Of a stretch of DNA of 64,000 nucleotides, positions 1-64,000 are shown in pieces (positions within the stretch are counted from its first letter, which is position 1; each line of letters starts with the position of its first letter). Where the stretch lies: NCBI RefSeq assembly GCF_016313185.1, contig NZ_CP066218.1, positions 6,014,001 to 6,078,000 of the forward strand, given 5' to 3'. The position numbers and the translations under genes are program-made. The notes under the pieces were generated by a model. The model searched no databases, was not told the DNA's origin, and saw only the letters and a list, made by a program, of their open reading frames with translations. This stretch comes from Mycolicibacterium baixiangningiae (GTDB lineage Bacteria > Actinomycetota > Actinomycetes > Mycobacteriales > Mycobacteriaceae).

Positions 1-738
1 GCCGGCGAGTCCTGGACCACGACGTCGATCCACACCAAGGGGTTCGACTCATTCACGACCGTAGCCTACGAGGAAGGGGTCAAGGATTTCGCGGCGGCGC
101 TGGAGTCCGCCGGCCATGACGTGACGTTCATGCCCAATCACGTTGCCGCCGCGCATTTTCCCTCGGCCAGCGACGAGTTGGACGGCTACGACGTAGTCGT
201 CTTGTCCGATATCGGCTCCAACACCCTGCTGATGCCCAACGACGTGTTTCTGCGGGGTAAGCCGCACCCCAACCGGTTGCTGGTGCTGCGGGACTGGGTG
301 CGCGCCGGCGGGGCGTTGATGATGGTGGGCGGTTACCTCAGCTTCCAGGGTATCGAGGCCAAGGCGAACTACAGGAATTCGGCTCTGGCAGAAGCGCTTC
401 CGGTGCTCATGGAAGACGGCGACGACCGCGAGGAGTGCCCCGAGGGCGCCGTTCCGCGGCTGTTCGGGCCGGAGCATCCCTGCACCGCAGGATTGCCCGA
501 CACCTGGCCCGCTCTCCTGGGCTTCCAGCGACTGTCAGCGCGATCGGCGTCGCAGGTGCTGGCCCAGGTCAACGGCCATCCCCTGCTGACCGTCGGCAGG
601 TACGGCAGGGGCCGCAGCGTGGCCTTCGCCAGTGACATCGGCCCACACTGGGCGCCAACGGAATTCACCCAGTGGGACGGCTTCGCCAGGTTGTGGTCAC
701 AGACGGTGTCCTGGCTCGCGGCCAAGGACACCCCGTGA
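1..738 (+). CDS. GATase1-like (ThuA/DUF1355-type) protein, 5' end outside window
   Basis: The frame is open from base 1, so the start lies outside the window; 245 codons are visible. It begins AGESW, followed by H-x-KGFD and SY/AYEEGV-like signatures, then YDVVVLSDIG and MVGGYLSFQG. These are typical of the putative glutamine amidotransferase-like family (PF07090), which has a class I GATase fold with unknown reaction. Probably only a few N-terminal residues are missing. Its stop overlaps the GTG of the following ABC ATPase by 4 nt (GTGA), so the two are translationally coupled and probably serve the same nitrogen-compound pathway. The family call is firm; the substrate cannot be inferred. 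Confidence 0.8.
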   Translation, partial: AGESWTTTSIHTKGFDSFTTVAYEEGVKDFAAALESAGHDVTFMPNHVAAAHFPSASDELDGYDVVVLSDIGSNTLLMPNDVFLRGKPHPNRLLVLRDWVRAGGALMMVGGYLSFQGIEAKANYRNSALAEALPVLMEDGDDREECPEGAVPRLFGPEHPCTAGLPDTWPALLGFQRLSARSASQVLAQVNGHPLLTVGRYGRGRSVAFASDIGPHWAPTEFTQWDGFARLWSQTVSWLAAKDTP

Positions 739-1490
739 GCCTGCGGCTGGCCGGCGTCTCACACTCGTTCGACGGTGTGGAGGCACTGGCGCCAGTGGAT
801 CTCACCGTCGAGGCCGGAGAGTTCGTCTGCATCGTCGGGCCGTCCGGGTGTGGTAAGTCGACCATCTTCAACATCGTCTCCGGCCTCCTGACCCCCACAG
901 CCGGCTCGGTCAGCCTCGACGGCAAGGACATCAAGGCGAAGACCGGACACGTCGGCTACATGCTGCAGAAGGATCTACTGCTGCCCTGGCGGACGGTGCT
1001 CGACAACATCGTGCTGGGCGCAGACGTGCGCGGCCGAGCGTCCCGCGACGACCTGAGCTCGGCCGCCCAGATGGCGCAGCGCTACGGCCTGGGCGGCTAT
1101 CTCGACCACTACCCGCACGCGCTGTCGGGGGGTATGCGGCAGCGCGTGGCAGTGATGCGCACCCTGGCCCTCCACCACCCGGTAATGCTGCTCGACGAAC
1201 CGTTCGGCGCCCTGGACAGCCACACTCGGATGATGATGCAGCAGTGGCTGCTCGAGGTCTGGCGCGAGCAGCGCAAGACGATCATGTTCGTCACGCACGA
1301 CGTCGACGAGGCACTGTTCCTCGGCGATCGGGTGGTGGTGATGACACCTCGGCCCGGACGGGTGGCGGCCGTCATTCCGGTGGACCTGCCGCGTCCCCGG
1401 GATATCCACCTGAGCACAGACCCGCGCTACGTCGAGCTGAAATCGACCGTTCTAGACCTGATCTACGGCCGCCCGTCGGAGGTAGCGTGA
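735..1490 (+). CDS. ABC transporter ATP-binding protein (SsuB/TauB type)
   Basis: ATPase of an SsuB/TauB/NrtD-like importer, about 251 aa. Walker A is GPSGCGKST, the Q-loop is MLQKDLLLPW, the signature is LSGGMRQR, Walker B is VMLLDEPFGALD, and the switch His is in FVTHDVDEAL. The last form is typical of the nitrate/taurine/sulfonate class. I chose GTG 735 because it overlaps the upstream stop by 4 nt and begins just before the fold; an in-frame codon at 672 would lie inside the upstream gene. The next gene's ATG overlaps its stop by one base (TGATG). It energises the permease at 1490. No substrate-binding protein gene is visible, so it presumably lies upstream of the window. Confidence 0.93.
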   Translation: MSLRLAGVSHSFDGVEALAPVDLTVEAGEFVCIVGPSGCGKSTIFNIVSGLLTPTAGSVSLDGKDIKAKTGHVGYMLQKDLLLPWRTVLDNIVLGADVRGRASRDDLSSAAQMAQRYGLGGYLDHYPHALSGGMRQRVAVMRTLALHHPVMLLDEPFGALDSHTRMMMQQWLLEVWREQRKTIMFVTHDVDEALFLGDRVVVMTPRPGRVAAVIPVDLPRPRDIHLSTDPRYVELKSTVLDLIYGRPSEVA

Positions 1491-2335
1491 TGCCGGTGCT
1501 GAACGCGGGCCTGCCCCAGCGCCTCAAAACGCTCGCCCTGCCGGTCCTGGGACTGGCGCTCCTCGTGGTGATCTGGGATCTCGCGGTCCGGTTGTTCGAC
1601 ATCGCGCCGTACGTCCTGCCCAGCCCCCAGCGCACGTTGGAGGCACTGCGTGACGACTGGGACAAGCTGGGGCCCGGCACCATCATCACCAGCAAGGAGT
1701 TCATCCTCGGCTTCCTGATCGGTGCCGCCGCGGGCTTCCTGTTCGCCCTGGTGATGTCGTGGTCGAACACCATCCAGCGCTTCCTCTACCCCATCCTGAT
1801 CACCTCGCAGGCGGTGCCGATCATCGCCGTCGCACCCGCCCTGGTGATCTGGATGGGATTCGGCCTGGCCCCCAAGCTCACGATCGTCGCGCTCATCGTG
1901 TTCTTCCCGGTCGTCGTCAACGTGCTCGGCGGCCTGGCCTCCGTCGACAAGGACCTCATTGCCCTCGTTCGCGCCATGGGCGGAACACCGTGGCGCATCT
2001 TCCGAACCGTGACGCTGCCGGCGACGCTGACGCCGCTGTTCTCCGCCCTGAAGATGACCGCGACCTTCGCCGTCACCGCCGCCGTACTCGGCGAGTGGAC
2101 CGCATCCACCACCGGGGGCCTCGGGGTCTCGCTGCTGGAGGCCCAGTCCCGCCTCGACGTGGCCTCCGTTTTCGCCGCCATCATCCTGCTGGTGGTCTTG
2201 GGGCTGTTGGCGTTCGGAGCGGTGGCAATGGCCGAGGTACTGCTGACGCCGTGGCGACGCTCGTCGGTCAAACCCGCGTGGCGGCGGCGATTCCTTGCGC
2301 ACGCCGCCGAGCCAGAGAAAGTGGAGAACCCGTGA
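1490..2335 (+). CDS. ABC transporter permease (SsuC/TauC type)
   Basis: Integral membrane permease of about 281 aa with at least six hydrophobic segments. It carries the BPD_transp_1 EAA-like loop: ALVRAMGGTPWRIFRTVTLP, around residues 155-175. ATG 1490 overlaps the ATPase stop, giving a one-base TGATG junction. It pairs with the ATPase at 735 as an SsuC/TauC/ThiX-type importer for a small nitrogen or sulfur compound. The GTG start of the nitrilase remnant overlaps its stop by 4 nt, so these genes once formed a single operon. The substrate is unknown; the nitrilase and GATase-like neighbours suggest an amide, nitrile or ureide. Confidence 0.92.
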   Translation: MPVLNAGLPQRLKTLALPVLGLALLVVIWDLAVRLFDIAPYVLPSPQRTLEALRDDWDKLGPGTIITSKEFILGFLIGAAAGFLFALVMSWSNTIQRFLYPILITSQAVPIIAVAPALVIWMGFGLAPKLTIVALIVFFPVVVNVLGGLASVDKDLIALVRAMGGTPWRIFRTVTLPATLTPLFSALKMTATFAVTAAVLGEWTASTTGGLGVSLLEAQSRLDVASVFAAIILLVVLGLLAFGAVAMAEVLLTPWRRSSVKPAWRRRFLAHAAEPEKVENP

Positions 2336-2547
2336 TCAGAGTCGCCAGTGTGCAAACCAACCCGAAGATGAACGACGTCGCGCACAACGTCGACGCGATG
2401 GTCAACGCCATCGCCGAACTAGCCGCCGCCGACGTGCAATTGGCTGTTTTTCCCGAATGGCCACTGTGCAGCGCCACCTCTCACAGTAACGGTGTGCCAA
2501 TCGTGGCCGCGGACCGGTGCGGCACCGAACCGGGGGCAGGAATCTAG
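2332..2547 (+). pseudogene. Nitrilase/carbon-nitrogen hydrolase, internally deleted and truncated
   Basis: The GTG start overlaps the permease stop (GTGA). The first 47 or so residues match the nitrilase N-terminus, with RVASVQTNPK and the catalytic-Glu region AVFPEWPL. The reading then jumps to SNGVPIVAADRCGTE, which in this superfamily normally lies about 130 residues further on, and stops 5 residues later. The remnant has 71 codons against the usual 260-300. The central part with the catalytic Lys and Cys is therefore deleted, and the C-terminus is replaced by sequence running into the convergent M20 gene, whose stop codon overlaps this one. It cannot be a functional enzyme. Confidence 0.8.
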
Positions 2548-3620
2548 TCGACCGCGCCCCACCGGCCGACGACCCGGCGGTAGTGGTGCGCCGCCACGTC
2601 GAGATTGCTCAGCAGGATCGATTCGTCCGCGGCGTGCATCGTCGCCGGGTCGCCGGGACCCCAGACCACAATCGGCACACCGGGAAGCACGGCACTGAAC
2701 GCGGAGCCGTCGGTGAAGTACGGCACCGGTTCGGTGCCGGCGGCACTCGGCAACTGTGCCACCCAGGCATCGTCAGCCGGCGTCCACATCGCCGGCAGAT
2801 CTATCAGGGCCTCGACGTCGTGGGCCTCGGGTTGCGCGCGCCACCAGTCGAGGAGTTCTCCGCCGTTGCCCACGGTGCGGTGGTCGACGACGCAGCTGGC
2901 TTGGGCTGCAACGATGTTCGGCGCCGCCCCACCCGCGATGGTCCCGAGGTTCCATGTCGAGGGACCCAGGTGGGGATCGGTGGTGCGGGGCAGTTCTGCA
3001 CGGGCGCGCTGCACCAGATCCATCAGCAAGAGGATCGCGTTGCGGCCCAGATGCGGGGTGCTGCCGTGAGCGGCCACACCGGCACTGTTGATCCGCAGCC
3101 ACAGCGCACCGCGATGCCCAAGCCGGACGCCATTGGCCGTGGCCTCCGGGATGATCACCGCCCCGACTCCCGCTTCGAGGACAGCGTGACGGGCGCGCTG
3201 CGCCCCCAGTGCACCCACCTCTTCGTCGGAGGTCAGCACCAGCGCCACGGGCACACCGGTGTCCAGGGCGTCCTCCAGTGCCGATAACGCGGCGACCAGG
3301 CCGCCTTTCATGTCTGTGGCGCCCCTGCCGATCAGCCGGCCGTCGTGCACCTGCGCGGCGAACGGCGGCCACGACCAGGCGGCCAGCGGGCCCGTCGGCA
3401 CCGTGTCCACATGACAGCAGAACGCCAGCCTGGCCGCCCCCGGTGGCGCGTCATTGGTCAAGACCGCCCATGGGTGCGGGCCGTCGAGGTCGGCGTCCAC
3501 GTGCGTGTGGGCGCCGCGCGCCCGAAGCAGAGACAGGCACAGCTCGATGGTCTGACGTTGCGGGGCGGCATCACCGGAGATCGTCTGCAGCGCCACCAGC
3601 TCGGTGAGCAGTCCCGACAT
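2544..3620 (-). CDS. M20 family metallopeptidase (ArgE/DapE-like deacylase)
   Basis: Zinc-dependent amidohydrolase of 358 aa. Signatures in order: metal ligand CHVDTVP, bridging Asp in GRGATDMKGG, catalytic/metal Glu pair in TSDEEVGA, a further ligand region IIPEATANG, and the C-terminal His in MHAADES. ArgE/DapE relatives cleave N-acyl amino acids; the substrate cannot be read from the sequence. I start at ATG 3620, preceded by AGGTGGAG, because the open frame further upstream (to 3896) has no family similarity. GTG 3626 is an alternative. It converges on the nitrilase remnant, with which its stop overlaps, so it may have been brought in by the recombination that broke that gene. Confidence 0.85.
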   Translation of the reverse strand: MSGLLTELVALQTISGDAAPQRQTIELCLSLLRARGAHTHVDADLDGPHPWAVLTNDAPPGAARLAFCCHVDTVPTGPLAAWSWPPFAAQVHDGRLIGRGATDMKGGLVAALSALEDALDTGVPVALVLTSDEEVGALGAQRARHAVLEAGVGAVIIPEATANGVRLGHRGALWLRINSAGVAAHGSTPHLGRNAILLLMDLVQRARAELPRTTDPHLGPSTWNLGTIAGGAAPNIVAAQASCVVDHRTVGNGGELLDWWRAQPEAHDVEALIDLPAMWTPADDAWVAQLPSAAGTEPVPYFTDGSAFSAVLPGVPIVVWGPGDPATMHAADESILLSNLDVAAHHYRRVVGRWGAVD

Positions 3621-4386
3621 CTCCACCTGCGCGGCCCCTTTGATCAATTCGATTGAGCAGCAGGATTTCTCACCTGCAGGTTCGATCTTACCCGGCTCTC
3701 GTCGTAGGGCGCGGTCGGAGATGAACCCCCCCGACGTGTACCGCCCTCCCCTGCATTCTCCGTAACGGCATCGCCGCCGCGGTGGCCCACGTCGGCGGGT
3801 CTCACGAACATTTCTCTTTGATGGCGGCCACCCGTGAGAGTGTGAGACACCCGAGAACTGGCCGATCACGGCTCTTCGACCGGATTCCGGATTCACTGAA
3901 TCGTCTCCTACCGGTGGGCTCTACCAGAGACGGCGAATTTGGATGATCGCGTCTGAACCGTCCACGATCTCTACGCGCTGGATGGTGCAAGGGTCGGCGG
4001 TGGTCGCGTCTTGACCGGGCAGCGAATAATTCTTGGGTCGATAACGTTTTGTTGGTAGGAGGAGTCGGCTTCTCAAGCGCAGACGTCAGCCATCACGCCA
4101 GAGCCCGCGTCGCGTTGGAGTGGCCGGCGTCGGACTGCCGAAGAAACGGAGTTGAAGTGGAGACACCGGATGACAAGGCTGCGGTAGTCACCGGGGCGGG
4201 TGGCGACATGGCCATGGCCAGCCCGCAGCTGTTCTCGACCCCTATAGGCCGGGCGCACCCCCTAGGCTGCTGGAGGGCGTCGCCCGCAAGGCCAATCTCG
4301 CCGCCTTCTGCGCCGTTGCCCCGCAGCGCAGACTGCCTTCTGCGAAGAGCCGTCGGCCACGTCGGCACAGCTAGCAGCTCGACGAA
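3621..4386. other. Gene-poor stretch with possible SDR N-terminal scrap
   Basis: No convincing gene in these 766 bases. Around 4156-4215 the plus strand reads PDDKAAVVTGAGGD, which resembles the first beta strand and nucleotide-binding turn of a short-chain dehydrogenase, but it degenerates at once and no stop-free continuation follows. I read this as debris or chance. The leader of the M20 gene (minus strand) and of the methyltransferase (plus strand) must lie here. Confidence 0.35.
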
Positions 4387-5229
4387 ATGACGCAGGACAG
4401 CCTTGACTTCACGTCTACTCTGCAAGTGCCTGAGACGGTGGAGGATTGCGAAAAGTGCCTGCACTACCTAGAGGCGTCGACCCAGGCGATCTCCGAGCAC
4501 ATCCGCGATCTCGAGGCCGGATCCACGATACTTGACCTCGCCTGCGGTACCGGCGAGCCGGGTTTGGGTCTCGTAGAACCCCGGGCGGGCTGGCGTCTCA
4601 TCGGGATTGACGGGTCTCTGCCATTGATCGAAGTCGCCAGGATGAAGGCCAAGCAAGCTGGACTCGAGGACCGCGCCGCGTTCGAGGTGATGTTGATGGA
4701 CGCCCTCCGGCTGCCGGATGCGTCGGTCAATGCAGTGATTTCCAGAATGGGTGCCCTTCTGCTCGGCGACCCGGCCGCGACGGCGCGAGAGATCGCTCGG
4801 GTACTGAAGCCAGGCGGTCGCGTCAGCATCGCCGTATGGGCCGAAGCCGAACTGAACCCATTCGTCTTCCTCACCCAGAGGGCTCTGGCAACCGCCGCTC
4901 CCGGGACGTCGCTGCCCGATTTGTCAGGATGGTTCCGGCAGATGGCGACACCCGGGATTCGAGAGCGTTGGTTACTCGACGCCGGACTGATCGACGTCCA
5001 AGTCAAGCCGTTCGAGTGGAACGTGGTGTTCGAGGACTTCGAGTCGTGGTGGAGCTTCGTAAGTGGAGGACCGCACGATGCCGTCATCTCAGCGCTGGAT
5101 GACCGCACACGTGACGATGTCCGTGCGGCGATGAGCCACTTGCTGCGTGAGTATGAACGTCCTTCCGGCGATGGGTTCCTGCTCCCTGTCGCATGCCAGA
5201 TCGTGCGAGCGTCGAAGGCGCCTGAGTAA
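4387..5229 (+). CDS. Class I SAM-dependent methyltransferase
   Basis: 280 aa with a Methyltransf_11/25 fold. Motif I is ILDLACGTGEPGLG (residues about 50-63), the adenosine-ribose acidic loop is LIGIDGS, motif III is DALRLPDASVNAVISRMG, and post-III is EIARVLKPGGRVSIAVW. Such proteins methylate small molecules, quinones or lipids; the acceptor is unknown. The N-terminus lacks the usual W-x-x-x-A-x-x-W entry segment, so either it diverges or the start lies slightly upstream. No good ribosome-binding site precedes ATG 4387. It stands alone between two gene-poor stretches. Confidence 0.82.
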   Translation: MTQDSLDFTSTLQVPETVEDCEKCLHYLEASTQAISEHIRDLEAGSTILDLACGTGEPGLGLVEPRAGWRLIGIDGSLPLIEVARMKAKQAGLEDRAAFEVMLMDALRLPDASVNAVISRMGALLLGDPAATAREIARVLKPGGRVSIAVWAEAELNPFVFLTQRALATAAPGTSLPDLSGWFRQMATPGIRERWLLDAGLIDVQVKPFEWNVVFEDFESWWSFVSGGPHDAVISALDDRTRDDVRAAMSHLLREYERPSGDGFLLPVACQIVRASKAPE

Positions 5230-5663
5230 ACTCCCCCGCGCGCCGCAGCATCGGCGGCGAGGGGTTGAGCGAGATCGATCGGATCGCGCCACTGCGCCGG
5301 CGGAACCCGCATCATCCGCCGGCCCGCGTTCTGGTCGTAGGTGTTCGAGCCCAGCGGCACGATCCGGGGGGTGACGCGAGACCCCGAACCCGACATACTC
5401 ACCGAAGCCATCCCGCAAGCACGAGAACAAAGCCATCGCCAATGTGGCCGGGCCCTAAAGTAGTTCAGCAGGCCGCTGGGCGACGAGATCCGGTATGCAT
5501 ACGCGTGACCGCTTCGGGTCGAAGATCATGTAGTAGTCCAACCGCCACCCCCCCAGCGAGTCCTCGCGATACTGGACCGTTTTGGGGATCTGCCAGCCCG
5601 ATGTCGGCAGGAAGCGGCGTCCAGCACGGGAATATGCGGCCGGCAAACCCGGCTGACACGGGC
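5230..5663. other. Gene-poor stretch with unrecognised coding-like fragments on the minus strand
   Basis: No complete gene in these 434 bases. Two minus-strand pieces read like protein rather than shadow: about 5260-5400 (containing VPLGSNTYDQNAGRRMM) and about 5458-5600 (containing GGWRLDYYMIFDPKRSR). They are in different frames and neither has a start or a recognisable domain. They could be the remains of one broken gene. I could not assign a family. Confidence 0.3.
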
Positions 5664-6356
5664 ATGACAAAACGACGACAACCAACGGCATTGATCGTGG
5701 GCGCCTCCAAGGGACTCGGCCTGGCCATGGTCGACGAATTCCTGACCCGCGGCTGGCACGTCATCGGGACCATTCGTGGTACCGGCACGACAGGTCTACA
5801 TGCCCTGGACACCAGAAACCGTCTGGACATCGAGACGCTCGATATCACCGTGCCCAGGCAGATCTCAGCGCTACGTGAGCAACTGAGCGGTACCACTGTC
5901 GATCTGCTATTCGTCAATGCCGCCGTGGCGCATGCCGATATCCCCGTCGCCGACGTTTCCACCGAGAGCTTCGTGGAAGTCATGGTGACCAACAGCCTGA
6001 GCCCCATGCGCGTCGTCGAATCCCTGCAGGACCTCGTACCCGATACCGGCACCATCGGCATCATGTCGTCGAGTCAGGGAAGTATTTCGTTGAATACGGT
6101 CGGCGGACACGACGTGTATCGCGCGAGCAAGTCCGCACTCAACCAACTGTTCCGCAGCTACGCAGCGCGGCACGCCGCGGATGCACGAACCCTGTTGCTG
6201 ATCAACCCCGGTCACGTCCAGACCGAACTCGGGGGGCCGGACGCGACATTGACGACGAAAGACAGCATCCCAGGCGTCGTGGACACCATCCTCACCCACC
6301 AAGGCGCCGGCGGACTGCATTTCCTCGACTACCGCAACCAGGTCGTGCCCTGGTAA
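5664..6356 (+). CDS. Short-chain dehydrogenase/reductase (SDR)
   Basis: 230 aa Rossmann oxidoreductase. The nucleotide-binding turn is VGASKGLG (TGxxxGxG type), the NNAG-equivalent is NAAVAHAD, the catalytic Ser is in IMSSSQGS, and the Tyr/Lys are in YRASK. The open frame runs upstream to 5265, but family similarity begins at ATG 5664, eight residues before the glycine motif. The arrangement fits the NAD(P)-dependent carbonyl reductase subgroup related to CsgA-like proteins. No operon partner is visible; the neighbour downstream is an aminotransferase remnant in the opposite direction. Confidence 0.85.
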   Translation: MTKRRQPTALIVGASKGLGLAMVDEFLTRGWHVIGTIRGTGTTGLHALDTRNRLDIETLDITVPRQISALREQLSGTTVDLLFVNAAVAHADIPVADVSTESFVEVMVTNSLSPMRVVESLQDLVPDTGTIGIMSSSQGSISLNTVGGHDVYRASKSALNQLFRSYAARHAADARTLLLINPGHVQTELGGPDATLTTKDSIPGVVDTILTHQGAGGLHFLDYRNQVVPW

Positions 6357-6527
6357 GTGATCACGCGTCTAGTCGTCGACTCGGCCAGGCGGCCGTGCCA
6401 CCGCGCACCTTTGGAAGACGTAAACGGTTCGAGCACGCCGACCGAGCCGAACCCCACCGCAGCACCACCATGATGGCTACCACCGCACAGATGTCTTGTG
6501 GCTTCTCAATTTTCATGGCCACTCCGG

Positions 6528-6956
6528 CTAGCTGATCAGCGTGGTGCCGGTCCGGGCGAGGATTTCCTCGAGGACGTCCGGCGTCGTCGCGAAGTTCAAC
6601 CGGGCGAAACTGGCGGTGTCCACGTCGGTGTGTTGGCCGAAATCAGCGCCGGCACTGAGTTTCACACGACCGCGCTCGAGGATTCGTGCCGCAGGATCAC
6701 CCGCTAGCGGCGTTCGGTTGAAGTCGAGCCAGCTCAGATACGTCGCCTCCGGTTCGTGGTATCGGATGTCAGGATGGGCATCAGCCCAATGCTTCACCCG
6801 TTGACGATTCTGTTCCAGCAGGGACAACGTCTGCCGGCGCCAGCCGGCGCCGTGCTGCCACGCGGTGACCGTGGCTATCCGGCTCAGAACGCTTGGCGTA
6901 CCGAAGTAGTCCAACGGAGCGCGGTCGAGCGCCTGTGCGGTGGGCTGGTGTCCCAA
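6528..6956 (-). pseudogene. PLP aminotransferase (MalY/PatB type), C-terminal fragment
   Basis: About 140 residues of a fold-type I aminotransferase/C-S lyase. The visible part contains FGTPSVLSRIATVTAWQ, then EATYLSWLDF and GADFG with FARLNFATT, which are characteristic of the C-terminal domain of MalY/PatB enzymes. The first 250 or so residues, including the PLP lysine, are absent. Similarity fades near 6956, exactly where the plus strand begins to match the middle of an MFS transporter. The two genes were probably divergent neighbours whose 5' halves and shared promoter were lost in one deletion. The fragment has no start and should be inactive. Confidence 0.75.
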
Positions 6957-6985
6957 TGTGCTACAGCGCAACGGGTACCGGCCAG

Positions 6986-7904
6986 ATTGAAGGCCTTGGC
7001 GCTGATGGAAGGGACCTGGCCTGTCGGCTTCATCCTCGCCGGGATCTTCTCCTACATCCTGCGGTAGACCGCGCTCGGATGGCGCGGGTTCTTCGTCATG
7101 CAAGCCTGTCTCGCGATCGTCGCGCTCATCGTCCGGAGGAACCTCCCCGAGTCGCCCCGATGGTTGACGTCGCGCGGCCGATTCGCTGATGCCCGAGCCA
7201 CTTTGGAGTCTATCGAGGCCAACACCGAGCAGGCTTGCGGCAACACACTTCCCGCGCCCGCTGTCGTCGCCCCGGTCGATGAGGTCCACGATCACTCAGC
7301 GTCCTGGCGAACCCTGTTCTCGCGTGACTACCGAAAGCGAACGCTGGCCAGCTGGGCGATGTGGTTCTGCCTTCTCGGTGGCTACTACGGTCTGACGACG
7401 TGGATCGGAAAGCTGCTCGCCGATTCGGGATTCGATGTGGTGAGAACGGCTGGGTACATCGTCCTGATGGCGCTCTGGGGCATTCCCGGTTTCCTCACCG
7501 CTGCCTACCTCATCGAAGTCGTGGGCCGCAAGCTGTGTCTGGTCGGGTTCGCGCTCTGTTCGGCGATCGCAGCCTTCGTCTACGGCAGCGCGTCTGGCCT
7601 GACGGAGCTGATCATCGCAGGATCATTTCTCCAGTTCTTCTTCTTCGGAATGTTCTCATCGATCTTCGCCTACACCCCAGAGCTTTTCCCCACCCGAGCC
7701 CGGGCGATCGGCATGGGGAGCTCAACCGCCGCTGGTCGACTGGGCTCCATCTTCGGGCCAGTGATCGTTCCAATCATCATTGCTTCCAGCGGCACGAGCG
7801 TCGTCTTCACGGCCAGCGCGGTCCTGTTCGTCACCGGGTCACTCATCGCGATCATCTTCCTGCCCGAGACGCGGCAGACAGTGCTCGAGGACATCTCACG
7901 CTAG
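6986..7904 (+). pseudogene. MFS transporter, N-terminal third missing and with an internal stop
   Basis: The frame picks up mid-protein at ALALMEGTWPVGFILAG (TM5 region of aromatic-acid or sugar-type MFS). It hits TAG at 7065-7067, then continues in the same frame through LGWRGFFVMQA, PESPRWL, the central loop, and the C-terminal domain with TPELFPTRARAIGMG and LPETRQTVLEDIS. An intact member has about 450 residues; about 120 N-terminal residues are gone. Missing helices plus an in-frame stop make function very unlikely. Its 3' end overlaps the convergent SDR stop by 9 nt. Confidence 0.8.
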
Positions 7905-8609
7905 CGCGGCGAAGATCTGCTCGTACCGTTCCTTCGGGTCGAGCGGTAGCCCAGATTTCACGAACTTCGCCCAGTCGTCGCCCAACACCTCCTGCGCGCC
8001 CGACTCGATCGCATCGAGACCCGCACCCGCCAGGTCGGCTGGGTCGATCTTCGCCCCCTCCATGCCCTTGACCATGTCGGTGTCGACCAGCCCCATGTGC
8101 ACGCCGACCACGTGCGTGCCCTGCGACGCGAGCTCGAGGCGCGTGCTGTCCGTCAACATCCACGCCGCAGCCTTCGACGCAGCATAGGCACCGGAGCCCG
8201 GAGCAGTGAACCAGGACAACGCGGAGATGACGTTGAGGATGGCGCCGCCTCCGTTGGACGCAAGGACCGGGGCGAAGGCGCGGGTCATCTGCAGCGGGCC
8301 GTAGAAGTTCGTGTCCATTTCCCGCCTGATGGTCGTCTCGTCCCCGGTCATCAGCGACGTACCCGTGGAGATCCCCGCGTTGTTGATCAGGATCTGCACG
8401 TCGCCGGCAGCGCGAGCCGCGGCCTCGATCTGGCCGGCGTTCGTGATGTCGAGCTCGATCGGCTCGACGCCGTCGGCCTCGACCGCGCTCGCGTCGCGGG
8501 CGGCGGCGTAGATCTTTGCTGCCCCGCGTTTCTTGAGCTGCTTCACGAACTCGGCACCGATGCCTCGGTTCGCTCCGGTGACGAGTACCACCGCGCCGTT
8601 GAGTTCCAT
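7896..8609 (-). CDS. Short-chain dehydrogenase/reductase controlled by divergent TetR
   Basis: 237 aa SDR. The cofactor turn is VTGANRGIG, with LINNAGIS, catalytic Ser in VISALSWF, and YAASK. The Arg in AARDAS after beta-2 suggests NADPH preference. It is transcribed away from a TetR gene across an 84-nt intergenic stretch that carries two copies of a TAGYGATCRMTA-type dyad, the usual layout of a TetR/SDR self-regulated pair in actinobacteria. Substrates of such SDRs include xenobiotic aldehydes, ketones and quinones. The 3' end overlaps the MFS pseudogene. Confidence 0.88.
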   Translation of the reverse strand: MELNGAVVLVTGANRGIGAEFVKQLKKRGAAKIYAAARDASAVEADGVEPIELDITNAGQIEAAARAAGDVQILINNAGISTGTSLMTGDETTIRREMDTNFYGPLQMTRAFAPVLASNGGGAILNVISALSWFTAPGSGAYAASKAAAWMLTDSTRLELASQGTHVVGVHMGLVDTDMVKGMEGAKIDPADLAGAGLDAIESGAQEVLGDDWAKFVKSGLPLDPKERYEQIFAALA

Positions 8610-8624
8610 AACGCCCCTTTTCTG

Positions 8625-8678
8625 TAGTGATCGCTATTGATTCGCGACGGAGCGTAACACATTCCGTAGCGATCGATA
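8625..8678. promoter_or_regulatory. Twin TetR operator candidates between SDR and tetR
   Basis: Two related dyads, TAGTGATCGCTA (8625-8636) and TAGCGATCGATA (8667-8678), lie 42 bp apart, an almost integral number of helical turns, in the divergent promoter region. A TATGCT hexamer at 8682-8687 sits 7 nt before ATG 8694, so the tetR mRNA may be leaderless. Binding by the adjacent TetR is inferred from position. Confidence 0.55.
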
Positions 8679-8693
8679 CGTTATGCTGCTTGC

Positions 8694-9302
8694 ATGGCCG
8701 GCCGACCACGCAGCTTCGATCGCGACGCCGCTCTCGAAGCGGCCGTCGAGCAGTTCTGGCGCGCGGGCTACACGGAGTGCTCCGTCACAACGCTCACCGC
8801 GGCCATGGGCGTGACGCCACCGAGCCTCTACGCGGCGTTCGGCGACAAGCACAGTCTCTTCGAGGAAGCTTCAGCCGCGTACTTCCGGCGTACGTGCGAC
8901 GCCGTCGATCAGGCGGCCGCCCTGCCCACGGCGCGCGAGGCCGTGGCCCGGTTGCTGGTCGACACCGCTCACGCCCACACCGACGCGGCGACGCCCCTCG
9001 GCTGCCTGATGCTGACCGAGCCACGGCTGGCCGCGCAACGAGAGGACCTCCACCGCCGACTCCAGGACCGGCTCGACCGCGGGGTCCGGGACGGTGAACT
9101 CGCGACCACCACCCGCACCGACCACCTGGCCTCGTTCCTCGTGGCGGTTTTGCGCGGCATGTCCGGTTGCGCCCGCGACGGCGGCACCACCGAGGACCTC
9201 CTGGGGATCGCCGAGACCGCGATGGCAGCGTTTCCGCCCCCGCCCGGCTCTGGAGCGGGCCAGTCGGGACTATTCGAGCCCACCGGCGATGCGGGTGAAT
9301 AG
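8694..9302 (+). CDS. TetR/AcrR family transcriptional repressor
   Basis: 202 aa. The N-terminal TetR_N helix-turn-helix runs from residue 6 (FDRDAALEAAVEQFW) through TLTAAMGVTPPSLYAAFGDKHSLF, followed by a ligand domain containing GCLMLTEPRLA. This matches the TetR_C_16/YcfQ-like group that represses adjacent oxidoreductases. It lies divergent to the SDR at 7896 with a twin-dyad operator between them. ATG 8694 gives the canonical start GRPRSFD. The last 11 codons overlap the 3' end of the convergent MarR remnant, so the natural C-terminus may have been altered there. Confidence 0.88.
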   Translation: MAGRPRSFDRDAALEAAVEQFWRAGYTECSVTTLTAAMGVTPPSLYAAFGDKHSLFEEASAAYFRRTCDAVDQAAALPTAREAVARLLVDTAHAHTDAATPLGCLMLTEPRLAAQREDLHRRLQDRLDRGVRDGELATTTRTDHLASFLVAVLRGMSGCARDGGTTEDLLGIAETAMAAFPPPPGSGAGQSGLFEPTGDAGE

Positions 9303-9605
9303 CGCAGCGAGACTTGCGGCGTCCTGGCCGCCCAGGTGATCGAAGATTCGGTGACGCGCACTTGCCAGCGAGATGGAGTAGTTCCGCTCGAGTGCACCAA
9401 ATCCCCTCTCTGTCAGTGGCGTTACATGGCCGCGGCCATCTCCGTCAGCCCTGTGCTTCGTGACGAGGCCCTCTGCTTGAAGACTGTCGATGAGCCGGCT
9501 TATGCGACTAGGCGACAGCCAAGCTGCAACCGCACGCATTGAATCCGCGGCTCGCGAGGTGAATGCGAGCGGGTGAGCAACCATCCACAAAATCGGGACT
9601 CTCAT
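9270..9605 (-). pseudogene. MarR-family regulator, probably lacking its N-terminus
   Basis: The 111-codon frame contains the MarR winged-helix core: LSPSRISRLIDSLQAEGLVTKH, then a wing with Gly/Arg (DGDGRGHV) and LTERGFGALER, plus a C-terminal dimerisation helix. MarR proteins have about 140-160 residues; the first 35-40, which form the dimer interface, are absent here. The leader MRVPILWMVAHPL runs right up to the methyltransferase ribosome-binding site. It could be an unusually short MarR, but I think a 5' deletion is more likely. It overlaps the TetR gene end by 33 nt. Confidence 0.55.
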
Positions 9606-9635
9606 GGCAGGTCACTGTTGTGGCAGGGTGGAGAG

Positions 9636-10244
9636 ATGCCTGACCAGGATCCAATCGTGCGGTGGAATAACAACATTCACTATCACCAGGTCATCCTTGA
9701 TGCCATTCCTGAATCTGCACGCACCGCACTCGATGTGGGCACGGGGAATGGACTCCTCGCTGCCGACCTTCATAAGTGCATCCCGGACGTGACCGGGCTC
9801 GATGCCGATGCCGATGTGCTTGAATCCGCCCGCCATGAAGACGGCGATGTCAACTGGATCGTGGGCGACGTCCTCACGTACCCGTTCGAGCCCGCCTCCT
9901 TCGATGTCGTCGCGTCTGTGGCGACACTTCACCACCTACCTGACATCACGCAGACGCTGACCCACCTCGCCGATCTGGTTGCGCCGGGCGGGGTGCTGGC
10001 CGTCGTCGGTCTAGCTAGAAGTACCCGTCCCAGTGACGCGCTGTACGACCTCGCAGGTTTCCTACAACAGCAGAGATACAAGCGGCGTCACGGAATCTGG
10101 GCGCACTCGGCTCCGATTGTCTGGCCACCGCCGCATAGCTACTCCGAGGTGCGTCGTGCGGCCGTCCAGGCGCTTCCCGGTGTCCAGTGGAGGCGGTTAA
10201 CGATGTGGCGCTATGCCTTGGTGTGGAACAAGGCGGTGATCTGA
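9636..10244 (+). CDS. Class I SAM-dependent methyltransferase
   Basis: 202 aa. Motif I is ALDVGTGNGLLA (residues about 31-42), the acidic loop is VTGLDAD, motif III is DVLTYPFEPASFDVVASVATL, and post-III is LVAPGGVLAVVGL. ATG 9636 is preceded by GGAGAG at a good distance; the upstream in-frame codon at 9573 has no such site. The family includes small-molecule O- or N-methyltransferases related to UbiE/TehB. The C-terminal WRRLTMWRYALVW segment recurs in this group. The acceptor is unknown and there is no operon partner. Confidence 0.85.
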   Translation: MPDQDPIVRWNNNIHYHQVILDAIPESARTALDVGTGNGLLAADLHKCIPDVTGLDADADVLESARHEDGDVNWIVGDVLTYPFEPASFDVVASVATLHHLPDITQTLTHLADLVAPGGVLAVVGLARSTRPSDALYDLAGFLQQQRYKRRHGIWAHSAPIVWPPPHSYSEVRRAAVQALPGVQWRRLTMWRYALVWNKAVI

Positions 10245-10596
10245 CCGCAGTTCCCCGCAACGATGCTGTCCCAGTGAAATTTTTGGGCCGCAGCTTCGCC
10301 CGGCGGAGCGAATACATGATGCTCAACGAGACAGGTCTGGTCGCTTCGTTTCTCGCGAAGCGGCTCAGGTTGCGCCGAAAGTGGTGCGTTGGTGACGGCA
10401 GCCCCGATCCGCGGTTGACACCGACACGGTGCCCCTTGGCGCGGCTAGGGCGCGCACCGTACGGGAACGTGACTTCTCCCCAGCCACAGTGGTGGCGGCG
10501 CGCGGGCTGGCCCAGCAGGCCGGTTCCGACATTCAGTTCCTCCTACCTGGTTTCCTTAGAATCGCGACGACACGTGGGGTCGCTCCGTTATCTCTT
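10245..10596. other. Intergenic stretch without a recognisable gene
   Basis: 352 bases between a methyltransferase and an SDR. Long open frames run through it in two phases, but none has a start with a ribosome-binding site or a family signature. TTATCT at 10589-10594, just before ATG 10597, could be a -10 box for a nearly leaderless SDR transcript. Confidence 0.4.
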
Positions 10597-11355
10597 ATGC
10601 TCGACGGCATGTCTTTCGGGGGCGATGTCGCTTTGGTTACTGGTGCTACGAGAGGGATTGGCGAGGCCACGGCAAAGCTGTTGGCCCATCGCGGGGCCCA
10701 CGTTCTTGTCAGCGGGCGCGACGAGGAACGCGGGCATCGCGTCGTCGACGACATCCGCGCAGCAGGCGGCACGGCCGACTTCCTGCCGGCCTCGTTGGCC
10801 GATGCCACGCATTGCCAAGCGCTGGTCGCCGAGGCGCTCGACGCCGCCGGCCGCGTCGACATTCTGATCAACAACGCTGCCATCGGCACCTTCGGAGCCA
10901 CCCCGGCCATCCCAGAGGTTGACTTCGACGCCTGTTACGCGCTCAACGTCAAAGCACCGTTCTACCTGGTCGGTGCGCTTGCCCCTGCCATGGTTTCGCG
11001 CGGCCGCGGCGTCATCGTGAACGTCACTACTATGGTGGCGTCCTTCGGCACCGCAGGCTCAGCGGTGTACGCATCGAGCAAGGCCGCGCTCAATCATTTG
11101 ACCAAGTGCTGGGCCACCGAGTTTGGACCGCACGGCATTCGGGTCAACGCCGTCGCCCCGGGTCCGACCCTGACCGAGAACGCCAAAGCAGTCTTCGGCG
11201 AAGACGGGCTCACCAAGATGATGCGCCAAGCCCCAGCACGCCGCGCGGCAACTCCCGACGAAATCGCCGAAACCATCGCCTATCTGGCTAGTGACCGAGC
11301 CAGCTTCATCCACGGCGCGATCCTGCCTGCAGACGGCGGACGCGCCGCCACCTGA
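10597..11355 (+). CDS. Short-chain dehydrogenase/reductase (FabG-like)
   Basis: 252 aa classical SDR. Cofactor turn VTGATRGIG, Arg after beta-2 (VSGRDEE), ILINNAAIG, catalytic Ser region NVTTMVASFG, YASSK, the PG motif VAPGPTLTE, and the C-terminal DGG. The open frame extends to 10429 but similarity starts only near MLDGMSFGGDVALVTG. ATG 10597 and ATG 10609 are both possible. FabG-like enzymes of this type act on hydroxyacyl or alcohol substrates. It converges on the Rieske operon but is not obviously part of it. Confidence 0.85.
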   Translation: MLDGMSFGGDVALVTGATRGIGEATAKLLAHRGAHVLVSGRDEERGHRVVDDIRAAGGTADFLPASLADATHCQALVAEALDAAGRVDILINNAAIGTFGATPAIPEVDFDACYALNVKAPFYLVGALAPAMVSRGRGVIVNVTTMVASFGTAGSAVYASSKAALNHLTKCWATEFGPHGIRVNAVAPGPTLTENAKAVFGEDGLTKMMRQAPARRAATPDEIAETIAYLASDRASFIHGAILPADGGRAAT

Positions 11356-11510
11356 CCGTACTGCCGCGTTCTGCTTTGAGACGGAATCTGATCGACCTCA
11401 AATCCTAAGACGAGACAGGGTAGGGCGCCTTCTTGAACCATCGCAGCCCCCGAGGGAAACATTTCCCCAGAATCACCGTTCGGGTATGCCTCCACCGCAT
11501 TGATGCCGTA

Positions 11511-12599
11511 TCAGAGTTCGTCGAGAGCCATGGCGCATTTACGTTGGAAGTGGCGCAGCAGGACTTCGTTGTCGGGAAGCAATACCCCATGCGGAACAAC
11601 GCCGGCATTGAGGCTGACTTGGACGCGCTCGAATACTTCCCAATCCTCAGCCATGATCTGTTCGATCTCTGCGATGGTTGAAGCGATGAGGGCGTCGTCC
11701 CAGTTGTCGGGGAAGAAAAAGTCGTTGCGCTGCAAAGTTTCACCCGGTCCCACCGGGATGTAGGTGTAAGTGTAGAAGTAGTCGTTGCCTCGACCTGACA
11801 CCATGAAATTCGGCCAGATGTAGGAGAGGTGGAAATCCACCCACTGCCCCTCACTGGTGCTCGCGTCGATTGGCTTCGAAATGTGGGCGAAGCAGTCGTC
11901 GAACTGCCGGATCTCGTAATTGTCGGCGTCGACGTGGTACTTGTTGCGAAAGCCCGGGTGAACCGTGGCACAGTGGTAGCACTCAGTATTGTTATCCAAG
12001 GTGATTTTCCAGTTGCACTTGATGAGATGCTCACGGGAAGCACGCACGGGATGGCGCCCTAGGTCGAAGCCGTTCTCCTCCGCCACCGATACCAGGCCGC
12101 TGATCTGAGCCAAAAGTGGCTCAGCCTCAGGGTTGAGGTTCACGAAAACCAGTGGCCCCCAGGTCTCGACACGTGCCCGCGTCAGCGCAATTTGCGACGA
12201 GTCAAAGCACGGCTCCCGCTCAGCTCGCGGCGCCACCTTGAGATGACCCTCCAGGTCGAACGTCCAACCGTGATAGCCACATTGAAGCATCCGACGCTTT
12301 CCTTCACCGAGCGCGACAGGGTGTCCTCGATGCGGGCAGATATTGATGTAGGCAGCCAAGGAACGATCGGCTTTACGCACGACCACTACGGGAACACCCC
12401 CGACACTGTCGGTGATAAACGAACCCAGTCCGGCCAATTGGCCTGTGTAGCCGACATATTGCCACTGATTGCGGAAGATCGACTTCTGTTCGCGATTGAA
12501 GATGTCAGTGGACGTGTACCAGTCCGCGGGCAGCGTCCACGCGCGATCGATGGCTTCAGCGGGACTTATCCGCTCGAGAGGCAGCTGTTGATGTGTCAT
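11511..12599 (-). CDS. Rieske non-heme iron oxygenase, alpha subunit
   Basis: 362 aa terminal oxygenase. The N-terminal Rieske [2Fe-2S] domain carries C-P-H-R-G-H (about residue 88) and C-G-Y-H-G-W (about residue 107). The catalytic domain has the mononuclear iron 2-His motif in DNNTECYHCATVHPG (about residues 200-214). No beta subunit gene is nearby, so it is probably an alpha-only trimer as in the phthalate dioxygenase, CntA and GbcA groups. The ECYHC form and the PDR-type reductase partner at 13038 are most like amine or quaternary-amine oxygenases. It is last in a four-gene operon (14574 to 11511) with a cupin, the reductase and a DJ-1 protein. The substrate is uncertain. Confidence 0.9.
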   Translation of the reverse strand: MTHQQLPLERISPAEAIDRAWTLPADWYTSTDIFNREQKSIFRNQWQYVGYTGQLAGLGSFITDSVGGVPVVVVRKADRSLAAYINICPHRGHPVALGEGKRRMLQCGYHGWTFDLEGHLKVAPRAEREPCFDSSQIALTRARVETWGPLVFVNLNPEAEPLLAQISGLVSVAEENGFDLGRHPVRASREHLIKCNWKITLDNNTECYHCATVHPGFRNKYHVDADNYEIRQFDDCFAHISKPIDASTSEGQWVDFHLSYIWPNFMVSGRGNDYFYTYTYIPVGPGETLQRNDFFFPDNWDDALIASTIAEIEQIMAEDWEVFERVQVSLNAGVVPHGVLLPDNEVLLRHFQRKCAMALDEL

Positions 12600-12610
12600 C
12601 GGAGACCTTT

Positions 12611-13009
12611 TCAGCCTAAAGGGGGTGTTTCGACGTAGAACAGCGTTGCTGGAGCAGTCCCGTTGTTGCGGATACGGAAGCGGCCCTCTGGCGGGAAGAA
12701 GACGGTGTCACCGGCCCGAAACGGGATACCGGTGCCGCCGGCTCCCGATTCGAGAACCAGCTCACCTTCGAGCAGATAGAAGATCTCGTGGACGGGCCCG
12801 AGATGATGATAGTCACCGGACTGAGGTTTCTGGCTTTCAGTGGACCACCACGCGCTGACGTCTCCGGGATTCATCCAGCTGATGCCTGCCATCAACTGTG
12901 ATCCGTGATCGGCGTGAGTAATAGTGCGGGCCAGCGTCATTCGGACACCGTTTGATTCCCGCGTCGAGACCGGGCACCTGTCGATCGGGACGATGATGGG
13001 ATTGGTCAT
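12611..13009 (-). CDS. Small single-domain cupin protein
   Basis: 132 aa. Cupin motif 1 is HHLGPVHEIFYLLEGELVLE (about residues 67-86) and motif 2 is FRAGDTVFFPPEGRFRIRN. The metal ligands His-x5-Glu/His are present in motif 1, but the motif 2 His is replaced within PEGRFRI, so metal binding is uncertain. The gene sits between the Rieske oxygenase (11 nt downstream) and the reductase (28 nt upstream), all on the same strand. A role as a ring-opening or isomerising enzyme, or as a ligand-binding accessory of the pathway, is possible. I cannot choose between these. Confidence 0.8.
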   Translation of the reverse strand: MTNPIIVPIDRCPVSTRESNGVRMTLARTITHADHGSQLMAGISWMNPGDVSAWWSTESQKPQSGDYHHLGPVHEIFYLLEGELVLESGAGGTGIPFRAGDTVFFPPEGRFRIRNNGTAPATLFYVETPPLG

Positions 13010-13037
13010 GGGGTTTCCTCGTTAGTTGAGAGACGGG

Positions 13038-14027
13038 TTAAAGGTCCAGAGTCAGATCGCCACCCGTAGACCGGGATACACAAATCATCATGCAGTCGCC
13101 GGCTGCGCGTTCATCCTCGTCGAGCACTTGGTCGCGGTGCTCGGGTTCGCCGGCCAGCACCGGTATTTCACATGAGGAACAAATGCCTTCCTGGCAGGAG
13201 AAGTCGACGGCGACTCCAGCTCCACGCACCACGTCGAGAATGCTGCGGTCGCCGGGCACGTACAGTCGCTTGCCGCTGCGCTGCAAAACGACATTGAACG
13301 GGCGGTTGTCGCTCTGAACAGTTGTCGGTCGCTGCGGGTCTGCAGCGAATCGTTCGACGGCCAGGTCCCACGGCGCATCTGTAGCGAGTTCTTCGAGGGC
13401 AGATAACAGAGGAGCTGGCCCGCACGCGTACACCATTCCGCCGTGCAACGGTGCCGTGAGAGCTCCGAGGTCTGCCCGTCCGTGGACCTCGTCAATGTGC
13501 TGCTGGACGCCACGCGGTAGCCAGGCGGCGACGTCGATCAGGCGGTCTGCGCTGCGCACGAGATGAATCATCCGCCACGGCAGTCCCCTTCGGTCGGCCT
13601 CGAGTGCGTGCCCTATCAGCGGTGTGATACCTATGCCGCCGGCGATGAAGAGATACTCCGGGGCAGGCTTGAGCGGAAAGTTATTCCTCACGGCGCGGAT
13701 TTCCAGCGAATCTCCGATCTGGAGATCGTGCATCGCAGCTGATCCACCTCGGCCGTTTGCTTCTTTGAGCACCGCGACCTGCCAGTTCTGCTGCCCACTG
13801 GGCAAGCCGATCAACGAGTAGTGCCGCACCAGCAGGTCGGATCCCACGGCGGCCGGAAGCGCGACCTCGATATGCGCTCCCCCGGCCCACGAAGGGAGTG
13901 CCGCGCCGGCCGGAGCAAGCTCCAACGAGACGACGTCGGTTGCGACGAGACGCCGGCTAACGATGGTGGCCGTTAGGCCTGGCAACACCCGAACGTGCTC
14001 GGGCACCGGCGAATGTGACACCTTCAC
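13038..14027 (-). CDS. PDR/VanB-type oxygenase reductase (FMN, NADH, [2Fe-2S])
   Basis: 329 aa in three parts: a flavin-binding beta barrel with RHYSLIG (about residue 70), an NAD domain with FIAGGIGITPLIG (about residues 128-140) and YACGP, and a C-terminal plant-type ferredoxin domain with C-x4-C-x2-C (CQEGICSSC, about residue 280) and a last Cys in MMICVS. This order is diagnostic of phthalate-dioxygenase-reductase-family proteins (VanB, CntB, GbcB). It passes electrons from NADH to the Rieske oxygenase at 11511. The genes are co-directional with short gaps. ATG 14027 gives a normal-length protein. Confidence 0.93.
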   Translation of the reverse strand: MKVSHSPVPEHVRVLPGLTATIVSRRLVATDVVSLELAPAGAALPSWAGGAHIEVALPAAVGSDLLVRHYSLIGLPSGQQNWQVAVLKEANGRGGSAAMHDLQIGDSLEIRAVRNNFPLKPAPEYLFIAGGIGITPLIGHALEADRRGLPWRMIHLVRSADRLIDVAAWLPRGVQQHIDEVHGRADLGALTAPLHGGMVYACGPAPLLSALEELATDAPWDLAVERFAADPQRPTTVQSDNRPFNVVLQRSGKRLYVPGDRSILDVVRGAGVAVDFSCQEGICSSCEIPVLAGEPEHRDQVLDEDERAAGDCMMICVSRSTGGDLTLDL

Positions 14028-14046
14028 TCCCTTCGTGGTGTGGCGT

Positions 14047-14574
14047 CTACGAGGCGGTGCGGATCGCCTCGATGAGAGCTTTCATCCACAGACCCATATC
14101 AGCAGGCACGCGCGAAGTGATCAGGTTGCCATCGACGACCACGGGCTCGTCGACGAAGTTGACCCCGGCGTTGACCATGTCGTCCTTGATCGCTGACACC
14201 GCGGTAGCCTTGCGGCCCTTGACGATACCGGCGGAGATCGCCACCCAGCCACCGTGGCAGACAGTCGCGACCGGCTTATTGGCCGCATTGATGTCGCGAA
14301 CCAACTCCAGGGCCTTCGGGAAACGCCGAACCAGATCCGGAGCGAAGCCGCCGGGGATGACTACGGCGTCGAAGGAGTTAGCGCCAACGGCGTCGTAGGA
14401 GGCGTCCACCGGGAACGGGCTCATGTGATTCTTGCCAGTCAGTGCCGCCCCATCCGGAGACGCGACCGTCACCTCGGCGCCCTCCTCCCGAAGCCGGTAG
14501 ACCGCATAGATCAGCTCTGATTCTTCGAAGTAGTTCGCCGTCAGGACGAGCACTTTTTTGCCGGACAAGGACAT
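14047..14574 (-). CDS. DJ-1/PfpI family protein
   Basis: 175 aa class I GATase-fold protein. The nucleophile elbow is ATVCHGGW (Cys about residue 106), with the supporting Glu in NYFEESEL (about residue 17) and VIPGGFAPD. The Cys-His-Gly arrangement matches PfpI/YhbO-type proteins (protease, glyoxalase or deglycase activities). First gene of the Rieske operon, 19 nt before the reductase. In a glutamine-linked oxygenase pathway it could act as an amidase or amidotransferase on a gamma-glutamylated intermediate. That is inference from context only. Upstream lie two inverted repeats (14621-14638, 14724-14743). Confidence 0.88.
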   Translation of the reverse strand: MSLSGKKVLVLTANYFEESELIYAVYRLREEGAEVTVASPDGAALTGKNHMSPFPVDASYDAVGANSFDAVVIPGGFAPDLVRRFPKALELVRDINAANKPVATVCHGGWVAISAGIVKGRKATAVSAIKDDMVNAGVNFVDEPVVVDGNLITSRVPADMGLWMKALIEAIRTAS

Positions 14575-15167
14575 TTCACTCTCATTTCTTCGTATGCAAC
14601 ACTGAACCAGGAACGATGTTCACTGTCAGTGTACAGTGCGAACCTGTGCGGTGGGAAGTGAAACCGTCTGAAATCAAACACCTTTCGTGTAACGTGGGGT
14701 GTTGTGAAGGTCGGCAAGGCAATCCACCAATACGCGTTGGTGGTCTGGAGCCCGATCCCTAGACGGTTTCTCGGAGCACTCGATGTGCCGGTCAATCACA
14801 GATGCGCATCAGCCGCATGTTTCCCCGAGCGCCGCTAGCGCGCAGCAGGGGGCACGTCGAACTCAGGTGGCCTCCATGACGAGGGTCGGCGGCCAGCGCG
14901 CATAGCTGGCGGTGCAAGTGCCAGGAGAAGGGTTCGTCGCGCAGAGCCCCGCCAACGCAGGCGCAGTCCTTTCCGTGTGTTCGCGTCGGCGGTGTCCTGC
15001 TACTGGCCGCGTGTGCCATCTACGACTGCAAATGTCGACTGCGCGCAGGTGACAGTGGGTTGGATAATGTTCACTCGAGCTGCACACAAAGTCAACACGC
15101 TGGCGGTATGCCGTGAACGGGCATTCAGCTGAGCTACGCCAGCCGCGGACGACCTAGAATTTGCGCC
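14575..15167. promoter_or_regulatory. Divergent control region between the Rieske operon and the XRE-cupin gene
   Basis: 593 bases without a convincing gene. Two dyads stand out: CACTGT-6-ACAGTG (14621-14638) close to the DJ-1 gene, and a perfect 7-bp-arm repeat CCACCAA-6-TTGGTGG (14724-14743). TAGAAT at 15155-15160 lies 7 nt before ATG 15168, suggesting a leaderless XRE-cupin mRNA. The dyads are candidate sites for the XRE-cupin or TetR regulators next door. Confidence 0.5.
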
Positions 15168-15779
15168 ATGAGCCAAGGACCAGGGACGTCAGAGGGTACG
15201 ACCCCGGCGCAGACCCTGGGCGAACGGCTGCGCATCGTGCGGCGTCAGCGTGGGATCAGCGTCCGAAAGCTGGCGGCGGAAGTCGGATGTTCGCCCAGCC
15301 ACGTATCTCAGTTCGAACGCGGGATCTCGGAGCCGTCGATAAGCCTCCTGACCGCATTGGTCGACGTGCTGGACGTGACGATGGACTCGCTCTTCTCGAA
15401 ACAGGACGCACCACCTGTAACCACACCGGCCCATCTCGAGGCGAGCATCGTCCGACGATCCCACCTTCGACCGGAAATCAAGATCGGCAGAGGAGTCCGG
15501 TCCCAGCTGCTGCTGCCGGCCGAAGAAGACGGCGTCGACTTCTGTGAGTACGTGTACGAGCCAGGAACGGGATCCCCGACGGCAAGCGGGGCGCTGAGTC
15601 ACCCGGGACGCGAATACGGGGTGGTCATCGAAGGAACGATCGATGTTGAATTCGGCGACCAGTGCGTCACACTGCGAGAGGGCGATTCGGTTGCGTTCGA
15701 CTCCGCCACGCCTCATCGATTTCACAACCGATCGCGGGCTCCGGCCCGGATGATCTGGTTCTCCGCCAGCAGGCTCTAA
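15168..15779 (+). CDS. XRE-family regulator with C-terminal cupin domain (PuuR-like)
   Basis: 203 aa. HTH_3 occupies residues about 16-72: LGERLRIVRRQRGISVRKLA, then VGCSPSHVSQFERG and PSISLLTALVDVL. A cupin_2 sensor occupies about 120-200 (GALSHPGREYGVVIEGTIDV, REGDSVAFDSATPHRFHN). This architecture is shared with PuuR, the repressor of gamma-glutamyl-putrescine catabolism, and with regulators of amino-acid use. Divergent to the Rieske operon and near a GS-like ligase, it probably senses a pathway metabolite. Its stop overlaps the convergent TetR gene by 4 nt. Confidence 0.9.
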   Translation: MSQGPGTSEGTTPAQTLGERLRIVRRQRGISVRKLAAEVGCSPSHVSQFERGISEPSISLLTALVDVLDVTMDSLFSKQDAPPVTTPAHLEASIVRRSHLRPEIKIGRGVRSQLLLPAEEDGVDFCEYVYEPGTGSPTASGALSHPGREYGVVIEGTIDVEFGDQCVTLREGDSVAFDSATPHRFHNRSRAPARMIWFSASRL

Positions 15780-16447
15780 TCTTTTTGAATCAGCCTCTGA
15801 TAGTCCGACCACTCGAGTCCCAGTTCGAGCGCAGCCGCGGTGCGCACGAGGCGCAAGACGTAGGTGCGTTGGAACCGCGCCCGACTGGTTATCAAGCGAA
15901 GACTGAGGCCGCTTACCAGACCCATCAGTCGATCAGCACTCGCCTGTGGGTCGATGCACGTCAGCACCGCGGATTCGACACCTTCTTGAAGTAGCGTGCG
16001 CACCAGTTCGGTCCACGCAATGTCAAGGCTCTCAGCAGCTGTCGCCATGTCGTCGTTACGCAGGCTCGACCCCCACATGTCGATCCACAGCATCCATGAC
16101 TGATCATCGCTGGCTATCGGCAGGGCAAGACGCAACAGGCGGTCTAGCCGTTGCGCGACGGTGCCCTCACCCTCGACGATTTGGCGGGCACGCTCGATGT
16201 CTTCGTCGACAGCGACGCGCAGCATCTCGGCAAGCAGCGCTTCCTTGGACTCGAAATGGTAGTGCGCCAGCCCTTGGCTACCACCTGCTTCCGCAGCAAC
16301 ATCAGCTATCCGGGTTCGATCCAGGCCCCGCTCGAAAACAACCTTCCGGGCCGCCTGCAGCAACTGCGCACGACGAACCGCAGCCTTCTGCGCACGCGCT
16401 GATGTGCGATCATCCCCAGTTGCCGACAGCGCTGATTGATTCTTCAT
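15776..16447 (-). CDS. TetR family transcriptional regulator
   Basis: 223 aa. HTH near residues 25-72: RRAQLLQAARKVVFERG, IADVAAEAGGSQGLAHYHF, SKEALLAEML. The C-terminal ligand domain resembles BetI-like/TetR_C_6 proteins (WMLWIDMWGSSLRN). BetI-type repressors often answer to choline or amines, which fits an amine pathway. It is divergent from the MFS transporter at 16907, whose promoter contains a perfect dyad (16826-16842) that is a good candidate operator. The 3' end overlaps the XRE-cupin gene by 4 nt. Confidence 0.9.
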   Translation of the reverse strand: MKNQSALSATGDDRTSARAQKAAVRRAQLLQAARKVVFERGLDRTRIADVAAEAGGSQGLAHYHFESKEALLAEMLRVAVDEDIERARQIVEGEGTVAQRLDRLLRLALPIASDDQSWMLWIDMWGSSLRNDDMATAAESLDIAWTELVRTLLQEGVESAVLTCIDPQASADRLMGLVSGLSLRLITSRARFQRTYVLRLVRTAAALELGLEWSDYQRLIQKD

Positions 16448-16906
16448 TCAGTGGCTATTCCCCTGCACTGCTCTCGACGGTGAATCGCTCTCGACGGTGA
16501 ATCGATTGTCGCCGCAACCTCAGAATTCCACAACCGCCCGCCAGAACTCGGGGGCGCGTCATCGCCGAACGACCGACCGGCGAGACGATCGCCGGCGGAG
16601 ACGCCCGAACCGTTACTGAATGCCGGTTCAGTTAGATTTGAGATGACGCTATCCGCATCGAGGGCCACGACTCGGGATCGATCACTCCGATTATCCGCCA
16701 ATAGGCCGGTGGCACAGGGGAATACCTCATGATGGGCCAGGCTAGGGAAATAACGTCGGCGGAGCTTGGACTGTGCCTGACGTAACACTGACGTAACAGT
16801 GGGGATCTACACCACTTGACAGATCGTTCATTAGCAATGAACATTTGCCGCGTGGCGATGCAGCCATTCCTTTGAACCGTCAATCCACGCGTACGGCTGG
16901 AGATAC
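16448..16906. promoter_or_regulatory. MFS promoter region with dyad operator and tandem repeat
   Basis: 459 bases between tetR and the MFS gene, with no gene seen. At 16816-16821 lies TTGACA. Immediately downstream is the dyad GTTCATTAGCAATGAAC (16826-16842, 7-bp perfect arms), overlapping the spacer and the probable -10 (AACATT at 16840-16845). Upstream, CTGACGTAACA occurs twice in direct tandem (16777-16798). A repressor bound to the dyad would block RNA polymerase; the tandem repeat could be an activator site. Confidence 0.6.
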
Positions 16907-18268
16907 ATGACTACAAAGAACGTGATCGACGACAGCCCGTTGACCGGCTTTCACAAACGCCTTCTCATCCAATCCGCCGGCGGGCCGTTTCTCGACGGCT
17001 GGCTGCTGAGCATCATCGGGATCGCACTCGTCGGGATGACGAACGAACTCGGTCTCTCCACCAGCGACAACGCTTGGGCCGGCGCTGCGGCGCTGATCGG
17101 AATCTTCTTCGGAGGTCTGGCCTTCGGCCGACTGACCGACCGCATCGGACGTCAGCTGATGTACACCATCGACCTATGCGTGCTGGTGGGTGCGTCGGCA
17201 TTGTGCATCTTCGCCGACGAGGCATGGCAGATCATCGCTTTGCGCTTCATCATCGGTGTCGCGATCGGCGCTGACTACCCTATTGCGACAGCACTGCTCA
17301 CCGAGTGGCTACCTTCACGGTATCGTGGCGCCTTTGTCGGATCCTTGATCGCGTTCTGGTGCCTGGGCGCGACAATTGCGCTATTTCTCGGCTTTGGGCT
17401 CACCGCCTGGTTGGGTGACGGGGCTTGGCGAATCATCCTGGGCAGTAGCCTCGTTCCAGGCTTGATCATCCTGATCCTGCGCGTCGGGACTCCTGAATCA
17501 CCGCGCTGGCTGATGTCCAAGGGGCGCATCGAAGAAGCGCAGCAAGTGCTTCGCCGGGTGTACGGCCGAGATGCCGACGTAGCGTCGCTCGTGAACATCG
17601 AGACATCAACCGCCACACTGGGTTTTCGCACGCTCTTTCAAGGGGAGTACGGCAGGCGCGTCTTCTTCTGCGGGGCTTTTTATGTCTGTGCGATCACTCC
17701 CGTGTTCGCTTTGTACAGCTTTGGCCCCCAGATCCTGTCCTCGATCGGCATGGCCGAGGGCAATATGAGCAACTTGGGCTCAGCGCTGATCAGCTTGCTC
17801 TTCCTCATCGGCTGTTTACCTGCACTGTGGTGGACGGAATCGTTGGGTCGCCGGCCGCTGCTCATCTGGTCGTTCGTCGCGATGCTGATCCCACTGATTC
17901 TTCTGGGCGTGGTACCTCATGTGGGCTGGCTCGTAATGTTGTGTTTCGCCGTCTACGCGCTGGCCTCGGGTGGGCCCAATATTCTCGAATGGTCCTATCC
18001 TAACGAGCTTTTCCCCACAGAGATCCGCGCAACCGCCATGGGACTCATCACCGCGATCAGCCGGGTAGGCGCTGCGGTCGGAACCTTCCTCGTTCCCATC
18101 GGCCTTGAAAACTGGGGCGTAAGCGGCATCATGTTGGTCGCCGCGGCAATGACACTCGTGGGCTTGGTCGTCTCCGTGCTGATGGCACCAGAGACCAAAG
18201 GCATGTCGTTGTCCGAAGTCAGCGGCCTCGGTACACCCGTGCGCGCCAAGGCCACGGCCACTGATTGA
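16907..18268 (+). CDS. MFS transporter (sugar-porter/aromatic-acid type)
   Basis: 453 aa with about 12 transmembrane helices. MFS motif A between TM2 and TM3 is GRLTDRIGRQ, TM4-5 carries FIIGVAIGADYPIA with LLTEWLP, the mid loop is TPESPRWLMSKGR, and the C-terminal half has YPNELFPTEIRATAMG and APETKGMSLSEV. These are sugar-porter/MFS_1 signatures shared with aromatic-acid and amine importers. The gene has its own dyad-containing promoter and precedes the GS-like gene by 360 bp. It probably imports the substrate of the 11.5-21.2 kb pathway. It is intact, unlike the truncated relative at 6986. Confidence 0.9.
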   Translation: MTTKNVIDDSPLTGFHKRLLIQSAGGPFLDGWLLSIIGIALVGMTNELGLSTSDNAWAGAAALIGIFFGGLAFGRLTDRIGRQLMYTIDLCVLVGASALCIFADEAWQIIALRFIIGVAIGADYPIATALLTEWLPSRYRGAFVGSLIAFWCLGATIALFLGFGLTAWLGDGAWRIILGSSLVPGLIILILRVGTPESPRWLMSKGRIEEAQQVLRRVYGRDADVASLVNIETSTATLGFRTLFQGEYGRRVFFCGAFYVCAITPVFALYSFGPQILSSIGMAEGNMSNLGSALISLLFLIGCLPALWWTESLGRRPLLIWSFVAMLIPLILLGVVPHVGWLVMLCFAVYALASGGPNILEWSYPNELFPTEIRATAMGLITAISRVGAAVGTFLVPIGLENWGVSGIMLVAAAMTLVGLVVSVLMAPETKGMSLSEVSGLGTPVRAKATATD

Positions 18269-18628
18269 CCCGTACGTAGGAAACATCCACGGATGCAGCA
18301 CATTACAGTGCGAGTCGTGGTGTGCGGGCCGACCACGTTATACGTGAACACAAGTCGCACGGGCTTGGTCTCGAAGCTGGGCCGACCTCGCGCCTCCGCG
18401 GCCTGGTCATCCATCGTGGCGCGCTCACCCCTATGAACCCCGGGGCCGTCCCTCCTCCCGCCTCACTTGAGCTTCCTGGCACGTCCACAACTGGCGCTTC
18501 ACGATGCGGTCGGTTCACACACGATAGGTGCTTTCCTTCAACAAACATTTGCGGATCCGTCAGCGGCATGATGACCTGGCGATCTTGCCGGCTTCATCAC
18601 CACTCCAACACCTCAACGAAAGAGCGAC
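18269..18628. promoter_or_regulatory. Leader of the GS-like gene with dyad CACGTTATACGTG
   Basis: 360 bases without a gene. An inverted repeat CGTGGT-10-ACCACG (18316-18337) overlaps a second dyad CACGT-TAT-ACGTG (18334-18346). Either could be an operator for the XRE-cupin or TetR regulators, or the first could be a weak hairpin after the MFS gene. No strong -35/-10 pair is obvious. Confidence 0.4.
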
Positions 18629-20095
18629 ATGACAAGCACGATCAGCTCCGACAACAGCATTCAGGCTCCGCCGATGCCGCGCTACGCCGAAACGTTCACC
18701 GATGCACTGCCCAGCGACGCGAAGATCGCTGCTGTGCGCGCCAAGCTTGAAGAGGCCGGCGTCAAGTACGTGCTCGCTTGCTGGATCGACCTATTCGGAA
18801 TTCCGAAGACCAAGCCAGTACCGATGAGCGATTTCGAGCCGCTGTGCAAAGGTAAGGGCCCACAATTTGCGGTCCATTCCGTCTCATTTGTTCCGGATCT
18901 CACTTCAGCTGACTCTGACCAGGTTCTGGTCCCTGACCTCGACGCAGTGTACGTGTGCCCCTGGGATCCAACCACCGCGATCATCTTCTCCGATCTCTTC
19001 TGGGAGGACAAGCCCTACAACGTGTGTCCCCGGCAAGCCCTCAAACGCGCCATTCACGAAGCAGCCCAGCAGGGTTACATCGGATATGCAGGTATTGAAC
19101 CGGAGTTCATCGTGATGCGGTGGGATGACAACGGGCAACCGGTGAAAGCCTTCGACAACGATCCTCAGCAGGTCGGCGGTCTGCGCTCACGCCGCCAGGC
19201 GTTCGGCTACGACGTGGAACATTCACTGGACTCCATGCCCTTCCTCAAGGACATGATGGACATGCTTGAGACCTTGGATTGGGGTCTGCACGATGTGGTC
19301 GCGGAGGGGGCATACTCGCAGTTCGAGCTCGATTTTCACTACACACATCTCCTCGAGATGGCAGACCGGTTCGTCTTCTTGCGTCTTGCACTCAAAGAGG
19401 TCGCCAAGCGCCACGGCATGTTCGTCACCTTCATGCCGAAACCGACGACCGGCGACTGGCGGTCGGGCGCGCACATCAACTTCTCCCTGCGGTCCCTCAG
19501 CGAGCCTGCGGGGAACCTGTTCGAAGACAGTGATGGAGGATGGAGCGACGAGTCCCGGTACGCCGTCGGCGGCCTGCTCTCTCACGCAGAGGCGCTCACC
19601 GCCATTACCTGCCCAACGGTCAACTCCTACAACGGGCTTGTGCCGCGGGTGGGCGGTTTCGAAGGTGGAACGGTGACCTGGGCTCCCACCAACATCACCT
19701 ACGGCCACAACAACCGCGCAGCCCAGTTCCGCCTGCCGCAGAGTCGATTTTGCATCGAGAATCGAGCAGCGGACATGTGCATGAACGTGTACTTGTCGCT
19801 GGCGTGCACACTTGCAGCCAGCGTTGACGGCATCGTCCACAAAACCGACCCGGGGAACCCGACCGATCGGGATCTCTACTCCATGACGGCACAGGAAGCG
19901 GAGGCGGCTGGCATCCGCCGGTTGCCCCGCAACTTGATGGACGCCCTCGGCCATCTCAAGAATGATGCCCTGATCGCAAAAGTACTAGGGCAGACGATGA
20001 TTGACTCCTACACCGCTTACAAGCTTGATGAGTGGGAGCGTTATCACCAGGCCGTCACCGACTGGGAGGTCGAAGAGTACCTTCGACTTTACTGA
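18629..20095 (+). CDS. Glutamine-synthetase-like gamma-glutamyl ligase
   Basis: 488 aa GS-fold enzyme. The beta-grasp N-domain contains VKYVLACWIDLFGIPKTKPV. Catalytic-domain landmarks: Glu pair in YAGIEPEF (about residues 152-159), EGAYSQFELDF (about 226-236), His in SGAHINFS (about 275), and FRLP followed by ENRAADM (about 370-385) in the Arg/Glu positions. GS-like proteins of this divergence usually ligate glutamate to an amine other than ammonia (PuuA, IpuC, gamma-glutamylanilide or methylamide synthetases). With a PuuR-like regulator, amine-type Rieske system and importer nearby, an amine gamma-glutamylation step is the best reading. The exact amine is unknown. Confidence 0.88.
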   Translation: MTSTISSDNSIQAPPMPRYAETFTDALPSDAKIAAVRAKLEEAGVKYVLACWIDLFGIPKTKPVPMSDFEPLCKGKGPQFAVHSVSFVPDLTSADSDQVLVPDLDAVYVCPWDPTTAIIFSDLFWEDKPYNVCPRQALKRAIHEAAQQGYIGYAGIEPEFIVMRWDDNGQPVKAFDNDPQQVGGLRSRRQAFGYDVEHSLDSMPFLKDMMDMLETLDWGLHDVVAEGAYSQFELDFHYTHLLEMADRFVFLRLALKEVAKRHGMFVTFMPKPTTGDWRSGAHINFSLRSLSEPAGNLFEDSDGGWSDESRYAVGGLLSHAEALTAITCPTVNSYNGLVPRVGGFEGGTVTWAPTNITYGHNNRAAQFRLPQSRFCIENRAADMCMNVYLSLACTLAASVDGIVHKTDPGNPTDRDLYSMTAQEAEAAGIRRLPRNLMDALGHLKNDALIAKVLGQTMIDSYTAYKLDEWERYHQAVTDWEVEEYLRLY

Positions 20096-20182
20096 CAGCT
20101 ACGCCACAGTCGATGAAGCCGCCATTGCGTCGCGTGCCGACGGACTGGAGTGTGCCGCCATGCCGCAGCTACGGAGGAGATC

Positions 20183-21214
20183 ATGTCACTGACGGGCCAT
20201 TCGTCATTCGACCTTGGTGATGTACGTCTGCTCTCCGGTGAGACGCTGCCCAATGCACAACTGGCCTACAAGACCTATGGCCGCCTGAATGCAGCGGGCG
20301 ACAACGTCGTCGTCTTGCCGACATTCTTCACCGGAACGCACCGGCGCAATGAGGGGTTCTTCGGTCCCGGCAGAGCCATCGACCCCGAACATCACTTCGT
20401 GGTTTCGATCAACATGTTCGGCAACGGATTGTCCACCTCCCCAAGCCATGCCGCCCCCGGGCAACAGGGGGCGTGGTTTCCCGAGGTGACCCTTTACGAT
20501 AACGTCCAATGCCAATATCGATTACTGTTCGATCACCTCGGGGTGCAGCGGATCGCTCTAGTGGCAGGCTGGTCCATGGCCGGGTGCCAGGCCTATCACT
20601 GGGCGGCCCTGTACCCCGACCTTGTCGATGCGATCATCCCTTTTTGCGCCTCCGCGAGAACCTCACCTCACAACTTCGTCTTCCTAGAGGGCGTCAAAGC
20701 AGCATTGTTGGCCGACAGATGTTGGGATGGCGACGGTGGTATGCCGCCACCCATTCGAGGGCTGAAGGCGTTCGCCCGGGTGTACGCCGGCTGGGCCTAT
20801 TCCCAGACCTTCTTTCGTGACGGCCACTACCGAAAACTCGGTTATGAGTCCATCGAGGACCTGCTCGTCGACTGGGAGAACGATCATGTCGAGCACTGGA
20901 ACGCCCACGACCTGCTCGCCAAAATCTGGAGCTGGCAACGTAATGACATCAGCGCGAATCCGCTCTACGGGGGCGACTTTCGATCAGCGCTTCGGGCCAT
21001 CTCGGCGCGCGCCATCGTCATTCCCTGTACACAAGATCTGTACTTTCCTCCCGAGGACAACAGATTGGAGGTCGAAGAGATGCCGAACGCCGAGCTTCGG
21101 CCCTACGACTCACCATTCGGTCACTGCGTTGCCAACCCCGGCAACGACGCAGAATTCGAAGAGTTCTTGGATGCGGCCATCCACGACGTGCTGCAACCCA
21201 ACGACTACACGTAA
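20183..21214 (+). CDS. Alpha/beta hydrolase of the homoserine O-acetyltransferase (MetX)-like family
   Basis: 343 aa. The nucleophile elbow is AGWSMAGCQAYHW (Ser about residue 131), with acid in CTQDLYFPPEDN and His in SPFGHCVANPG. The FGNGLSTSPS loop is a MetX-family signature. ATG 20183 is preceded by GGAGGA at the right distance; the frame also opens at 20150 without a site. It follows the GS-like gene by 87 nt and ends at a terminator-like hairpin, so both are probably cotranscribed. It may hydrolyse an ester, amide or gamma-glutamyl product. MetX itself is unlikely because the GWSMGG and acyl-acceptor contexts differ. Confidence 0.85.
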   Translation: MSLTGHSSFDLGDVRLLSGETLPNAQLAYKTYGRLNAAGDNVVVLPTFFTGTHRRNEGFFGPGRAIDPEHHFVVSINMFGNGLSTSPSHAAPGQQGAWFPEVTLYDNVQCQYRLLFDHLGVQRIALVAGWSMAGCQAYHWAALYPDLVDAIIPFCASARTSPHNFVFLEGVKAALLADRCWDGDGGMPPPIRGLKAFARVYAGWAYSQTFFRDGHYRKLGYESIEDLLVDWENDHVEHWNAHDLLAKIWSWQRNDISANPLYGGDFRSALRAISARAIVIPCTQDLYFPPEDNRLEVEEMPNAELRPYDSPFGHCVANPGNDAEFEEFLDAAIHDVLQPNDYT

Positions 21215-21230
21215 CGCGTAGGAAGCGATT

Positions 21231-21254
21231 GACAGGACTTGCCTGTCTACTTTT
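21231..21254 (+). terminator. Rho-independent terminator candidate after the hydrolase
   Basis: A perfect 6-bp stem GACAGG/CCTGTC with loop ACTTG (21231-21247) is followed by TACTTTT. It lies 16 nt past the hydrolase stop and would end the GS-like/hydrolase transcript. Confidence 0.6.
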
Positions 21255-21561
21255 GACAAGATGTCGGCGCGTCGCGAGAGCTTGCTAATCTCGTGCAAAG
21301 AGCCGATCTCCCGGGGTTGTGATCAGAACAGATCGGTAGCGGTCTCGGTGGTACCGAAGATATCTTGTCCCGTCATGCTGGCGTCAGCCGATATATGGTC
21401 TTGACCATCCACAATGAGACTTGCAAAAGGCGCCAGCTCGCCCAAAGGCGCAGTCGCACAGGGGTTAATCGATAGGCGCGACATCGTCGAAAGCGGATCC
21501 CAGGGTCGCAAAGACTCGCCTAACAGGACCGCAGAAATTCGACTGCCGCGTGCTTCCGCCG

Positions 21562-21746
21562 GGAATCTCAGCTTCATGTCCAGTTGGACATCGAGTGGAC
21601 ATGCGACTTGAGAAGACGTCAGATTTGAGAAGCGACACTTGTTGTGGCTTTTTAAATTCCATGTCCAGTCGCGATCCCCTGAACTGCGACGACTGCAGAG
21701 TTCCCACTCCATGTCCATCCCATGAATTTCTCACTTTCATATCCAC
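21562..21746. repeat. Five degenerate copies of a 20-23 nt motif (transposon end?)
   Basis: Copies at 21562-21584, 21595-21616 (opposite orientation), 21652-21669, 21698-21719 and 21724-21746. The best-preserved shape is GAATTTCTCAC followed by TTTCATATCCAC; the others keep a TCC-flanked ATGTCCA core. A sixth, very close copy is at 40217-40238. Multiple short end repeats of this kind are typical of IS21-like and Tn7/Mu-type elements, where transposase binds several sites. No transposase gene is attached here. Confidence 0.5.
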
Positions 21747-22331
21747 ATAAGGATTTCGACGGACCTGCCGTCCTAGGCCCCGCCGTCAGCATGCAAAGCC
21801 TTCCGGGAATTCATCACGTGACGCAGGCCGTGGACATACCGTCGCCTCTAAACCAGCAGTGCAGCAGACGTTGTCACGGTCGCAGACCTTGGATGGATCC
21901 GGGCGGATCGCACTTATCAGCTGCTAATCGTCGGCAGACCAGCGGCAGCTCCGAAACGGAGGAATGGGCGTGAAAGTGCGCGTCGTGCAGTTGAAATAGA
22001 AGTCGTTGACCAACGCCGCAATGGGCGTAAGACGCCTGGCACTTGCAGCGAGCGGTTCTGGAACTCCACCAGACCCTCGCCCGCCCAGCGCGCTGTCCCC
22101 AATCGACCCGATAGTGTGTGTCCGAGACGCGTGCGCCTGTCACGTTTCTCAGTGCTTCAGGCCTGTCAGGCCATCCTGGCAACCATTGATCGGGCACGGA
22201 CACCCAGGGCGCCGGAGAGCTGCAGTCCGTCACGGAGGTTCTCAGTAGGGCCCGGTGGTCGGAACACGTCGGCGCTTCACCAGACCAACGCAGCCGATCA
22301 AGCGTTTCGCCGGAGCGCGGACGGTCGGCTG

Positions 22332-23243
22332 TCATTGTGGCCGTGTGTTTTGCTCGACCGTTTCGTGAGCGAGTGTCTTCAGGATCCTTATAACGGCGTT
22401 GACAGCGGGACGCGAGGTGGCTCCGGTGCGGGTGACGGCCTCGATGCGGCGGGCGATGCGGACTCCGCTGAGAGGTTTGCGAACTAGATCCCGTGTGCTG
22501 AGAACGTAACGCGGTAGCAACGCAACGCCGACGCCTGCCAGCACGAGCTCCTCGACCACGCGAAAATCATTGACTTGTTGCACTATTCGCGGGTTCACCC
22601 CGGAGATGGCGGCCAACGAGCGCAGGACGTCGTCGACCATCAGTCCGCCTTCGACGCCGATCCAGGGTTCGTCGGCGAGTTCGCGCAGAGGTATCCGCTT
22701 GCGGGTGGACAGGCGATGGTGTGGCGGTAGGAGGATTTCGAGGGGCTCCCTGAGCAACAAGGTTGCTTCAATCCGTGGGCCCCACTGCGCGACATCGCGC
22801 TCGTCGCGATGGACCACAACGACATCGAAGTCGGCGAGTTGGCCCGGTGCGTTCGCGGCGGGCTGATCGATGTCGCGTCCTAGAACTTCGACTCCGGCCG
22901 CCGCGGCCCGAGTGATGAGTCCGGCGAGCAACATCGCGGCCCCCGAGGGGAACATGGCTACCCGCACGGTGCCGCGTGGTGTGCTGCGGTAGGAATCCAT
23001 ATCAGCCCGCGCTCGGTCTAAAGCGGCGAGCACTTCATCGGTCCGCGACACGAGGACTCGGCCGGCGTCAGTGAGCCTCACCCGGCGCCCCGCAGGCTCC
23101 AGAAGAGGTACGCCTGCCTCGCGCTGCAGAATCTTGAGCTGCTGGGAGACCGCAGATGGTGTCAAACACATTGCGTCGGCGGCGGCGTGGACCGTGCCGC
23201 GTTCGGCGAATTCCCGCAGAAGGCGTAGACGCTCCACATCCAT
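22332..23243 (-). CDS. LysR family transcriptional regulator
   Basis: 303 aa. The winged HTH at residues 3-62 contains LREFAERGTVHAAADAMCLTPSAVSQQLKILQ-type spacing and the LysR wing LTDAGRVLV. The substrate-binding domain follows from about residue 90 (GTVRVAMFPSG) to AGVGVALLPRYV. It is divergent from a truncated PP-loop gene and an EamA exporter, the classic layout for an amino-acid exporter regulator (LysG/ArgP-like). ATG 23243 gives MDVERLRLLREF, the standard start. It would act on the 23.24-23.4 kb intergenic segment. Confidence 0.9.
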   Translation of the reverse strand: MDVERLRLLREFAERGTVHAAADAMCLTPSAVSQQLKILQREAGVPLLEPAGRRVRLTDAGRVLVSRTDEVLAALDRARADMDSYRSTPRGTVRVAMFPSGAAMLLAGLITRAAAAGVEVLGRDIDQPAANAPGQLADFDVVVVHRDERDVAQWGPRIEATLLLREPLEILLPPHHRLSTRKRIPLRELADEPWIGVEGGLMVDDVLRSLAAISGVNPRIVQQVNDFRVVEELVLAGVGVALLPRYVLSTRDLVRKPLSGVRIARRIEAVTRTGATSRPAVNAVIRILKTLAHETVEQNTRPQ

Positions 23244-23392
23244 GTAGCAATCCTAACGGTTCCATGTAATTAGCGTTGCTTGTCTAACTCATCTTTTCTG
23301 ATGATCATGGAGTTGCCGTGGTAACGGGGCCTCGGTAGTCGCCGGATCCGGCTCATCACTGCGTCATTCATTGCTATGAGCCTGCGCTGATC

Positions 23393-23462
23393 GAGCACCG
23401 GCGGCTTGTGAGGACCACAGAAAGAGCACCGGCGGCTTGTGAGGACCACAGAAAGAGCACCG
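23393..23462. repeat. 31-bp direct tandem repeat (2.3 copies)
   Basis: A 31-bp unit beginning GAGCACCGGCGGCTTG occurs at 23393-23423 and 23424-23454, followed by the first 8 bases of a third copy (23455-23462). The two full copies look identical. It overlaps the 5' end of the PP-loop remnant. Because 31 is not a multiple of 3, the duplication shifts the frame of any start upstream. Confidence 0.85.
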
Positions 23463-23764
23463 CCATTTACTCTCACCGATTCCGGTCGTTCGATGAGATC
23501 GACCAGCACCTGGACCGCAATAGACCGGTGGTGACCTTATTCAGCGGTGGGCTCGACAGCACGTACCTGCTGTTGCGGCTCCGCGACATGGGATTCGCCG
23601 AGGTCCATGCGCTATCCGTCGATATCGGCGAACTGGAAGCCCAGGAAGAGAAGCAGCGAATCGCGGTCGGGCTGGGCGCGGCCCTGCACGTCAGTCACCA
23701 GCAGGAGTCCTTCGCCGCCGACCGCGATGTCCTAGTCATCGCCTTCACCGCCGAGATTTCGTGA
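23408..23764 (+). pseudogene. Argininosuccinate-synthase-like PP-loop protein, truncated
   Basis: The visible frame (118 codons from GTG 23408) has a PP-loop ATP-pyrophosphatase motif VTLFSGGLDSTYLL at about residues 42-55, then RLRDMGFAEVHALSVDIGE, as in argininosuccinate-synthase-like proteins of about 390 residues. Similarity stops near SFAADRDV and the frame ends 10 residues later, so over two thirds of the enzyme is missing. The 5' end lies in a 31-bp tandem duplication that also scrambles the start. Its TGA overlaps the GTG of the EamA gene, so translation of the fragment may still help express the exporter. Confidence 0.6.
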
Positions 23765-24786
23765 GCATCTTCAACCGGGCCCATCCAGATGCGGTGAACA
23801 ACCCCACCACGTCGGTCGCATCCGCTTCGCACCGCACCGTCGACCTTGCACTTCTCGCGGTGGCGATGGCTTGGGGATCGAGCTACCTAGCTGCCAAGGA
23901 AGTCGTCGCCGCCGACGGGGTGTTCGCGTTCCTCGTCATCCGGTTCGCGCTCGCCGCTGCGGGATTGGCCATAGTCTTGGCCCCACGGCTGCGCCACATC
24001 ACCCGCTCAGAGCTCACTCTCGGCATGATGTTCGGAGCGATCCTCAGTGTCATCTTCACCCTCGAAACATTCGGCGTGACTCTCACATCGGCATCCAACG
24101 CCGGGTTGATCATCTCTCTGAGCATCGTCATGACACCGCTGCTCGAGCAGTGGATTAGGCACACCCACCTGCCCGCCACATTTTACGGGGCTGCCATCGT
24201 CGCTGTTGTAGGCGTCGGGTTGCTAACCCAGAACAGCGGTTTGGCAGCTCCCGGCGTCGGCGATCTGCTGATTCTGCTCGCCGCTGTTGCACGGGCTGTA
24301 CATGTCACGATCATTGCTCGTCTCTCCGAGAAGCGCACCCTGGATTCGGCGCGCGTCACACTCGTCCAACTCTGCACTGCCCTGTTGGTGTTCGTGGTCT
24401 TGTCCCAGGTCACCGGGAGAGGAGTCGGCGAAGTCGCCACCGAGATGAGTGCCCGATCTTGGCTGCTCACCATTTACCTGGCGCTGATCTGCACGGTATT
24501 CGCCTTCTTCATCCAGATGTGGGCGGTCAGGCGCACCTCGCCAGCACGGGTGAGCCTGCTCCTGGGCACCGAACCGCTCTGGGCCGCAGCCATCGGGGTC
24601 CTTCTCGCGCACGACCCGCTCACCGCTATCGGATTCTGTGGAGCGCTACTGGTCCTCGTCGGCACGAACTGGGGCAGGATGATCGACACACGCCGCCCCC
24701 AACGCCGACCATGCACATATGACGCCCGAAGACGTCCAAACAACCCGTACAGCGTGAGTGACTGGGATTTCGACCATCTTCGGTGA
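23761..24786 (+). CDS. EamA/DMT-superfamily transporter
   Basis: 341 aa, about ten transmembrane helices in two EamA repeats: AMAWGSSYLAAKEVV with FLVIRFALAA near the start of repeat 1, and LLILLAAVARAVHVTIIARL and YLALICTVFAFFIQMWAVRRTSPARVSLLLGTEPLWAA in repeat 2 (given in parts). RhaT/YdcZ-type members export amino acids or metabolites. GTG 23761 overlaps the upstream fragment stop. With the LysR gene divergent at 23243 this is probably a regulated exporter. The hydrophilic 35-residue tail after the last helix is longer than usual and may be recombined sequence. Confidence 0.88.
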   Translation: MSIFNRAHPDAVNNPTTSVASASHRTVDLALLAVAMAWGSSYLAAKEVVAADGVFAFLVIRFALAAAGLAIVLAPRLRHITRSELTLGMMFGAILSVIFTLETFGVTLTSASNAGLIISLSIVMTPLLEQWIRHTHLPATFYGAAIVAVVGVGLLTQNSGLAAPGVGDLLILLAAVARAVHVTIIARLSEKRTLDSARVTLVQLCTALLVFVVLSQVTGRGVGEVATEMSARSWLLTIYLALICTVFAFFIQMWAVRRTSPARVSLLLGTEPLWAAAIGVLLAHDPLTAIGFCGALLVLVGTNWGRMIDTRRPQRRPCTYDARRRPNNPYSVSDWDFDHLR

Positions 24787-24932
24787 TCGAGCGAATCCGT
24801 GCCGACGCCCGCGCCTACCGCGCCACCGGCCATCACCATTCCGCCACTACCCAACGCACCGGCGGTGACGATCGCGTCAGCAGCCACGATCACTCCTGCT
24901 ACCACCCATGACGCGCGTCCGGTGGCCGGTCA

Positions 24933-25700
24933 TCACTGCATCCGGCGCTCGGCGTAGGCCAGCATTGCTTGGCGCAGGTATTCGGCTAGTCGGAAATCCT
25001 GGGCGTTGTAGTACGAGCGCAGTTCTGAGGGCTCCTGCAGCGCCTCGGCCAACGCGATGTAACCGGCCTTGTCCGGGCTCCACAGCTTGCGCTGCAAGGC
25101 CAGGTCGTCGTCGAGTACCGCGAATGTCTCCGCGTCATCGGCGGCCACACCGTTGCGCAGCAGCGCCACCATGCGCCGGGTGAGATCGTGGCCTTCAGCG
25201 TTGAAGGCCCCCCAGTCCTGTTCGGACCATTCGGCGGTGTTGCGTTTGATCTCGGTGATTTCCGGTTGTTCTGTGCTGCCGGTGCTTTCGATACGGCGAG
25301 CTTCCACTTCGGCCAGGTATTCGGGGCTCATTTCGAAACCCTCGAACATGTGCTCGGCGGGCATATCGGTTCCTTCCTCTAGGTGTTTGATGGTGGCGGC
25401 GACCGTGGTCGCGAGGCGGTCCAGGCGGCCCCGCTCGTCAAGGAGCCGGCGGTGATGCTGGCGCAGCGCCTCGATCGGATCGTGCTGCGCGCCGACCACT
25501 TGGCCGATCGTGGTCAGATCCAAACCGAGCTCGCGAAGCAACAGGATCTGCTGCAGCCTCAGCAGCTGCTCCCGCTCGTAGTAGCGGTATCCGTTGGAAC
25601 CGACCCGAGCCGGCCGCAACAGCCCGATCTCGTCGTAGTAGCGCAATGTCCGGGCCGTCACGCCCGAAGCCCGCGCCGCCTGCTGGATCGACCAACTCAC
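24933..25700 (-). CDS. MerR-family regulator with TipAS-like effector domain
   Basis: 255 aa from GTG 25700 (VSWSIQQAARASGV). The MerR HTH comprises residues about 3-70: TARTLRYYDEIGLLRPARVG, YRYYEREQLLRLQQI. A coiled helix reaches about 115, and a TipAS domain follows (WSEQDWGAFNAEGHDLTRRM, LQRKLWSPDKAGYIALAEAL, YYNAQDFRLAEYLR). TipA-type proteins activate their own promoters on binding thiopeptide-like drugs. The frame opens upstream to 25865, but 25700 is supported by the paralogue at 42732 starting with the same VSWSIQ. Its promoter has the overlong 19-bp MerR spacer. Confidence 0.9.
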   Translation of the reverse strand: MSWSIQQAARASGVTARTLRYYDEIGLLRPARVGSNGYRYYEREQLLRLQQILLLRELGLDLTTIGQVVGAQHDPIEALRQHHRRLLDERGRLDRLATTVAATIKHLEEGTDMPAEHMFEGFEMSPEYLAEVEARRIESTGSTEQPEITEIKRNTAEWSEQDWGAFNAEGHDLTRRMVALLRNGVAADDAETFAVLDDDLALQRKLWSPDKAGYIALAEALQEPSELRSYYNAQDFRLAEYLRQAMLAYAERRMQ

Positions 25701-25734
25701 CAACCTGCAGCCTCTCTCTCGATGATCGACATCC

Positions 25735-25765
25735 ACGCTAGAAGTTGCCGCAACGGCAATGTCAA
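25735..25765 (-). promoter_or_regulatory. MerR-type promoter with 19-bp spacer and spacer dyad
   Basis: Read on the minus strand: TTGACA (25760-25765), a 19-nt spacer carrying the perfect dyad TTGCCG-TTG-CGGCAA, then TAGCGT (25735-25740). A 19-bp spacer with a central dyad is the hallmark of promoters twisted open by MerR proteins. The site lies 35 nt upstream of the tipA-like gene, so autoregulation is expected. Confidence 0.75.
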
Positions 25766-26049
25766 GACCAGAACAATCGGGCGCGAAACCGGAAGACGTC
25801 GCAGAACCCGCGCGGCTGACGGCATAGCGGAACCCGCAGACCGCCGGCGTAACACCGCTCAACATGATGCCGTGGCTTTCATCGCAAGCTCAAAGGTGCA
25901 TAAGGTGGCGGTGCGAGGTGCCAGCGCGGCGCTGGGGCTGCGTATAAGCGATTTCAGTGCGCGGGGCGGGGTTGCTAACCCAATCCCTGGCGCCGCGCTG
26001 CCTGCGAAGCGGAGGCCGCAAGTAATTCGGCACGCGCCGACGAATCGCC

Positions 26050-26600
26050 CTACGTGAGAAAGGCGCGGATCTCCTCACCAACGCGATCCGGTGCGTCCTC
26101 GGCCGCGAAGTGTCCCGCACCCGGCAGGGACAAGAAATGCGCCGTTGGCAGGAGCGCTCGCATTTGCGAGTCCTCGCAACGAAAGTAGGGCTCGGGTTTT
26201 CCCCAGATGATCAGCTTCGGGCCCCCTATGTCCGGGAGTCCCAGTTGAATCAGTTGGCACTCGGATGCATAACCTTCGAGGCGTTCGAGTTTGAGAATGG
26301 TTCGCCGCGTTGCCAACTCCTTAAGCAGCCGCTGGTTGCGTGCCCGAAGAGCACGGTCGCGACGCGCAGCTCGCATGAAGAACGGCAGGCCGCGCGAGAA
26401 GAGGTTGGCGCCCACCAATGCCCCCTCGCTAAAACCCGGAGCAATCAGGGGTCACCAATACAAACGGCGCCGGGCGGCCGCTGCAGGGCCAATCGGGCCG
26501 CCCCAGTCATGACCCACGAGGTGAAAGCGATCGAGCTCAACGGGCGTCAAGAAACGCACGCAGCGCGCGTGCCTGCTGGGTGAAGTCCGCCCCTGCGGCA
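26050..26600 (-). pseudogene. Alpha/beta hydrolase (haloalkane dehalogenase-like), internally deleted with stop
   Basis: In one minus-strand frame, the upstream part carries the nucleophile elbow LVGHDWGGPIG (Asp nucleophile, about 26490-26530), reaches a TGA at 26452-26454, then resumes with GFSEGALVGANLFSRGLPFF and a C-terminal domain containing LIIWGKPEP and LSLPGAGHFAAEDAP (catalytic acid and His region). The segment between elbow and cap is shorter than in the family by about 50 residues and no N-terminus is present. This is a decayed dehalogenase/epoxide-hydrolase-type gene. Confidence 0.7.
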
Positions 26601-26923
26601 GCCCCGACGACTGACCGAACGCCAATTGGTCTGGCACGTCTTCGCGTTGCGGAGAAAGCTCGCAACCTCACTCTGAGGCTCACGCCGGACCCCCTTTTCG
26701 GCCTCATGGCGGGGTCGGCCCGCTACTGGCGACCACTGGCCACCATCGCGTAAGGCTGCAACACAACGACACTCACATCTTCTACGACTGCTCGCCTGGA
26801 AGCGATAATCGATCAGATACCGGTCTTTGGGCATCGGTTGGAAAGTTTGACATTGGACGGCAGCATCACCGGGAGCGAAGTCGTGAATGAGTGTGCGTAC
26901 CTCGGGGGACAGCCCCTCGTGTC
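26601..26923. other. Stretch without a supported gene
   Basis: About 320 bases between the hydrolase remnant and the GNAT-like gene. A minus-strand frame (starting 26927, reading HEGLSPEVRTLIHDFAPGDA) looks protein-like for about 45 residues and then breaks down. It could be the 5' part of another lost gene. I could not assign it. Confidence 0.3.
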
Positions 26924-27829
26924 TCACCGAGATGCGGTAGGTGGGTGTAACGCGATGAAGGTGAAGTCGAGCAATCGCGGCCTGCCGGCACGCTGGGCGG
27001 TGATGCGCGAGGCGTGATTTCGGCGATGGATGGTGCCCACGAGCAGCTGGTCTCTATCGGTCGCGACGTGGTGTGCCCAGGCGGTTTGAGCGGACGCGGC
27101 GTAACCGTGGCCGGTGTGGGGATCATTAATGACTTCTTCGTTGATTTCGTCGCCGGTGATCCACGCGATGGCGCCGGCTGCCACAGCGAGGACCCCAAGG
27201 GTGGATCCGTCCCTGCGGATCGCGCGTAGTTGATCTTGTGTATGCCAGTGGCGTAGATCGACAGCTGCAGCGGGCGCGATGCTGCTGGCTAGGGGCGGGT
27301 CGAGGCGGGCGAGGCGGGCGTAGCGGCCGGTCACGAGTTCGATGACCTCTTCGGCGGAATCAAACGTCTCGAGGGTGACCCGGCCGTCGGCGGGTGCCAT
27401 GTCTCGGTAGCGGGCCAGGTGGATGCCGACGTCGAGAAGGCCATCGGGGTGGTCTTCGAGTAGGCCCGGTCTGGTGAGCAGGCGTAGGTATGGGGCGCCG
27501 AAGTTGGACCATTCGTGGCGGACGCAATCGATGAGGGCCTCGATGGTGTCGAAGCTGTGGGCGAGTACCTCGATGAACGGTCGCGCGGTGTTGAGGCCGC
27601 GGAACCGGATCCCACCTAGTAGCCGACCGTGTGCCGTACGAAGATGACGGTGGGCGAAATCCTGGGCACTGATCCCCGGGAGGTGGGCATTAGCGGCGAA
27701 CTGCTCGGCGAAGTCGACGTTGTCGACGAGGTCCACCTGTTCGGCCAACCAATCACACAGCTTTTGGCGGCCATCACGGCCATATAGCCTGCCCGCGAGC
27801 GTGAACTGATCGTCCAAGGACGGCCACAT
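26924..27829 (-). CDS. Unrecognised protein with C-terminal GNAT-like region
   Basis: 301 aa from ATG 27829, preceded by GGGGAC. The N-terminal two thirds is not recognisable: it has regular helices (LCDWLAEQVDLVDNVDFAEQF) and a segment with FIEVLAHSFDTIEALIDCV. The last 110 residues look like a GNAT fold: LGVLAVAAGAIAWITG, DPHTGHGYAASAQTAWAHHV as a possible acetyl-CoA loop, LLVGTIHRRNHASRITAQR and LLDFTFIAL. That order resembles GNATs that end with the G-T-x-H-x-x-N motif. The function is unknown. The first 12 codons of the longer frame (27865) are an alternative start. Confidence 0.6.
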   Translation of the reverse strand: MWPSLDDQFTLAGRLYGRDGRQKLCDWLAEQVDLVDNVDFAEQFAANAHLPGISAQDFAHRHLRTAHGRLLGGIRFRGLNTARPFIEVLAHSFDTIEALIDCVRHEWSNFGAPYLRLLTRPGLLEDHPDGLLDVGIHLARYRDMAPADGRVTLETFDSAEEVIELVTGRYARLARLDPPLASSIAPAAAVDLRHWHTQDQLRAIRRDGSTLGVLAVAAGAIAWITGDEINEEVINDPHTGHGYAASAQTAWAHHVATDRDQLLVGTIHRRNHASRITAQRAGRPRLLDFTFIALHPPTASR

Positions 27830-28325
27830 CGTTGAAGTCCCCACCGTCACAGCATCGCCACCCACCGTGTGGCGCGTCCAACCATTTCCCCCGACACCGG
27901 GCTACCTCGCCATTCGCCGCATGCCAAGAGTGCGTCTCATTCGTCGAGAAATCGAGGCCAATCAGATCTTGCCAGGTGATGGGAAGGCAGCCGGAGAGCG
28001 GCTGGCTGCATCATTGGTTGTGCAGCCACAACGGTGAGCGTCATTGCGCAAGGCGCCACAGAATCACTGGTACCAAAGGGGCCAGGTCATGTCGACAAAC
28101 GAATCCAGCGTTCGCCCGCCCTGATTCTCGCCGATCCGAATCCTCTCCGTGACCCCGCTGATGTGGATATGGCTGCTGCTTCAGCACTGCCCGGTTCGAT
28201 ACGGTGTGGTCCGGCGAAACTACAGCGCTTCCGTTCCTACGGCTACGCGAACCACGGGGATCGAAATCGGGATGCTCGCTGTAGACCTGGCCGACGGCCG
28301 CCAAACAGGGAGCTACACGCGACGC
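27830..28325. other. Intergenic stretch without a recognisable gene
   Basis: About 500 bases between the GNAT-like gene and the SRPBCC gene. Several frames are open, but none has a start with a ribosome-binding site or a protein-like composition. I see no repeats or strong hairpins. Confidence 0.4.
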
Positions 28326-28796
28326 TCACGGAAGGCGCTTGTCAGGTTGCTCGCGATCGAGCAGTTCGCCAAGCTGCGTTAACACGCGCCGCCACATCCG
28401 TTCCATTCCGTTCCGCGCCATCTTCTGCCGCGGGTCACGGATGTCGAATCCACTGTGCCGCAGCAGCAACCGGGTGCCTCCGCCCTGCCGGTCGACGGTC
28501 CAGTCGACCAACCACCGCGCGGGCCGCGCTGCCCGCAGATCGACCCAACTCAACGTCAACCGTTGACCTGGACGCAGCTTCAGGACCTCGCAGGCGATCT
28601 CGCCAGGAGGCTCCGTCGGCACCGTGAATATGAAATGGGTCCCCACCGCAGCATTCAACATCCCGGTGGACGGCATCAGCCACTTCTCAACCAAGCCGGG
28701 GTCGGTCAGGGCTTGCCATACCTGTTGCGGCGCATGGGAATAGAATATGCCGACCTCGACCGATGCCGGATCTAATTCCTTGGGGTCAGTTGTCAT
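28326..28796 (-). CDS. SRPBCC (AHSA1/START-like) domain protein
   Basis: 156 aa. The helix-grip fold signature begins at residue 12: VEVGIFYSHAPQQVWQALTD, then EKWLMP, VGTHFIFTVPTEPPG, VLKLRPGQRLTLSWVD, TRLLLRHSGF and a C-terminal helix with WRRVLTQLGELLD. AHSA1-type proteins bind hydrophobic ligands or act as chaperone-like partners. ATG 28796 is chosen because the fold starts there; the frame runs on into an IS481 remnant. A second, partial copy of the first 53 or so residues occurs at 43853-44012, so this gene or its neighbourhood has been duplicated. Confidence 0.82.
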   Translation of the reverse strand: MTTDPKELDPASVEVGIFYSHAPQQVWQALTDPGLVEKWLMPSTGMLNAAVGTHFIFTVPTEPPGEIACEVLKLRPGQRLTLSWVDLRAARPARWLVDWTVDRQGGGTRLLLRHSGFDIRDPRQKMARNGMERMWRRVLTQLGELLDREQPDKRLP

Positions 28797-28874
28797 CGTA
28801 AACTCCCGATCGAGTCCGATGTTACGACCCTGATAATGCCTTCGGGTCGACATTTGCCCGCCGTTCACAGCTTC

Positions 28875-29072
28875 GCCAGTCACGGCAAGGTCGAACGCTT
28901 TCACACGTTGGCCGATGAATGAGCCTACGCCCGGCTCTACACCAGCGACGTACAACGCTGCACCGAGTACACCCGCTGGTTGCACACCGACAATCACCAC
29001 CGCGGCCACACCGCACTCGGAGGTCAGACACCCGCCAGCCGCGTACCTAACCTCTCAGGTCAGTACACCTAC
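28875..29072 (+). pseudogene. IS481-family transposase, C-terminal remnant
   Basis: The plus strand reads GKVERFH, TLADE, a TGA in place of the usual Trp, AYARLY, WLHTDNHHRGHTALGGQ and PASRVPNLSGQYT. This is the standard C-terminus of mycobacterial IS481 transposases (rve core, HHRGH region). One codon is missing (FHRTL to FHTL) and the terminal stop has become TAC. Everything upstream of GKVERFH is absent. Together with the 5' fragment at 34066 it brackets the TetR-ABC-GGT module. Confidence 0.85.
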
Positions 29073-29131
29073 CCGAGTGTCACGCCGGGGCATCGAGCGT
29101 TCGCCGGCCTGGCCTATGTCACAGTTGAGCG

Positions 29132-29809
29132 GTGAAGTACGGGCAGGGCTCGGAGCCGGCCGAGGTCGACTGGTCCTCGACGCGGGGGCGCATCCTGCTG
29201 GCCGCGTCCACACTGTTCGCCCAGCGCGGGTACTTTGGCACGTCGACGCGCGACATCGCCGAGGCCGTCCAGATTCGGCAGCCCTCGCTGTTCCATCACT
29301 TTCAGGCCAAACACGAGATCTTCCGGACGCTCATCGAACTGGATCTCGGGCCGTCCATCGGCCGGATGAATCAGCTGTTGGCTGAACAGTCGACCTGGGC
29401 GGAGAAGCTGCACCTCGGCATCGCCTGCGACGTGCGCGAAATTCTGGTGCAACCGTTCGACGCGCGGGGGCTGTACCAGGACGCCGTCTTGGCCCTCGAG
29501 GAGTTCGCGGCCGAGCGTGAAGGCATCGCGCTGTTCCACAGGCAGGTGGAGCGCGTGATCGGCAGTGGCTCCCGTTCCCATGAATTCGTCTCCTGCGAAC
29601 CGAGTTTCGTACTGCGCGCGATCAACGGCATGCTGTTCGAGACCCTCCGCGAACAAGGCGGGCCGTCCGGGCGCAGGCGTCACGAGCGGCCACTGCAGGC
29701 GGCGGACTTCGTCGTGCGGTCACTGCTGGTGGACCAGACACGGCTGGCCGGCATCAGGGACGCCACCCACACCCGGTTGCAGGATCTCGAACTGGCGACG
29801 ACGGCTTAG
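29132..29809 (+). CDS. TetR family regulator of the ABC/GGT operon
   Basis: 225 aa. The HTH lies at residues about 15-62 (RGRILLAASTLFAQRGYFGTS, TRDIAEAVQIRQPSLFHHF, KHEIFRTLI). The ligand domain is of TetR_C_33-like composition. It starts at GTG 29132. It lies immediately upstream of, and co-directional with, the amino-acid ABC importer and gamma-glutamyltransferase. The gap contains two perfect dyads, CTATCGATCGATAG and CCTATCGTCCGATAGG, that are strong operator candidates for this protein. Repression of the importer operon is inferred. Confidence 0.88.
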   Translation: MKYGQGSEPAEVDWSSTRGRILLAASTLFAQRGYFGTSTRDIAEAVQIRQPSLFHHFQAKHEIFRTLIELDLGPSIGRMNQLLAEQSTWAEKLHLGIACDVREILVQPFDARGLYQDAVLALEEFAAEREGIALFHRQVERVIGSGSRSHEFVSCEPSFVLRAINGMLFETLREQGGPSGRRRHERPLQAADFVVRSLLVDQTRLAGIRDATHTRLQDLELATTA

Positions 29810-29871
29810 CGTCGCGCGTCACGCAGGCCGCTCCCGTGACAACCACGTTAAACCTTCCTCGTTACCGCCGC

Positions 29872-29904
29872 CTATCGATCGATAGTGACCTATCGTCCGA
29901 TAGG
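29872..29904. promoter_or_regulatory. Two perfect palindromes, probable TetR operators
   Basis: CTATCGATCGATAG (29872-29885) and CCTATCGTCCGATAGG (29889-29904) share the half-site CTATCG and have centres 18 bp apart, so two dimers could bind on nearby faces. They lie 49 nt upstream of the solute-binding-protein start. A promoter within or next to them would be blocked on binding. Confidence 0.7.
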
Positions 29905-29952
29905 TCCGCAGGCGATCGGCCATCCCGGTCGACCCCGAACCTGGGAGGAACG

Positions 29953-30798
29953 TTGAAGAGAGCAATCGTCGCCGTGATGGCAGGTGCCGTGACTCTTGCC
30001 ATGGCGGGATGCTCGTCGGCGGAGGCTCCGGCGCCGGAGTCCAGCGGTCCCGCCAAGGTGGCACCGCCGGCGATTCTGCAAGCCGGCACGTTGAAGATCT
30101 GCGCACCCAACGACGGTACGCCGCCCAACGTCTACCACGATGAGTCGGGCGAACTCGTCGGCAGTGAAGTGGACCTGGGCAAGGCGCTCGCCGCTGAGAT
30201 GGGTCTGAAGCCCGACTTCGTCGAATCATCCTTTGCCACCGTCATTCCCACCCTGCAGGCCAAACAGTGCGACGTCATCATGGCGCAGCTCTACATCAAG
30301 CCCGAACGCGAGGCTGTCGTGGACTTCGTCCCGTACGTCTACTCGGGCACCGGCATCGCGGTGTCGAGGGACGAGCCCGCCGACGTCACCGGCCTCGACG
30401 ACAGCCTGTGCGGCAAAAAGGTCATGGTCGCCGTCGCCACCACGGCGGAGTCGCTGGCCATGGAGCAGTCCGAGAAGTGTACCGCCGCAGGCAAACCACC
30501 GGTCGACGTCAATCGCAGCAACCAGGCCGACGTGTCACTGCAGCAACTGCAGAACGGCCAGGTCGACGCATTCATGGACACTGCCGAAACCCTCGGTTAC
30601 TACGAGACCAAGACCGGAGCCCGCATCCAGACGGTCGGAGAACCGTTCGGCACCATCAAGATCGGTGCCGCCACGCTGAAGGGCAACACCGAACTGCACG
30701 ACGCGATCGCCGCGGCACTCGCCACCCTGGAGAGCAACGGGAACTATTCGAAGATCCTCGACGAGTGGGGCATGGCCGACCTGAGCATCCAGAAGTAG
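29953..30798 (+). CDS. Polar amino-acid ABC transporter, solute-binding lipoprotein
   Basis: 281 aa from TTG 29953, with GGGAGGAA just upstream. The signal peptide MKRAIVAVMAGAVTLAMAGC ends in a lipobox with Cys20, so it is a lipoprotein. The mature part is a family 3 binding protein (SBP_bac_3): GTLKICAPND, NVYHDESGELVGSEVDLGKA, DVIMAQLYIKPERE, VDFVPYVYSGTG, NGQVDAFM. The usual Arg for the amino-acid carboxylate sits in IKPERE. It captures a polar amino acid or gamma-glutamyl compound for the permease at 30815. The gamma-glutamyltransferase in the operon supports the latter. Confidence 0.92.
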   Translation: MKRAIVAVMAGAVTLAMAGCSSAEAPAPESSGPAKVAPPAILQAGTLKICAPNDGTPPNVYHDESGELVGSEVDLGKALAAEMGLKPDFVESSFATVIPTLQAKQCDVIMAQLYIKPEREAVVDFVPYVYSGTGIAVSRDEPADVTGLDDSLCGKKVMVAVATTAESLAMEQSEKCTAAGKPPVDVNRSNQADVSLQQLQNGQVDAFMDTAETLGYYETKTGARIQTVGEPFGTIKIGAATLKGNTELHDAIAAALATLESNGNYSKILDEWGMADLSIQK

Positions 30799-30814
30799 CC
30801 CGGGGGGATCGACC

Positions 30815-31603
30815 GTGCAATTCGACTGGCAGTTCTTCTGGAAGTCGCTGCTCACGCCGAGTGACGCATTCCTCGACGGCCTTGGCCTGACCATCGGCAT
30901 CTCGGTCGTCGCCATGATCCTGGCCACCGTGCTGGGACTGGTGATCGCTCTCATGCGGCGTTCGCAATACGCCGCTGTGCGCGGGTGCGCCAGCGTGTAC
31001 ATCTGGATCGTCCGAGGGACGCCGCTGCTCGTACAGCTGGTGATCATCTACACCGGTCTCGCCGCGGTCGGCATCTATCAGTTTCATGACGTGTCCCTGC
31101 TCGGGCTGTCGGTGAAGGCTGCCATACAGGCCGCCGTCATCGGACTGATGATCAACGAGAGCGCCTACATCGCCGAGATCATCAGGGCGGGTTTGGATTC
31201 GGTTTCCAAGGGGCAGTTCGAAGCGGCCGCCTCGCTGGGCATGACACCGGGCAAGCTGATGCGGTGGATCATCGTGCCTCAGTCACTGCGCGTCATGGTG
31301 CCGCCACTGGGCAACTCGTTCAACGGCATGATGAAGACCACCTCCGTGCTCTCGGTGATCGGCGTCAGCGAGATGTTCCTGGTCACCCAGTCCATCAGCT
31401 CCGCCACGTTCCACACCTTCGAGATCTTCATCGTCGTAGCGATCTACTACCTCGCGCTGACGACAGTCTGGACCTTCATCCAGGCATGGATCGAGAACAG
31501 GCTGGCCCGGCAGCTCGGCATTGAACAGCGGGTGCGGATCACCCAGCGTCTGCTCGGTGCCCGCCGCGCGGCGGCGAACCCGACCCTGCAGCCGCACGGG
31601 TGA
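30815..31603 (+). CDS. Polar amino-acid ABC transporter permease
   Basis: 262 aa. HisM/GlnP-type membrane protein with the HEQ family features: [34 protein letters not shown], the EAA loop [20 protein letters not shown] and five to six hydrophobic helices. GTG 30815 follows GGGGGGATC. It forms the channel with the ATPase at 31620 and binding protein at 29953. The 16-nt gap to each side supports a single mRNA. It probably functions as a homodimer because no second permease gene is present. Confidence 0.93.
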
Positions 31604-31619
31604 CCTGGAAGGAGAAACG

Positions 31620-32405
31620 ATGAGTGCCGACACCGAATCCAGCCAGGTCGACGGGCAATTGGTCGTCTCGGTCCGCAACGCGTGCTGCACCCTCGGCGGC
31701 CGCCGGGTACTCGACGACGTCAACCTCGACGTCCAGCGCGGCCAGGTCGTAGTCCTGATCGGCCCTTCGGGGGCGGGTAAGACGACGCTGCTGCGGTCGA
31801 TCAACCATCTCGAGGAACTCGAGAGCGGCGAAGTGCTCGTCAGCGGGGTCTCCATCGCCCGCGGGGCACGCGGCGGCAAGATCGGCAAGACCGAACTGGC
31901 GCGCAGGCGGCGCGAGATCGGTTTCGTCTTCCAACACTTCAACCTGTTCCCCCATATGACGGCCCTGGAGAACGTGTGGAACGCCCCGGCGCGGGTGTTG
32001 GGACAGCCGAAGGAGACCGCGCGTGAGGACGCGCGGGCGCTTTTGGACCGAGTGGGGTTGGCAGACAAGGCCGAATCCCGTCCGAGTCAGCTCTCCGGCG
32101 GTCAGCAGCAGCGCGTCGCGATCGCCCGTGCGCTGGCGATGCGGCCCAAGGTGATGCTCTTCGACGAGCCCACGAGCGCCCTCGACGTCGAGATGGTCGG
32201 CGAGGTCCTCGAGGTGATGCGCGAACTGGCCCGCGACCAGATGACCATGGTCGTCGTGACCCACGAAATGCGGTTCGCCCGTGACGTCGCCGACCGCATC
32301 GTCGTCATGGACGAGGGGCGCATCATCGAAGACGCCCCACCCGCGGAACTGTTCTCGAATCCCAAGAGTGAGCGCACGAAGGCGTTTCTGTCCACGATTC
32401 ACTGA
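31620..32405 (+). CDS. Polar amino-acid ABC transporter ATP-binding protein
   Basis: 261 aa GlnQ/HisP-type ATPase. Walker [20 protein letters not shown]-loop [17 protein letters not shown], signature [15 protein letters not shown], Walker [13 protein letters not shown], switch VVTHEMRFA. These forms are the polar amino-acid uptake class. ATG 31620 has AAGGAGAA upstream; the frame opening at 31521 lies inside the permease gene. It drives uptake by the 29953-31603 proteins. Confidence 0.95.
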
Positions 32406-32438
32406 CCGGACCACCCCGCCCAGCTAGGAGTTGAAGCC

Positions 32439-34040
32439 GTGCCCACGTCCATCGGGCGATCGTCATTCACAGGTGCCATCGCCACCCCGCACGTCCTGGC
32501 TACCGACGCTGCGATGGACGCCTTCCGCGACGGCGGCAGTGCGATCGACGCCGCGATCGCCGCGGCCGCTGTCCTCACCGTGGTCTACCCGCACAACGTC
32601 GCCCTGGGTGGCGACCTGATCGCGCTGGTGCGCACCCCCGACGGCACCGTCACGTCCGTCAACGCATCCGGTTGGGCCGGCGCTGCCGCCGATGCCGCCG
32701 CCATGCGCCTCGAGCATGGTGCGGCGTTACCCGATCGTGGCGCCGACACGGTCACCGTCCCCGGCGGGGTGCGGGGATGGGAGGCATTGCGGCGCTTCGG
32801 AAGTCGACTGTCATGGCAGCGGCTCCTGCAGCCCGCCCGGTGCGCCGCCGCCGACGGGGTGCCGGTCGCCGAGTCGCTCGGGGTTCACCTCGCCGACCCC
32901 GAGAACCTCGATCTGTACGGATCCGAGGACTTCGATCGGGTGTTCCGCCCGGGTGGTGTCGTGCTGCGCACCGGCCAGGACCTTCGGCAACCCGCCCTGG
33001 CCGATACGTTCGCCGCCTTGGCCGAAGGCGGTCCGGACATGTTCTATGACGGTGAACTGGCCGCACGGTCCGTTCGGTACCTCCGCTCGCGCGGCTCCGT
33101 GCTGGATGTCGGTGACTTCGCCGACTATCAGCCCGAGATCACCGAGCCGATCGCCGTGGACTTCCGCGGGCTGACGGTGCTGACCAGCCCGCCGAACACG
33201 CAGGGCTTCCTGATGCTTCGCGCCTTACGCGCGTTGGCCGAGTCGGGCGTAGGCGAACCACTGGGCGGCGGGATCGGCACCCTGATGCGGGTGTTCCACC
33301 ATGGCAACCGCCTGCGGCGCACCCACCTCGCCGATCCACGCATGGCCGCCGTGGACGTCAACGAACTGGTGCACGGCGACCTCTCGGCCGTGACACCGCT
33401 CGGCGTGGCGCCTGAATCGGTGAGATCGGTGCCGGGTGGGGACACCGTGGGGATCGCGGCCGCCGATGGCGACGGCATCGCGGTGTCGCTGATCCAGAGC
33501 GTCTACCACGCATTCGGGTCCGGGCTCATCGATCCGGAAACCGGGATACTGTTCCACGACCGCGGTACCAGCTTCTCGCTGGACCCAGAGTCGCCGAACG
33601 TCCTGGCGGCCCGCAAGCGGCCAGTGCACACGCTGATGCCGGTCATCACCACCCGGGACGGCGGACTCCGCCACGTGCTCGCGACGATGGGTGGGCAGGG
33701 ACAGCCCCAGATTCTCACCCAGGTGTTACTTCGGATGTTGGACGGGGCGTCGCCCGCCAATGCGGTTGCGGCGCCCCGTGCCGTCGCCGGGTTCCAGGCG
33801 GCCGGCGGTACGGACGACTCGGTGGTGGTGGAAGCCGACATCGATGCGTCGGCGATGGTCGCGTTGGCCGCCTCGGAGCTGAGTGTGCTGGAAGTGCCCA
33901 GGCATACCGAGGCTCTCGGTCAGGCCAACGTCGTGACCATCGACGCCGACTCACAGTTCCACGCGGCGACCGATCCCCGCGCGGACGGCGCGGCCATCGT
34001 GGCGCAGTTCGCGCGTCACCACCGGTCGGCGGGGATGTGA
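32439..34040 (+). CDS. Gamma-glutamyltransferase (GGT) family protein
   Basis: 533 aa Ntn-hydrolase proenzyme. The substrate-pocket segment AIATPHVLATDAAMDAFRDG is at the N-terminus, VYPHNVALGGD follows, and the autoprocessing Thr is in GGDTVGIAAADGDG at about residue 335, giving the nucleophile of the small subunit. The small subunit continues with VPVITT- and MGGQGQPQ-type signatures. There is no signal peptide, so the enzyme is probably cytoplasmic. Being last in an amino-acid importer operon, it probably cleaves imported gamma-glutamyl compounds. GTG 32439 has AGGAG 8 nt upstream. The closest class is YwrD-like rather than classical periplasmic GGT. Confidence 0.9.
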   Translation: MPTSIGRSSFTGAIATPHVLATDAAMDAFRDGGSAIDAAIAAAAVLTVVYPHNVALGGDLIALVRTPDGTVTSVNASGWAGAAADAAAMRLEHGAALPDRGADTVTVPGGVRGWEALRRFGSRLSWQRLLQPARCAAADGVPVAESLGVHLADPENLDLYGSEDFDRVFRPGGVVLRTGQDLRQPALADTFAALAEGGPDMFYDGELAARSVRYLRSRGSVLDVGDFADYQPEITEPIAVDFRGLTVLTSPPNTQGFLMLRALRALAESGVGEPLGGGIGTLMRVFHHGNRLRRTHLADPRMAAVDVNELVHGDLSAVTPLGVAPESVRSVPGGDTVGIAAADGDGIAVSLIQSVYHAFGSGLIDPETGILFHDRGTSFSLDPESPNVLAARKRPVHTLMPVITTRDGGLRHVLATMGGQGQPQILTQVLLRMLDGASPANAVAAPRAVAGFQAAGGTDDSVVVEADIDASAMVALAASELSVLEVPRHTEALGQANVVTIDADSQFHAATDPRADGAAIVAQFARHHRSAGM

Positions 34041-34065
34041 CGGCCCGCCCGGGGGGAGCCTGCTG

Positions 34066-34195
34066 TTGTGACCCGGGAGGTTGTTGACGACGCGTCTGCT
34101 TGAAAAGTGGGAGGACCCCTGACGGAGTGGATGTGTCTGGCATTCACGCGTAGGAGGTCCTCGTGTCTCACGCTAACGCGCCGAGTTCTCCATCC
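34066..34195 (+). pseudogene. IS481-family element, 5' end remnant
   Basis: TAGGAGGTCC is followed by GTG 34163, reading VSHANAP. This is the standard start of mycobacterial IS481 transposases (SHANAPLTP-type) with its ribosome-binding site. Similarity ends after seven residues, where sequence becomes GC-rich and unrelated. The 100 bases before it probably hold the left IS end. It has the same orientation as the 3' remnant at 28875. Confidence 0.65.
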
Positions 34196-34235
34196 CCACC
34201 ATGCAGTGAGATGCGGGGGCTCGGGATCGGATGGC

Positions 34236-34250
34236 TAGACGACCGGTCTA
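34236..34250. promoter_or_regulatory. NemR-like operator upstream of tetR
   Basis: TAGACGACCGGTCTA, a dyad with 5-bp arms TAGAC/GTCTA. It closely resembles the known NemR box type (TAGAC..GTCTA). It lies 21 nt before GTG 34271, and TTAGTC at 34258-34263 could be the -10 of a leaderless mRNA. A near-identical box precedes the amidase (34910-34924). Confidence 0.7.
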
Positions 34251-34270
34251 ATCTGAGTTAGTCTCGCACG

Positions 34271-34858
34271 GTGGCAACGGCGAAGACGGACACCCGGCAG
34301 GCGATCCTCGACACCGCGGAGCGTCTGATGGTGCAGAAGGGTTACTCGGCCGTCGGCCTCACCGAGGTACTGACCACAGCAGGTGTCCCGAAGGGCTCGT
34401 TCTACCACTACTTCAGCTCGAAGGACGCGTTCGGCGAGGCGATGCTGCAGAAGTACTTCACCGACTACCTGGCCAACATGGACCGCATCATCGCCACGCC
34501 GGGCGCCGGGCCTGCAGAGCAGCTCATGACCTACTGGCAGCAGTTCTACGACAAGCAGAAGGTCGACGACTGCCAGGGGCGTTGCCTCGTCGTGAAATTG
34601 GCCGCCGAAGTGGCCGACTTGTCGGAACCGATGCGGCTGACTCTGCAGCAGGGCACGGCCGGCATCATCGACCGACTCGAACGGATGCTCGCAGCCGGGG
34701 TCGAAGACCACTCGCTGCCACTCCCGGTCACGCCCGCCCTGGCGGCGAACTCGCTCTACGGCGCGTGGGTCGGGGCGAGTGTCCTTGCGAAGGTCAACCG
34801 CAGCCCAGAGCACCTCGACACCGCGATGGCCTACACCCGTCAGATGCTGCACATCTGA
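34271..34858 (+). CDS. TetR family regulator, NemR-type
   Basis: 195 aa. HTH: TRQAILDTAERLMVQKGYSAVG, LTEVLTTAGVPKGSFYHYF, SSKDAFGEAML. The TetR_C_16/NemR-type ligand domain has a conserved Cys in DDCQGRCLVV (about residues 98-107); NemR uses Cys residues there to sense electrophiles. GTG 34271 is probably used without a leader. Matching 15-bp boxes in front of this gene and of the downstream amidase show it controls both, since 13 of 15 bases are identical. It probably senses a reactive amide- or aldehyde-type compound. Confidence 0.88.
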   Translation: MATAKTDTRQAILDTAERLMVQKGYSAVGLTEVLTTAGVPKGSFYHYFSSKDAFGEAMLQKYFTDYLANMDRIIATPGAGPAEQLMTYWQQFYDKQKVDDCQGRCLVVKLAAEVADLSEPMRLTLQQGTAGIIDRLERMLAAGVEDHSLPLPVTPALAANSLYGAWVGASVLAKVNRSPEHLDTAMAYTRQMLHI

Positions 34859-34909
34859 CACCCAGTTCTCCGTAGGTTCCAGCGCTCCTACGGCACTCTT
34901 GTCGACAAC

Positions 34910-34924
34910 TAGTCGACTGGTCTA
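34910..34924. promoter_or_regulatory. NemR-like operator upstream of the amidase
   Basis: TAGTCGACTGGTCTA matches the box at 34236-34250 in 13 of 15 positions. It lies 20 nt before the amidase ATG (34945), overlapping the probable promoter. Confidence 0.68.
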
Positions 34925-34944
34925 CTAACAATGTGGAGGAAGAC

Positions 34945-36351
34945 ATGTCCGACGAACTGATCTACAACGACGCAACGGCAATGGCAGAGCTGATCCGCAC
35001 CCGGGTGGTGTCATCCGTCGAACTGGTGCGTGCACACCTCGCGCGGATCGAGGCCACGAACCGGCTGTCAACGCGATCGTGACCATCGCGGACGGGGCGC
35101 TCGAAGCCGCCCACGCCGCTGACGCAGACCTGGCCGCGGGCAAGGACGTCGGTCCCCTGCACGGCGTGCCCCTTCACCGTGAAGGACTCGATCGACACCG
35201 CAGGCGTGCTCACTCAGCGCGGGTCGCCGATCTTCGCGGGGCGGCTGCCCACGACCGACGCCACCAGCGTGGCCCGCATCAAAGACGCTGGCGGAATTCT
35301 GCTGGCGAAGACCAACCTGCCGGAATTCTCGTACTCCACCGAGAGCGACAACTTGCTCACCGGACGCACGAACAACCCCTGGAACCTCGATCGCACTCCC
35401 GGCGGGTCCAGCGGCGGCGAATCGGCGGCGATCGCAGCCGGTATGAGCCCCTTCGGTCTCGGCACGGACCTCGCGATCTCGGTGCGCGGCCCGGCTGCGC
35501 AGACCGGGATCGTCGCACTCAAACCGACCCACGGGCGCATTCCGATGACCGGCGTGTGGCCCCGCGTACCGCGTCGCGACTGGCACGTCGGCCCGATGGC
35601 TCGAACCGTCCGCGACATCGCCTTGACCTACTCGCTGCTCGCCGGACCCGACGGCGCAGACGGATTCTCGGTGACGCCGCGCGAATTCGACAGTGGTGTG
35701 GGGTCCGCCCCTGATCGTCCTCTGCGCGTGGGTTGGCTGGTTGACTCCGGTCTCGGGCCGGTCGAAACAGAGGTTGCCGCCACCGTCCGTGCGGCGGCGC
35801 ACGCGCTCGCGGACACCGGCGTACACGTCGAAGAGGTGACGATCCCCGCGCTCGAACGCGACAACCCGCTGGCACTGTTCAACCTTCAGCACGTCATGGA
35901 ACTCAAGCCGGCAATGGCCGCCGCCACCAAGGGCCGCGAGGACGACATGTTCACGATGTCCACGTCGATGCTCAACACCCCGGACACCTCGATCGAGGAC
36001 TTCATCGCCGCCGAACAGGGCTTCGAACGGATCCGCGACGGCTACGCCGACTACTTCACCCGCTACGACGCGCTACTGCTACCCGTGCTCCCCATCCCCG
36101 CCCACCCGCACGGCACGACCGAGTTCGTCATCGACGGAAAGACCTTCGACGCCACGCACATTCAGACGTTCACCGTCCAGTTCAACGTCACCGGCCTGCC
36201 GGCGCTGTCGATGCGCTTCGGCACCAGCAGCGACGGGCTCCCCATCGGAGCCCAGATCGCCGGCAACTGGCACGCGGAATCCACGGTCCTTCACATCGCG
36301 TCGATGCTCGAAGGCGTCAGCCCCGTCCGAGACCTCCACCCCGCCCTATAA
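34945..36351 (+). pseudogene. Amidase (amidase signature family) with two compensating frameshifts
   Basis: A full-length amidase of about 468 codons. GGAGGA precedes ATG 34945 and the N-terminal helix is intact to ARIEATN. One base is missing near 35060-35063 (AACCGG where the frame needs an extra C). The next 35 codons (AVNAIVTIADG, GKDVGPLHGVP) read in another frame until an extra C at 35169-35172 restores the first. After that all hallmarks are present: VKDSIDTAG (catalytic Lys), GGSSGGESAA (cis-Ser) and TDLAISVRGPA (nucleophile Ser in the GGSxR position). As written, translation stops at codon 50. The -1/+1 pair could be sequencing error or real mutations. Confidence 0.8.
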
Positions 36352-36905
36352 GCGGTTCCTCCCCACCCGCACCAGGCTTTTCGGCGTCACTCTGAAGTGC
36401 GTGCACCGGTTCCCCCACGCTGCATGCGCACATCGATGCGCGCGAAACGTGTCCGACGTATTCAAGAGGGTTCCAACGGCAGCGCTATTAGTGTTCTGGA
36501 CGCGAGTTCGGCTACCGCCAAGACGAGGTGTGTTGAGGCAACGATCCGCCGGCAGCTGGAATGCTGATTACGGCGGTGCCATGCCATGCGGTAAACCTCT
36601 GGGGCCCCAGATTCATCCAGGACCGTTCACTTCCATTCCTGAGCGGGTAGTACCTTTCCCCGGCAGACGACCCGTGTAGATTGCCAAACTCCGTGTCATA
36701 TTGCGATGGCTCTAACTGCGGGTTCCTGTTTGCCACTGAGATGTCAGACGGCTTCGTGCCATCCAAATGTCAGATCCTAGAACTGCCGGCTGCCGACGAA
36801 ACATGTTGAGAAGCAGAGGGTTGTGTAGGACAGGCATCTGGCGTCGGCGTTTCATCGAGCCACAATATGACTGTTCGGTACAACCCACTCCACGGGGAGG
36901 TCGCC
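36352..36905. other. Gene-free stretch with transposon-end-like repeats
   Basis: 554 bases without a supported gene. At 36680-36700, 36729-36749 and 36754-36774 lie three copies of a TTGCCA-n-RTGTCAGA type motif in one orientation. The spacing and degeneracy look like the end of an IS21-like element. No transposase is attached. Confidence 0.45.
36680..36774. repeat. Three degenerate copies of a TGCCA..TGTCA motif
   Basis: ATTGCCAAACTCCGTGTCAT (36680-36699), TTTGCCACTGAGATGTCAGA (36729-36748) and TCGTGCCATCCAAATGTCAG (36753-36772). All keep TGCCA followed 5-7 nt later by TGTCA. The motif is unrelated to the cluster at 21562-21746, so a second element type decayed here. Confidence 0.45.
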
Positions 36906-37307
36906 CTACGTCCGCAGGATATCGGCCGGGGGCACCGTCTCGACGAAAGTGCGCGCTGCAGCGGCAAGTTCAGCGTCCGCGGTGGCCAGTGCGTCCGCCT
37001 GCAGCTGGGTCAGTGCGATGTACTCCGCCTGGTAGGTATCCCGCCAGTTCAGCTTCGCAGCTATTCGCCATGCGTGATCCTGCAGCGATCGGTCGCCGAG
37101 GAGCCGAATGCGCAGCCCACGAATATCGTCGAGAACCTTCCGGCCGGCCCGTTCACCGATTTCACCGCGGTGCACCGATTCGTACACGAGGGCGAGCACT
37201 TGCGAGCGCAGAAGCGTGGGTGCCGTCAGGCTGTGCTCGGATGGAATAGTCGCTCCGTTGGTGGCGAGGTCGATGGCCACCGGTGCATCAATGACGAAAA
37301 TTGTCAT
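36906..37307 (-). CDS. PIN-domain protein (VapC-like), orphan
   Basis: 133 aa. The PIN fold starts FVIDAPVAIDLA with the first acidic residue (Asp7), the second acidic site lies in QVLALVYESVHRGE, and the C-terminal acidic site is in YIALTQLQADALATADAEL. These are the spacing and residues of VapC-type RNases. No VapB-like antitoxin is visible upstream: the only frame ending at its ATG (ATGA overlap) reads 20 codons with no antitoxin signature. It is either an orphan toxin-like protein or the antitoxin has been lost. It converges on nothing and lies between two gene-free stretches. Confidence 0.75.
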   Translation of the reverse strand: MTIFVIDAPVAIDLATNGATIPSEHSLTAPTLLRSQVLALVYESVHRGEIGERAGRKVLDDIRGLRIRLLGDRSLQDHAWRIAAKLNWRDTYQAEYIALTQLQADALATADAELAAAARTFVETVPPADILRT

Positions 37308-37837
37308 GCCCGTACCGTCGCACGGACCGCAGGTGGCTGCAGCTGATCTCTGATGTCGGCCGCCACGATCCAGACACAGATTTCCTAGGAGGTGTTCTCG
37401 TTTCTAGAGAATTGAGGCGACTCAAATCTTGTCTCGCGCATCAGCAACTACACGGGCCTTGCCGACGTACAACGTCGGTAGTGATCAGAGATCGTCCATC
37501 GCGTTGGGTTTCTGGTCGGCGGCACTGTGGACGCCCGTACCGCATCGACGTCGAAGCGTTCCATGATCATGCCCTCGGCTGGACATCCCGGCTGGCCAGG
37601 CCGAGCGGGGCTGCAGCGCAAGCGCGCGGATGCCATCGCCATGCAGCCACTGGGAGCTTCGTATGGACGGGGAGAGTTCACCCGATGACCGTCACCAGCA
37701 CGGGCGGCGGCGCGGAACCAGCGCGCCCAGGGGGGCTCTGCCAGTACCCGTATCACGGGAATCTCCTTGGGCTCGGGAATGCCGTCTAGCTTGAGAGGAG
37801 AGAAGAAATGAAGCCGAGTTAACGAGAAAGGCGACAC
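37308..37837. other. Intergenic stretch without a recognisable gene
   Basis: 530 bases between the PIN gene and an SDR. TAGGAGGTG at 37386-37394 resembles a ribosome-binding site, but no plausible start follows. GAGAGGAGAGAAGAAATG (37791-37808) also leads only to three codons before a stop. Nothing else was found. Confidence 0.4.
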
Positions 37838-38632
37838 GTGGTCAACACCCAATTCGTCACGCAGAGAGAGCTCTTCGACCTAAGTGGCAAGAGCGGCCTA
37901 GTCACCGGTGGCACCAAGGGCATCGGGATGATGATCGCTCGCGGGCTTCTGCAGGCGGGCGCTCGCGTGGTCATCAGCTCACGCAGCGAGGAGGCGTGCG
38001 CTCAGGCGCAGGAACACTTGTCCCAATTCGGCGACGTCCGGGCGGTACCCGCCGACCTGTCCCGCCACGAGGAGTGTGACCGCCTCGCTCAGCTCGTCAC
38101 GGCCGACTCCGGGAGTCTCGACATCCTCGTCAACAATGCGGGCGCAATGTGGGACGAGCCGTTGGAGACGTTCCCCGATGCTGCATGGGACACGGTCATC
38201 GACCTCAACCTGAAGTCGCCGTTCTGGCTGGTGCAAGCGCTGCTGCCAGCACTTCGCCACGCTGGGACCGCCGACGATCCCGCGCGAATCATCAACATCG
38301 GCAGCATCGCCGCCATCCACATCCCCGCGCGGCCCAACTACTCGTACTCCAGCAGCAAGGCTGCGCTGCACCAACTCACCAGGGTGCTCGCCAAAGAGTT
38401 GGGCCAGCAGCACATCACGGTGAACGCGGTGGCGCCGGGACCCTTCCCGTCGACGATGATGGCAGCAACCCTCGACGAGTTCGGCGAGGCGATCGCGGCG
38501 TCGGCCCCGCTGCGCCGCATCGGCCGCGACGACGACATGGCGGGTGTCGCCGTGTTCCTCGCCAGCCGGGCAGGCGCTTATCTAACGGGCACCATCATCC
38601 CCGTCGACGGAGGGATCGCCACCACCGCGTGA
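37838..38632 (+). CDS. Short-chain dehydrogenase/reductase (FabG/gluconate-dehydrogenase-like)
   Basis: 264 aa classical SDR. FDLSGKSGLVTGGTKGIG (cofactor turn), SSRSEEAC, LDILVNNAGAMW, catalytic Ser in IINIGSIAAI, Tyr/Lys in YSSSK, PG in AVAPGPFPS, and a C-terminal DGG. The FDLSGK start and PxxY context resemble gluconate 5-dehydrogenase and 3-oxoacyl reductases. GTG 37838 follows AGAAAGG. It sits 103 nt upstream of an XRE regulator in the same direction, which may control it. Confidence 0.88.
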   Translation: MVNTQFVTQRELFDLSGKSGLVTGGTKGIGMMIARGLLQAGARVVISSRSEEACAQAQEHLSQFGDVRAVPADLSRHEECDRLAQLVTADSGSLDILVNNAGAMWDEPLETFPDAAWDTVIDLNLKSPFWLVQALLPALRHAGTADDPARIINIGSIAAIHIPARPNYSYSSSKAALHQLTRVLAKELGQQHITVNAVAPGPFPSTMMAATLDEFGEAIAASAPLRRIGRDDDMAGVAVFLASRAGAYLTGTIIPVDGGIATTA

Positions 38633-38735
38633 GCCGGTGGCGCCGACACCGACCGCACTACCGCACTGGTAGACGCGAGGCGTCGGGGGATTTGCGGCAC
38701 CCCCTTCGGGGTCTGTGCGGGCCTAAAATGAGTGG

Positions 38736-39608
38736 ATGGCAACCACGCTTGACCTGCGCACCGAGATCCGAGAGTTCCTGAGGTCGCGTCGCGCCCGCAT
38801 CACGCCCGAGAACGCTGGCCTGCCCACCTACGGTGGCAGACGTCGGGTCAAGGGTCTGCGTCGAGAGGAGGTAGCGCTCCTCGCTGGGGTGTCGGTCGAC
38901 TACTACGTGCGCATCGAGCGCGGCAACCTGGCCGGCACCTCGGAGAGCGTGCTCGACGCCCTTGCCACGGCCTTACAACTCAACGACGCGGAACGCGATC
39001 ACCTGTTCCACCTCGCACGCAAGTCCGGCCCGCCCGGTGGACGGCATAGCGAACCTCCGTTGACGGTGCGTCCCGCGCTGCAAGAGGTGCTCGACGCCAT
39101 CACCGGTGCGCCGGCGTTGATCCGCAATGGGCGCCAGGACGTGCTCGCCATGAATCAGCTCGGCCGCGCGCTGTATTCACCGATACTGGCCGACCCGCGA
39201 CGGCCAGCCAACACGGCGCGGTTCGTGTACTTGCATCCCGCCGAAGCCGAGAGGTTCTTCGGCGACTACGACCAGGCGACGCGAAACGCGGCAGCGATGT
39301 TGCGCATGGAAGCGGGCCATCATCCCGACGACGAGCAGCTCATCGCCTTGGTGCGCGAGTTATCGACGTGCAGTGAGCGTTTCCGGCAACAGTGGGCATC
39401 TCGAGACGTGCGGCTGAAAGGATCCGGCAGCAAGCACGTAAACCATCCGGTGGTGGGCCGGCTCGACCTGAACTTCGAGTCCATGGATCTGCCCACCGAC
39501 CCCGGCCTGCAGTTGAACGTGTACACCGCAGCTGCGGCCGCTGACGGTCTGGCCCGGTTGGCATCGTGGGCCAACCGGGACAATTACGTGTGTGGTCTCG
39601 GGACATAG
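38736..39608 (+). CDS. XRE regulator with MmyB-like ligand-binding domain; 3' end altered by IS
   Basis: 290 aa. HTH_31 at residues about 5-85 (IREFLRSRRARITPENAG, GRRRVKGLRREEVALLAGVS, YYVRIERGN). The MmyB_LBD follows (ALIRNGRQDVLAMNQLGRALY, NTARFVYLHP, LVRELSTCSERFRQQW, LDLNFESMDLPTDPGLQL). These regulators are common near SDRs. TAAAAT at 38724-38729 puts the transcript start at or next to ATG 38736, so the mRNA is probably leaderless. The last few codons (from about NYVCGLGT) look like the end of the IS481 element that begins here; the native C-terminus was probably different. Confidence 0.85.
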   Translation: MATTLDLRTEIREFLRSRRARITPENAGLPTYGGRRRVKGLRREEVALLAGVSVDYYVRIERGNLAGTSESVLDALATALQLNDAERDHLFHLARKSGPPGGRHSEPPLTVRPALQEVLDAITGAPALIRNGRQDVLAMNQLGRALYSPILADPRRPANTARFVYLHPAEAERFFGDYDQATRNAAAMLRMEAGHHPDDEQLIALVRELSTCSERFRQQWASRDVRLKGSGSKHVNHPVVGRLDLNFESMDLPTDPGLQLNVYTAAAAADGLARLASWANRDNYVCGLGT

Positions 39609-39633
39609 GTGACGAAACGTTACCGGGACATGG

Positions 39634-39870
39634 TTACCGCTTCCGGGGACGGTGAGCGTTGAAGTTGCGGATGGGTTTGGTCGACGTCCGCGCATGGAGT
39701 GAAAGCTCCTTGATTGCCGTCGAGCACGCGGAAGTGATGGTCTTCGACTACGACCGTGACGATGGTGCCGGCGTGTGTTCTTCCCACTCGGAATCGCTGT
39801 CCAGCGACCATCACGACGCCATCTTTGGGAACCCGCCGCTGCACGCTTTGGGGTCCTGCAGGTGGCGGTG
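39634..39870 (-). pseudogene. IS481-type transposase, C-terminal remnant with frameshift
   Basis: Minus strand reads SVQRRVPKDGVVMVAGQRFRVG, RTHAGTIVTVVVEDHHFRVLDG, then after a one-base slip near 39705 ELSLHARTSTKPIRNF and a TAA at 39634-39636. This is the C-terminal beta domain of an IS481 subgroup transposase. The catalytic domain is absent. Beyond the stop, TGTCCCG repeats on the minus strand (39590-39635) are probably the IS end, which runs into the 3' end of the XRE gene. It belongs to a different subgroup from the 28875/34066 pair. Confidence 0.75.
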
Positions 39871-40420
39871 ACGGCAGTGGTGACGTCGCAGGCCGGGCGC
39901 CTTTGATTGTTCGGTACTCGTTGATAGAACACGGGTTTGGCAGTGTCTTGAGCAGCATGTTGCCCGCCGAGGCGTGGATGAGGCCGACGTCGGATCGCAG
40001 TGTCACTCGAGTTCACTCGGAGGTCAGCGCGTAATTGTTGACGTGTATGGGTTCAGGACATCGATTGGCGTCGGTCTTCCGTTGGAGCGGGTAGTGGGTG
40101 GCGCGGGCTGTGCGGGGTCGGGTCGTCCGGTTCGAACTCCGCGCAGTGACAGCCGTTCGAGGTCGGCGGTGGTCACTCGCGACGAGACGGTCTTGATCAC
40201 GTGACGTCCATGCCTCGAATTCTCACTTTCGTGTCCACTGCTTCGGAGGCGCTTTTTGTCTACACGCCACCCCTAGCATCCCCTCCCCAATCCACGGCTT
40301 TCGTTTAGTCACGTGACGCGAGTCCGATGGTCAACCCCCCGAATTCTATTTGATTGCAACAGTTCTCATGACCTCGCATTCACTGGGTCCAAGCTGGTAC
40401 CGGTTGTCGGGTGGTGACCT
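39871..40420. other. Transposon debris without a gene
   Basis: 550 bases between the IS481 remnant and folD with no supported gene. GAATTCTCACTTTCGTGTCCAC at 40217-40238 is almost identical to the best copy of the repeat cluster at 21724-21746. The remainder is featureless; it includes the downstream flank of folD. Confidence 0.45.
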
Positions 40421-41263
40421 TCAGCTCGACGCCTGTTCGGCTGCCGTGATGGTCTGCCGAAGAAGCATGGCGATCGTTGTCGGTCCCACACCACCCGGCA
40501 CCGGAGTGATGAGCCGGGCCCGCTCGGCTGCCTCGGCGTATTGGACATCACCTATGTTGCCGCGGTTGTAACCGGCGTCGATAACCACCGCGCCGGGTTT
40601 GATCCAATCGCCCTTGATCAGTGCGGGTTTGCCAACCCCAGCGACGACGATATCGGCCTCGGCGACGACCTGAGAAAGATCAACGGTCCGCGAATGGCAG
40701 TAGGTGACCGTGGCATCGCGGGCGAGTAACAACATCCCCACCGGTTTACCGAGGATGAGACTGCGTCCCACGACAACGGCTCGCAGACCCGCCGGGTCGA
40801 CGTCGTAGGCGTCCAGCAGCGCCATGATCCCGGCCGGAGTGCAGGACTGAAACCCATTGCTGCCCAGTGCCATGGCGGCAAATGATGCGTGCGTCACCCC
40901 GTCGACATCCTTACCAGGATCGATAGCCTCGAAGACCGTGCGTTCGTCAATGTGGGCAGGCATTGGATGCTGGACGAGAATCCCATCCACTCCGGTGTCG
41001 CCTGAAAGGGCGCGCACGAGCGCCACAGCTTCGCTCGTCGTCGTGCACGCCGGGAGGTGGTGGGTGCGGGAGTCCAGTCCCGTCGTGCGGCACCGGTTTG
41101 ACTTCATCCGCACGTAAGTGTGCGAAGCGGGGTCCTCGCCGACCAGTACCGTCGCCAGACAAGGCTTTCGCCCCAGCGTGGTTGCGACTGCGGATGCGCG
41201 CTGGTGTGTCTGCGCCAAGATCGCGTTGGCGACGCGGGCACCGTCGATGATCGTTGCACGCAT
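40421..41263 (-). CDS. folD: Bifunctional methylene-THF dehydrogenase/methenyl-THF cyclohydrolase (FolD)
   Basis: 280 aa. Interconverts methylene-, methenyl- and 10-formyl-THF. Catalytic Lys in SHTYVRMKS (about residue 55) and cyclohydrolase Asp region in DVDGVTH are present. The dinucleotide site reads VVGRSLILGKPVG, where most FolDs have GRSxIVGKP. The folate loop reads VQHPMP instead of the common QLPLP. ATG 41263 has GAGGAG upstream; the longer frame runs back into a ZTP riboswitch. The variant loops suggest a second FolD, perhaps serving C1 units from a demethylation pathway. Confidence 0.93.
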   Translation of the reverse strand: MRATIIDGARVANAILAQTHQRASAVATTLGRKPCLATVLVGEDPASHTYVRMKSNRCRTTGLDSRTHHLPACTTTSEAVALVRALSGDTGVDGILVQHPMPAHIDERTVFEAIDPGKDVDGVTHASFAAMALGSNGFQSCTPAGIMALLDAYDVDPAGLRAVVVGRSLILGKPVGMLLLARDATVTYCHSRTVDLSQVVAEADIVVAGVGKPALIKGDWIKPGAVVIDAGYNRGNIGDVQYAEAAERARLITPVPGGVGPTTIAMLLRQTITAAEQASS

Positions 41264-41267
41264 GGTT

Positions 41268-41351
41268 GTGCTCCTCACTGATGGGAGGAGCACCCAGGCG
41301 GTCGATGCTTCCGAAGTGTTGCTTCCCGGTGGTGTCCCACCTACGCCAGTC
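41268..41351 (-). ncRNA. ZTP (pfl) riboswitch controlling folD
   Basis: Minus strand: GACTGGCG (41344-41351) opens the motif, then GGTGG-GAC-ACCACC hairpin, GGGAAGC, and the 3' consensus GACCGCCTGGGTG (41291-41303). This is the pfl/ZTP arrangement, with GGCG/CGCC as the long-range pair. Directly after it, GTGCTCCTC (41285-41293) can pair with GAGGAGCAC (41268-41276), which contains the folD ribosome-binding site. The first arm shares GTG with the riboswitch core, so ZTP binding should free the ribosome-binding site. Low 10-formyl-THF raises ZTP and would turn folD on. Recognised by eye, not by a covariance search. Confidence 0.8.
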
Positions 41352-41364
41352 GCCGGTTCATACT

Positions 41365-41870
41365 CTACCGGCGGGCAGTGCGGTTGATGCCTTCGTGGAC
41401 GGTCCCGTTGCCACGTGCAGCCAGCGCATCCCGAAGTCGGTTGGCCAACCGTGGGCGGGTCACCGAGCCCACGTCCGCAGGCTCGACCAGGACGACCGCT
41501 GCGACTTCCGCGTCACTGCTTCCCTCGCAAGTACCTCTTGTGGGATCGATCCGTCGTCGTAGATGTACATGATCGAGTCACCCCGTTCGCCACCATCGCA
41601 CTGGTGATCAATCGCCAACAATCGTCCGACAGAGATCTCCATGCCCAGTTCTTCGCGACATTCGCGTGCGGACGCCTGAGGCGGTGTTTCTCCGAGTTCG
41701 ACGACACCACCGGGTATCTCATAGAAGTCGCGGTAGGTGGTATCGATCATGACGACCCGGCCGTCGTCCGTGGTGATCAGCGCTCCGGCACCTTGGCGGG
41801 CGCATGCCAGCGTCGCGTAGTGGGTGCCAGAGGGCACGTGTGTGTTCTCCACCGCTTGATCATGGCGCAC
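41365..41870 (-). pseudogene. Nudix hydrolase with one frameshift
   Basis: From ATG 41870 the frame gives an intact Nudix box, GGVVELGETPPQASARECREELG (written in two parts: GGVVELGETPPQ, ASARECREELG), with the REUXEEXGU Glu residues in place. Near 41520-41530 a one-base slip occurs: the open frame ends at 41460, but the next frame continues with family-like sequence AEVAAVVLVEPADVG, RPRLANRLRDALAARGN and stops at TAG 41365-41367, 14 nt before the riboswitch. Restored length is about 168 aa, normal for the family. It is downstream of, and probably cotranscribed with, the MerR-Nudix regulator. Confidence 0.75.
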
Positions 41871-41886
41871 GCTTGTGGTCTCTCTC

Positions 41887-42732
41887 TCAGGCGGCTACGG
41901 CGCCGTTCTCCAAGTAGGTGGTTGCACCTGTGGCCTGGGCGCTGCGCGCTGTCTGGATACGGGCCAGCATGTGCTCGGGTAGTCGTGTGGGAAGTTCGTC
42001 GCTGGCGCACCATGCCCAAGCCGCCAGTTCATCGGGTGGTAGAACCACGGATTGGTGTTGCTCCGATGTGAGCGTGCCGCCGTCGTAGACAAACAGAAGG
42101 CCTTCTATCCGGCTGGGACTAGGCTCGACCCAGTCCAGCACCAGCAGCCTCCCCAGCGTGATGTCCAGGCCGAGTTCGCGCCGGACCGCGCGCGTCGCGG
42201 CCGCCCACGGTGACTCATCGGCATCAGCGACCCCTCCGGGTAGCTGCCAATACGGCTTGTACGTCGGCGCCACCAACAGCGTGCGGCCCTTGCCGTCGTC
42301 GAAGAGTGCGCCGGCCGCGACGCGCTTCTTCGGCAGTCCCGCTAGATAGTTCGCGCGCTCCGGTGACATTCCTTCGAACAGGTTCTCGGCAGTCATCTCG
42401 TGACCCTCCTGTAGTTGGTGCAGTGTTGCCGCCACGGTCGCCGCGACACGATCAAGACGATCGCGCTCGGCAAGCAGACCGCGGTGGTGATCTGTCAAAG
42501 CCTCAGCGGGATCTGTCGCGGCGTCGACCACTTCCCGGATCGTGGCGAGATCCACACCGAGCTCGCGTAGCAGCAGAATCTGCTGCAGGCGCAACAGCTG
42601 TGCCCGCTCATAGATCCGGTGACCGTTGCTCCCGACGCGGGCGGGTGTCAGCAGCCCGATCTCGTCGTAGTAGCGCAGCGTGCGTGCCGTAACCCCCGAC
42701 GCGCGGGCCACCTCCTGAATAGACCAACTCAC
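41887..42732 (-). CDS. MerR regulator fused to a degenerate Nudix domain
   Basis: 281 aa from GTG 42732 (VSWSIQEVARASGV). MerR HTH, residues about 3-70, and coiled helix to about 115 are close to the TipA-like protein at 24933. Instead of TipAS the C-terminal 150 residues form a Nudix domain: RVAAGALFDDGKGRTLLV, YWQLPGGVADADESPW, AATRAVRRELGLD. The box should read REUXEE but reads RAVRRE, so two of the three metal-binding Glu are lost while the fold signature remains. A sensory, non-hydrolytic role is likely. It has its own 19-bp-spacer promoter. A catalytic-type Nudix gene follows 16 nt downstream. Confidence 0.88.
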   Translation of the reverse strand: MSWSIQEVARASGVTARTLRYYDEIGLLTPARVGSNGHRIYERAQLLRLQQILLLRELGVDLATIREVVDAATDPAEALTDHHRGLLAERDRLDRVAATVAATLHQLQEGHEMTAENLFEGMSPERANYLAGLPKKRVAAGALFDDGKGRTLLVAPTYKPYWQLPGGVADADESPWAAATRAVRRELGLDITLGRLLVLDWVEPSPSRIEGLLFVYDGGTLTSEQHQSVVLPPDELAAWAWCASDELPTRLPEHMLARIQTARSAQATGATTYLENGAVAA

Positions 42733-42761
42733 GGTCACTCCCTCCCCTATCCACGACGACC

Positions 42762-42792
42762 ACGCTAGAAGCTGCCGCAACGACAACGTCAA
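42762..42792 (-). promoter_or_regulatory. MerR-type promoter with 19-bp spacer before the MerR-Nudix gene
   Basis: Minus strand: TTGACG (42787-42792), 19-nt spacer with the imperfect dyad TTGTCG-TTG-CGGCAG, then TAGCGT (42762-42767). Nearly the same as the promoter at 25735-25765. Expected target of the MerR-Nudix protein itself. Confidence 0.72.
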
Positions 42793-43078
42793 CCCCTCGA
42801 CCGACTGGTGCAAACAGTTTCCGGTGCCCTCATAGGCGAACTACCGACCGTTCTGATCGGGTTGGGGGATGCCCCATCCTGCGAATGAACACGCAGCTAG
42901 GTGGCCCCGCGTAGAAGCATCACCCGCACCGGTACCGCCCAACGCCCTGCCATCACCGCCGTCATCGACATCCTGACCCGCGTCACCCGCAGATGGTCAC
43001 ACTGACATTGGTCGGGCACCCGTGACCAGGCCACACCTAGTGCACCGATTCCGGGCGACCATGTTCGATAATGGTGGG

Positions 43079-43843
43079 ATGGCCGAAGTCGTGGGAAACC
43101 ATCCTCAATACGACGTCTTCGCCGATGAATACCTCGAACACGCTCAGGCGGGTCTGTTCAATGCGCACTATGACCGTCCGGCCTGTCTGGGCCTGCTCGG
43201 CGACGTCGACGGCGTCACGCTCCTGGACGCGGCGTGCGGCCCGGGGCTCTACGCAGAAGAGCTGGCGGCGCGGGGCGCGCAGGTGATCGGCTTCGATCAG
43301 AGCCCGCGCATGGTCGAACTGGCCCAGCAACGCGTGCCCACAGGTACTTTCAGGACCCACGACCTGGCTCACCCCCTCGACTGGCTCGACGATCAAACCG
43401 TCGACCGTGTGTTGTTCGCGCTGGCGTTGGAGTATGTCGACGACAGGATCGCCGCGCTGCGCGAGTTCCGGCGCGTTCTCCGACCCGGCGGGGCGCTCGT
43501 GCTGTCGCGGTTGCATCCCACCGGTGACTGGCTTCGCCACGGCGGGAACTATTTTCAACCACGCGTCATCGACGAAACATGGAGCCGAGGGTGGCAAGTG
43601 CGGTATTGGCTGACACCACTTGAGCAGACATGCGACGAGATCACACAGGCAGGTTTCCTCATCGAACGGCTGCTCGAACCACGTCCCGTCCCGGCCGCGG
43701 CCGCCATCGACCAGGACAAGTACGATCGTCTGCACCGCGAACCCACGGGGTTTCTCGCAATTCGGGCGTTACCGGATCCCCGCCAGACCACAGCCTTAGA
43801 GGATCGAACTAACCGCACCGGGAGACTTCGCCAGAACCGGTGA
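43079..43843 (+). CDS. Class I SAM-dependent methyltransferase
   Basis: 254 aa. Motif I is LLDAACGPGLYAEEL (residues about 39-53), acidic loop VIGFDQS, motif III region THDLAHPLDWLDDQTVDRVLF, post-III LRPGGALVLSRLHPT. It is typical of small UbiE-like methyltransferases. GATAAT at 43067-43072 lies 7 nt before ATG 43079, which favours a leaderless transcript and this start over the frame opening at 43022. The last 25 residues after FLAIRALP are unusual and run into a duplicated SRPBCC fragment, so the C-terminus may be recombined. Confidence 0.85.
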   Translation: MAEVVGNHPQYDVFADEYLEHAQAGLFNAHYDRPACLGLLGDVDGVTLLDAACGPGLYAEELAARGAQVIGFDQSPRMVELAQQRVPTGTFRTHDLAHPLDWLDDQTVDRVLFALALEYVDDRIAALREFRRVLRPGGALVLSRLHPTGDWLRHGGNYFQPRVIDETWSRGWQVRYWLTPLEQTCDEITQAGFLIERLLEPRPVPAAAAIDQDKYDRLHREPTGFLAIRALPDPRQTTALEDRTNRTGRLRQNR

Positions 43844-43852
43844 CGAATCCCG

Positions 43853-44012
43853 GTTGTGCCGTGAATACGAAATGAGTCCCTACCGCAGCATTCAACATTC
43901 CGGTGGACGGCATCAGCCACTTCTCAACCAACGTGGGGTCGGTCAGGGCTTGCCACCCCCTTTGCGGCGCATGGGAATAGAACATCCCGATTTCGACCGA
44001 TGCCGGGTCTAA
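43853..44012 (-). pseudogene. Partial duplicate of the SRPBCC gene at 28326
   Basis: The minus strand reads LDPASVEIGMFYSHAPQ, GWQALTDPTLVEKWLMP and GMLNAAVGTHFVFT. This matches residues about 9-60 of the intact SRPBCC protein at 28326-28796 with only a few substitutions. The start codon and the rest of the gene are missing. Nucleotide similarity is also high across the block (for example CATCAGCCACTTCTCAACCA is identical). Confidence 0.8.
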
Positions 44013-44056
44013 TTATCGGGGCCGCGGTGTCTGCGCCGCCCGCCCGCGATGACCGC

Positions 44057-44557
44057 TCACGCATCGTCTAGACGTGCATGGCCGTTCTCGGCTCCGCGGC
44101 CGTACGTGGTGGCGAAACGATGGTCGATCAGCCCCAACCACGTGTCTTGCTCATCTGCCAACGACCGATCTAGAGGAAGAGGCACGAATCTACAGTCGAA
44201 GACCAGTCCGTCATCTGAATCGCCTCCGCGAACGCGGTGCTCCCACCTGTCACGCGTCTCGGTGACAACATCAATCACGAAAAAGGCGGTGCTGCGCGGA
44301 TATCCGGTGAGGGGGTGCAGCTTGTCTTCAACGACTAGCTGGACGCGAACGCTCAGGGCCGTGAGGCCCGTTTCCTCGCGAACCTCGCGGAGCACGGCGT
44401 CTTCCGAGGTTTCGTCCGGATGGACACCGCCGGCGGGGACTTGCCTGCCGGCGTGCGGTCGGCCCGCTTGTTCGAAAACCAGCAGCTCCCACGATGAACC
44501 CCGCCGCCGAAGGACATAGGCGGCAACGCGTATCCGGGGAGAGCGCACGGGGTTCAT
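44057..44557 (-). CDS. Nudix hydrolase
   Basis: 166 aa from ATG 44557 (GTG 44566 also possible). Nudix box GGVHPDETSEDAVLREVREETG, written in parts GGVHPDETSED and AVLREVREETG, at about residues 43-65, has all Glu residues needed for Mg2+. Before it is VAAYVLRRRGSSWELLVFE. After it are beta strands (VRVQLVVEDKLHP) and a long acidic loop. This is a stand-alone (di)nucleoside phosphate hydrolase of unknown preference. It lies downstream of no obvious promoter partner and precedes the SRPBCC fragment. Confidence 0.85.
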   Translation of the reverse strand: MNPVRSPRIRVAAYVLRRRGSSWELLVFEQAGRPHAGRQVPAGGVHPDETSEDAVLREVREETGLTALSVRVQLVVEDKLHPLTGYPRSTAFFVIDVVTETRDRWEHRVRGGDSDDGLVFDCRFVPLPLDRSLADEQDTWLGLIDHRFATTYGRGAENGHARLDDA

Positions 44558-44768
44558 TGTGTGCACGTCTCACAACTCCCTGCACAGGTGCAGCGGTGGT
44601 GCAGCCGAACCTGAGAAAATGCGGCCAGATTTAGGACCTACACCCCCCGCCCGCCGCCCCCGCCGCCTGTAGGTTCTCACGCTCAGGCTCATCTCTCCGA
44701 CCGCTGACCAGGGCGTCGAACGTCCGTCTCACTTTCCTACAATGACGACCGATGTCCGTCCGGTGCCC

Positions 44769-45413
44769 TCACGTCCTGCCCAGCCTGAGACGGTCGAGCA
44801 GTGTGGACGCTCCTGGCCCGGAGAGTTCACCGAAAACGGCGGCACGGCCAGCGAGGCTCATCAATAGCGCTTCTCCTGGCGCTCGCACTTCAGGTCCGCT
44901 GCCGTGCGTCCAGTCCACGTCGGTCGCAATCAATCGCAGTCCTCGGCCACGCCAGGCGCTGCACAAGATCGGCACATAGAGCGAGCGCTGCAAGGCGGTG
45001 CGAAGACGTTCTGGTGGGATGTTGCGCGCAATGCCCAGCGGGCGACGGATGTCTTGCTGGTGGATCATGGCATCGAGCAGACCGATGGTGCCGCCAAAGG
45101 CTGCCATGTAACCGCGTGGTTGCGCCCGCTGGCGGATGAGGTCAACCAGCGCAACCGTTGTGAGACAGGCGTAGTCATCGATGGCTATGGCGTTGAAGCG
45201 ATCCATGCTGCCGCGGGCGTCGAGGACGCGTCTCTTCGCGATCTGGGCGAAGGAGAGGCTGTCGTAACTGATGACGTGCGCGGCGAGATCGCGTACCCGC
45301 CACTGGCTGCACAAGGTCGGGTGCGACCATTGCTCGGGTGTCAGATCGGCGAGCAAGTTGGCCAGAGCTAATCGTTCGGCGCGAACCAAGTCCGTCACTC
45401 TCATCATCGTCAC
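44769..45413 (-). CDS. Maleylpyruvate isomerase-like (mycothiol-dependent DinB-fold) protein
   Basis: 214 aa. The N-terminal DinB/MDMPI fold contains ERLALANLLADLTPEQWSHPTLCSQWRVRDLAAHVISY; the LCxxWxVRDLxAHV signature with His marks the mycothiol-dependent isomerase-like family (TIGR03083). The metal-binding HQQDI (about residue 118) corresponds to the second and third ligands. Members isomerise, transfer or detoxify thiol-linked substrates in actinobacteria. It starts at GTG 45413, with ATG codons 2 and 3 codons later also possible. It is 6 nt downstream of the membrane-protein gene and probably cotranscribed. Confidence 0.82.
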   Translation of the reverse strand: MTMMRVTDLVRAERLALANLLADLTPEQWSHPTLCSQWRVRDLAAHVISYDSLSFAQIAKRRVLDARGSMDRFNAIAIDDYACLTTVALVDLIRQRAQPRGYMAAFGGTIGLLDAMIHQQDIRRPLGIARNIPPERLRTALQRSLYVPILCSAWRGRGLRLIATDVDWTHGSGPEVRAPGEALLMSLAGRAAVFGELSGPGASTLLDRLRLGRT

Positions 45414-45419
45414 GCGCTT

Positions 45420-45869
45420 TCAAAGCGTATGCATCGCACGTGACCTCGCTCGGGATCGCAGGATCGCGATTCCGACGAGCCCGAACACGGTGTCGGCGAT
45501 GATCTCGATGACAGCGGTCACCCAGGAGAACCAGGTGACCCGCGCAGCCGGTGGCGCATTGATGAAGCTATCGCTGAAGAAGCCCCCCGTCGGCAGCAGA
45601 TGCGCAACAGTGAACCCCGCTGCGCTGACCAAGCCGACAAAGGCAGCGGCATGAGGCGCCCACCGGCTACCGAAGAACACCAGCGCGATGGTGACGACAG
45701 CGAGCGCGATCTGGATCATGCCCGCCACCATCACCGCGGGCGGTATGACGTCCATGCCTCGGCGTAGATGGTCCGCGCCGTGCAGCGCTACTGCAGCACC
45801 GAAAACTACTGCGATAGGGCGAAGTCGGGCGTCCCAGCGGGTCTGATTTACCTGCGATTGTCCAACCAT
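45420..45869 (-). CDS. Small four-helix membrane protein, function unknown
   Basis: 149 aa with four hydrophobic segments: PIAVVFGAAVALHGADHL, PPAVMVAGMIQIALAVVTIALVF (given as one helix), HAAAFVGLVSAAGFTVAHLL and a last one around WVTAVIEIIADTVFGLVGIAIL. HGADH near the first helix and the overall size resemble uncharacterised DoxX/DUF4383-like actinobacterial membrane proteins. ATG 45869 is chosen because the earlier frame is not protein-like. It is cotranscribed with the isomerase-like gene. A dyad TACTAC-5-GTAGTA (45896-45912) lies 27 nt upstream and may regulate both. Confidence 0.7.
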   Translation of the reverse strand: MVGQSQVNQTRWDARLRPIAVVFGAAVALHGADHLRRGMDVIPPAVMVAGMIQIALAVVTIALVFFGSRWAPHAAAFVGLVSAAGFTVAHLLPTGGFFSDSFINAPPAARVTWFSWVTAVIEIIADTVFGLVGIAILRSRARSRAMHTL

Positions 45870-46201
45870 GTGAACCCCACTTCGGCCGCTGTGTCTACTA
45901 CGGACTGTAGTATCCGCACCTCGTGATGTACAGGGCGTTTCCATCCGTCTTCGGCATGCCCCCGCAGTAGCACTATTCTGGCGAAGCCTGGCACTCCTCT
46001 TGATGCGGCCCAGCTCCACGCGAGCCGAACGCGCTGCGGCATGGGTGACGGGCCACCCTGCACCAGGCAGCGCAGCAGACCTACTCACCAGACTCTTCCT
46101 AACCGGGTTTGGCTCATTTGCCCCACCCTTGAACACTCCCCCACTGCGATTCTCAGGTAGCCAACTACTCCGGTCGGTCGGCCCACCTGTCCAAGTTTTC
46201 C
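45870..46201. promoter_or_regulatory. Upstream region of the membrane-protein operon with a TACTAC dyad
   Basis: 332 bases without a gene. The dyad TACTACGGACTGTAGTA (45896-45912, 6-bp arms) lies directly before the operon transcribed from 45869. The rest shows no signal up to the IS3 remnant. Confidence 0.45.
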
Positions 46202-46668
46202 TTGCAGGAAACTCAATTCACAACTCGGAAAGGGCGATCCAGCGGGGCCCGACATGGGCCCCCAGAAGGCGACCTGACTGCCCGCGAACGCGCCGAGTTG
46301 GTGCGGTTTCGCGCGGAGCTCGCTGAGAAAGACCGAGATATCGCGTTCCTGAAAAAGGTATCGGCGTACTTTGCGGGACAGCAACCTCGGTGAGTCCATT
46401 CGAGCTCATAGCCGCGGAGTGCGCCGACCACGCTATCGCCACACTGGCCGAACTCCTCGGGGTCTCACGATCTGGCTATTACGCCTGGGCAGCGCGCCAG
46501 CGCCGCACTGCACCCACGCCGCGCCAGCAGTGGCGCCGGGACCTGGAAGTCAAGATCCTGGCCCGCTGGCATCAATCCCGTCGCACCTACGGTTCACCCC
46601 GCATCAACGCTGACCTGCACGCCGTTGCCCGTGCGCGCAGCCATTCTCATGTTCCCAGGGATCTTTGA
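46202..46668 (+). pseudogene. IS3-family element remnant (end of OrfA, start of OrfB)
   Basis: 46202-46393 ends with LTARERAELVRFRAELAEKD and IAFLKKVSAYFAG, the leucine-zipper C-terminus of IS3 OrfA. At 46390 a second frame starts with a 4-nt overlap (GTGA): SPFELIAAECADHAIATLAE, LLGVSRSGYYAW, RRTYGSPRINADLH, the helical N-terminus of OrfB. Similarity stops about residue 77 and the DDE domain is missing. The OrfA N-terminus is also gone. The OrfA/OrfB overlap is the normal IS3 frameshift layout. Confidence 0.82.
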
Positions 46669-46692
46669 GCAGTGCTTGACTTCGATGGCAGG

Positions 46693-47892
46693 TTACGCTC
46701 GGCGACTCGTTGCGGTATAGCCTTCGGCTACTTCCACTAAGACCTCGTCGTCGCTGAAGCCATTTTCCAGCCGGGTCCGCACCGTCGTCAGGTAGCGGGC
46801 AGCGTCAGCGCCGTCGACGATACGATGGTCGTAGGACAGCGACAGGTGCGCCATCGACCGCGCCCGGATGAGAAGGCTACCATCGTTATCACGTTGCGGC
46901 ACAAGCCTTTCGACGACGGCACCTATCCCTAGGATGGCTGATTGCGGTTGATTGATGATCGGAGTATCGAAGAGCGCGCCACGGCTGCCGGTGTTGGTGA
47001 TGGTGAAAGTTCCGCCTGTGAGTTCGTCTGGGCGTATGGCACCGTCGCGAACGGCGTTGGCTGAAGCGGCGATCGCGCGGCTGACCGCCGCGATGCTGTG
47101 GTCTTGGGCATCACGAATGACCGGCACCATGAGCCCCTTTTTGCTGTCGACAGCCATGCCCAAATGCACTGACCTGTAATAGGTGATCTCGGTGCAGTCC
47201 GCGTCAACGGACGCATTGATGATCGGATGCTCGATCAATCCTTCGACCGCAGCGACAACCACGAACGGTAAAAACGACAGCTTGACACCTGTTTGTTCGA
47301 GGAAGGCTTGTTTGTGTTTGGCACGCGATGCGGCAACGAGGGAGAGGTCTACTTCGACGACAGTGGTCAGCTGAGCGGCGGTTTGCAATGACTCCATCAT
47401 GCGTCGGGCGATGGTCCGCCGAATGCGCGGCATCTTCTCCACCCGGTCGGATTGTTCGGTGATGACCGGCACCGCCTGCTCTGCGTCGGTCAACGGCGGC
47501 GGCGCCGATGTCGCCAGCGTGGTCTGTGGGAATGCCGTCTTCTGTTCTGTCTGCGTTGGTGATGTTTCTGCCGGTGCGGGCGGTTGGGCGGCGACGGGTT
47601 GTGTGGTCTGAGGCTGTGGGTCGGCTTCCGGCACGGGTGGTGCAGCGGCGATGCGGGCGATCGTCGCGCCGACCGCCACCACTGCATCTTCGGGCTCGAG
47701 AATTTCGGCCAATATGCCTGCTGCCGGCGCGGGGATTTCGGTGTCGACTTTGTCGGTGGCTACTTCGAGGAGCGGTTCGCCGTCTTCAACGGTGTCGCCT
47801 ACCGATTTGAGCCATCGTGTGATGGTGGCCTCTGTGACGGCCTCCCCCAGCTCGGCGACGGTAACCGCGATGTGGGTCTCTGCGGCTGTCAT
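46693..47892 (-). CDS. 2-oxoacid dehydrogenase E2 (dihydrolipoamide acyltransferase) without a peripheral-subunit-binding domain
   Basis: 399 aa from ATG 47892, one base after the E1 stop. A lipoyl domain, residues about 5-80, carries the lipoyl-Lys in EVATDKVDTEI (Lys48). A Pro/Ala/Thr/Gln linker of about 90 residues follows. The catalytic domain from about 170 has MPRIRRTIARRMMESL, GTFTITNTGSRG and catalytic LSYDHRIVDG near the end. No peripheral-subunit-binding domain (the short E1/E3-binding module between linker and catalytic domain) is seen. E3 must be supplied from elsewhere. As partner of the E1 at 47894 it would form propionyl-CoA from the 2-oxobutanoate made by AcdS. Confidence 0.88.
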   Translation of the reverse strand: MTAAETHIAVTVAELGEAVTEATITRWLKSVGDTVEDGEPLLEVATDKVDTEIPAPAAGILAEILEPEDAVVAVGATIARIAAAPPVPEADPQPQTTQPVAAQPPAPAETSPTQTEQKTAFPQTTLATSAPPPLTDAEQAVPVITEQSDRVEKMPRIRRTIARRMMESLQTAAQLTTVVEVDLSLVAASRAKHKQAFLEQTGVKLSFLPFVVVAAVEGLIEHPIINASVDADCTEITYYRSVHLGMAVDSKKGLMVPVIRDAQDHSIAAVSRAIAASANAVRDGAIRPDELTGGTFTITNTGSRGALFDTPIINQPQSAILGIGAVVERLVPQRDNDGSLLIRARSMAHLSLSYDHRIVDGADAARYLTTVRTRLENGFSDDEVLVEVAEGYTATSRRA

Positions 47893-47893
47893 G

Positions 47894-50231
47894 TCAGCCT
47901 TTCTGAGCGAGATCGAGTGCGGCGCGCACGACGCTGTCGCTGTCGATGCCGTGGTAGCGGTATACGTCTTCCAGTGAGCCCACCTGGCCGAACTTTCTGA
48001 CGCCCAACGCCGTGCCGGGTACACCGTTGATTCCGGTGAGGAACGCCAGGGTGTGGGGGTGGCCGTCGAGAACAGTGACCATTGGTGTCGCGCGCTCCGC
48101 AGGAAAGAGTTGCTCCAGAATCCATGACGGGCTCTCTGAGAGGCCGCGGCGGGCCTGCACTGCGGCGAAGAGCAGCCCTGGGCTAGTCACGCAGACGACA
48201 TCGGCGTCGATTCCTTGGTCGCTGAGACGGCCGGCGGCCGTTAGCGTTTCGGTCATGATCGGCCCCATGCCGACCAGCGTCACTGTTGGCTTGTCGGCGC
48301 GGCGAAGCACGTAACCGCCGGCAATCGTCTGACGGCGCCGACGTTCCCGGGCTGCCGGATCCTCGGGGACGGCGGCCAGCGTCTGGTCGACCGGCCGGGT
48401 CGACAGCCGGAAGTACGACGACGTGCCATCCGGACGACCCAGGCGTCCGATCGCCGACAACAGGGTCCATTCGACATCGATGGCGAACGCCGGCTCGTAA
48501 CTGACGCAGCCGGGCTGCTCCAGACCGATCGAAGGCGTCTTGATCGATTGATGGGCACCGCCTTCGGCGGCCAGTGTGACCCCTGAGGGGGTGCCGATCA
48601 AGATGGATTGTCCGCCGGCGTAGATGCCGTAGGACCACGGCTCCAGCGCACGCTCGACGAACGGGTCATACATCACTCCGATGGGGAACAATGGCTGCCC
48701 CCACCGACTCCAGGTCGCCCCCAGTTCCCCCATCAGGCCCACCAGGTTGGTCTCGGCGATACCCAGTTCCATGTGCTGCCCGGTCGGCTTTTCCCGCCAA
48801 TGCATGACTGTCTCGGAGTCGTCGTCAAACCAGTTGCGTCGCTCGATCGGCGACCACACGCCCACCTTGTTCAGCCAGCCGGCCAGATTGGTCGTCGAGC
48901 TGACGTCGGGGCTGACGGTCACCACCCGCTTGGCGGCCGCGGGTGCCTCACGACTCAAGTCCAGCAGGACCCGGCCCAAGGCCGCCTGAGTGGTCGCCGT
49001 GCCCGACGGGGTGCGGCCCATGTCGCCGGGCACCGGCGGAGGTGTCATCAACTGCGGCGATTCCCGTTTCAGACGCCGCGCAGTCTGGGCGCAGACTTCG
49101 CCCGCGGCGCTGTCCCGGTCGAATGTCGCCCACATCTTGTCGGTGTCCATTCCGAGTTCAGTGGCCAGTTGCTCGTACTGCTCCACCGATAGCAGCGATG
49201 AGTGGTTCTGCGGGTGACCCTGGGTCGGCAGCCCGCGTCCCTTGATGGTGTAGGCGATGATTACGGTTGGCCGGGTGTCATCGATTTGGGCGTATGCCGC
49301 ACGCAGCGCGTCGTGGTCGTGACCACCGAGGTTGCGGATGGCGCGCAGCAGGGTGGCGTCGTCGAGTTCGGCGATCAACGACGCGACAGCGGCTGCGCCC
49401 ACCCCGGTGCCGGGCAGCCGGTCACGGACATCGCTTGCGCTGCAACGAAGCAGCCGTTGGTATTCCGGGTTGGACATCTCCAGGATCCGGGTGCGCAACG
49501 GCTCCGCCGCCCTGACGGCTGAACAACGATTCCAACAGCGTGCCGAACTTGACGGTGATGACCTGCCACCCCGCGGCGGCGAACATCGCCTCCAGGCGAC
49601 CGGCGGCGATGTTCGGCACCACGCGGTCCAGCGACTGGCGGTTCAGATCGACGATCCACACGACTTCACCCAGCTCAGCCACCGAGTGGTCCAAGATGGC
49701 TTCCCAGACCGCACCTTCGTCGAGTTCTGCGTCGCCGACCAACGAGTACTGCCGCCCCTTGCCCGCATCACCGATTTGGGTGTCGACATAGCGGCGGGCG
49801 ATCGCTCCCCAGATGGGTGCGGTGGCCCCGATCCCCACCGAACCTGTCGAATAGTCCACTGGGTCTGGGTCTTTGGCACGGCTGGGATAGGACTGCAAAC
49901 CGCCGAACTGCCGCAGTGTTGGCAGGTATTCTTCATCCAGTTCGCCGAGCAGGTAGTTGATGGCATGCAGTACCGGTGAAGCGTGTGGTTTGACAGACAC
50001 CCGATCACCGGGCTGGAGTTGCTCGAACCACAGCGTGGTCATGATCGACACCATCGATGCACTGGAGGCCTGGTGTCCACCGACCTTGAGGCCGCTGGTG
50101 TTGGGTCGGACACGGTTGGCGTAATGAACGATCGACGTGGACAGCCACAGCACCCGCTGTTCGATCTCGTGCAATGGCGTGGCGGGGCTGTTGACGGGAA
50201 AAGCAGTGCTCTCCACTGCGGCGGTAGCCAT
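47894..50231 (-). pseudogene. AceE-type 2-oxoacid dehydrogenase E1, split by one frameshift
   Basis: About 779 codons in total. The 5' part (ATG 50231 down to about 49505) has HQASSASMVSIMTTLWFE, VKPHASPVLHAINYLLG and the TPP motif VGDAELDEGAVWEAI with VDLNRQS. A one-base slip in GGGCGGCGGAGCC near 49510 moves the frame; the 3' part (to TGA 47894) resumes with AEPLRTRILEMSNPEYQRLL, KGRGLPTQGHP, QHMELGIAETNLVG and TPSGVTLAAEGGAHQS. Length modulo three is 1, consistent with one inserted base. It could be a sequencing error. It is a homodimeric transketolase-like E1; stop codons of acdS and this start are 4 nt apart. Confidence 0.82.
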
Positions 50232-50235
50232 CGCG

Positions 50236-51240
50236 TCAGAAGATCCCGCTGTAGGCGTTCAGCGCGGGTTGCCCGCCCAGGTGCGCATAGAGGACCTTCG
50301 AGGTCGGCTCGATCTGTCCGGACCTGACCAGATCGATGAGGCCGGCCATCGACTTGCCTTCGTACACCGGGTCGATGATGACCCCTTCGAGGCGGCCGGT
50401 CAGTCTGATGGCGTCGATGGTGGACTGGACCGGAATGCCGTAGAGATCACCGGCCCACCCGTCGAGAACCGTTATCTCGTCGTCGGACAGGTCGCGGCCG
50501 AGGCCGATGAGTTCGGCGGTGTTGCGGGCAATGCGCTCGACTTGCTGGCGCGTCTTGTCAAGAGTGGCCGAGGCGTCGATTCCCAAGACACGCCGGGGAC
50601 GGCTTTGCCCGGCGAATCCGGCGATCATCCCAGCGTGGGTGGAACCAGTGACGGTACAGACCACGATGGTATCGAAGAAGATTCCGAGTTCTTCCTCCTG
50701 CTTCTGTACCTCGTACGCCCAGTTCGCGAACCCAAGCCCGCCGAGACGGTGATCGGAGGCGCCGGCGGGAATGGCGTACGGGGTGCCTCCGGCGCGTTTG
50801 ACGTCCTCGATGGCGTTCTGCCAACTGTCTTTGAACTCGATGCCGAAGCCAGAAGGGTCGAGTCGGACGTCGGCGCCCATGATGCGAGACAGGAGGATGT
50901 TGCCCACCTTGTCGTTGACCGAGTCCGGCCAGTCGACCCACTTTTCCTGCACCAGTACCGCTTTGAGTCCGAGCTTAGCTGCCACGGCTGCGACCTGCCG
51001 CGTGTGATTGGACTGCACACCCCCGATTGAGACCAAAGTGTCGGCGCCTTGGGCAAGCGCTTCAGGGATGTAGTACTCCAGCTTGCGGGTCTTGTTGCCC
51101 CCGTATGCCAGCCCGGAGTTGACGTCTTCGCGCTTCGCCCAGATCTCAGCACCTCCGAGGTGATCGCTCAGCCGTCGCAGCGGGTGAACGGGGCTGGGGC
51201 CGAAAGTCAGTGGGTATCGCTCGAAGTCGTCGATGGCCAT
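50236..51240 (-). CDS. acdS: 1-aminocyclopropane-1-carboxylate (ACC) deaminase
   Basis: 334 aa fold-type II PLP enzyme. PLP-Lys in [11 protein letters not shown] (Lys about 51), Ser/Asn/His in [11 protein letters not shown], phosphate loop [11 protein letters not shown]. Residues that separate ACC deaminase from D-cysteine desulfhydrase are those of the deaminase: YEGKSM (Glu about 290) and AHLGGQP (Leu about 318). It opens ACC to 2-oxobutanoate and ammonia. It is first in an operon with 2-oxoacid dehydrogenase E1 and E2. ATG 51240; an AT-rich promoter with a palindrome is at 51325-51357. It suggests use of the plant ethylene precursor. Confidence 0.93.
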
Positions 51241-51324
51241 GGGTTTCTCCTGTTCGCAGTGTCCGCGATTGCATTCATCTGGAGTGGCACGGACCCAACA
51301 CCAGGTAAAGCAGTATTTAACATG

Positions 51325-51357
51325 CAATATATTGTCTATTGTTCGATGTGCTGTCAA
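51325..51357 (-). promoter_or_regulatory. acdS promoter with palindrome CAATATATTG over the -10
   Basis: Minus strand: TTGACA (51352-51357), 17-nt spacer, CAATAT (51329-51334). The -10 forms half of the perfect palindrome CAATATATTG (51325-51334), strikingly AT-rich for this genome and Lrp-like. The Lrp-type gene at 54056 is the likely regulator. The leader would be about 80 nt. Confidence 0.65.
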
Positions 51358-51457
51358 TGCCGCCCTGACCTCCCTGGGCCAGCGGCCCGACGCCCAGGGG
51401 CCAGCAGAACGCTGGGTATGCGCGTTCTGCCAGCCACCTTCGAATGCGTGAAAGCTG

Positions 51458-52756
51458 CTAGTTTTGCGCGAACCGCCGCCGCGCCAGCTCTAGCGCGATA
51501 ACGGACGCACCGCAGACAGCGATGTAGAAGTAACTCGGCGAGACCAGCGAGCCGGTGAACTCCACCAGGGCGGCAAAGACCACCGGGGCAGTCCCGCCGA
51601 ACAGCAGAACGCCGATGTTGTAGGCGACCGAGATACCAGTTGTCCTGATAGCCGTTGGGAAGAGGTAACTCATGAGTGCGGGCAGTGGGGCGAAGTAGAA
51701 GGCAAGGATCACACCGAGGACAGCCTGAACCAGGGTCAGTGCGGCCACCGTCGGCGCCTGTTGAAGCAGCCAGAACAGCGGTGCCCCGCCAAGCATCCCC
51801 ACCACGGCCGCAGGTCGCATGACCGTGACGCACCCGAAGCGGTCGGCGAGCTTACCGATCTGGGGCGAACATACCAAGACAGTCAGCCCACCGATGATGC
51901 CGCCGATGTAACCCGAGTAGGTGGGTAGACCCAGGTTTCGAATAGCGAAGGTGGGCATATAGAGCAGCAGGTACATGGTGATGGTCGCTGCCCCCACACA
52001 GCCAGCTGCGGTGAGCACACGGGATAGGTTCTTGCCCAAAGTCGTCCGCAAGGGCGACTTCAGGATTTCTGCGTCGGCGAACTCCGGCGTGTCATCGATC
52101 CTGGCCCTGATGTACAGCCCGACTGGGCCGATCATGAGCCCCACGCCGAACGCGACGCGCCACCCCCACGAATCGAGTTGCGTCGTTGCGAGGGTGGCGG
52201 TCAGGATGAAACTGACCGTCGCGGCCAGAAGCAGTGAGCCCCCCTGCGTGGCAGTTTGCCAGCTGGCGTAGTAGGCCTTGCGACCTACGGCGCTCTCCGT
52301 CAAGAACGTTGTGGCCGAGCCGAATTCACCACCGGCAGAGAAGCCCTGTAGCAAGCGGGCAATCAACACCAGGACTGCAGCGGCCGGGCCGATGTGGCTG
52401 TGTGTGGGGGCGAACGTCAGCAAGAGGGTGCCCACGAACATGATCTGGATGGTGAGGTTTAGTGCCGTCTTACGGCCGCGCCTGTCACCGATGTTCCCGA
52501 TGACCATCGCGCCGATGGGCCGGATGAGGTAAGAGATCGCGAACGTGCCGAAAGTTAGTAGCAGTCCAACGAACTCGCTTTCACTGGGAAAGAACAGCTT
52601 GCTGATCACGGCTGCGAAGTATCCGTAGATCATGATGTCGTACCACTCCAACGCGTTGCCGATAGAGGCAGCGGCCACGGCCTTCTTGGCGCGGGACCGT
52701 TGTTCCTGCGTCAGATCACCGGGAGTCGTCGCGCTTTTCGATGTCGGCATGGTCAT
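51458..52756 (-). CDS. MFS transporter of the metabolite:H+ symporter (MHS) family
   Basis: 432 aa with 12 predicted helices. MHS signatures: [20 protein letters not shown] in TM1, [18 protein letters not shown] (motif A), [35 protein letters not shown], and [17 protein letters not shown] in the C-half. Relatives carry ShiA, ProP, citrate and amino-acid-like substrates. ATG 52756 overlaps the M20 gene stop by 4 nt (ATGA), so the two are cotranscribed. Being between the M20 deacetylase and acdS, it probably imports ACC or an N-acyl/malonyl-ACC-type derivative. Confidence 0.9.
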
Positions 52757-53907
52757 ACCTCGCAATACGTGTCGATGAGTGCGCCAAGGACGCGCTCGCA
52801 TTCAGCGATCTGTTCAATAGCTACGTACTCATCGGCGATGTGAGCCTGCGCGATGCTTCCGGGGCCGCACACAACCGTCTCGATACCCGCAGCGTCGAAG
52901 AAGCCCGCCTCGGTGCCGTAAGCCACGCTCCCGCCGCTACTGACTCCAGCGTCGTTCAGTGCTGCCAGCAGCGTTGAGCGCGGCGAGGTGTCTAATCCTG
53001 GTGCCAGCGCGATTGCCTCAACCGTGATGTCTAGATCCTGCATTTGCTTCTCAAGGGTCTGAGCGTGGGCCCGAACTCTGTCCAGCACTTGCAGCGGCGG
53101 CATGGCTGGGATGGTGCGCAGGTCCAGTCGAATCTGGCAAAGGGCGGGGACTGTGTTGCTTGCGTTACCGCTCAGAATCTGGTTGACGCTGATGGTGCTG
53201 AACGGGACGTCATAGGTCGAGTCGAACGGCCCGTGATCTTCAAACTCTTTGGCTAACTGTTCGATGAAACCGACCAGCTGCGCGCCGTAGAAGGCGGCGT
53301 TGACCAGATGGGGGGCACGAGAGGAATGGCCGTCGACGCCGCGAACGGAGATCGAGGCCAAGGAGAAGGATTTGTGTGCGCGGACTGCCTGCATGCCGGT
53401 CGGCTCGCCGACGACGCAGTGGCGCGGCGAAAGACCGAGTTCTTGCAGATCGCTGGCGATTTGCGCTCCGCCGTGTAGACCGATCTCTTCGTCATAAGAC
53501 AGCACGTAGTGAATGGGCTCGCGTAGCTGCGCTTGCTGAATGCGAGGCACCACCGACAGTGCCGCACCGATGAATCCCTTCATATCGGCAGTGCCGCGTC
53601 CGTAGATTCGGCCGTCCTTCACCTCAGCGGTGTATGGATCACTGGTCCAATCTTGGCCCTCGACCGGAACTGCATCAGTGTGCCCCGATAGCACCAGGCC
53701 GCCGGCGAGGGATCCGTCTGCAGACGGGAATGAGGCTACCAAGTTAGCCTTGTTGCGGTGCTGGTTCGGCCGAAAGGCCGTGCGCGCGCCTGCCTTTCGC
53801 AACTGAGTGTCGATCAACTCGAGGATCGGTAAGTTGCTGCGGTCGCTGGTGGAATCAATGGCCACAAGCTCCTTGATCCATTGCAGTGAAGTGAGTTCGT
53901 CGGTCAC
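52753..53907 (-). CDS. M20 deacetylase (ArgE-like)
   Basis: 384 aa from GTG 53907, with AGGAGA 6 nt upstream. M20 signatures: LSGHTDAVPVEG, GRGTADMKGFIG, LSYDEEIGLHG, VVGEPTGM, and the last His in QAHIADEY; dimerisation domain with VRGVDGHSS. Overall it fits acetylornithine deacetylase/succinyl-diaminopimelate desuccinylase. In plants ACC is stored as malonyl-ACC or gamma-glutamyl-ACC. Removal of such an acyl group before AcdS is a plausible role (inference). Divergent to the Lrp gene at 54056 and cotranscribed with the MFS gene. Confidence 0.88.
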   Translation of the reverse strand: MTDELTSLQWIKELVAIDSTSDRSNLPILELIDTQLRKAGARTAFRPNQHRNKANLVASFPSADGSLAGGLVLSGHTDAVPVEGQDWTSDPYTAEVKDGRIYGRGTADMKGFIGAALSVVPRIQQAQLREPIHYVLSYDEEIGLHGGAQIASDLQELGLSPRHCVVGEPTGMQAVRAHKSFSLASISVRGVDGHSSRAPHLVNAAFYGAQLVGFIEQLAKEFEDHGPFDSTYDVPFSTISVNQILSGNASNTVPALCQIRLDLRTIPAMPPLQVLDRVRAHAQTLEKQMQDLDITVEAIALAPGLDTSPRSTLLAALNDAGVSSGGSVAYGTEAGFFDAAGIETVVCGPGSIAQAHIADEYVAIEQIAECERVLGALIDTYCEV

Positions 53908-54055
53908 GGTTCTCCTGGACGTTGGCTGTTCGAGAGTGCCGCCGCCGCGCACCTTGGGCAGGCCACTATTGACGGATAGCAACCACCGTAGAAACATTCG
54001 ATGCACGCAGGTCAAACCCGCAGATTCCTTCACAAATGACCGATCGGAAGCAGGA

Positions 54056-55060
54056 ATGATGCACGTAGGCGCCTTGACAGAGGAAGATCTGTCACTCCTG
54101 CACGCACTCCAGATCAGCCCCAGAGCCTCGTGGACTGCGCTCGGGCAAGTCTTGGAGCGTTCGCCGGCCGCGCTGGCTGCTCGATGGTCGCGGCTCCGCG
54201 AGGCCGGCTTGGCATGGGTCACGGTGCACCCGATCATTAAGTCCCCCCGTACGCAGATGGCGTTTGTCGAAGTCGATTGTCTTCCAACCCACCGGACCCG
54301 AGTCGTCAACGAGCTGTGTCGCGTGCCCGAGATCATCTCGATTGAGTTATCCGCGCGTGGCAGGGATCTCTTGCTGATGGTGGTCGCACACGATTGGGCG
54401 ACTCTGTCAGGTTTGGTTCTGTCGCGGTTGCAGCTCGATGGGATTCTGCGGCATCGCACTAGCCTGGTGACTGAGATTCATATCGAGGCATCGGATTGGC
54501 GTCTGGATGCGCTAAATCGTTCACAATCAACGCGATTGGCTGCCGCCGAAGCTAGTGTCACGCTGGCTACACCGAACTATCATGCCTCCGACTCACAGCT
54601 GGTAGCGCTACTAGCGGCCGACGGCCGCATCGGCTTCGCCGACCTCGCCCGCCTCACCGGTCGAACCCCGGCTACGGTGCGTCGGCAGGTTGCTCGACTC
54701 CTTGCCACAGGGGCGGTGCGGTTCCGGTGTGAAATCTCGCAAGAGAGTTCGCGGTGGCCGATCTGCTGCACGTGGTTCTGCCGTGTCGACTCCCGGCATC
54801 TCAGCGAGACTGCGCATGATCTCCGGTCGTTACCGGAGATTCGGGGATGCTTCTCGACCACGGGTGAGTCCAATTTGATGTTCATCGCCTGGGCGCGATC
54901 CGTCACCGATCTCTTGCGGATCGAAAAAGAGGTCACTCAGCGCCAGCCCTCACTACGCGTACTGGACAGCGCCGTGGCGCTCTCCACTCGTAAGCGGATC
55001 GGATGGCTCTTGGACGATCACGGCTGCGCCGTGGGTGATGTGGTTACGCCAGAGTTCTGA
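54056..55060 (+). CDS. Lrp/AsnC family regulator with two tandem modules
   Basis: 334 aa, twice the usual length. Module 1 (residues 1-150): LTEEDLSLLHALQISPRAS, LERSPAALAARWSRLREAGL, then a RAM-like domain. Module 2 (about 175-330): SDSQLVALLAADGRIGFADL, LTGRTPATVRRQVARLLATG, and RVDSRHLSETAHDLRSLPEI. Such two-module AsnC proteins are common in actinobacteria. AcdR, the known regulator of ACC deaminase genes, is also Lrp-type. Divergent to the M20/MFS genes (148-nt gap) and near the palindromic acdS promoter. ATG 54056 or 54059; GCAGGA precedes them. Confidence 0.88.
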   Translation: MMHVGALTEEDLSLLHALQISPRASWTALGQVLERSPAALAARWSRLREAGLAWVTVHPIIKSPRTQMAFVEVDCLPTHRTRVVNELCRVPEIISIELSARGRDLLLMVVAHDWATLSGLVLSRLQLDGILRHRTSLVTEIHIEASDWRLDALNRSQSTRLAAAEASVTLATPNYHASDSQLVALLAADGRIGFADLARLTGRTPATVRRQVARLLATGAVRFRCEISQESSRWPICCTWFCRVDSRHLSETAHDLRSLPEIRGCFSTTGESNLMFIAWARSVTDLLRIEKEVTQRQPSLRVLDSAVALSTRKRIGWLLDDHGCAVGDVVTPEF

Positions 55061-55302
55061 AAGCTCGATCTCTGCTCGTTACGTACCGGGACAGCCAGCG
55101 ATTCCGCACTGTCAAACCCGCCGGACATCGACCGCAGGCCGCGTCGAGGGAGCGGGCGGACCCAGCGCTTTCCCAGTCGGCTGCCATCGTTGAGGTCTCG
55201 TTCCCCGGGAGGTGAACGCTGCTCCCATCGGGCGAGAACCTCGAGCAACTCGGGATGTCGGCCCGGGGCGGCCACCACCACCAGCTCAGCTGGACAACAC
55301 AG

Positions 55303-56211
55303 TCAGCCGTCATGCGCACGCTGCAGGTGATTCGCGTATCGGGCGATGCCGTCACGCATGCTCACCTCCGACTCGAAACCGAGGAGTTCCCTGGCGCGGG
55401 TCAGGACGAACGGGCCCTGCACGTCGTCGTCATCGGGGTCTGGTCCCTGGCCGAATTCGATTCTCACTTCAGGCAGCATCTCGGTCACGATGTCGGCGAT
55501 CTCGCCCACCTGGAGCAACTCGGTACCCGAAATGTTGACCGATTGGCCATCGACTTCGGGGCCCGCGGTCAGCACGCAGACGATGGACCGCACAGCATCG
55601 TCGACGTAGACATACTGGCGGGAGAAATCCGCGCCGAACGCCACCCGAGACACTCTGCCCGCCAGTGCATCTCGGATGAACAATGCGATGATGCAGTGGG
55701 TGCTCCGGCCGGGTCCGTACACCGCCGAGATACGCAGCGAACAGGTCGACAGGCCATACCTACGTCCGTACGCCGCCACCAGATGCTCGCCGGCGACCTT
55801 GGTAGCACCGTAGACGCTGGATGGCTTCAACACCGTCACTTGTTCGTCGAGCGGCCCCGGGTTGCTGCCGTAAACGGCGTTCGACGACGCCAGCAGGAAT
55901 CGCCGGGTGCCGTTGATCCGCGCAGCTTCCAGCAGATTGGCTGTGCCCCCGATGTTCACATCGACGATCGACCACGGTCGGTCACGCGATACCATCGGCC
56001 CGGAGATTGCGCCCAGGTGCACTACCCCCTCGGGTTTGAAGCGGGCGAACACTTGGTGCACCTGATGAGGGTCGGTGACGTCAAAGAAATCCCCGACCGT
56101 GTGGGCGGCACCGACCACGTCGACGCCCGCTGTCCTGAGCGAATCCACCAGGTGTCGACCGAGAAACCCGGTGGCCCCGGTGACCAAGACCGACGCCGGT
56201 AGATCCGTCAC
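55303..56211 (-). CDS. NAD-dependent epimerase/dehydratase (extended SDR)
   Basis: 302 aa from GTG 56211, 4 nt after the dioxygenase stop. NAD site VLVTGATGFLGRHLVD (residues 8-23), VVHLGAISGP, catalytic Ser in LLASSNAVYG, Tyr/Lys in SSVYGATK, then SLRISAVYGPGR and YVYVDDAVRS. This is an extended SDR of the GalE/UDP-sugar or D-erythronate dehydrogenase class. In the operon it would oxidise or reduce a hydroxylated product of the dioxygenases rather than a nucleotide sugar (inference). Last gene of the 64.0-55.3 kb operon. Confidence 0.88.
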   Translation of the reverse strand: MTDLPASVLVTGATGFLGRHLVDSLRTAGVDVVGAAHTVGDFFDVTDPHQVHQVFARFKPEGVVHLGAISGPMVSRDRPWSIVDVNIGGTANLLEAARINGTRRFLLASSNAVYGSNPGPLDEQVTVLKPSSVYGATKVAGEHLVAAYGRRYGLSTCSLRISAVYGPGRSTHCIIALFIRDALAGRVSRVAFGADFSRQYVYVDDAVRSIVCVLTAGPEVDGQSVNISGTELLQVGEIADIVTEMLPEVRIEFGQGPDPDDDDVQGPFVLTRARELLGFESEVSMRDGIARYANHLQRAHDG

Positions 56212-56215
56212 AGAT

Positions 56216-57304
56216 TCAGGCGATATTGGTGTAGGGAACACCACCGCGGGCAACGCCGTCGTGGTTGACGCCACGGTCGAAGTCGAACGGCAGCGGACGC
56301 CCGTTTTCCATTGCGAGCCAGAGCCGTACCAGCAGTCGGCGATTGGATTCGTCTTCGGAGTCGATGAACTCGGAGCGGCCGTGCATGACGCTGTAGTTGT
56401 TCGCGATCACCAGGTCACCGGAACCGAATCCGACTTCGACGCCGCCTTCGTTGGATATCTCGTCGAAGACCTCCATGAGCCTGAGCTGACGCTCGGTCAA
56501 CGGCGGACAGTCACCGCGCTCTTGCGCTGCGTCGATGAGCAACCGCACGTAGCGGCTGGTGATCTTGCCGTTGACGATGGTGCACAGCCGGGTCAGGTAG
56601 TAGCTGGTGTCCCCTTCGAGGATCTCCATCTGCCGATCGAAGGGGAAGTAGTCCTCGAAGAGCGAGGGCAGCAGTTCGGGGTAGCGGCGGGCGATCTCCT
56701 TGACAGTGCGTGCGGAGCTGGAGACCACGGAGTTTCCGCCGACCATGGCCTGACGAATGCACATGAGCATCAACAGGTCGGAACCGTCGGTGTGGTAACC
56801 CAAACCCTCGTTGGTGTTCTCCGGCCGGACAATGTCCTGCCGGGCCTTTTTGCGTTGAGCCAGGGAGGCGAGCAGGGTCCCGCCACCCATCTGGTTGACG
56901 GGTTGTCCGATGGCGGCGCCGATGAGCCAGAGCAGGTTCTCGTTATAGGGCAGTTCGGCATCAGGGGTGCGCACCGGCAAGTTGCGCAACAAGGCGATGC
57001 CGGTGCCGCCCTCGAGGGAATGTTCGACGCCTGTGAAGTATTTGATCAGCGGTGCGGCGAGTTTCTTCCATTCCTCGCGGGTACCGTTTCCTTCCGACCA
57101 CTGGCCGAACTTTTCGGTTGCTTCCACGGCGAGTTCACCGAGTAGCGCGCTTTCGGCATCGGTGAGGGCCAGATCCCATGTGTCGCGCCGGCTTTCGAGT
57201 TCCTCGGCATTCCATGCGGCGGGCTCATCGAGGTCCAGGATGTAGTTGCGCACCCGATCGAGTCCCGAGGTGATCAGGGGGGTGGGGCTGTAGGAGGTCG
57301 TCAT
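56216..57304 (-). CDS. Fe(II)/2-oxoglutarate dioxygenase (TauD/TfdA family), copy 1
   Basis: 362 aa. Facial triad HxD in LGYHTDGSDLL (about residues 176-178) and distal His in SVMHGRSEF (about 305), with 2-oxoglutarate Arg in RRLLVRLWLAMENG (about 322). N-terminal 90 residues (AAWNAEELESRRDTWDLALTDAE) are helical. It is a neighbour-duplicate of the gene at 57565, with the same length and about 88 percent identical residues by eye. Known relatives hydroxylate taurine, herbicides or trimethylamine-type compounds. Function here is unknown. The 260-nt gap upstream contains a possible promoter. Confidence 0.9.
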   Translation of the reverse strand: MTTSYSPTPLITSGLDRVRNYILDLDEPAAWNAEELESRRDTWDLALTDAESALLGELAVEATEKFGQWSEGNGTREEWKKLAAPLIKYFTGVEHSLEGGTGIALLRNLPVRTPDAELPYNENLLWLIGAAIGQPVNQMGGGTLLASLAQRKKARQDIVRPENTNEGLGYHTDGSDLLMLMCIRQAMVGGNSVVSSSARTVKEIARRYPELLPSLFEDYFPFDRQMEILEGDTSYYLTRLCTIVNGKITSRYVRLLIDAAQERGDCPPLTERQLRLMEVFDEISNEGGVEVGFGSGDLVIANNYSVMHGRSEFIDSEDESNRRLLVRLWLAMENGRPLPFDFDRGVNHDGVARGGVPYTNIA

Positions 57305-57508
57305 GTCCGGGTCCTGCTTTCGCTTTGTCGGTTAGGTGTTCATTGGCGTCATGGAGCATGCGGGCGGCGGCGGTGCGGTTCTGGCAGTGCGTTTCGCGGC
57401 AATCTCCGCAAAGCTCGAGTTGACCTCATTCTGTCTCGGGTGGATGCAGTTCCACTGACACCACTTTCCCGGACCGCTGTTACGAATCCATCGCCCCTCT
57501 GGTTACGC

Positions 57509-57536
57509 TATGTAAAATTCGAACAGGCTTGTGCAA
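57509..57536 (-). promoter_or_regulatory. Possible internal promoter before dioxygenase copy 1
   Basis: Minus strand: TTGCAC (57531-57536), 16-nt spacer, TACATA (57509-57514), in an AT-rich patch of the only large gap of the operon (57305-57564). It would allow separate expression of copy 1 and the epimerase. Confidence 0.45.
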
Positions 57537-57564
57537 AATACGCAACACCGAACAGCAGGTTCCG

Positions 57565-58653
57565 TCAGGCAATGCTGGTGTAGGGGACACCGCCGCGGGC
57601 GACGCCGTCGTGATTGACGCCACGGTCGAAATCGAACGGCAGCGGACGGCCGTTTTCCATTGCGAGCCAGAGCCGTACGAGCAGCCGGCGCTGGGATTCG
57701 TCCTCGGAGTCGAGGAACTCAGAACGCCCGTGCATGACGCTGTAGTTGTTCGCGATCACCAGGTCGCCGGAATCGAATCCAACTTCGACGCCGCCTTCGT
57801 TGGATATCTCGTCGAAGACCTCCATGAGTGCGACCTGACGCTCGGTCAAGGGCGGGCAATCTCCTCGGTAGAGCGCCGCATCGGTCAGTGGACGCACGTA
57901 GCGGGTGGTGATCTTGCCGTCGACGATGGTGCACAGCCGGCTCAGGTAGTAGGTGGTGTCGCCGTCGAGGATCTCCATCTGCCGGTCGAACGGGTAGTGA
58001 TCCTCGAACAGGGCGGGTAGTAGTTCGGGGTAGCGGCGGGCGATCTCCTTGACGGTGCGTGCCGCGCTGGACACCATCGAGTTGCCGCCCACCATGGCCT
58101 GACGAATGCACATGAGCATCAGCAGGTCTGAGCCGTCGGTGTGGTAACTGAGGCCTTCGTTGGTGTTCTCCGCGCGGGGATGGTCAGGGCGTGCCTTTCC
58201 CTTGTAGGCCAGTCGAGCCAGTACGGTGCCGCCGCCCATCTGGTTGACGGGTTGTCCCATGGCGGCGCCGATGAGCCAGAGCAGGTTCTCGTTGTACGGC
58301 AGTTCGGCATCAGGGGTGCGCACCGGCAGGTTGCGCAGCAGCGCGATACCGGTGCCGCCCTCGAGGGAGTGCTCGACGGTGGAAAAGTACTTGGTCAGCG
58401 GGGCGGCGAGCTTCTTCCACTCGTCGCGGGTGCCGTTTCCCTCCGACCACTGACCGAACGTCTCGGTTGCTTCCACGGTGAGCTCACCCAATAGCGCGCT
58501 TTCGGCGTCGGTGAGGGCCAGATCCCAGGTATCGCGGCGTGATTCGAGTTCGTCGGCGTTCCAAGCAGCGGGCTCGTCGAGGCTCAGGACGTAGTTGCGT
58601 ACTCGTTCGATTCCCGAGGTTGTCAACGGACTCGGTGAAACGGACGTGGTCAT
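57565..58653 (-). CDS. Fe(II)/2-oxoglutarate dioxygenase (TauD/TfdA family), copy 2
   Basis: 362 aa. The same landmarks as copy 1: HxD in LSYHTDGSDLL, distal His in SVMHGRSEF, Arg in RRLLVRLWLAMENG. Differences concentrate in residues 1-30, 140-160 (VLARLAYKGKARPDHPRAEN against LLASLAQRKKARQDIVRPEN) and 240-260, which may shape substrate choice. ATG 58653 overlaps the MFS stop by 4 nt (ATGA). The open frame continues upstream to 59427, but that is the shadow of the MFS gene. A direct tandem duplication is evident; one copy may handle a second hydroxylation step. Confidence 0.92.
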   Translation of the reverse strand: MTTSVSPSPLTTSGIERVRNYVLSLDEPAAWNADELESRRDTWDLALTDAESALLGELTVEATETFGQWSEGNGTRDEWKKLAAPLTKYFSTVEHSLEGGTGIALLRNLPVRTPDAELPYNENLLWLIGAAMGQPVNQMGGGTVLARLAYKGKARPDHPRAENTNEGLSYHTDGSDLLMLMCIRQAMVGGNSMVSSAARTVKEIARRYPELLPALFEDHYPFDRQMEILDGDTTYYLSRLCTIVDGKITTRYVRPLTDAALYRGDCPPLTERQVALMEVFDEISNEGGVEVGFDSGDLVIANNYSVMHGRSEFLDSEDESQRRLLVRLWLAMENGRPLPFDFDRGVNHDGVARGGVPYTSIA

Positions 58654-59906
58654 TGCGGCTCCTTGGTCAAGGTCGGTTCCAGTGGTTCTGAGAGGCCGTT
58701 GAACTGAGGGAACTGGGATCGGTCGACAACCGCCCGAGGTATCAGCCACCACTGCGCGATCGCGACGAGGACAAGAACAACCCCCACCGTGGCAACAGCG
58801 TCGATTCCGCGCCACGCGTACATGAGCGGTCCCAACGGCCCCCCGATTCCACCTCCCAAAAAGACGATGAAACTGAATACCGTGTTGAGCTGGGCAGACC
58901 GCTCGGGGTCGGTCGCCAGGGCCCGAACTTGATTGCCCGACAACGCCGATTGGTTCGCCCACGTCGCGACGAACATGACAGCTCCGAAAGCGACAGGCGT
59001 GCTGTTGGTCAGCAGAATGGCCATCATCGCCGTCAGCAGAATGAGCAGGAACCACCCCGTCATTCGTCTGGCCCCGTGCCGGTCGATGAGACGGCCCGCA
59101 TACGGGGTGAAGAACCCTGCGACCAGCCCCACCACGCCGAAGAGACCGGCCTGCCCCAGGGTCCACGAAAGCTCGGGTCCGGTGAGATGGAGAACCATCA
59201 CTGTCCAGAGCGCATTGAACGTCGCCAGCACACAGGCCTGGGTCAGCGCTGATCGCACCAGGATCGCGTTGGACAACGCCCGTCGCAACGTCGCGAGGAC
59301 GAGTCGACCATGCGTCAGTGCTCCACCTTCCGGCGCAGGCGCGTGCCGCAGCGCCCAGCGGGTCGAGGGAATCGTGGCGGCGACAGCCAGCGCGGAGACG
59401 AATACGGTTCCGCGCCACCCGATCCACTCAGCACACAGGCTGGCGAGAACTCTGCCACCGAAGATTCCGACGAGCAACGCTCCCACGAGCACAGCGTTCG
59501 TCTTGCCTCTGCTGTCGTGGGTGCTCATCCGGTTTGCCGCCGGAATGAGCACCTGTGAGACGTTCGCGACCAGTCCGACAGCCAGGAACGCTGCCATGGC
59601 GCCGTAGAAACTCGGAACCACCGTGGCCAACAGCAGTGTGCAGGTGAGAGCGAGCGTCTGGTAGGTCACCTGCTTCCTGACCTCGAGACGAGCGGCGAGC
59701 GGTACGAGAAGCAGGATCCCGACGGCATAACCGACTTGCGCGATCATCGCGAGCACACTGGCGAGCCCGTGTGATACGCCGAGATCGCCGGCAATACTCG
59801 TGAGCAGAGACTGCGGAATGTAGATGACGCTGACGGTCAAGCTGCAGGCACCCGACAAGGCGAGCAAACGCAGCCAACCCAATCTCCCGGCGACAGAAGC
59901 GGTCAT
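58650..59906 (-). CDS. MFS transporter (YnfM/AraJ-like)
   Basis: 418 aa with about 12 helices. The N-half has SVIYIPQSLLTSIAGDLGVS, YAVGILLLVPLAARLEVRK; the C-half has FFTPYAGRLIDRHGARR. SGNQVRALATDP and VFSFIVFLGGGIGG fit YnfM-like drug/metabolite exporters. Both ends overlap neighbours by 4 nt (ATGA with M20 upstream and dioxygenase downstream). An exporter in a catabolic operon would remove a toxic intermediate or a by-product, while the ABC importer at 62.0-64.0 kb takes up the substrate. Confidence 0.9.
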   Translation of the reverse strand: MTASVAGRLGWLRLLALSGACSLTVSVIYIPQSLLTSIAGDLGVSHGLASVLAMIAQVGYAVGILLLVPLAARLEVRKQVTYQTLALTCTLLLATVVPSFYGAMAAFLAVGLVANVSQVLIPAANRMSTHDSRGKTNAVLVGALLVGIFGGRVLASLCAEWIGWRGTVFVSALAVAATIPSTRWALRHAPAPEGGALTHGRLVLATLRRALSNAILVRSALTQACVLATFNALWTVMVLHLTGPELSWTLGQAGLFGVVGLVAGFFTPYAGRLIDRHGARRMTGWFLLILLTAMMAILLTNSTPVAFGAVMFVATWANQSALSGNQVRALATDPERSAQLNTVFSFIVFLGGGIGGPLGPLMYAWRGIDAVATVGVVLVLVAIAQWWLIPRAVVDRSQFPQFNGLSEPLEPTLTKEPQ

Positions 59907-61102
59907 GACGCGCCCGTCATCGCTAGGCGAAACTGGGATTTCACCTCCGCACGGATTTCCGGACTGCTCGCGAACTCCGCAGCCATGGAAGCCAGCGCGA
60001 TCGCAGCATCAAAAATGCATGACTCGGAATCAGGACCGACGCTGGCCTCGTGGAAGCCGTGGGAATGCGGTGGAATCGAACGCGGCGTCATCTTGATCTG
60101 GGGCTGCAAATAGGGCACGCGTCGGCTGAGCGTGCCTGCGTCAGTGGACCAGGCGCCGGCAACCTCGTCGGTGGGTCGAGGCGAGCGCCCCACGGCACAC
60201 AGCGCGGTATCGAACATGGACGCCAACGCCTCGATGTTGAGGACCGGTTCGGCGCATCGCGCGGCAGGTGTCACGGTGCATGTCGCACCGACTGACTCGA
60301 CTGCCTGCTCGAACGCGCGGGTGACCCGCGCTCGGATGTCGGCGAGTTCTCTGAGGTTTGCAGCCCGGACGACGACGGTTGCCCGCGCGTAATCGGGAAC
60401 AACCTGCGGGTGGATGCCGCCCTCGGTGATGATTCCGTGAATTCTCGCCGCTGGTGGCAGATTCGGACGCAACATCGCCATCGCGGAAAAGCCCAACACG
60501 ATTCCGTCGAGTGCATTGATCCCGAGCTCCGGATGTGCTGCCCCGTGGGCAGCCTTTCCGAATGCCTCGATGGTCAGCTTGTGAGCCGCAAGGGTCCGCG
60601 AGGCGGAAATGTCGTCCATCCCGGGATAGATCGACGCGGCGAAATCCACATCGTCGAAGACTCCGGCGTCACCCAGGATGTACTTCCCACCAATCCCCTC
60701 TTCAGCCGGAGTACCGATCACCAACAGCCGGAGATCGAGACCGTCGGCCAAGGACCGCAGCGCCAACCCCGCTCCGTACGACGCTGCGGCCACGACGTTG
60801 TGTCCGCAGCTCTGCCCGTACGGGGGAAGCCCGTCGTATTCACAGACGAACGCGACCGTCGTTGTTGCGGAGGCGGATCCGAATGATGCCCGGAACGCAG
60901 TGTCCATGCCGGCAATGCCACGTTCGACGGCGTACCCGTGATCTTCCAACTCCATCATCAGCCGAGCACTGCATTCGAACTCTTTCGAGGACTCTTCGAC
61001 GTGCGAGTGGATGAACTCACTCAGCGCAACGACGTTGTGCCAGTCTTGCTCCAGTGCCACTCGGATTTTCGGTGCGAAGAGCTCTGCGATTCGGTTACTC
61101 AC
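59903..61102 (-). CDS. M20D amidohydrolase (AbgB/HipO-like)
   Basis: 399 aa from GTG 61102 (GTGA overlap with the upstream stop). M20D signatures: CEYDGLPPYGQSCGHNVVA with the metal-binding Cys-Gly-His, IGTPAEEGIGGK, AFGKAAHGAAHPELGINALD in the dimerisation lid, and ITEGGIHPQVVPD. AbgB-like enzymes split N-aroyl or N-acyl amino acids (p-aminobenzoyl-glutamate, hippurate, indole-acetyl conjugates). It probably hydrolyses the imported amide, or its PuuE-processed product. ATGA overlap with MFS. Confidence 0.9.
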   Translation of the reverse strand: MSNRIAELFAPKIRVALEQDWHNVVALSEFIHSHVEESSKEFECSARLMMELEDHGYAVERGIAGMDTAFRASFGSASATTTVAFVCEYDGLPPYGQSCGHNVVAAASYGAGLALRSLADGLDLRLLVIGTPAEEGIGGKYILGDAGVFDDVDFAASIYPGMDDISASRTLAAHKLTIEAFGKAAHGAAHPELGINALDGIVLGFSAMAMLRPNLPPAARIHGIITEGGIHPQVVPDYARATVVVRAANLRELADIRARVTRAFEQAVESVGATCTVTPAARCAEPVLNIEALASMFDTALCAVGRSPRPTDEVAGAWSTDAGTLSRRVPYLQPQIKMTPRSIPPHSHGFHEASVGPDSESCIFDAAIALASMAAEFASSPEIRAEVKSQFRLAMTGAS

Positions 61103-62004
61103 GGAGCGGGATGGTGTTCGAGCCAGTGGTTGGCGATGTCCATCCGGCGGGCGAACCACACCTTGCCGGTAGCTTGTGCGTGTTCGATGAACTGGCGCAA
61201 GGCGTTGGCACGCGAGGGTTGGCCGACGGTGCGGGGATGCAGGCCCACGGACATCATCTTGGGCGACCCGTTCTCCCCCTCGCGCCACAGTTCGTCAAAC
61301 GCTCGGGTGATGTAATCGGAGAACAGATTCGGGCTCTTGTCGCCCTGAAGATCGTTGTTGGTCAGGCTGTACGGGATGACCAGCTGTTGATGGTCGCCCA
61401 TCTTCTTGTAGTAGGGCAGGTCGTCGTTGTAGGCGTCGGAGTCATAGACGAACCCGCCTTCCTCGACCACGAGTTCCCGGGTGTTGACCGAGGCGCCGTA
61501 ACGGCAGTACCAGGCGCGAGGACGTTCCCCCCAGGTGCCTTCGAAGGACTTGATGGCCAGCTTCATCTGCTCGCGCTCCTCGTCGCGGGTGAAGCGCCAC
61601 TGCTCAACCCAGCGATTCCCGTGGCTGAGCAGGTCATAACCGGCGGCACGGGCGTACTTGGCCACCTCAGGGTTCTTCTCGAAGGCTTCGGCGCAGGCGT
61701 AGAACGTGCACGGTACGTCGAGCTCGTCGAACAGTCGCATCAGTCGCCAGATCCCGGCGCGACTGCCGTATTCGTACATCGACTCTCGGGACAGGTCGCG
61801 CGTATCCAACGGGAAGTTGTAGGCCGCTTCGACGGGGACGTCGTTCTCACCATCCCGGTCGAACGAGTACTCCGACCCTTCCTCGTAGTTGACGACGAGG
61901 TTGATTGCGACGTTGGCGCCGTTCGGCCACGTCACCTTCGGCATGTGCTGGCCGTAGCCGACGAAGTCGCGGACGGTACCGGTGCCGGCGGGCGGGGTGC
62001 TCAC
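61099..62004 (-). CDS. Polysaccharide-deacetylase-fold amidohydrolase (PuuE-like)
   Basis: 301 aa NodB-fold enzyme. The opening YGQHMPKVTWPNGANVAINL and NYEEGSEYS are the PuuE (cofactor-independent allantoinase) group signature, where classical deacetylases have TFDD. The second metal motif is SHGNRW rather than HTxxH, also as in PuuE. DVPCTFYACAEAFEKNPEVA and MSVGLHPRTVGQPSR complete the pattern. It would open a ring amide or deacylate a small amide. Allantoin itself is possible but no ureide enzymes are nearby. It overlaps the M20D start by 4 nt and follows the permease by 28 nt. Confidence 0.86.
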   Translation of the reverse strand: MSTPPAGTGTVRDFVGYGQHMPKVTWPNGANVAINLVVNYEEGSEYSFDRDGENDVPVEAAYNFPLDTRDLSRESMYEYGSRAGIWRLMRLFDELDVPCTFYACAEAFEKNPEVAKYARAAGYDLLSHGNRWVEQWRFTRDEEREQMKLAIKSFEGTWGERPRAWYCRYGASVNTRELVVEEGGFVYDSDAYNDDLPYYKKMGDHQQLVIPYSLTNNDLQGDKSPNLFSDYITRAFDELWREGENGSPKMMSVGLHPRTVGQPSRANALRQFIEHAQATGKVWFARRMDIANHWLEHHPAP

Positions 62005-62032
62005 TGCGGTGCTCCTTGTCTGGAACTGCTGA

Positions 62033-62920
62033 TCAGTCGACCCAGCGGGTCAGGTGGTTGAGGGATTTCGCGAGGACGAGGTGGGTACATCCGGCGATGA
62101 TGATCACCACCAGAGCGGTCACGGCGACGATATCGGTTGCGGCGTAGAGCAATGCGAAGTTGAGAATGCGGCCGAGACCGTACTGCTTGCCGATCACTTC
62201 GGCTGCGAGCACAGCGCTCCACGCGAAGGGAACTGCCAGGAGGATTCCGACCTTCAGGCTCGGTGTGATCGACGGAATGATCACCGACAGGTAGATACGA
62301 CGGCGACTGGCCCCGAGAGAAGCCGCCGAGTCGTTGTAGATCCTGGGAACGTTGTCGACGGCAGCCACCGTGAGAACGAACAGCAAGACGGCGACTGCGA
62401 ACGCCGTGAACGAATAGGTGCCGAGTTCGGAGTTGCCGAACCACAAGCCGAACAGGGGCAGCATCGCGAGCAACGGCATCATCCGGAAGAAGTGCGCCGG
62501 AAAGGTCACCGTCCGGCGCGCAATCGACGACCAACTGACGAGCAGGCCAGCTCCAATTCCGACGACAGATCCCAGTATGAATCCGACCATGAAGCGGGAC
62601 AACGAGATCGCGACATTGTAAGCAAGGCCCAGCGTCGCACCCCACACCGTGGATCCGGCGCCGCCCACCGTGCGCTCGGCGCCGAGGCCGCCTGGCCAGT
62701 AGTCGGCGAAGACCATGAACGACGACAGCACATCGGAGATGCTCGGCACCAGCCGTATTCCGGAGTCATCTATCCCGACGACAACGGATGCGAGCTGCCA
62801 CACCACCAGGACGAGCGCCAACGACGTTGCACCCCAGTACAGATCGGATCTGTTGCGCTTGGACTTCGGCGCTGACTCGGACTCGAGGGCCGCAACCACC
62901 GGTACCAGCGTTGCCGTCAT
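62033..62920 (-). CDS. ABC transporter permease (SsuC/TauC type)
   Basis: 295 aa, six or more helices after a 27-residue polar N-tail. BPD_transp_1 EAA region: YNDSAASLGASRRRIYLSVIIP (given as SAASLGASRRRIYLSVIIP), about residues 205-225. It pairs with the second permease at 63714 and the ATPase at 62917, a two-permease arrangement. ATG 62920 overlaps the ATPase stop by 4 nt. Together they form a nitrate/taurine/sulfonate-class importer that feeds the amidohydrolases downstream. Confidence 0.9.
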   Translation of the reverse strand: MTATLVPVVAALESESAPKSKRNRSDLYWGATSLALVLVVWQLASVVVGIDDSGIRLVPSISDVLSSFMVFADYWPGGLGAERTVGGAGSTVWGATLGLAYNVAISLSRFMVGFILGSVVGIGAGLLVSWSSIARRTVTFPAHFFRMMPLLAMLPLFGLWFGNSELGTYSFTAFAVAVLLFVLTVAAVDNVPRIYNDSAASLGASRRRIYLSVIIPSITPSLKVGILLAVPFAWSAVLAAEVIGKQYGLGRILNFALLYAATDIVAVTALVVIIIAGCTHLVLAKSLNHLTRWVD

Positions 62921-63717
62921 CGCGAGAACTCCTCCAGAAGCTGCCTACGCAGTGCGTTCGCCTCGGGACCGGTGATGTCGTCGGTCAGGCGCGGCCGCGG
63001 TAGGTGGACCTTCAGGTCGAGCGCCAGCGTCCCATGCTTGACCACGAAGATTCGGTCGGCGAGCGACAACGCCTCATCAATGTCGTGCGTGACCATGAAC
63101 ACCGCCCGCTTCTCTGCCTCCTGCCACAAGTCGAGCAGGACCTCGTGGAGTTGAGCCAGTCGGAGATAATCGATTCCAACGAACGGCTCGTCCATCAGCA
63201 GCACCTTGGGCTTGTTGGCGAACACCGCGGCGATCGCCACCCGCCGCCGCATCCCGCCGGAGAGCTGCTTGGGCCAGGCGTCGGCGAACTTCTCCAGGCC
63301 GATGATTTTGAGCATCTCGGCGACAACGGCCTTACGTTCGTCCTTCGGTATTCCCCGAGCGTTTAAGCCGAACTCGATGTTCTGCGCCACCGTCTTCCAG
63401 AGGAACAGCGTGTCCCGTTGGAAGACGACCCCACGATCGGGTCCCGGTTTGGTCACCGGGGTTCCGCCTACTGTGACGGTGCCGCTGGTCGGGGGAAGGA
63501 ACCCGGCGATCATGTTCAGCAGGGTCGACTTACCGTGCCCGGAAGGTCCGATGACACAGATGAATTCACCAGGCTCGATCCGGAATGAGACCGCGTTGAC
63601 GCTGTTGACCACCTCGCCCGACTCGAGCCGGAAGTCCTTGGAAACGTTGTCCAGTTCAATAGCTGCGGATTGCGTTGTCACACCCGCGAGTTGATGAGCA
63701 CTGGTTTCGACTGTCAT
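62917..63717 (-). CDS. ABC transporter ATP-binding protein (SsuB/TauB type)
   Basis: 266 aa. Walker A GPSGHGKSTLLNMIAG (His in the loop instead of the usual Cys/Ser), Q-loop VVFQRDTLFLWKTV, signature LSGGMRRRVAIAAVF, Walker B VLLMDEPFVGIDYL, switch MVTHDIDEAL. Walker B continues VGID, not the common GALD, so the D-loop is atypical. ATG 63717 overlaps the upstream permease stop by 4 nt. It energises the permeases on both sides. Confidence 0.92.
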   Translation of the reverse strand: MTVETSAHQLAGVTTQSAAIELDNVSKDFRLESGEVVNSVNAVSFRIEPGEFICVIGPSGHGKSTLLNMIAGFLPPTSGTVTVGGTPVTKPGPDRGVVFQRDTLFLWKTVAQNIEFGLNARGIPKDERKAVVAEMLKIIGLEKFADAWPKQLSGGMRRRVAIAAVFANKPKVLLMDEPFVGIDYLRLAQLHEVLLDLWQEAEKRAVFMVTHDIDEALSLADRIFVVKHGTLALDLKVHLPRPRLTDDITGPEANALRRQLLEEFSR

Positions 63718-64000
63718 TCGTTCCACCTCACAATCCAACGGCCGGCGAGGCCGATCAGGGCATCAACCACAACGGCGACGATGCCGACGACGATCAGGAC
63801 GCCGATGGCGCCGGCAGTTTGGGTGGCATCGGAGAACGACCGGACCAGACGCCCCGCACCCTGGTTGCCACCGAGCACCTCCGCGATGCACTGGAAGCCC
63901 CACCCGAATGCCGTTGCCGCACGAACGACACCGATGGTGGACGGCACCAACGCAGGCAGGATGACCGACACGGTGGTCCGACTCTTCGAAACACCGAGTG
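63714..64000 (-). CDS. ABC transporter permease, 5' end outside window
   Basis: The frame is open to the window edge; 95 codons of the C-terminal part are visible. The EAA-loop end LGVSKSRTTVSVILPALVPS is followed by FGWGFQCIAEVLGGN and helices GAIGVLIVVGIVAVVVDALI. This is the second permease of the importer. Its stop overlaps the ATPase ATG by 4 nt. The operon continues beyond the window, where a binding-protein gene is expected. Confidence 0.85.
   Translation of the reverse strand, partial: LGVSKSRTTVSVILPALVPSTIGVVRAATAFGWGFQCIAEVLGGNQGAGRLVRSFSDATQTAGAIGVLIVVGIVAVVVDALIGLAGRWIVRWNE

Follow-up and report, generated by a model that had tools for sequence, protein, structure and literature searches.

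ACC is the ethylene precursor of plants, and ACC deaminase (AcdS), which destroys it by opening the molecule to 2-oxobutanoate and ammonia, is encoded by a heavily studied plant-growth-promotion gene, mostly discussed for the lowering of plant ethylene. In Pseudomonas, and in the same order in roseobacters, a PLP enzyme making 2-oxobutanoate, the methionine gamma-lyase MdeA, is encoded directly upstream of MdeB, which we take to be an AceE-like E1 for 2-oxobutanoate. In P. donghuensis, aceE/mdeB and mdeA are raised by tomato exudate (PMC10256816). An operon of acdS, an MFS transporter gene and an M20 peptidase gene was published for Saccharopolyspora and Streptomyces (Nascimento 2014, PMC4048297). 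The terms “dehydrogenase” and “transketolase” do not occur in the main text of that paper or in PMC5827301, and no link between acdS and E1 is evident among the titles and abstract openings listed for the open-licence literature, which is weak evidence of novelty.

We describe a locus of Mycolicibacterium baixiangningiae (genome size 6.18 Mb; inferred GTDB genus Mycobacterium), contained in a 64,000-nt stretch of contig NZ_CP066218.1 (the window), in which acdS is followed by genes for a 2-oxoacid dehydrogenase E1 and E2. It differs from mdeA-mdeB in having AcdS in place of methionine gamma-lyase, an added E2 and a frame-broken E1; the likeness is one of gene order and described roles. With the Saccharopolyspora and Streptomyces operon it has in common acdS, the MFS transporter and the M20 peptidase.

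Structure of the locus

Features of the acdS locus (positions in the window)
Feature	Position	Strand	Basis
E2, lipoyl and acyltransferase domains, 399 aa	46693..47892	-	PF00364, PF00198
E1 fragment 2, remaining E1, start codon mechanical	47894..49498	-	aceE profile positions 311-858
E1 fragment 1, thiamine diphosphate-binding part	49422..50231	-	aceE profile positions 78-306
acdS, ACC deaminase, 334 aa	50236..51240	-	TIGR01274 match
MFS transporter, metabolite:H+ symporter kind	51458..52756	-	PF07690
M20 deacylase, ArgE type, start inferred	52753..53907	-	NF005710, TIGR01892
Two-module Lrp/AsnC regulator, start inferred	54056..55060	+	two HTH and two ligand-binding stretches

A sequence-only reading of this DNA had proposed acdS, followed after 4 nt by E1 and then after 1 nt by E2, and flanked by MFS, M20 and two-module Lrp genes; acdS, both spacings, E2 and the flanking genes, at 51.5-55.1 kb, are confirmed. 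AcdS scores 541.5 bits with TIGR01274 (cut-off 392), and the key Lys, Ser, Tyr, Glu and Leu of ACC deaminases, as given in PMC4048297, were all found by motif, as K50, S77, Y293, E294 and L321. As in mdeAB-type modules, the PLP enzyme gene lies upstream of the first E1 piece on one strand, here separated by 4 nt, and 1 nt separates the E1 stop from the E2 start. E2 is whole, has a single lipoyl and a single catalytic domain and carries the motifs TDKVD and DHRIVDG; at 420.2 bits it stays just below the cut-off of TIGR02927 (SucB_Actino E2, 423.45), and Pfam reports no peripheral subunit-binding domain in any of the four E2s scanned (window, L051, L046 and L205).

The M20 gene overlaps the MFS start by 4 nt, and the Lrp/AsnC gene is divergent from it. 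The M20 protein exceeds the cut-offs of NF005710 (445.7 against 412 bits) and of TIGR01892, acetylornithine deacetylase (360.9 against 297.7), while the transporter does not reach that of TIGR00883 (318.1 against 443.45). GntR and MFS-M20 genes have also been published as neighbours of acdS, which the earlier reading left out of account in stating that acdS is usually alone or with an Lrp gene. G+C content is 0.61-0.66 in 2-kb blocks from 40 to 64 kb, with no island step; no Rfam match at gathering scores was obtained in 44-60 kb, and a tRNA scan of the whole window yielded no genes. Pfam also places a TauD pair at 56-59 kb.

Recurrent pairing of acdS with E1

When 394 genomes of the class were searched for each gene, acdS and E1 lay on one strand within 2 kb in 4 of the 9 genomes holding both, that of the window included. 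Both genes, whole, are also paired in at least 11 alphaproteobacterial plasmid records, plasmids being the only source through which proteobacteria were sampled. Of 80 named acdS loci, six have an E1 in the same orientation no more than 4 kb downstream, and one has it on the other strand; none of the 12 named mycobacterial loci has it. In a quickly built E1 tree with many open forks, whose sample was partly picked for acdS or gamma-lyase, the acdS label requires 10 changes, at least eight of them forced by starred branches, which points to repeated gain or loss of the pairing. That such pairs also come apart is suggested by an E1 remnant in Wenjunlia and by what looks like a remnant of acdS in Shinella HZN7. 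The association of acdS with E1 is not due to chance.

The sequence-only reading would have been refuted if no other genome kept the trio. In fact, acdS, E1 and E2 occur together in two Rhodococcus genomes, although in the order acdS-lipA-ridA-E1-E2, with lipA and ridA intervening, and in other actinobacteria and alphaproteobacteria the acdS-E1 pair is kept without E2. The plasmid cluster of R. pseudokoreensis shares with our locus the enzymes, their order, a two-module Lrp (about 25% identity over both modules) and an amide hydrolase. It differs in that its E1 sits on another branch and its hydrolase is an amidase-signature enzyme instead of M20, and lipA, ridA and pdxS have no match in the window between 42 and 60 kb.

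Other neighbours of E1 point in the same metabolic direction. Methionine gamma-lyase is found directly upstream of E1 in some relatives, with a divergent Lrp gene at such loci of Ruegeria, Sulfitobacter and Leisingera; at one locus E1 is accompanied by acdS, Lrp and a gene of the gamma-lyase family, and the methylcitrate-cycle genes prpB-prpC lie downstream of E1 in 2 of the 86 loci searched for them. These arrangements support the route from ACC through 2-oxobutanoate to propionyl-CoA, in an mdeAB-like module where AcdS takes the part of methionine gamma-lyase.

On balance, we think it probable that the locus is an ACC-catabolism module, in which AcdS, by its family function, would convert ACC to 2-oxobutanoate and ammonia, and E1-E2 with a shared E3 would carry out the oxidative decarboxylation of 2-oxobutanoate to propionyl-CoA. 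The latter may then be burnt by the methylcitrate pathway (PrpD-family genes are present in the genome), and M20 and the MFS transporter may supply ACC freed from an N-acyl form. This route to propionyl-CoA, which the earlier reading had assigned to the locus itself, fares differently for the kind and for the copy. Judged from gene neighbourhood, there is good support for acdS-linked E1s as a kind acting on 2-oxobutanoate, because acdS-E1(-E2) is kept elsewhere and E1 occurs beside methionine gamma-lyase or near prpB-prpC. The support is weaker for the window copy, because its E1 is frame-broken, E1 is missing from the 12 named mycobacterial acdS loci and the E1-E2 pairs closest to it stand in other surroundings.

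The frame break in E1

Where the sequence-only reading saw a single AceE-type E1 gene, E1 homology is spread over two frames, with a net +1 break near 49.5 kb that it missed; the intact reading frame expected of an mdeAB-type module is not present. Fragment 1 is 84% identical to the E1 of Rhodococcus tibetensis, and fragment 2 is 79% identical to a paralogue in the same genome and up to 82% to other mycobacterial E1s. Neither fragment (114.6 and 90.2 bits) reaches the cut-off of TIGR00759 (AceE, homodimeric pyruvate dehydrogenase E1; 859.9 bits), and nor does an intact relative (222.9 bits). Each of the five relatives measured, namely the paralogue and the E1s of R. tibetensis, Ornithinimicrobium, Nocardioides luteus and Nesterenkonia, is encoded by one ORF of 777-806 aa. 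In two other mycobacterial genomes (G548 and G662), too, E1 is in pieces that overlap or contain stops, and the class-level search added a broken or fragmentary E1 in G928.

These breaks, together with the Wenjunlia and Shinella remnants and the rule of acdS without E1 at named mycobacterial loci, are what would be expected if the operon were decaying, with E1 a pseudogene and acdS kept for nitrogen only. We regard such decay, which is compatible with the role favoured for the kind, as possible but unlikely: E2 is whole, and the E1 pieces have dN/dS values of 0.05-0.19 in pairwise comparison with seven relatives and no further stop. Both fragments thus look constrained, and the break is therefore either recent or an assembly error, two cases that are indistinguishable from this sequence. 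With E1 split as sequenced, either the copy has lost its activity recently, or the paralogous E1-E2 makes up for it, or the sequence contains an error.

Mycobacterial relatives of the window E1

The genome contains an intact E1-E2 paralogue elsewhere, adjoining IlvD and a second thiamine enzyme, and therefore the clade may use other 2-oxoacids. In the E1 tree, four E1s of mycobacteria, which have E2 but not acdS, fall into one group with that of the window; acyl-CoA ligases are found near E1s of this group, so that the substrate of the window E1 is not anchored by its closest relatives. A close E1 (E < 1e-180) was counted by hand in 77 of the 396 genomes from the genus, with identified neighbours that vary from acyl-CoA ligases to a ring hydroxylase with FAA hydrolase or IlvD with a thiamine enzyme. 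No acdS was found beside the best-scoring class E1 loci (L209-L238; 1.5-kb flanks, duplicates dropped) or at another 40 E1 loci from the genus. All this would fit a general mycobacterial catabolic 2-oxoacid dehydrogenase, branched, aromatic or pathway-specific, brought behind acdS by rearrangement and with no special tie to ACC. We hold this to be rather improbable, since the 4-nt and 1-nt spacing and the acdS-E1 pairings on other branches make chance placement unlikely.

A programmed frameshift, or an E1 made of two subunits as in split transketolases, one of which (6yak) came up when an E1 relative was compared with solved structures, can be set aside as very improbable, the break falling inside the thiamine-binding domain (Transketolase_N profile positions 57-217 in one piece and 210-283 in the other), the intact relatives measured being single chains and G548 being split at another place.

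Possible use of conjugated ACC and gain of carbon

Returning to the ACC-catabolism module, M20 or amidase genes are commoner at acdS-E1 loci (7 of 14) than at acdS loci without E1 (5 of 72), where the L091 match and all five matches without E1 come from the seed search alone; 13 further M20 proteins and 15 amidases from the genome of the window served as seeds, and a match at L249 was dropped, as Pfam found nothing there. This excess suggests that conjugated ACC may be used. In a bolder version, a transporter would take up N-malonyl-ACC or a similar compound, M20 or amidase would free ACC, AcdS with RidA would yield 2-oxobutanoate and a dedicated E1(-E2) would lead on to propionyl-CoA, with Rhodococcus adding lipoate and PLP synthesis genes of its own. 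A catabolic island of this sort, crossing phyla and directed at the ACC conjugates of plants, is, in our judgement, doubtful, and we rate it lower because the M20 protein exceeds the acetylornithine deacetylase cut-off.

To judge by the recurrent 2-oxoacid dehydrogenase partner, some bacteria seem equipped both to draw carbon from ACC and to clear 2-oxobutanoate, and the lipoate synthase gene lipA and RidA beside acdS-E1-E2 in Rhodococcus add to this suggestion. If the island for conjugated ACC were real, ACC deaminase would be part of a carbon-gaining pathway that was assembled several times.

Gene content of the acdS locus and condition of its E1

The window occupies positions 6014001-6078000 of a single-contig genome of 6,181,092 bases. 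The genes and spacings described in the sequence-only reading were recovered around acdS, except that E1, the AceE-like 2-oxoacid dehydrogenase component read there as one gene, is divided between two frames, the net shift being +1 at about 49.5 kb. The TIGR01274 cut-off for acdS is 392 bits, and the key residues given in PMC4048297 are all present, as matched by motif. In four E2 (lipoyl/acyltransferase) proteins, from the window, L051 (the genome's own paralogue) and two other compared loci (L046 and L205), Pfam reported no subunit-binding domain.

Features of the acdS locus and its surroundings
Feature	Coordinates	Strand	Remarks
E2	46693-47892	-	
E1 piece 2	47894-49498	-	aceE positions 311-858
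E1 piece 1	49422-50231	-	aceE positions 78-306
acdS	50236-51240	-	TIGR01274, 541.5 bits
MFS	51458-52756	-	
M20 deacylase	52753-53907	-	start inferred
Two-module Lrp	54056-55060	+	divergent from M20; start inferred
TauD-family dioxygenases (PF02668), similar tandem pair	56216-57304 and 57565-58680		just past Lrp and an epimerase gene

E1 is a single ORF in the five relatives compared, namely the own paralogue (777 aa), R. tibetensis (783 aa), Ornithinimicrobium (790 aa), Nocardioides luteus (782 aa) and Nesterenkonia (806 aa). Against seven relatives, both window pieces yield dN of 0.06-0.17 and dS of 0.9-1.8, with ratios of 0.05-0.19; both look to be under constraint, which suggests that the break is either young or an assembly error. 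A split E1 is not peculiar to this genome: a mycobacterial E1 in G548 (G548:C37:50134-51725) consists of two overlapping pieces, the G928 E1 is likewise in two pieces, and one mycobacterial copy in G662 (G662:C285:105507-107098) bears stops.

The source genome carries an intact E1-E2 paralogue at 5.775 Mb (L051, 5.768-5.788 Mb), 88% and 79% identical to the window E1 pieces and 62% identical to its E2, with IlvD/EDD, an acetolactate-synthase-like second thiamine enzyme, LysR and MFS genes as neighbours. An R. pyridinivorans plasmid (L207) has an Lrp-E1-E2-acetolactate synthase set resembling that of L051. The true AceE is located at 2.395 Mb (1502 bits).

Recurrence of the acdS-E1 pairing

A search for E1 around acdS, proposed in the sequence-only reading, revealed that the pairing recurs in other actinobacteria. 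Among 80 named acdS loci (80-92% identity), E1 is found within 4 kb downstream on the same strand in six: R. tibetensis, Ornithinimicrobium cavernae, Nocardioides luteus, Nesterenkonia sp. E16_10, N. lijunqiniae and Sediminivirga luteola. In Acrocarpospora, E1 is about 1.5 kb from acdS on the opposite strand, and in Wenjunlia (L066 11208-11429) a short C-terminal E1 remnant of 53-74 residues behind acdS is a sign of the pair being lost. E1 is absent from all 12 named mycobacterial acdS loci; some of the named loci end at contig edges, where absence carries little weight. Within the family, acdS exceeds its cut-off in 7 of 401 genomes, and E1 adjoins it only in the window genome and two Rhodococcus (G145 and G272). 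Two other Rhodococcus loci (L058, L059) have a two-module Lrp and an amidase beside acdS, without E1.

Hand counts over the same 394 genomes of the class gave E1 in 57 (at least 650 bits, excluding fragments in G928, G811 and G795), acdS over its cut-off in 54, and both in nine. In four of the nine (the window genome, G985, G1080 and G953) the two share a strand and are no more than 2 kb apart; in the other five they are far apart or on separate draft contigs. Leaving out the window genome, 3 of 8 have them this close, versus 0.0024 expected under a rough random-placement model (within 3 kb in 5 Mb) that ignores relatedness.

In proteobacteria, where coverage consisted of plasmids, joined R. 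etli acdS and E1 matched 577 plasmid records, with at least 80% of the query covered at one place in 15; the 11 of these among the matches listed all carry the two genes whole and in the same orientation (R. etli, Paroceanicella, Salipiger, six Ensifer adhaerens, R. johnstonii and R. leguminosarum). The Salipiger locus comprises amidase, RidA, FAD enzyme, Lrp, acdS and E1. In Rhodococcus pseudokoreensis the order is acdS-lipA-ridA-E1-E2, near pdxS, a D-amino-acid dehydrogenase-like FAD enzyme, a second RidA, a two-module Lrp and an amidase; identities between the two loci are 29% for the FAD enzyme, 31% for RidA (versus the second RidA) and 37% for the amidase.

In a quickly built tree comprising 90 E1 sequences, with the window represented by piece 2 alone, acdS-linked E1s are scattered over several places. 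The acdS label requires 10 changes, at least 8 of them forced by starred branches, a count that is not a rate, as the sample was partly picked for acdS or gamma-lyase. Some clustering of the label is evident too, since shuffled labels averaged 13.3 changes and 5 of 500 shuffles were equally low. The closest grouping of the window E1 is with four mycobacterial E1s lacking acdS, apart from the acdS-linked E1s of Rhodococcus, so its pairing arose or persisted separately. Such recurrence favours a function, and it also means that the window substrate should not be read from Rhodococcus alone.

Amide hydrolases and possible use of conjugated ACC

Of 14 acdS loci with E1, 7 have an M20 or amidase gene no more than 7 kb away (including the window, which prompted the comparison; L249 was dropped), versus 5 of 72 without E1 (excluding the Wenjunlia locus; Fisher p = 0.0003, computed without correction for relatedness), and none of 40 acdS-free E1 loci in the genus has one. 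In Paraburkholderia and Agrobacterium, comparable M20-MFS pairs adjoin other amino-acid genes, which suggests that such pairs import and deacylate N-acyl amino acids. At the window locus the substrate is perhaps N-malonyl-ACC, described as a plant conjugate in PMC5827301. Counting against conjugate use, the window M20 also exceeds the acetylornithine deacetylase cut-off (TIGR01892), and so may have an ordinary ArgE-like role. The acdS-MFS-M20 association itself was already reported in 2014 (PMC4048297).

Likely substrate of E1

In Ruegeria, Sulfitobacter and Leisingera, methionine gamma-lyase is followed by E1, with a divergent Lrp. In G985 (L311 6510-11704), an Lrp and a gamma-lyase-like gene lie between acdS and E1; the best model for this Cys/Met-metabolism enzyme is methionine gamma-lyase, at 298 bits, under that model's cut-off. 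This locus thus places two likely 2-oxobutanoate makers beside one E1. Downstream of E1, prpB and prpC, each over its cut-off, follow in G1011 and recur at some distance in G834, these being 2 of the 86 loci searched. The two loci (L314 3061-8995 and L320), in small-genome actinobacteria, also have a third gene, suspected to be prpD. The gamma-lyase and prpB-prpC neighbours point to 2-oxobutanoate as the substrate and propionyl-CoA as the product.

Many E1s have other surroundings: Lrp-E1 has no adjacent catabolic partner in Shinella, Tistrella, Pseudosulfitobacter and Mesorhizobium; E1-E2 adjoins acetolactate synthase in R. pyridinivorans and E1 an aminotransferase in Arthrobacter; mycobacterial neighbours are acyl-CoA ligases or ring-hydroxylation genes. 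Taken together, then, members of the E1 family need not all serve a single pathway.

The mdeAB pair, a methionine gamma-lyase gene followed by that of an AceE-like E1 for 2-oxobutanoate, offers a comparison that leans on the biochemistry of MdeB. The sequence-only reading had ACC pass through 2-oxobutanoate to propionyl-CoA within one operon; this is partly supported, in that acdS with E1 forms a recurrent module working like mdeAB. In the window copy, whose E1 is split, 2-oxobutanoate would be the substrate if the enzyme is active. The analysis shows the gene identities, the frame break and the recurrence, and from these the substrate, the product and the use of conjugates are proposed.
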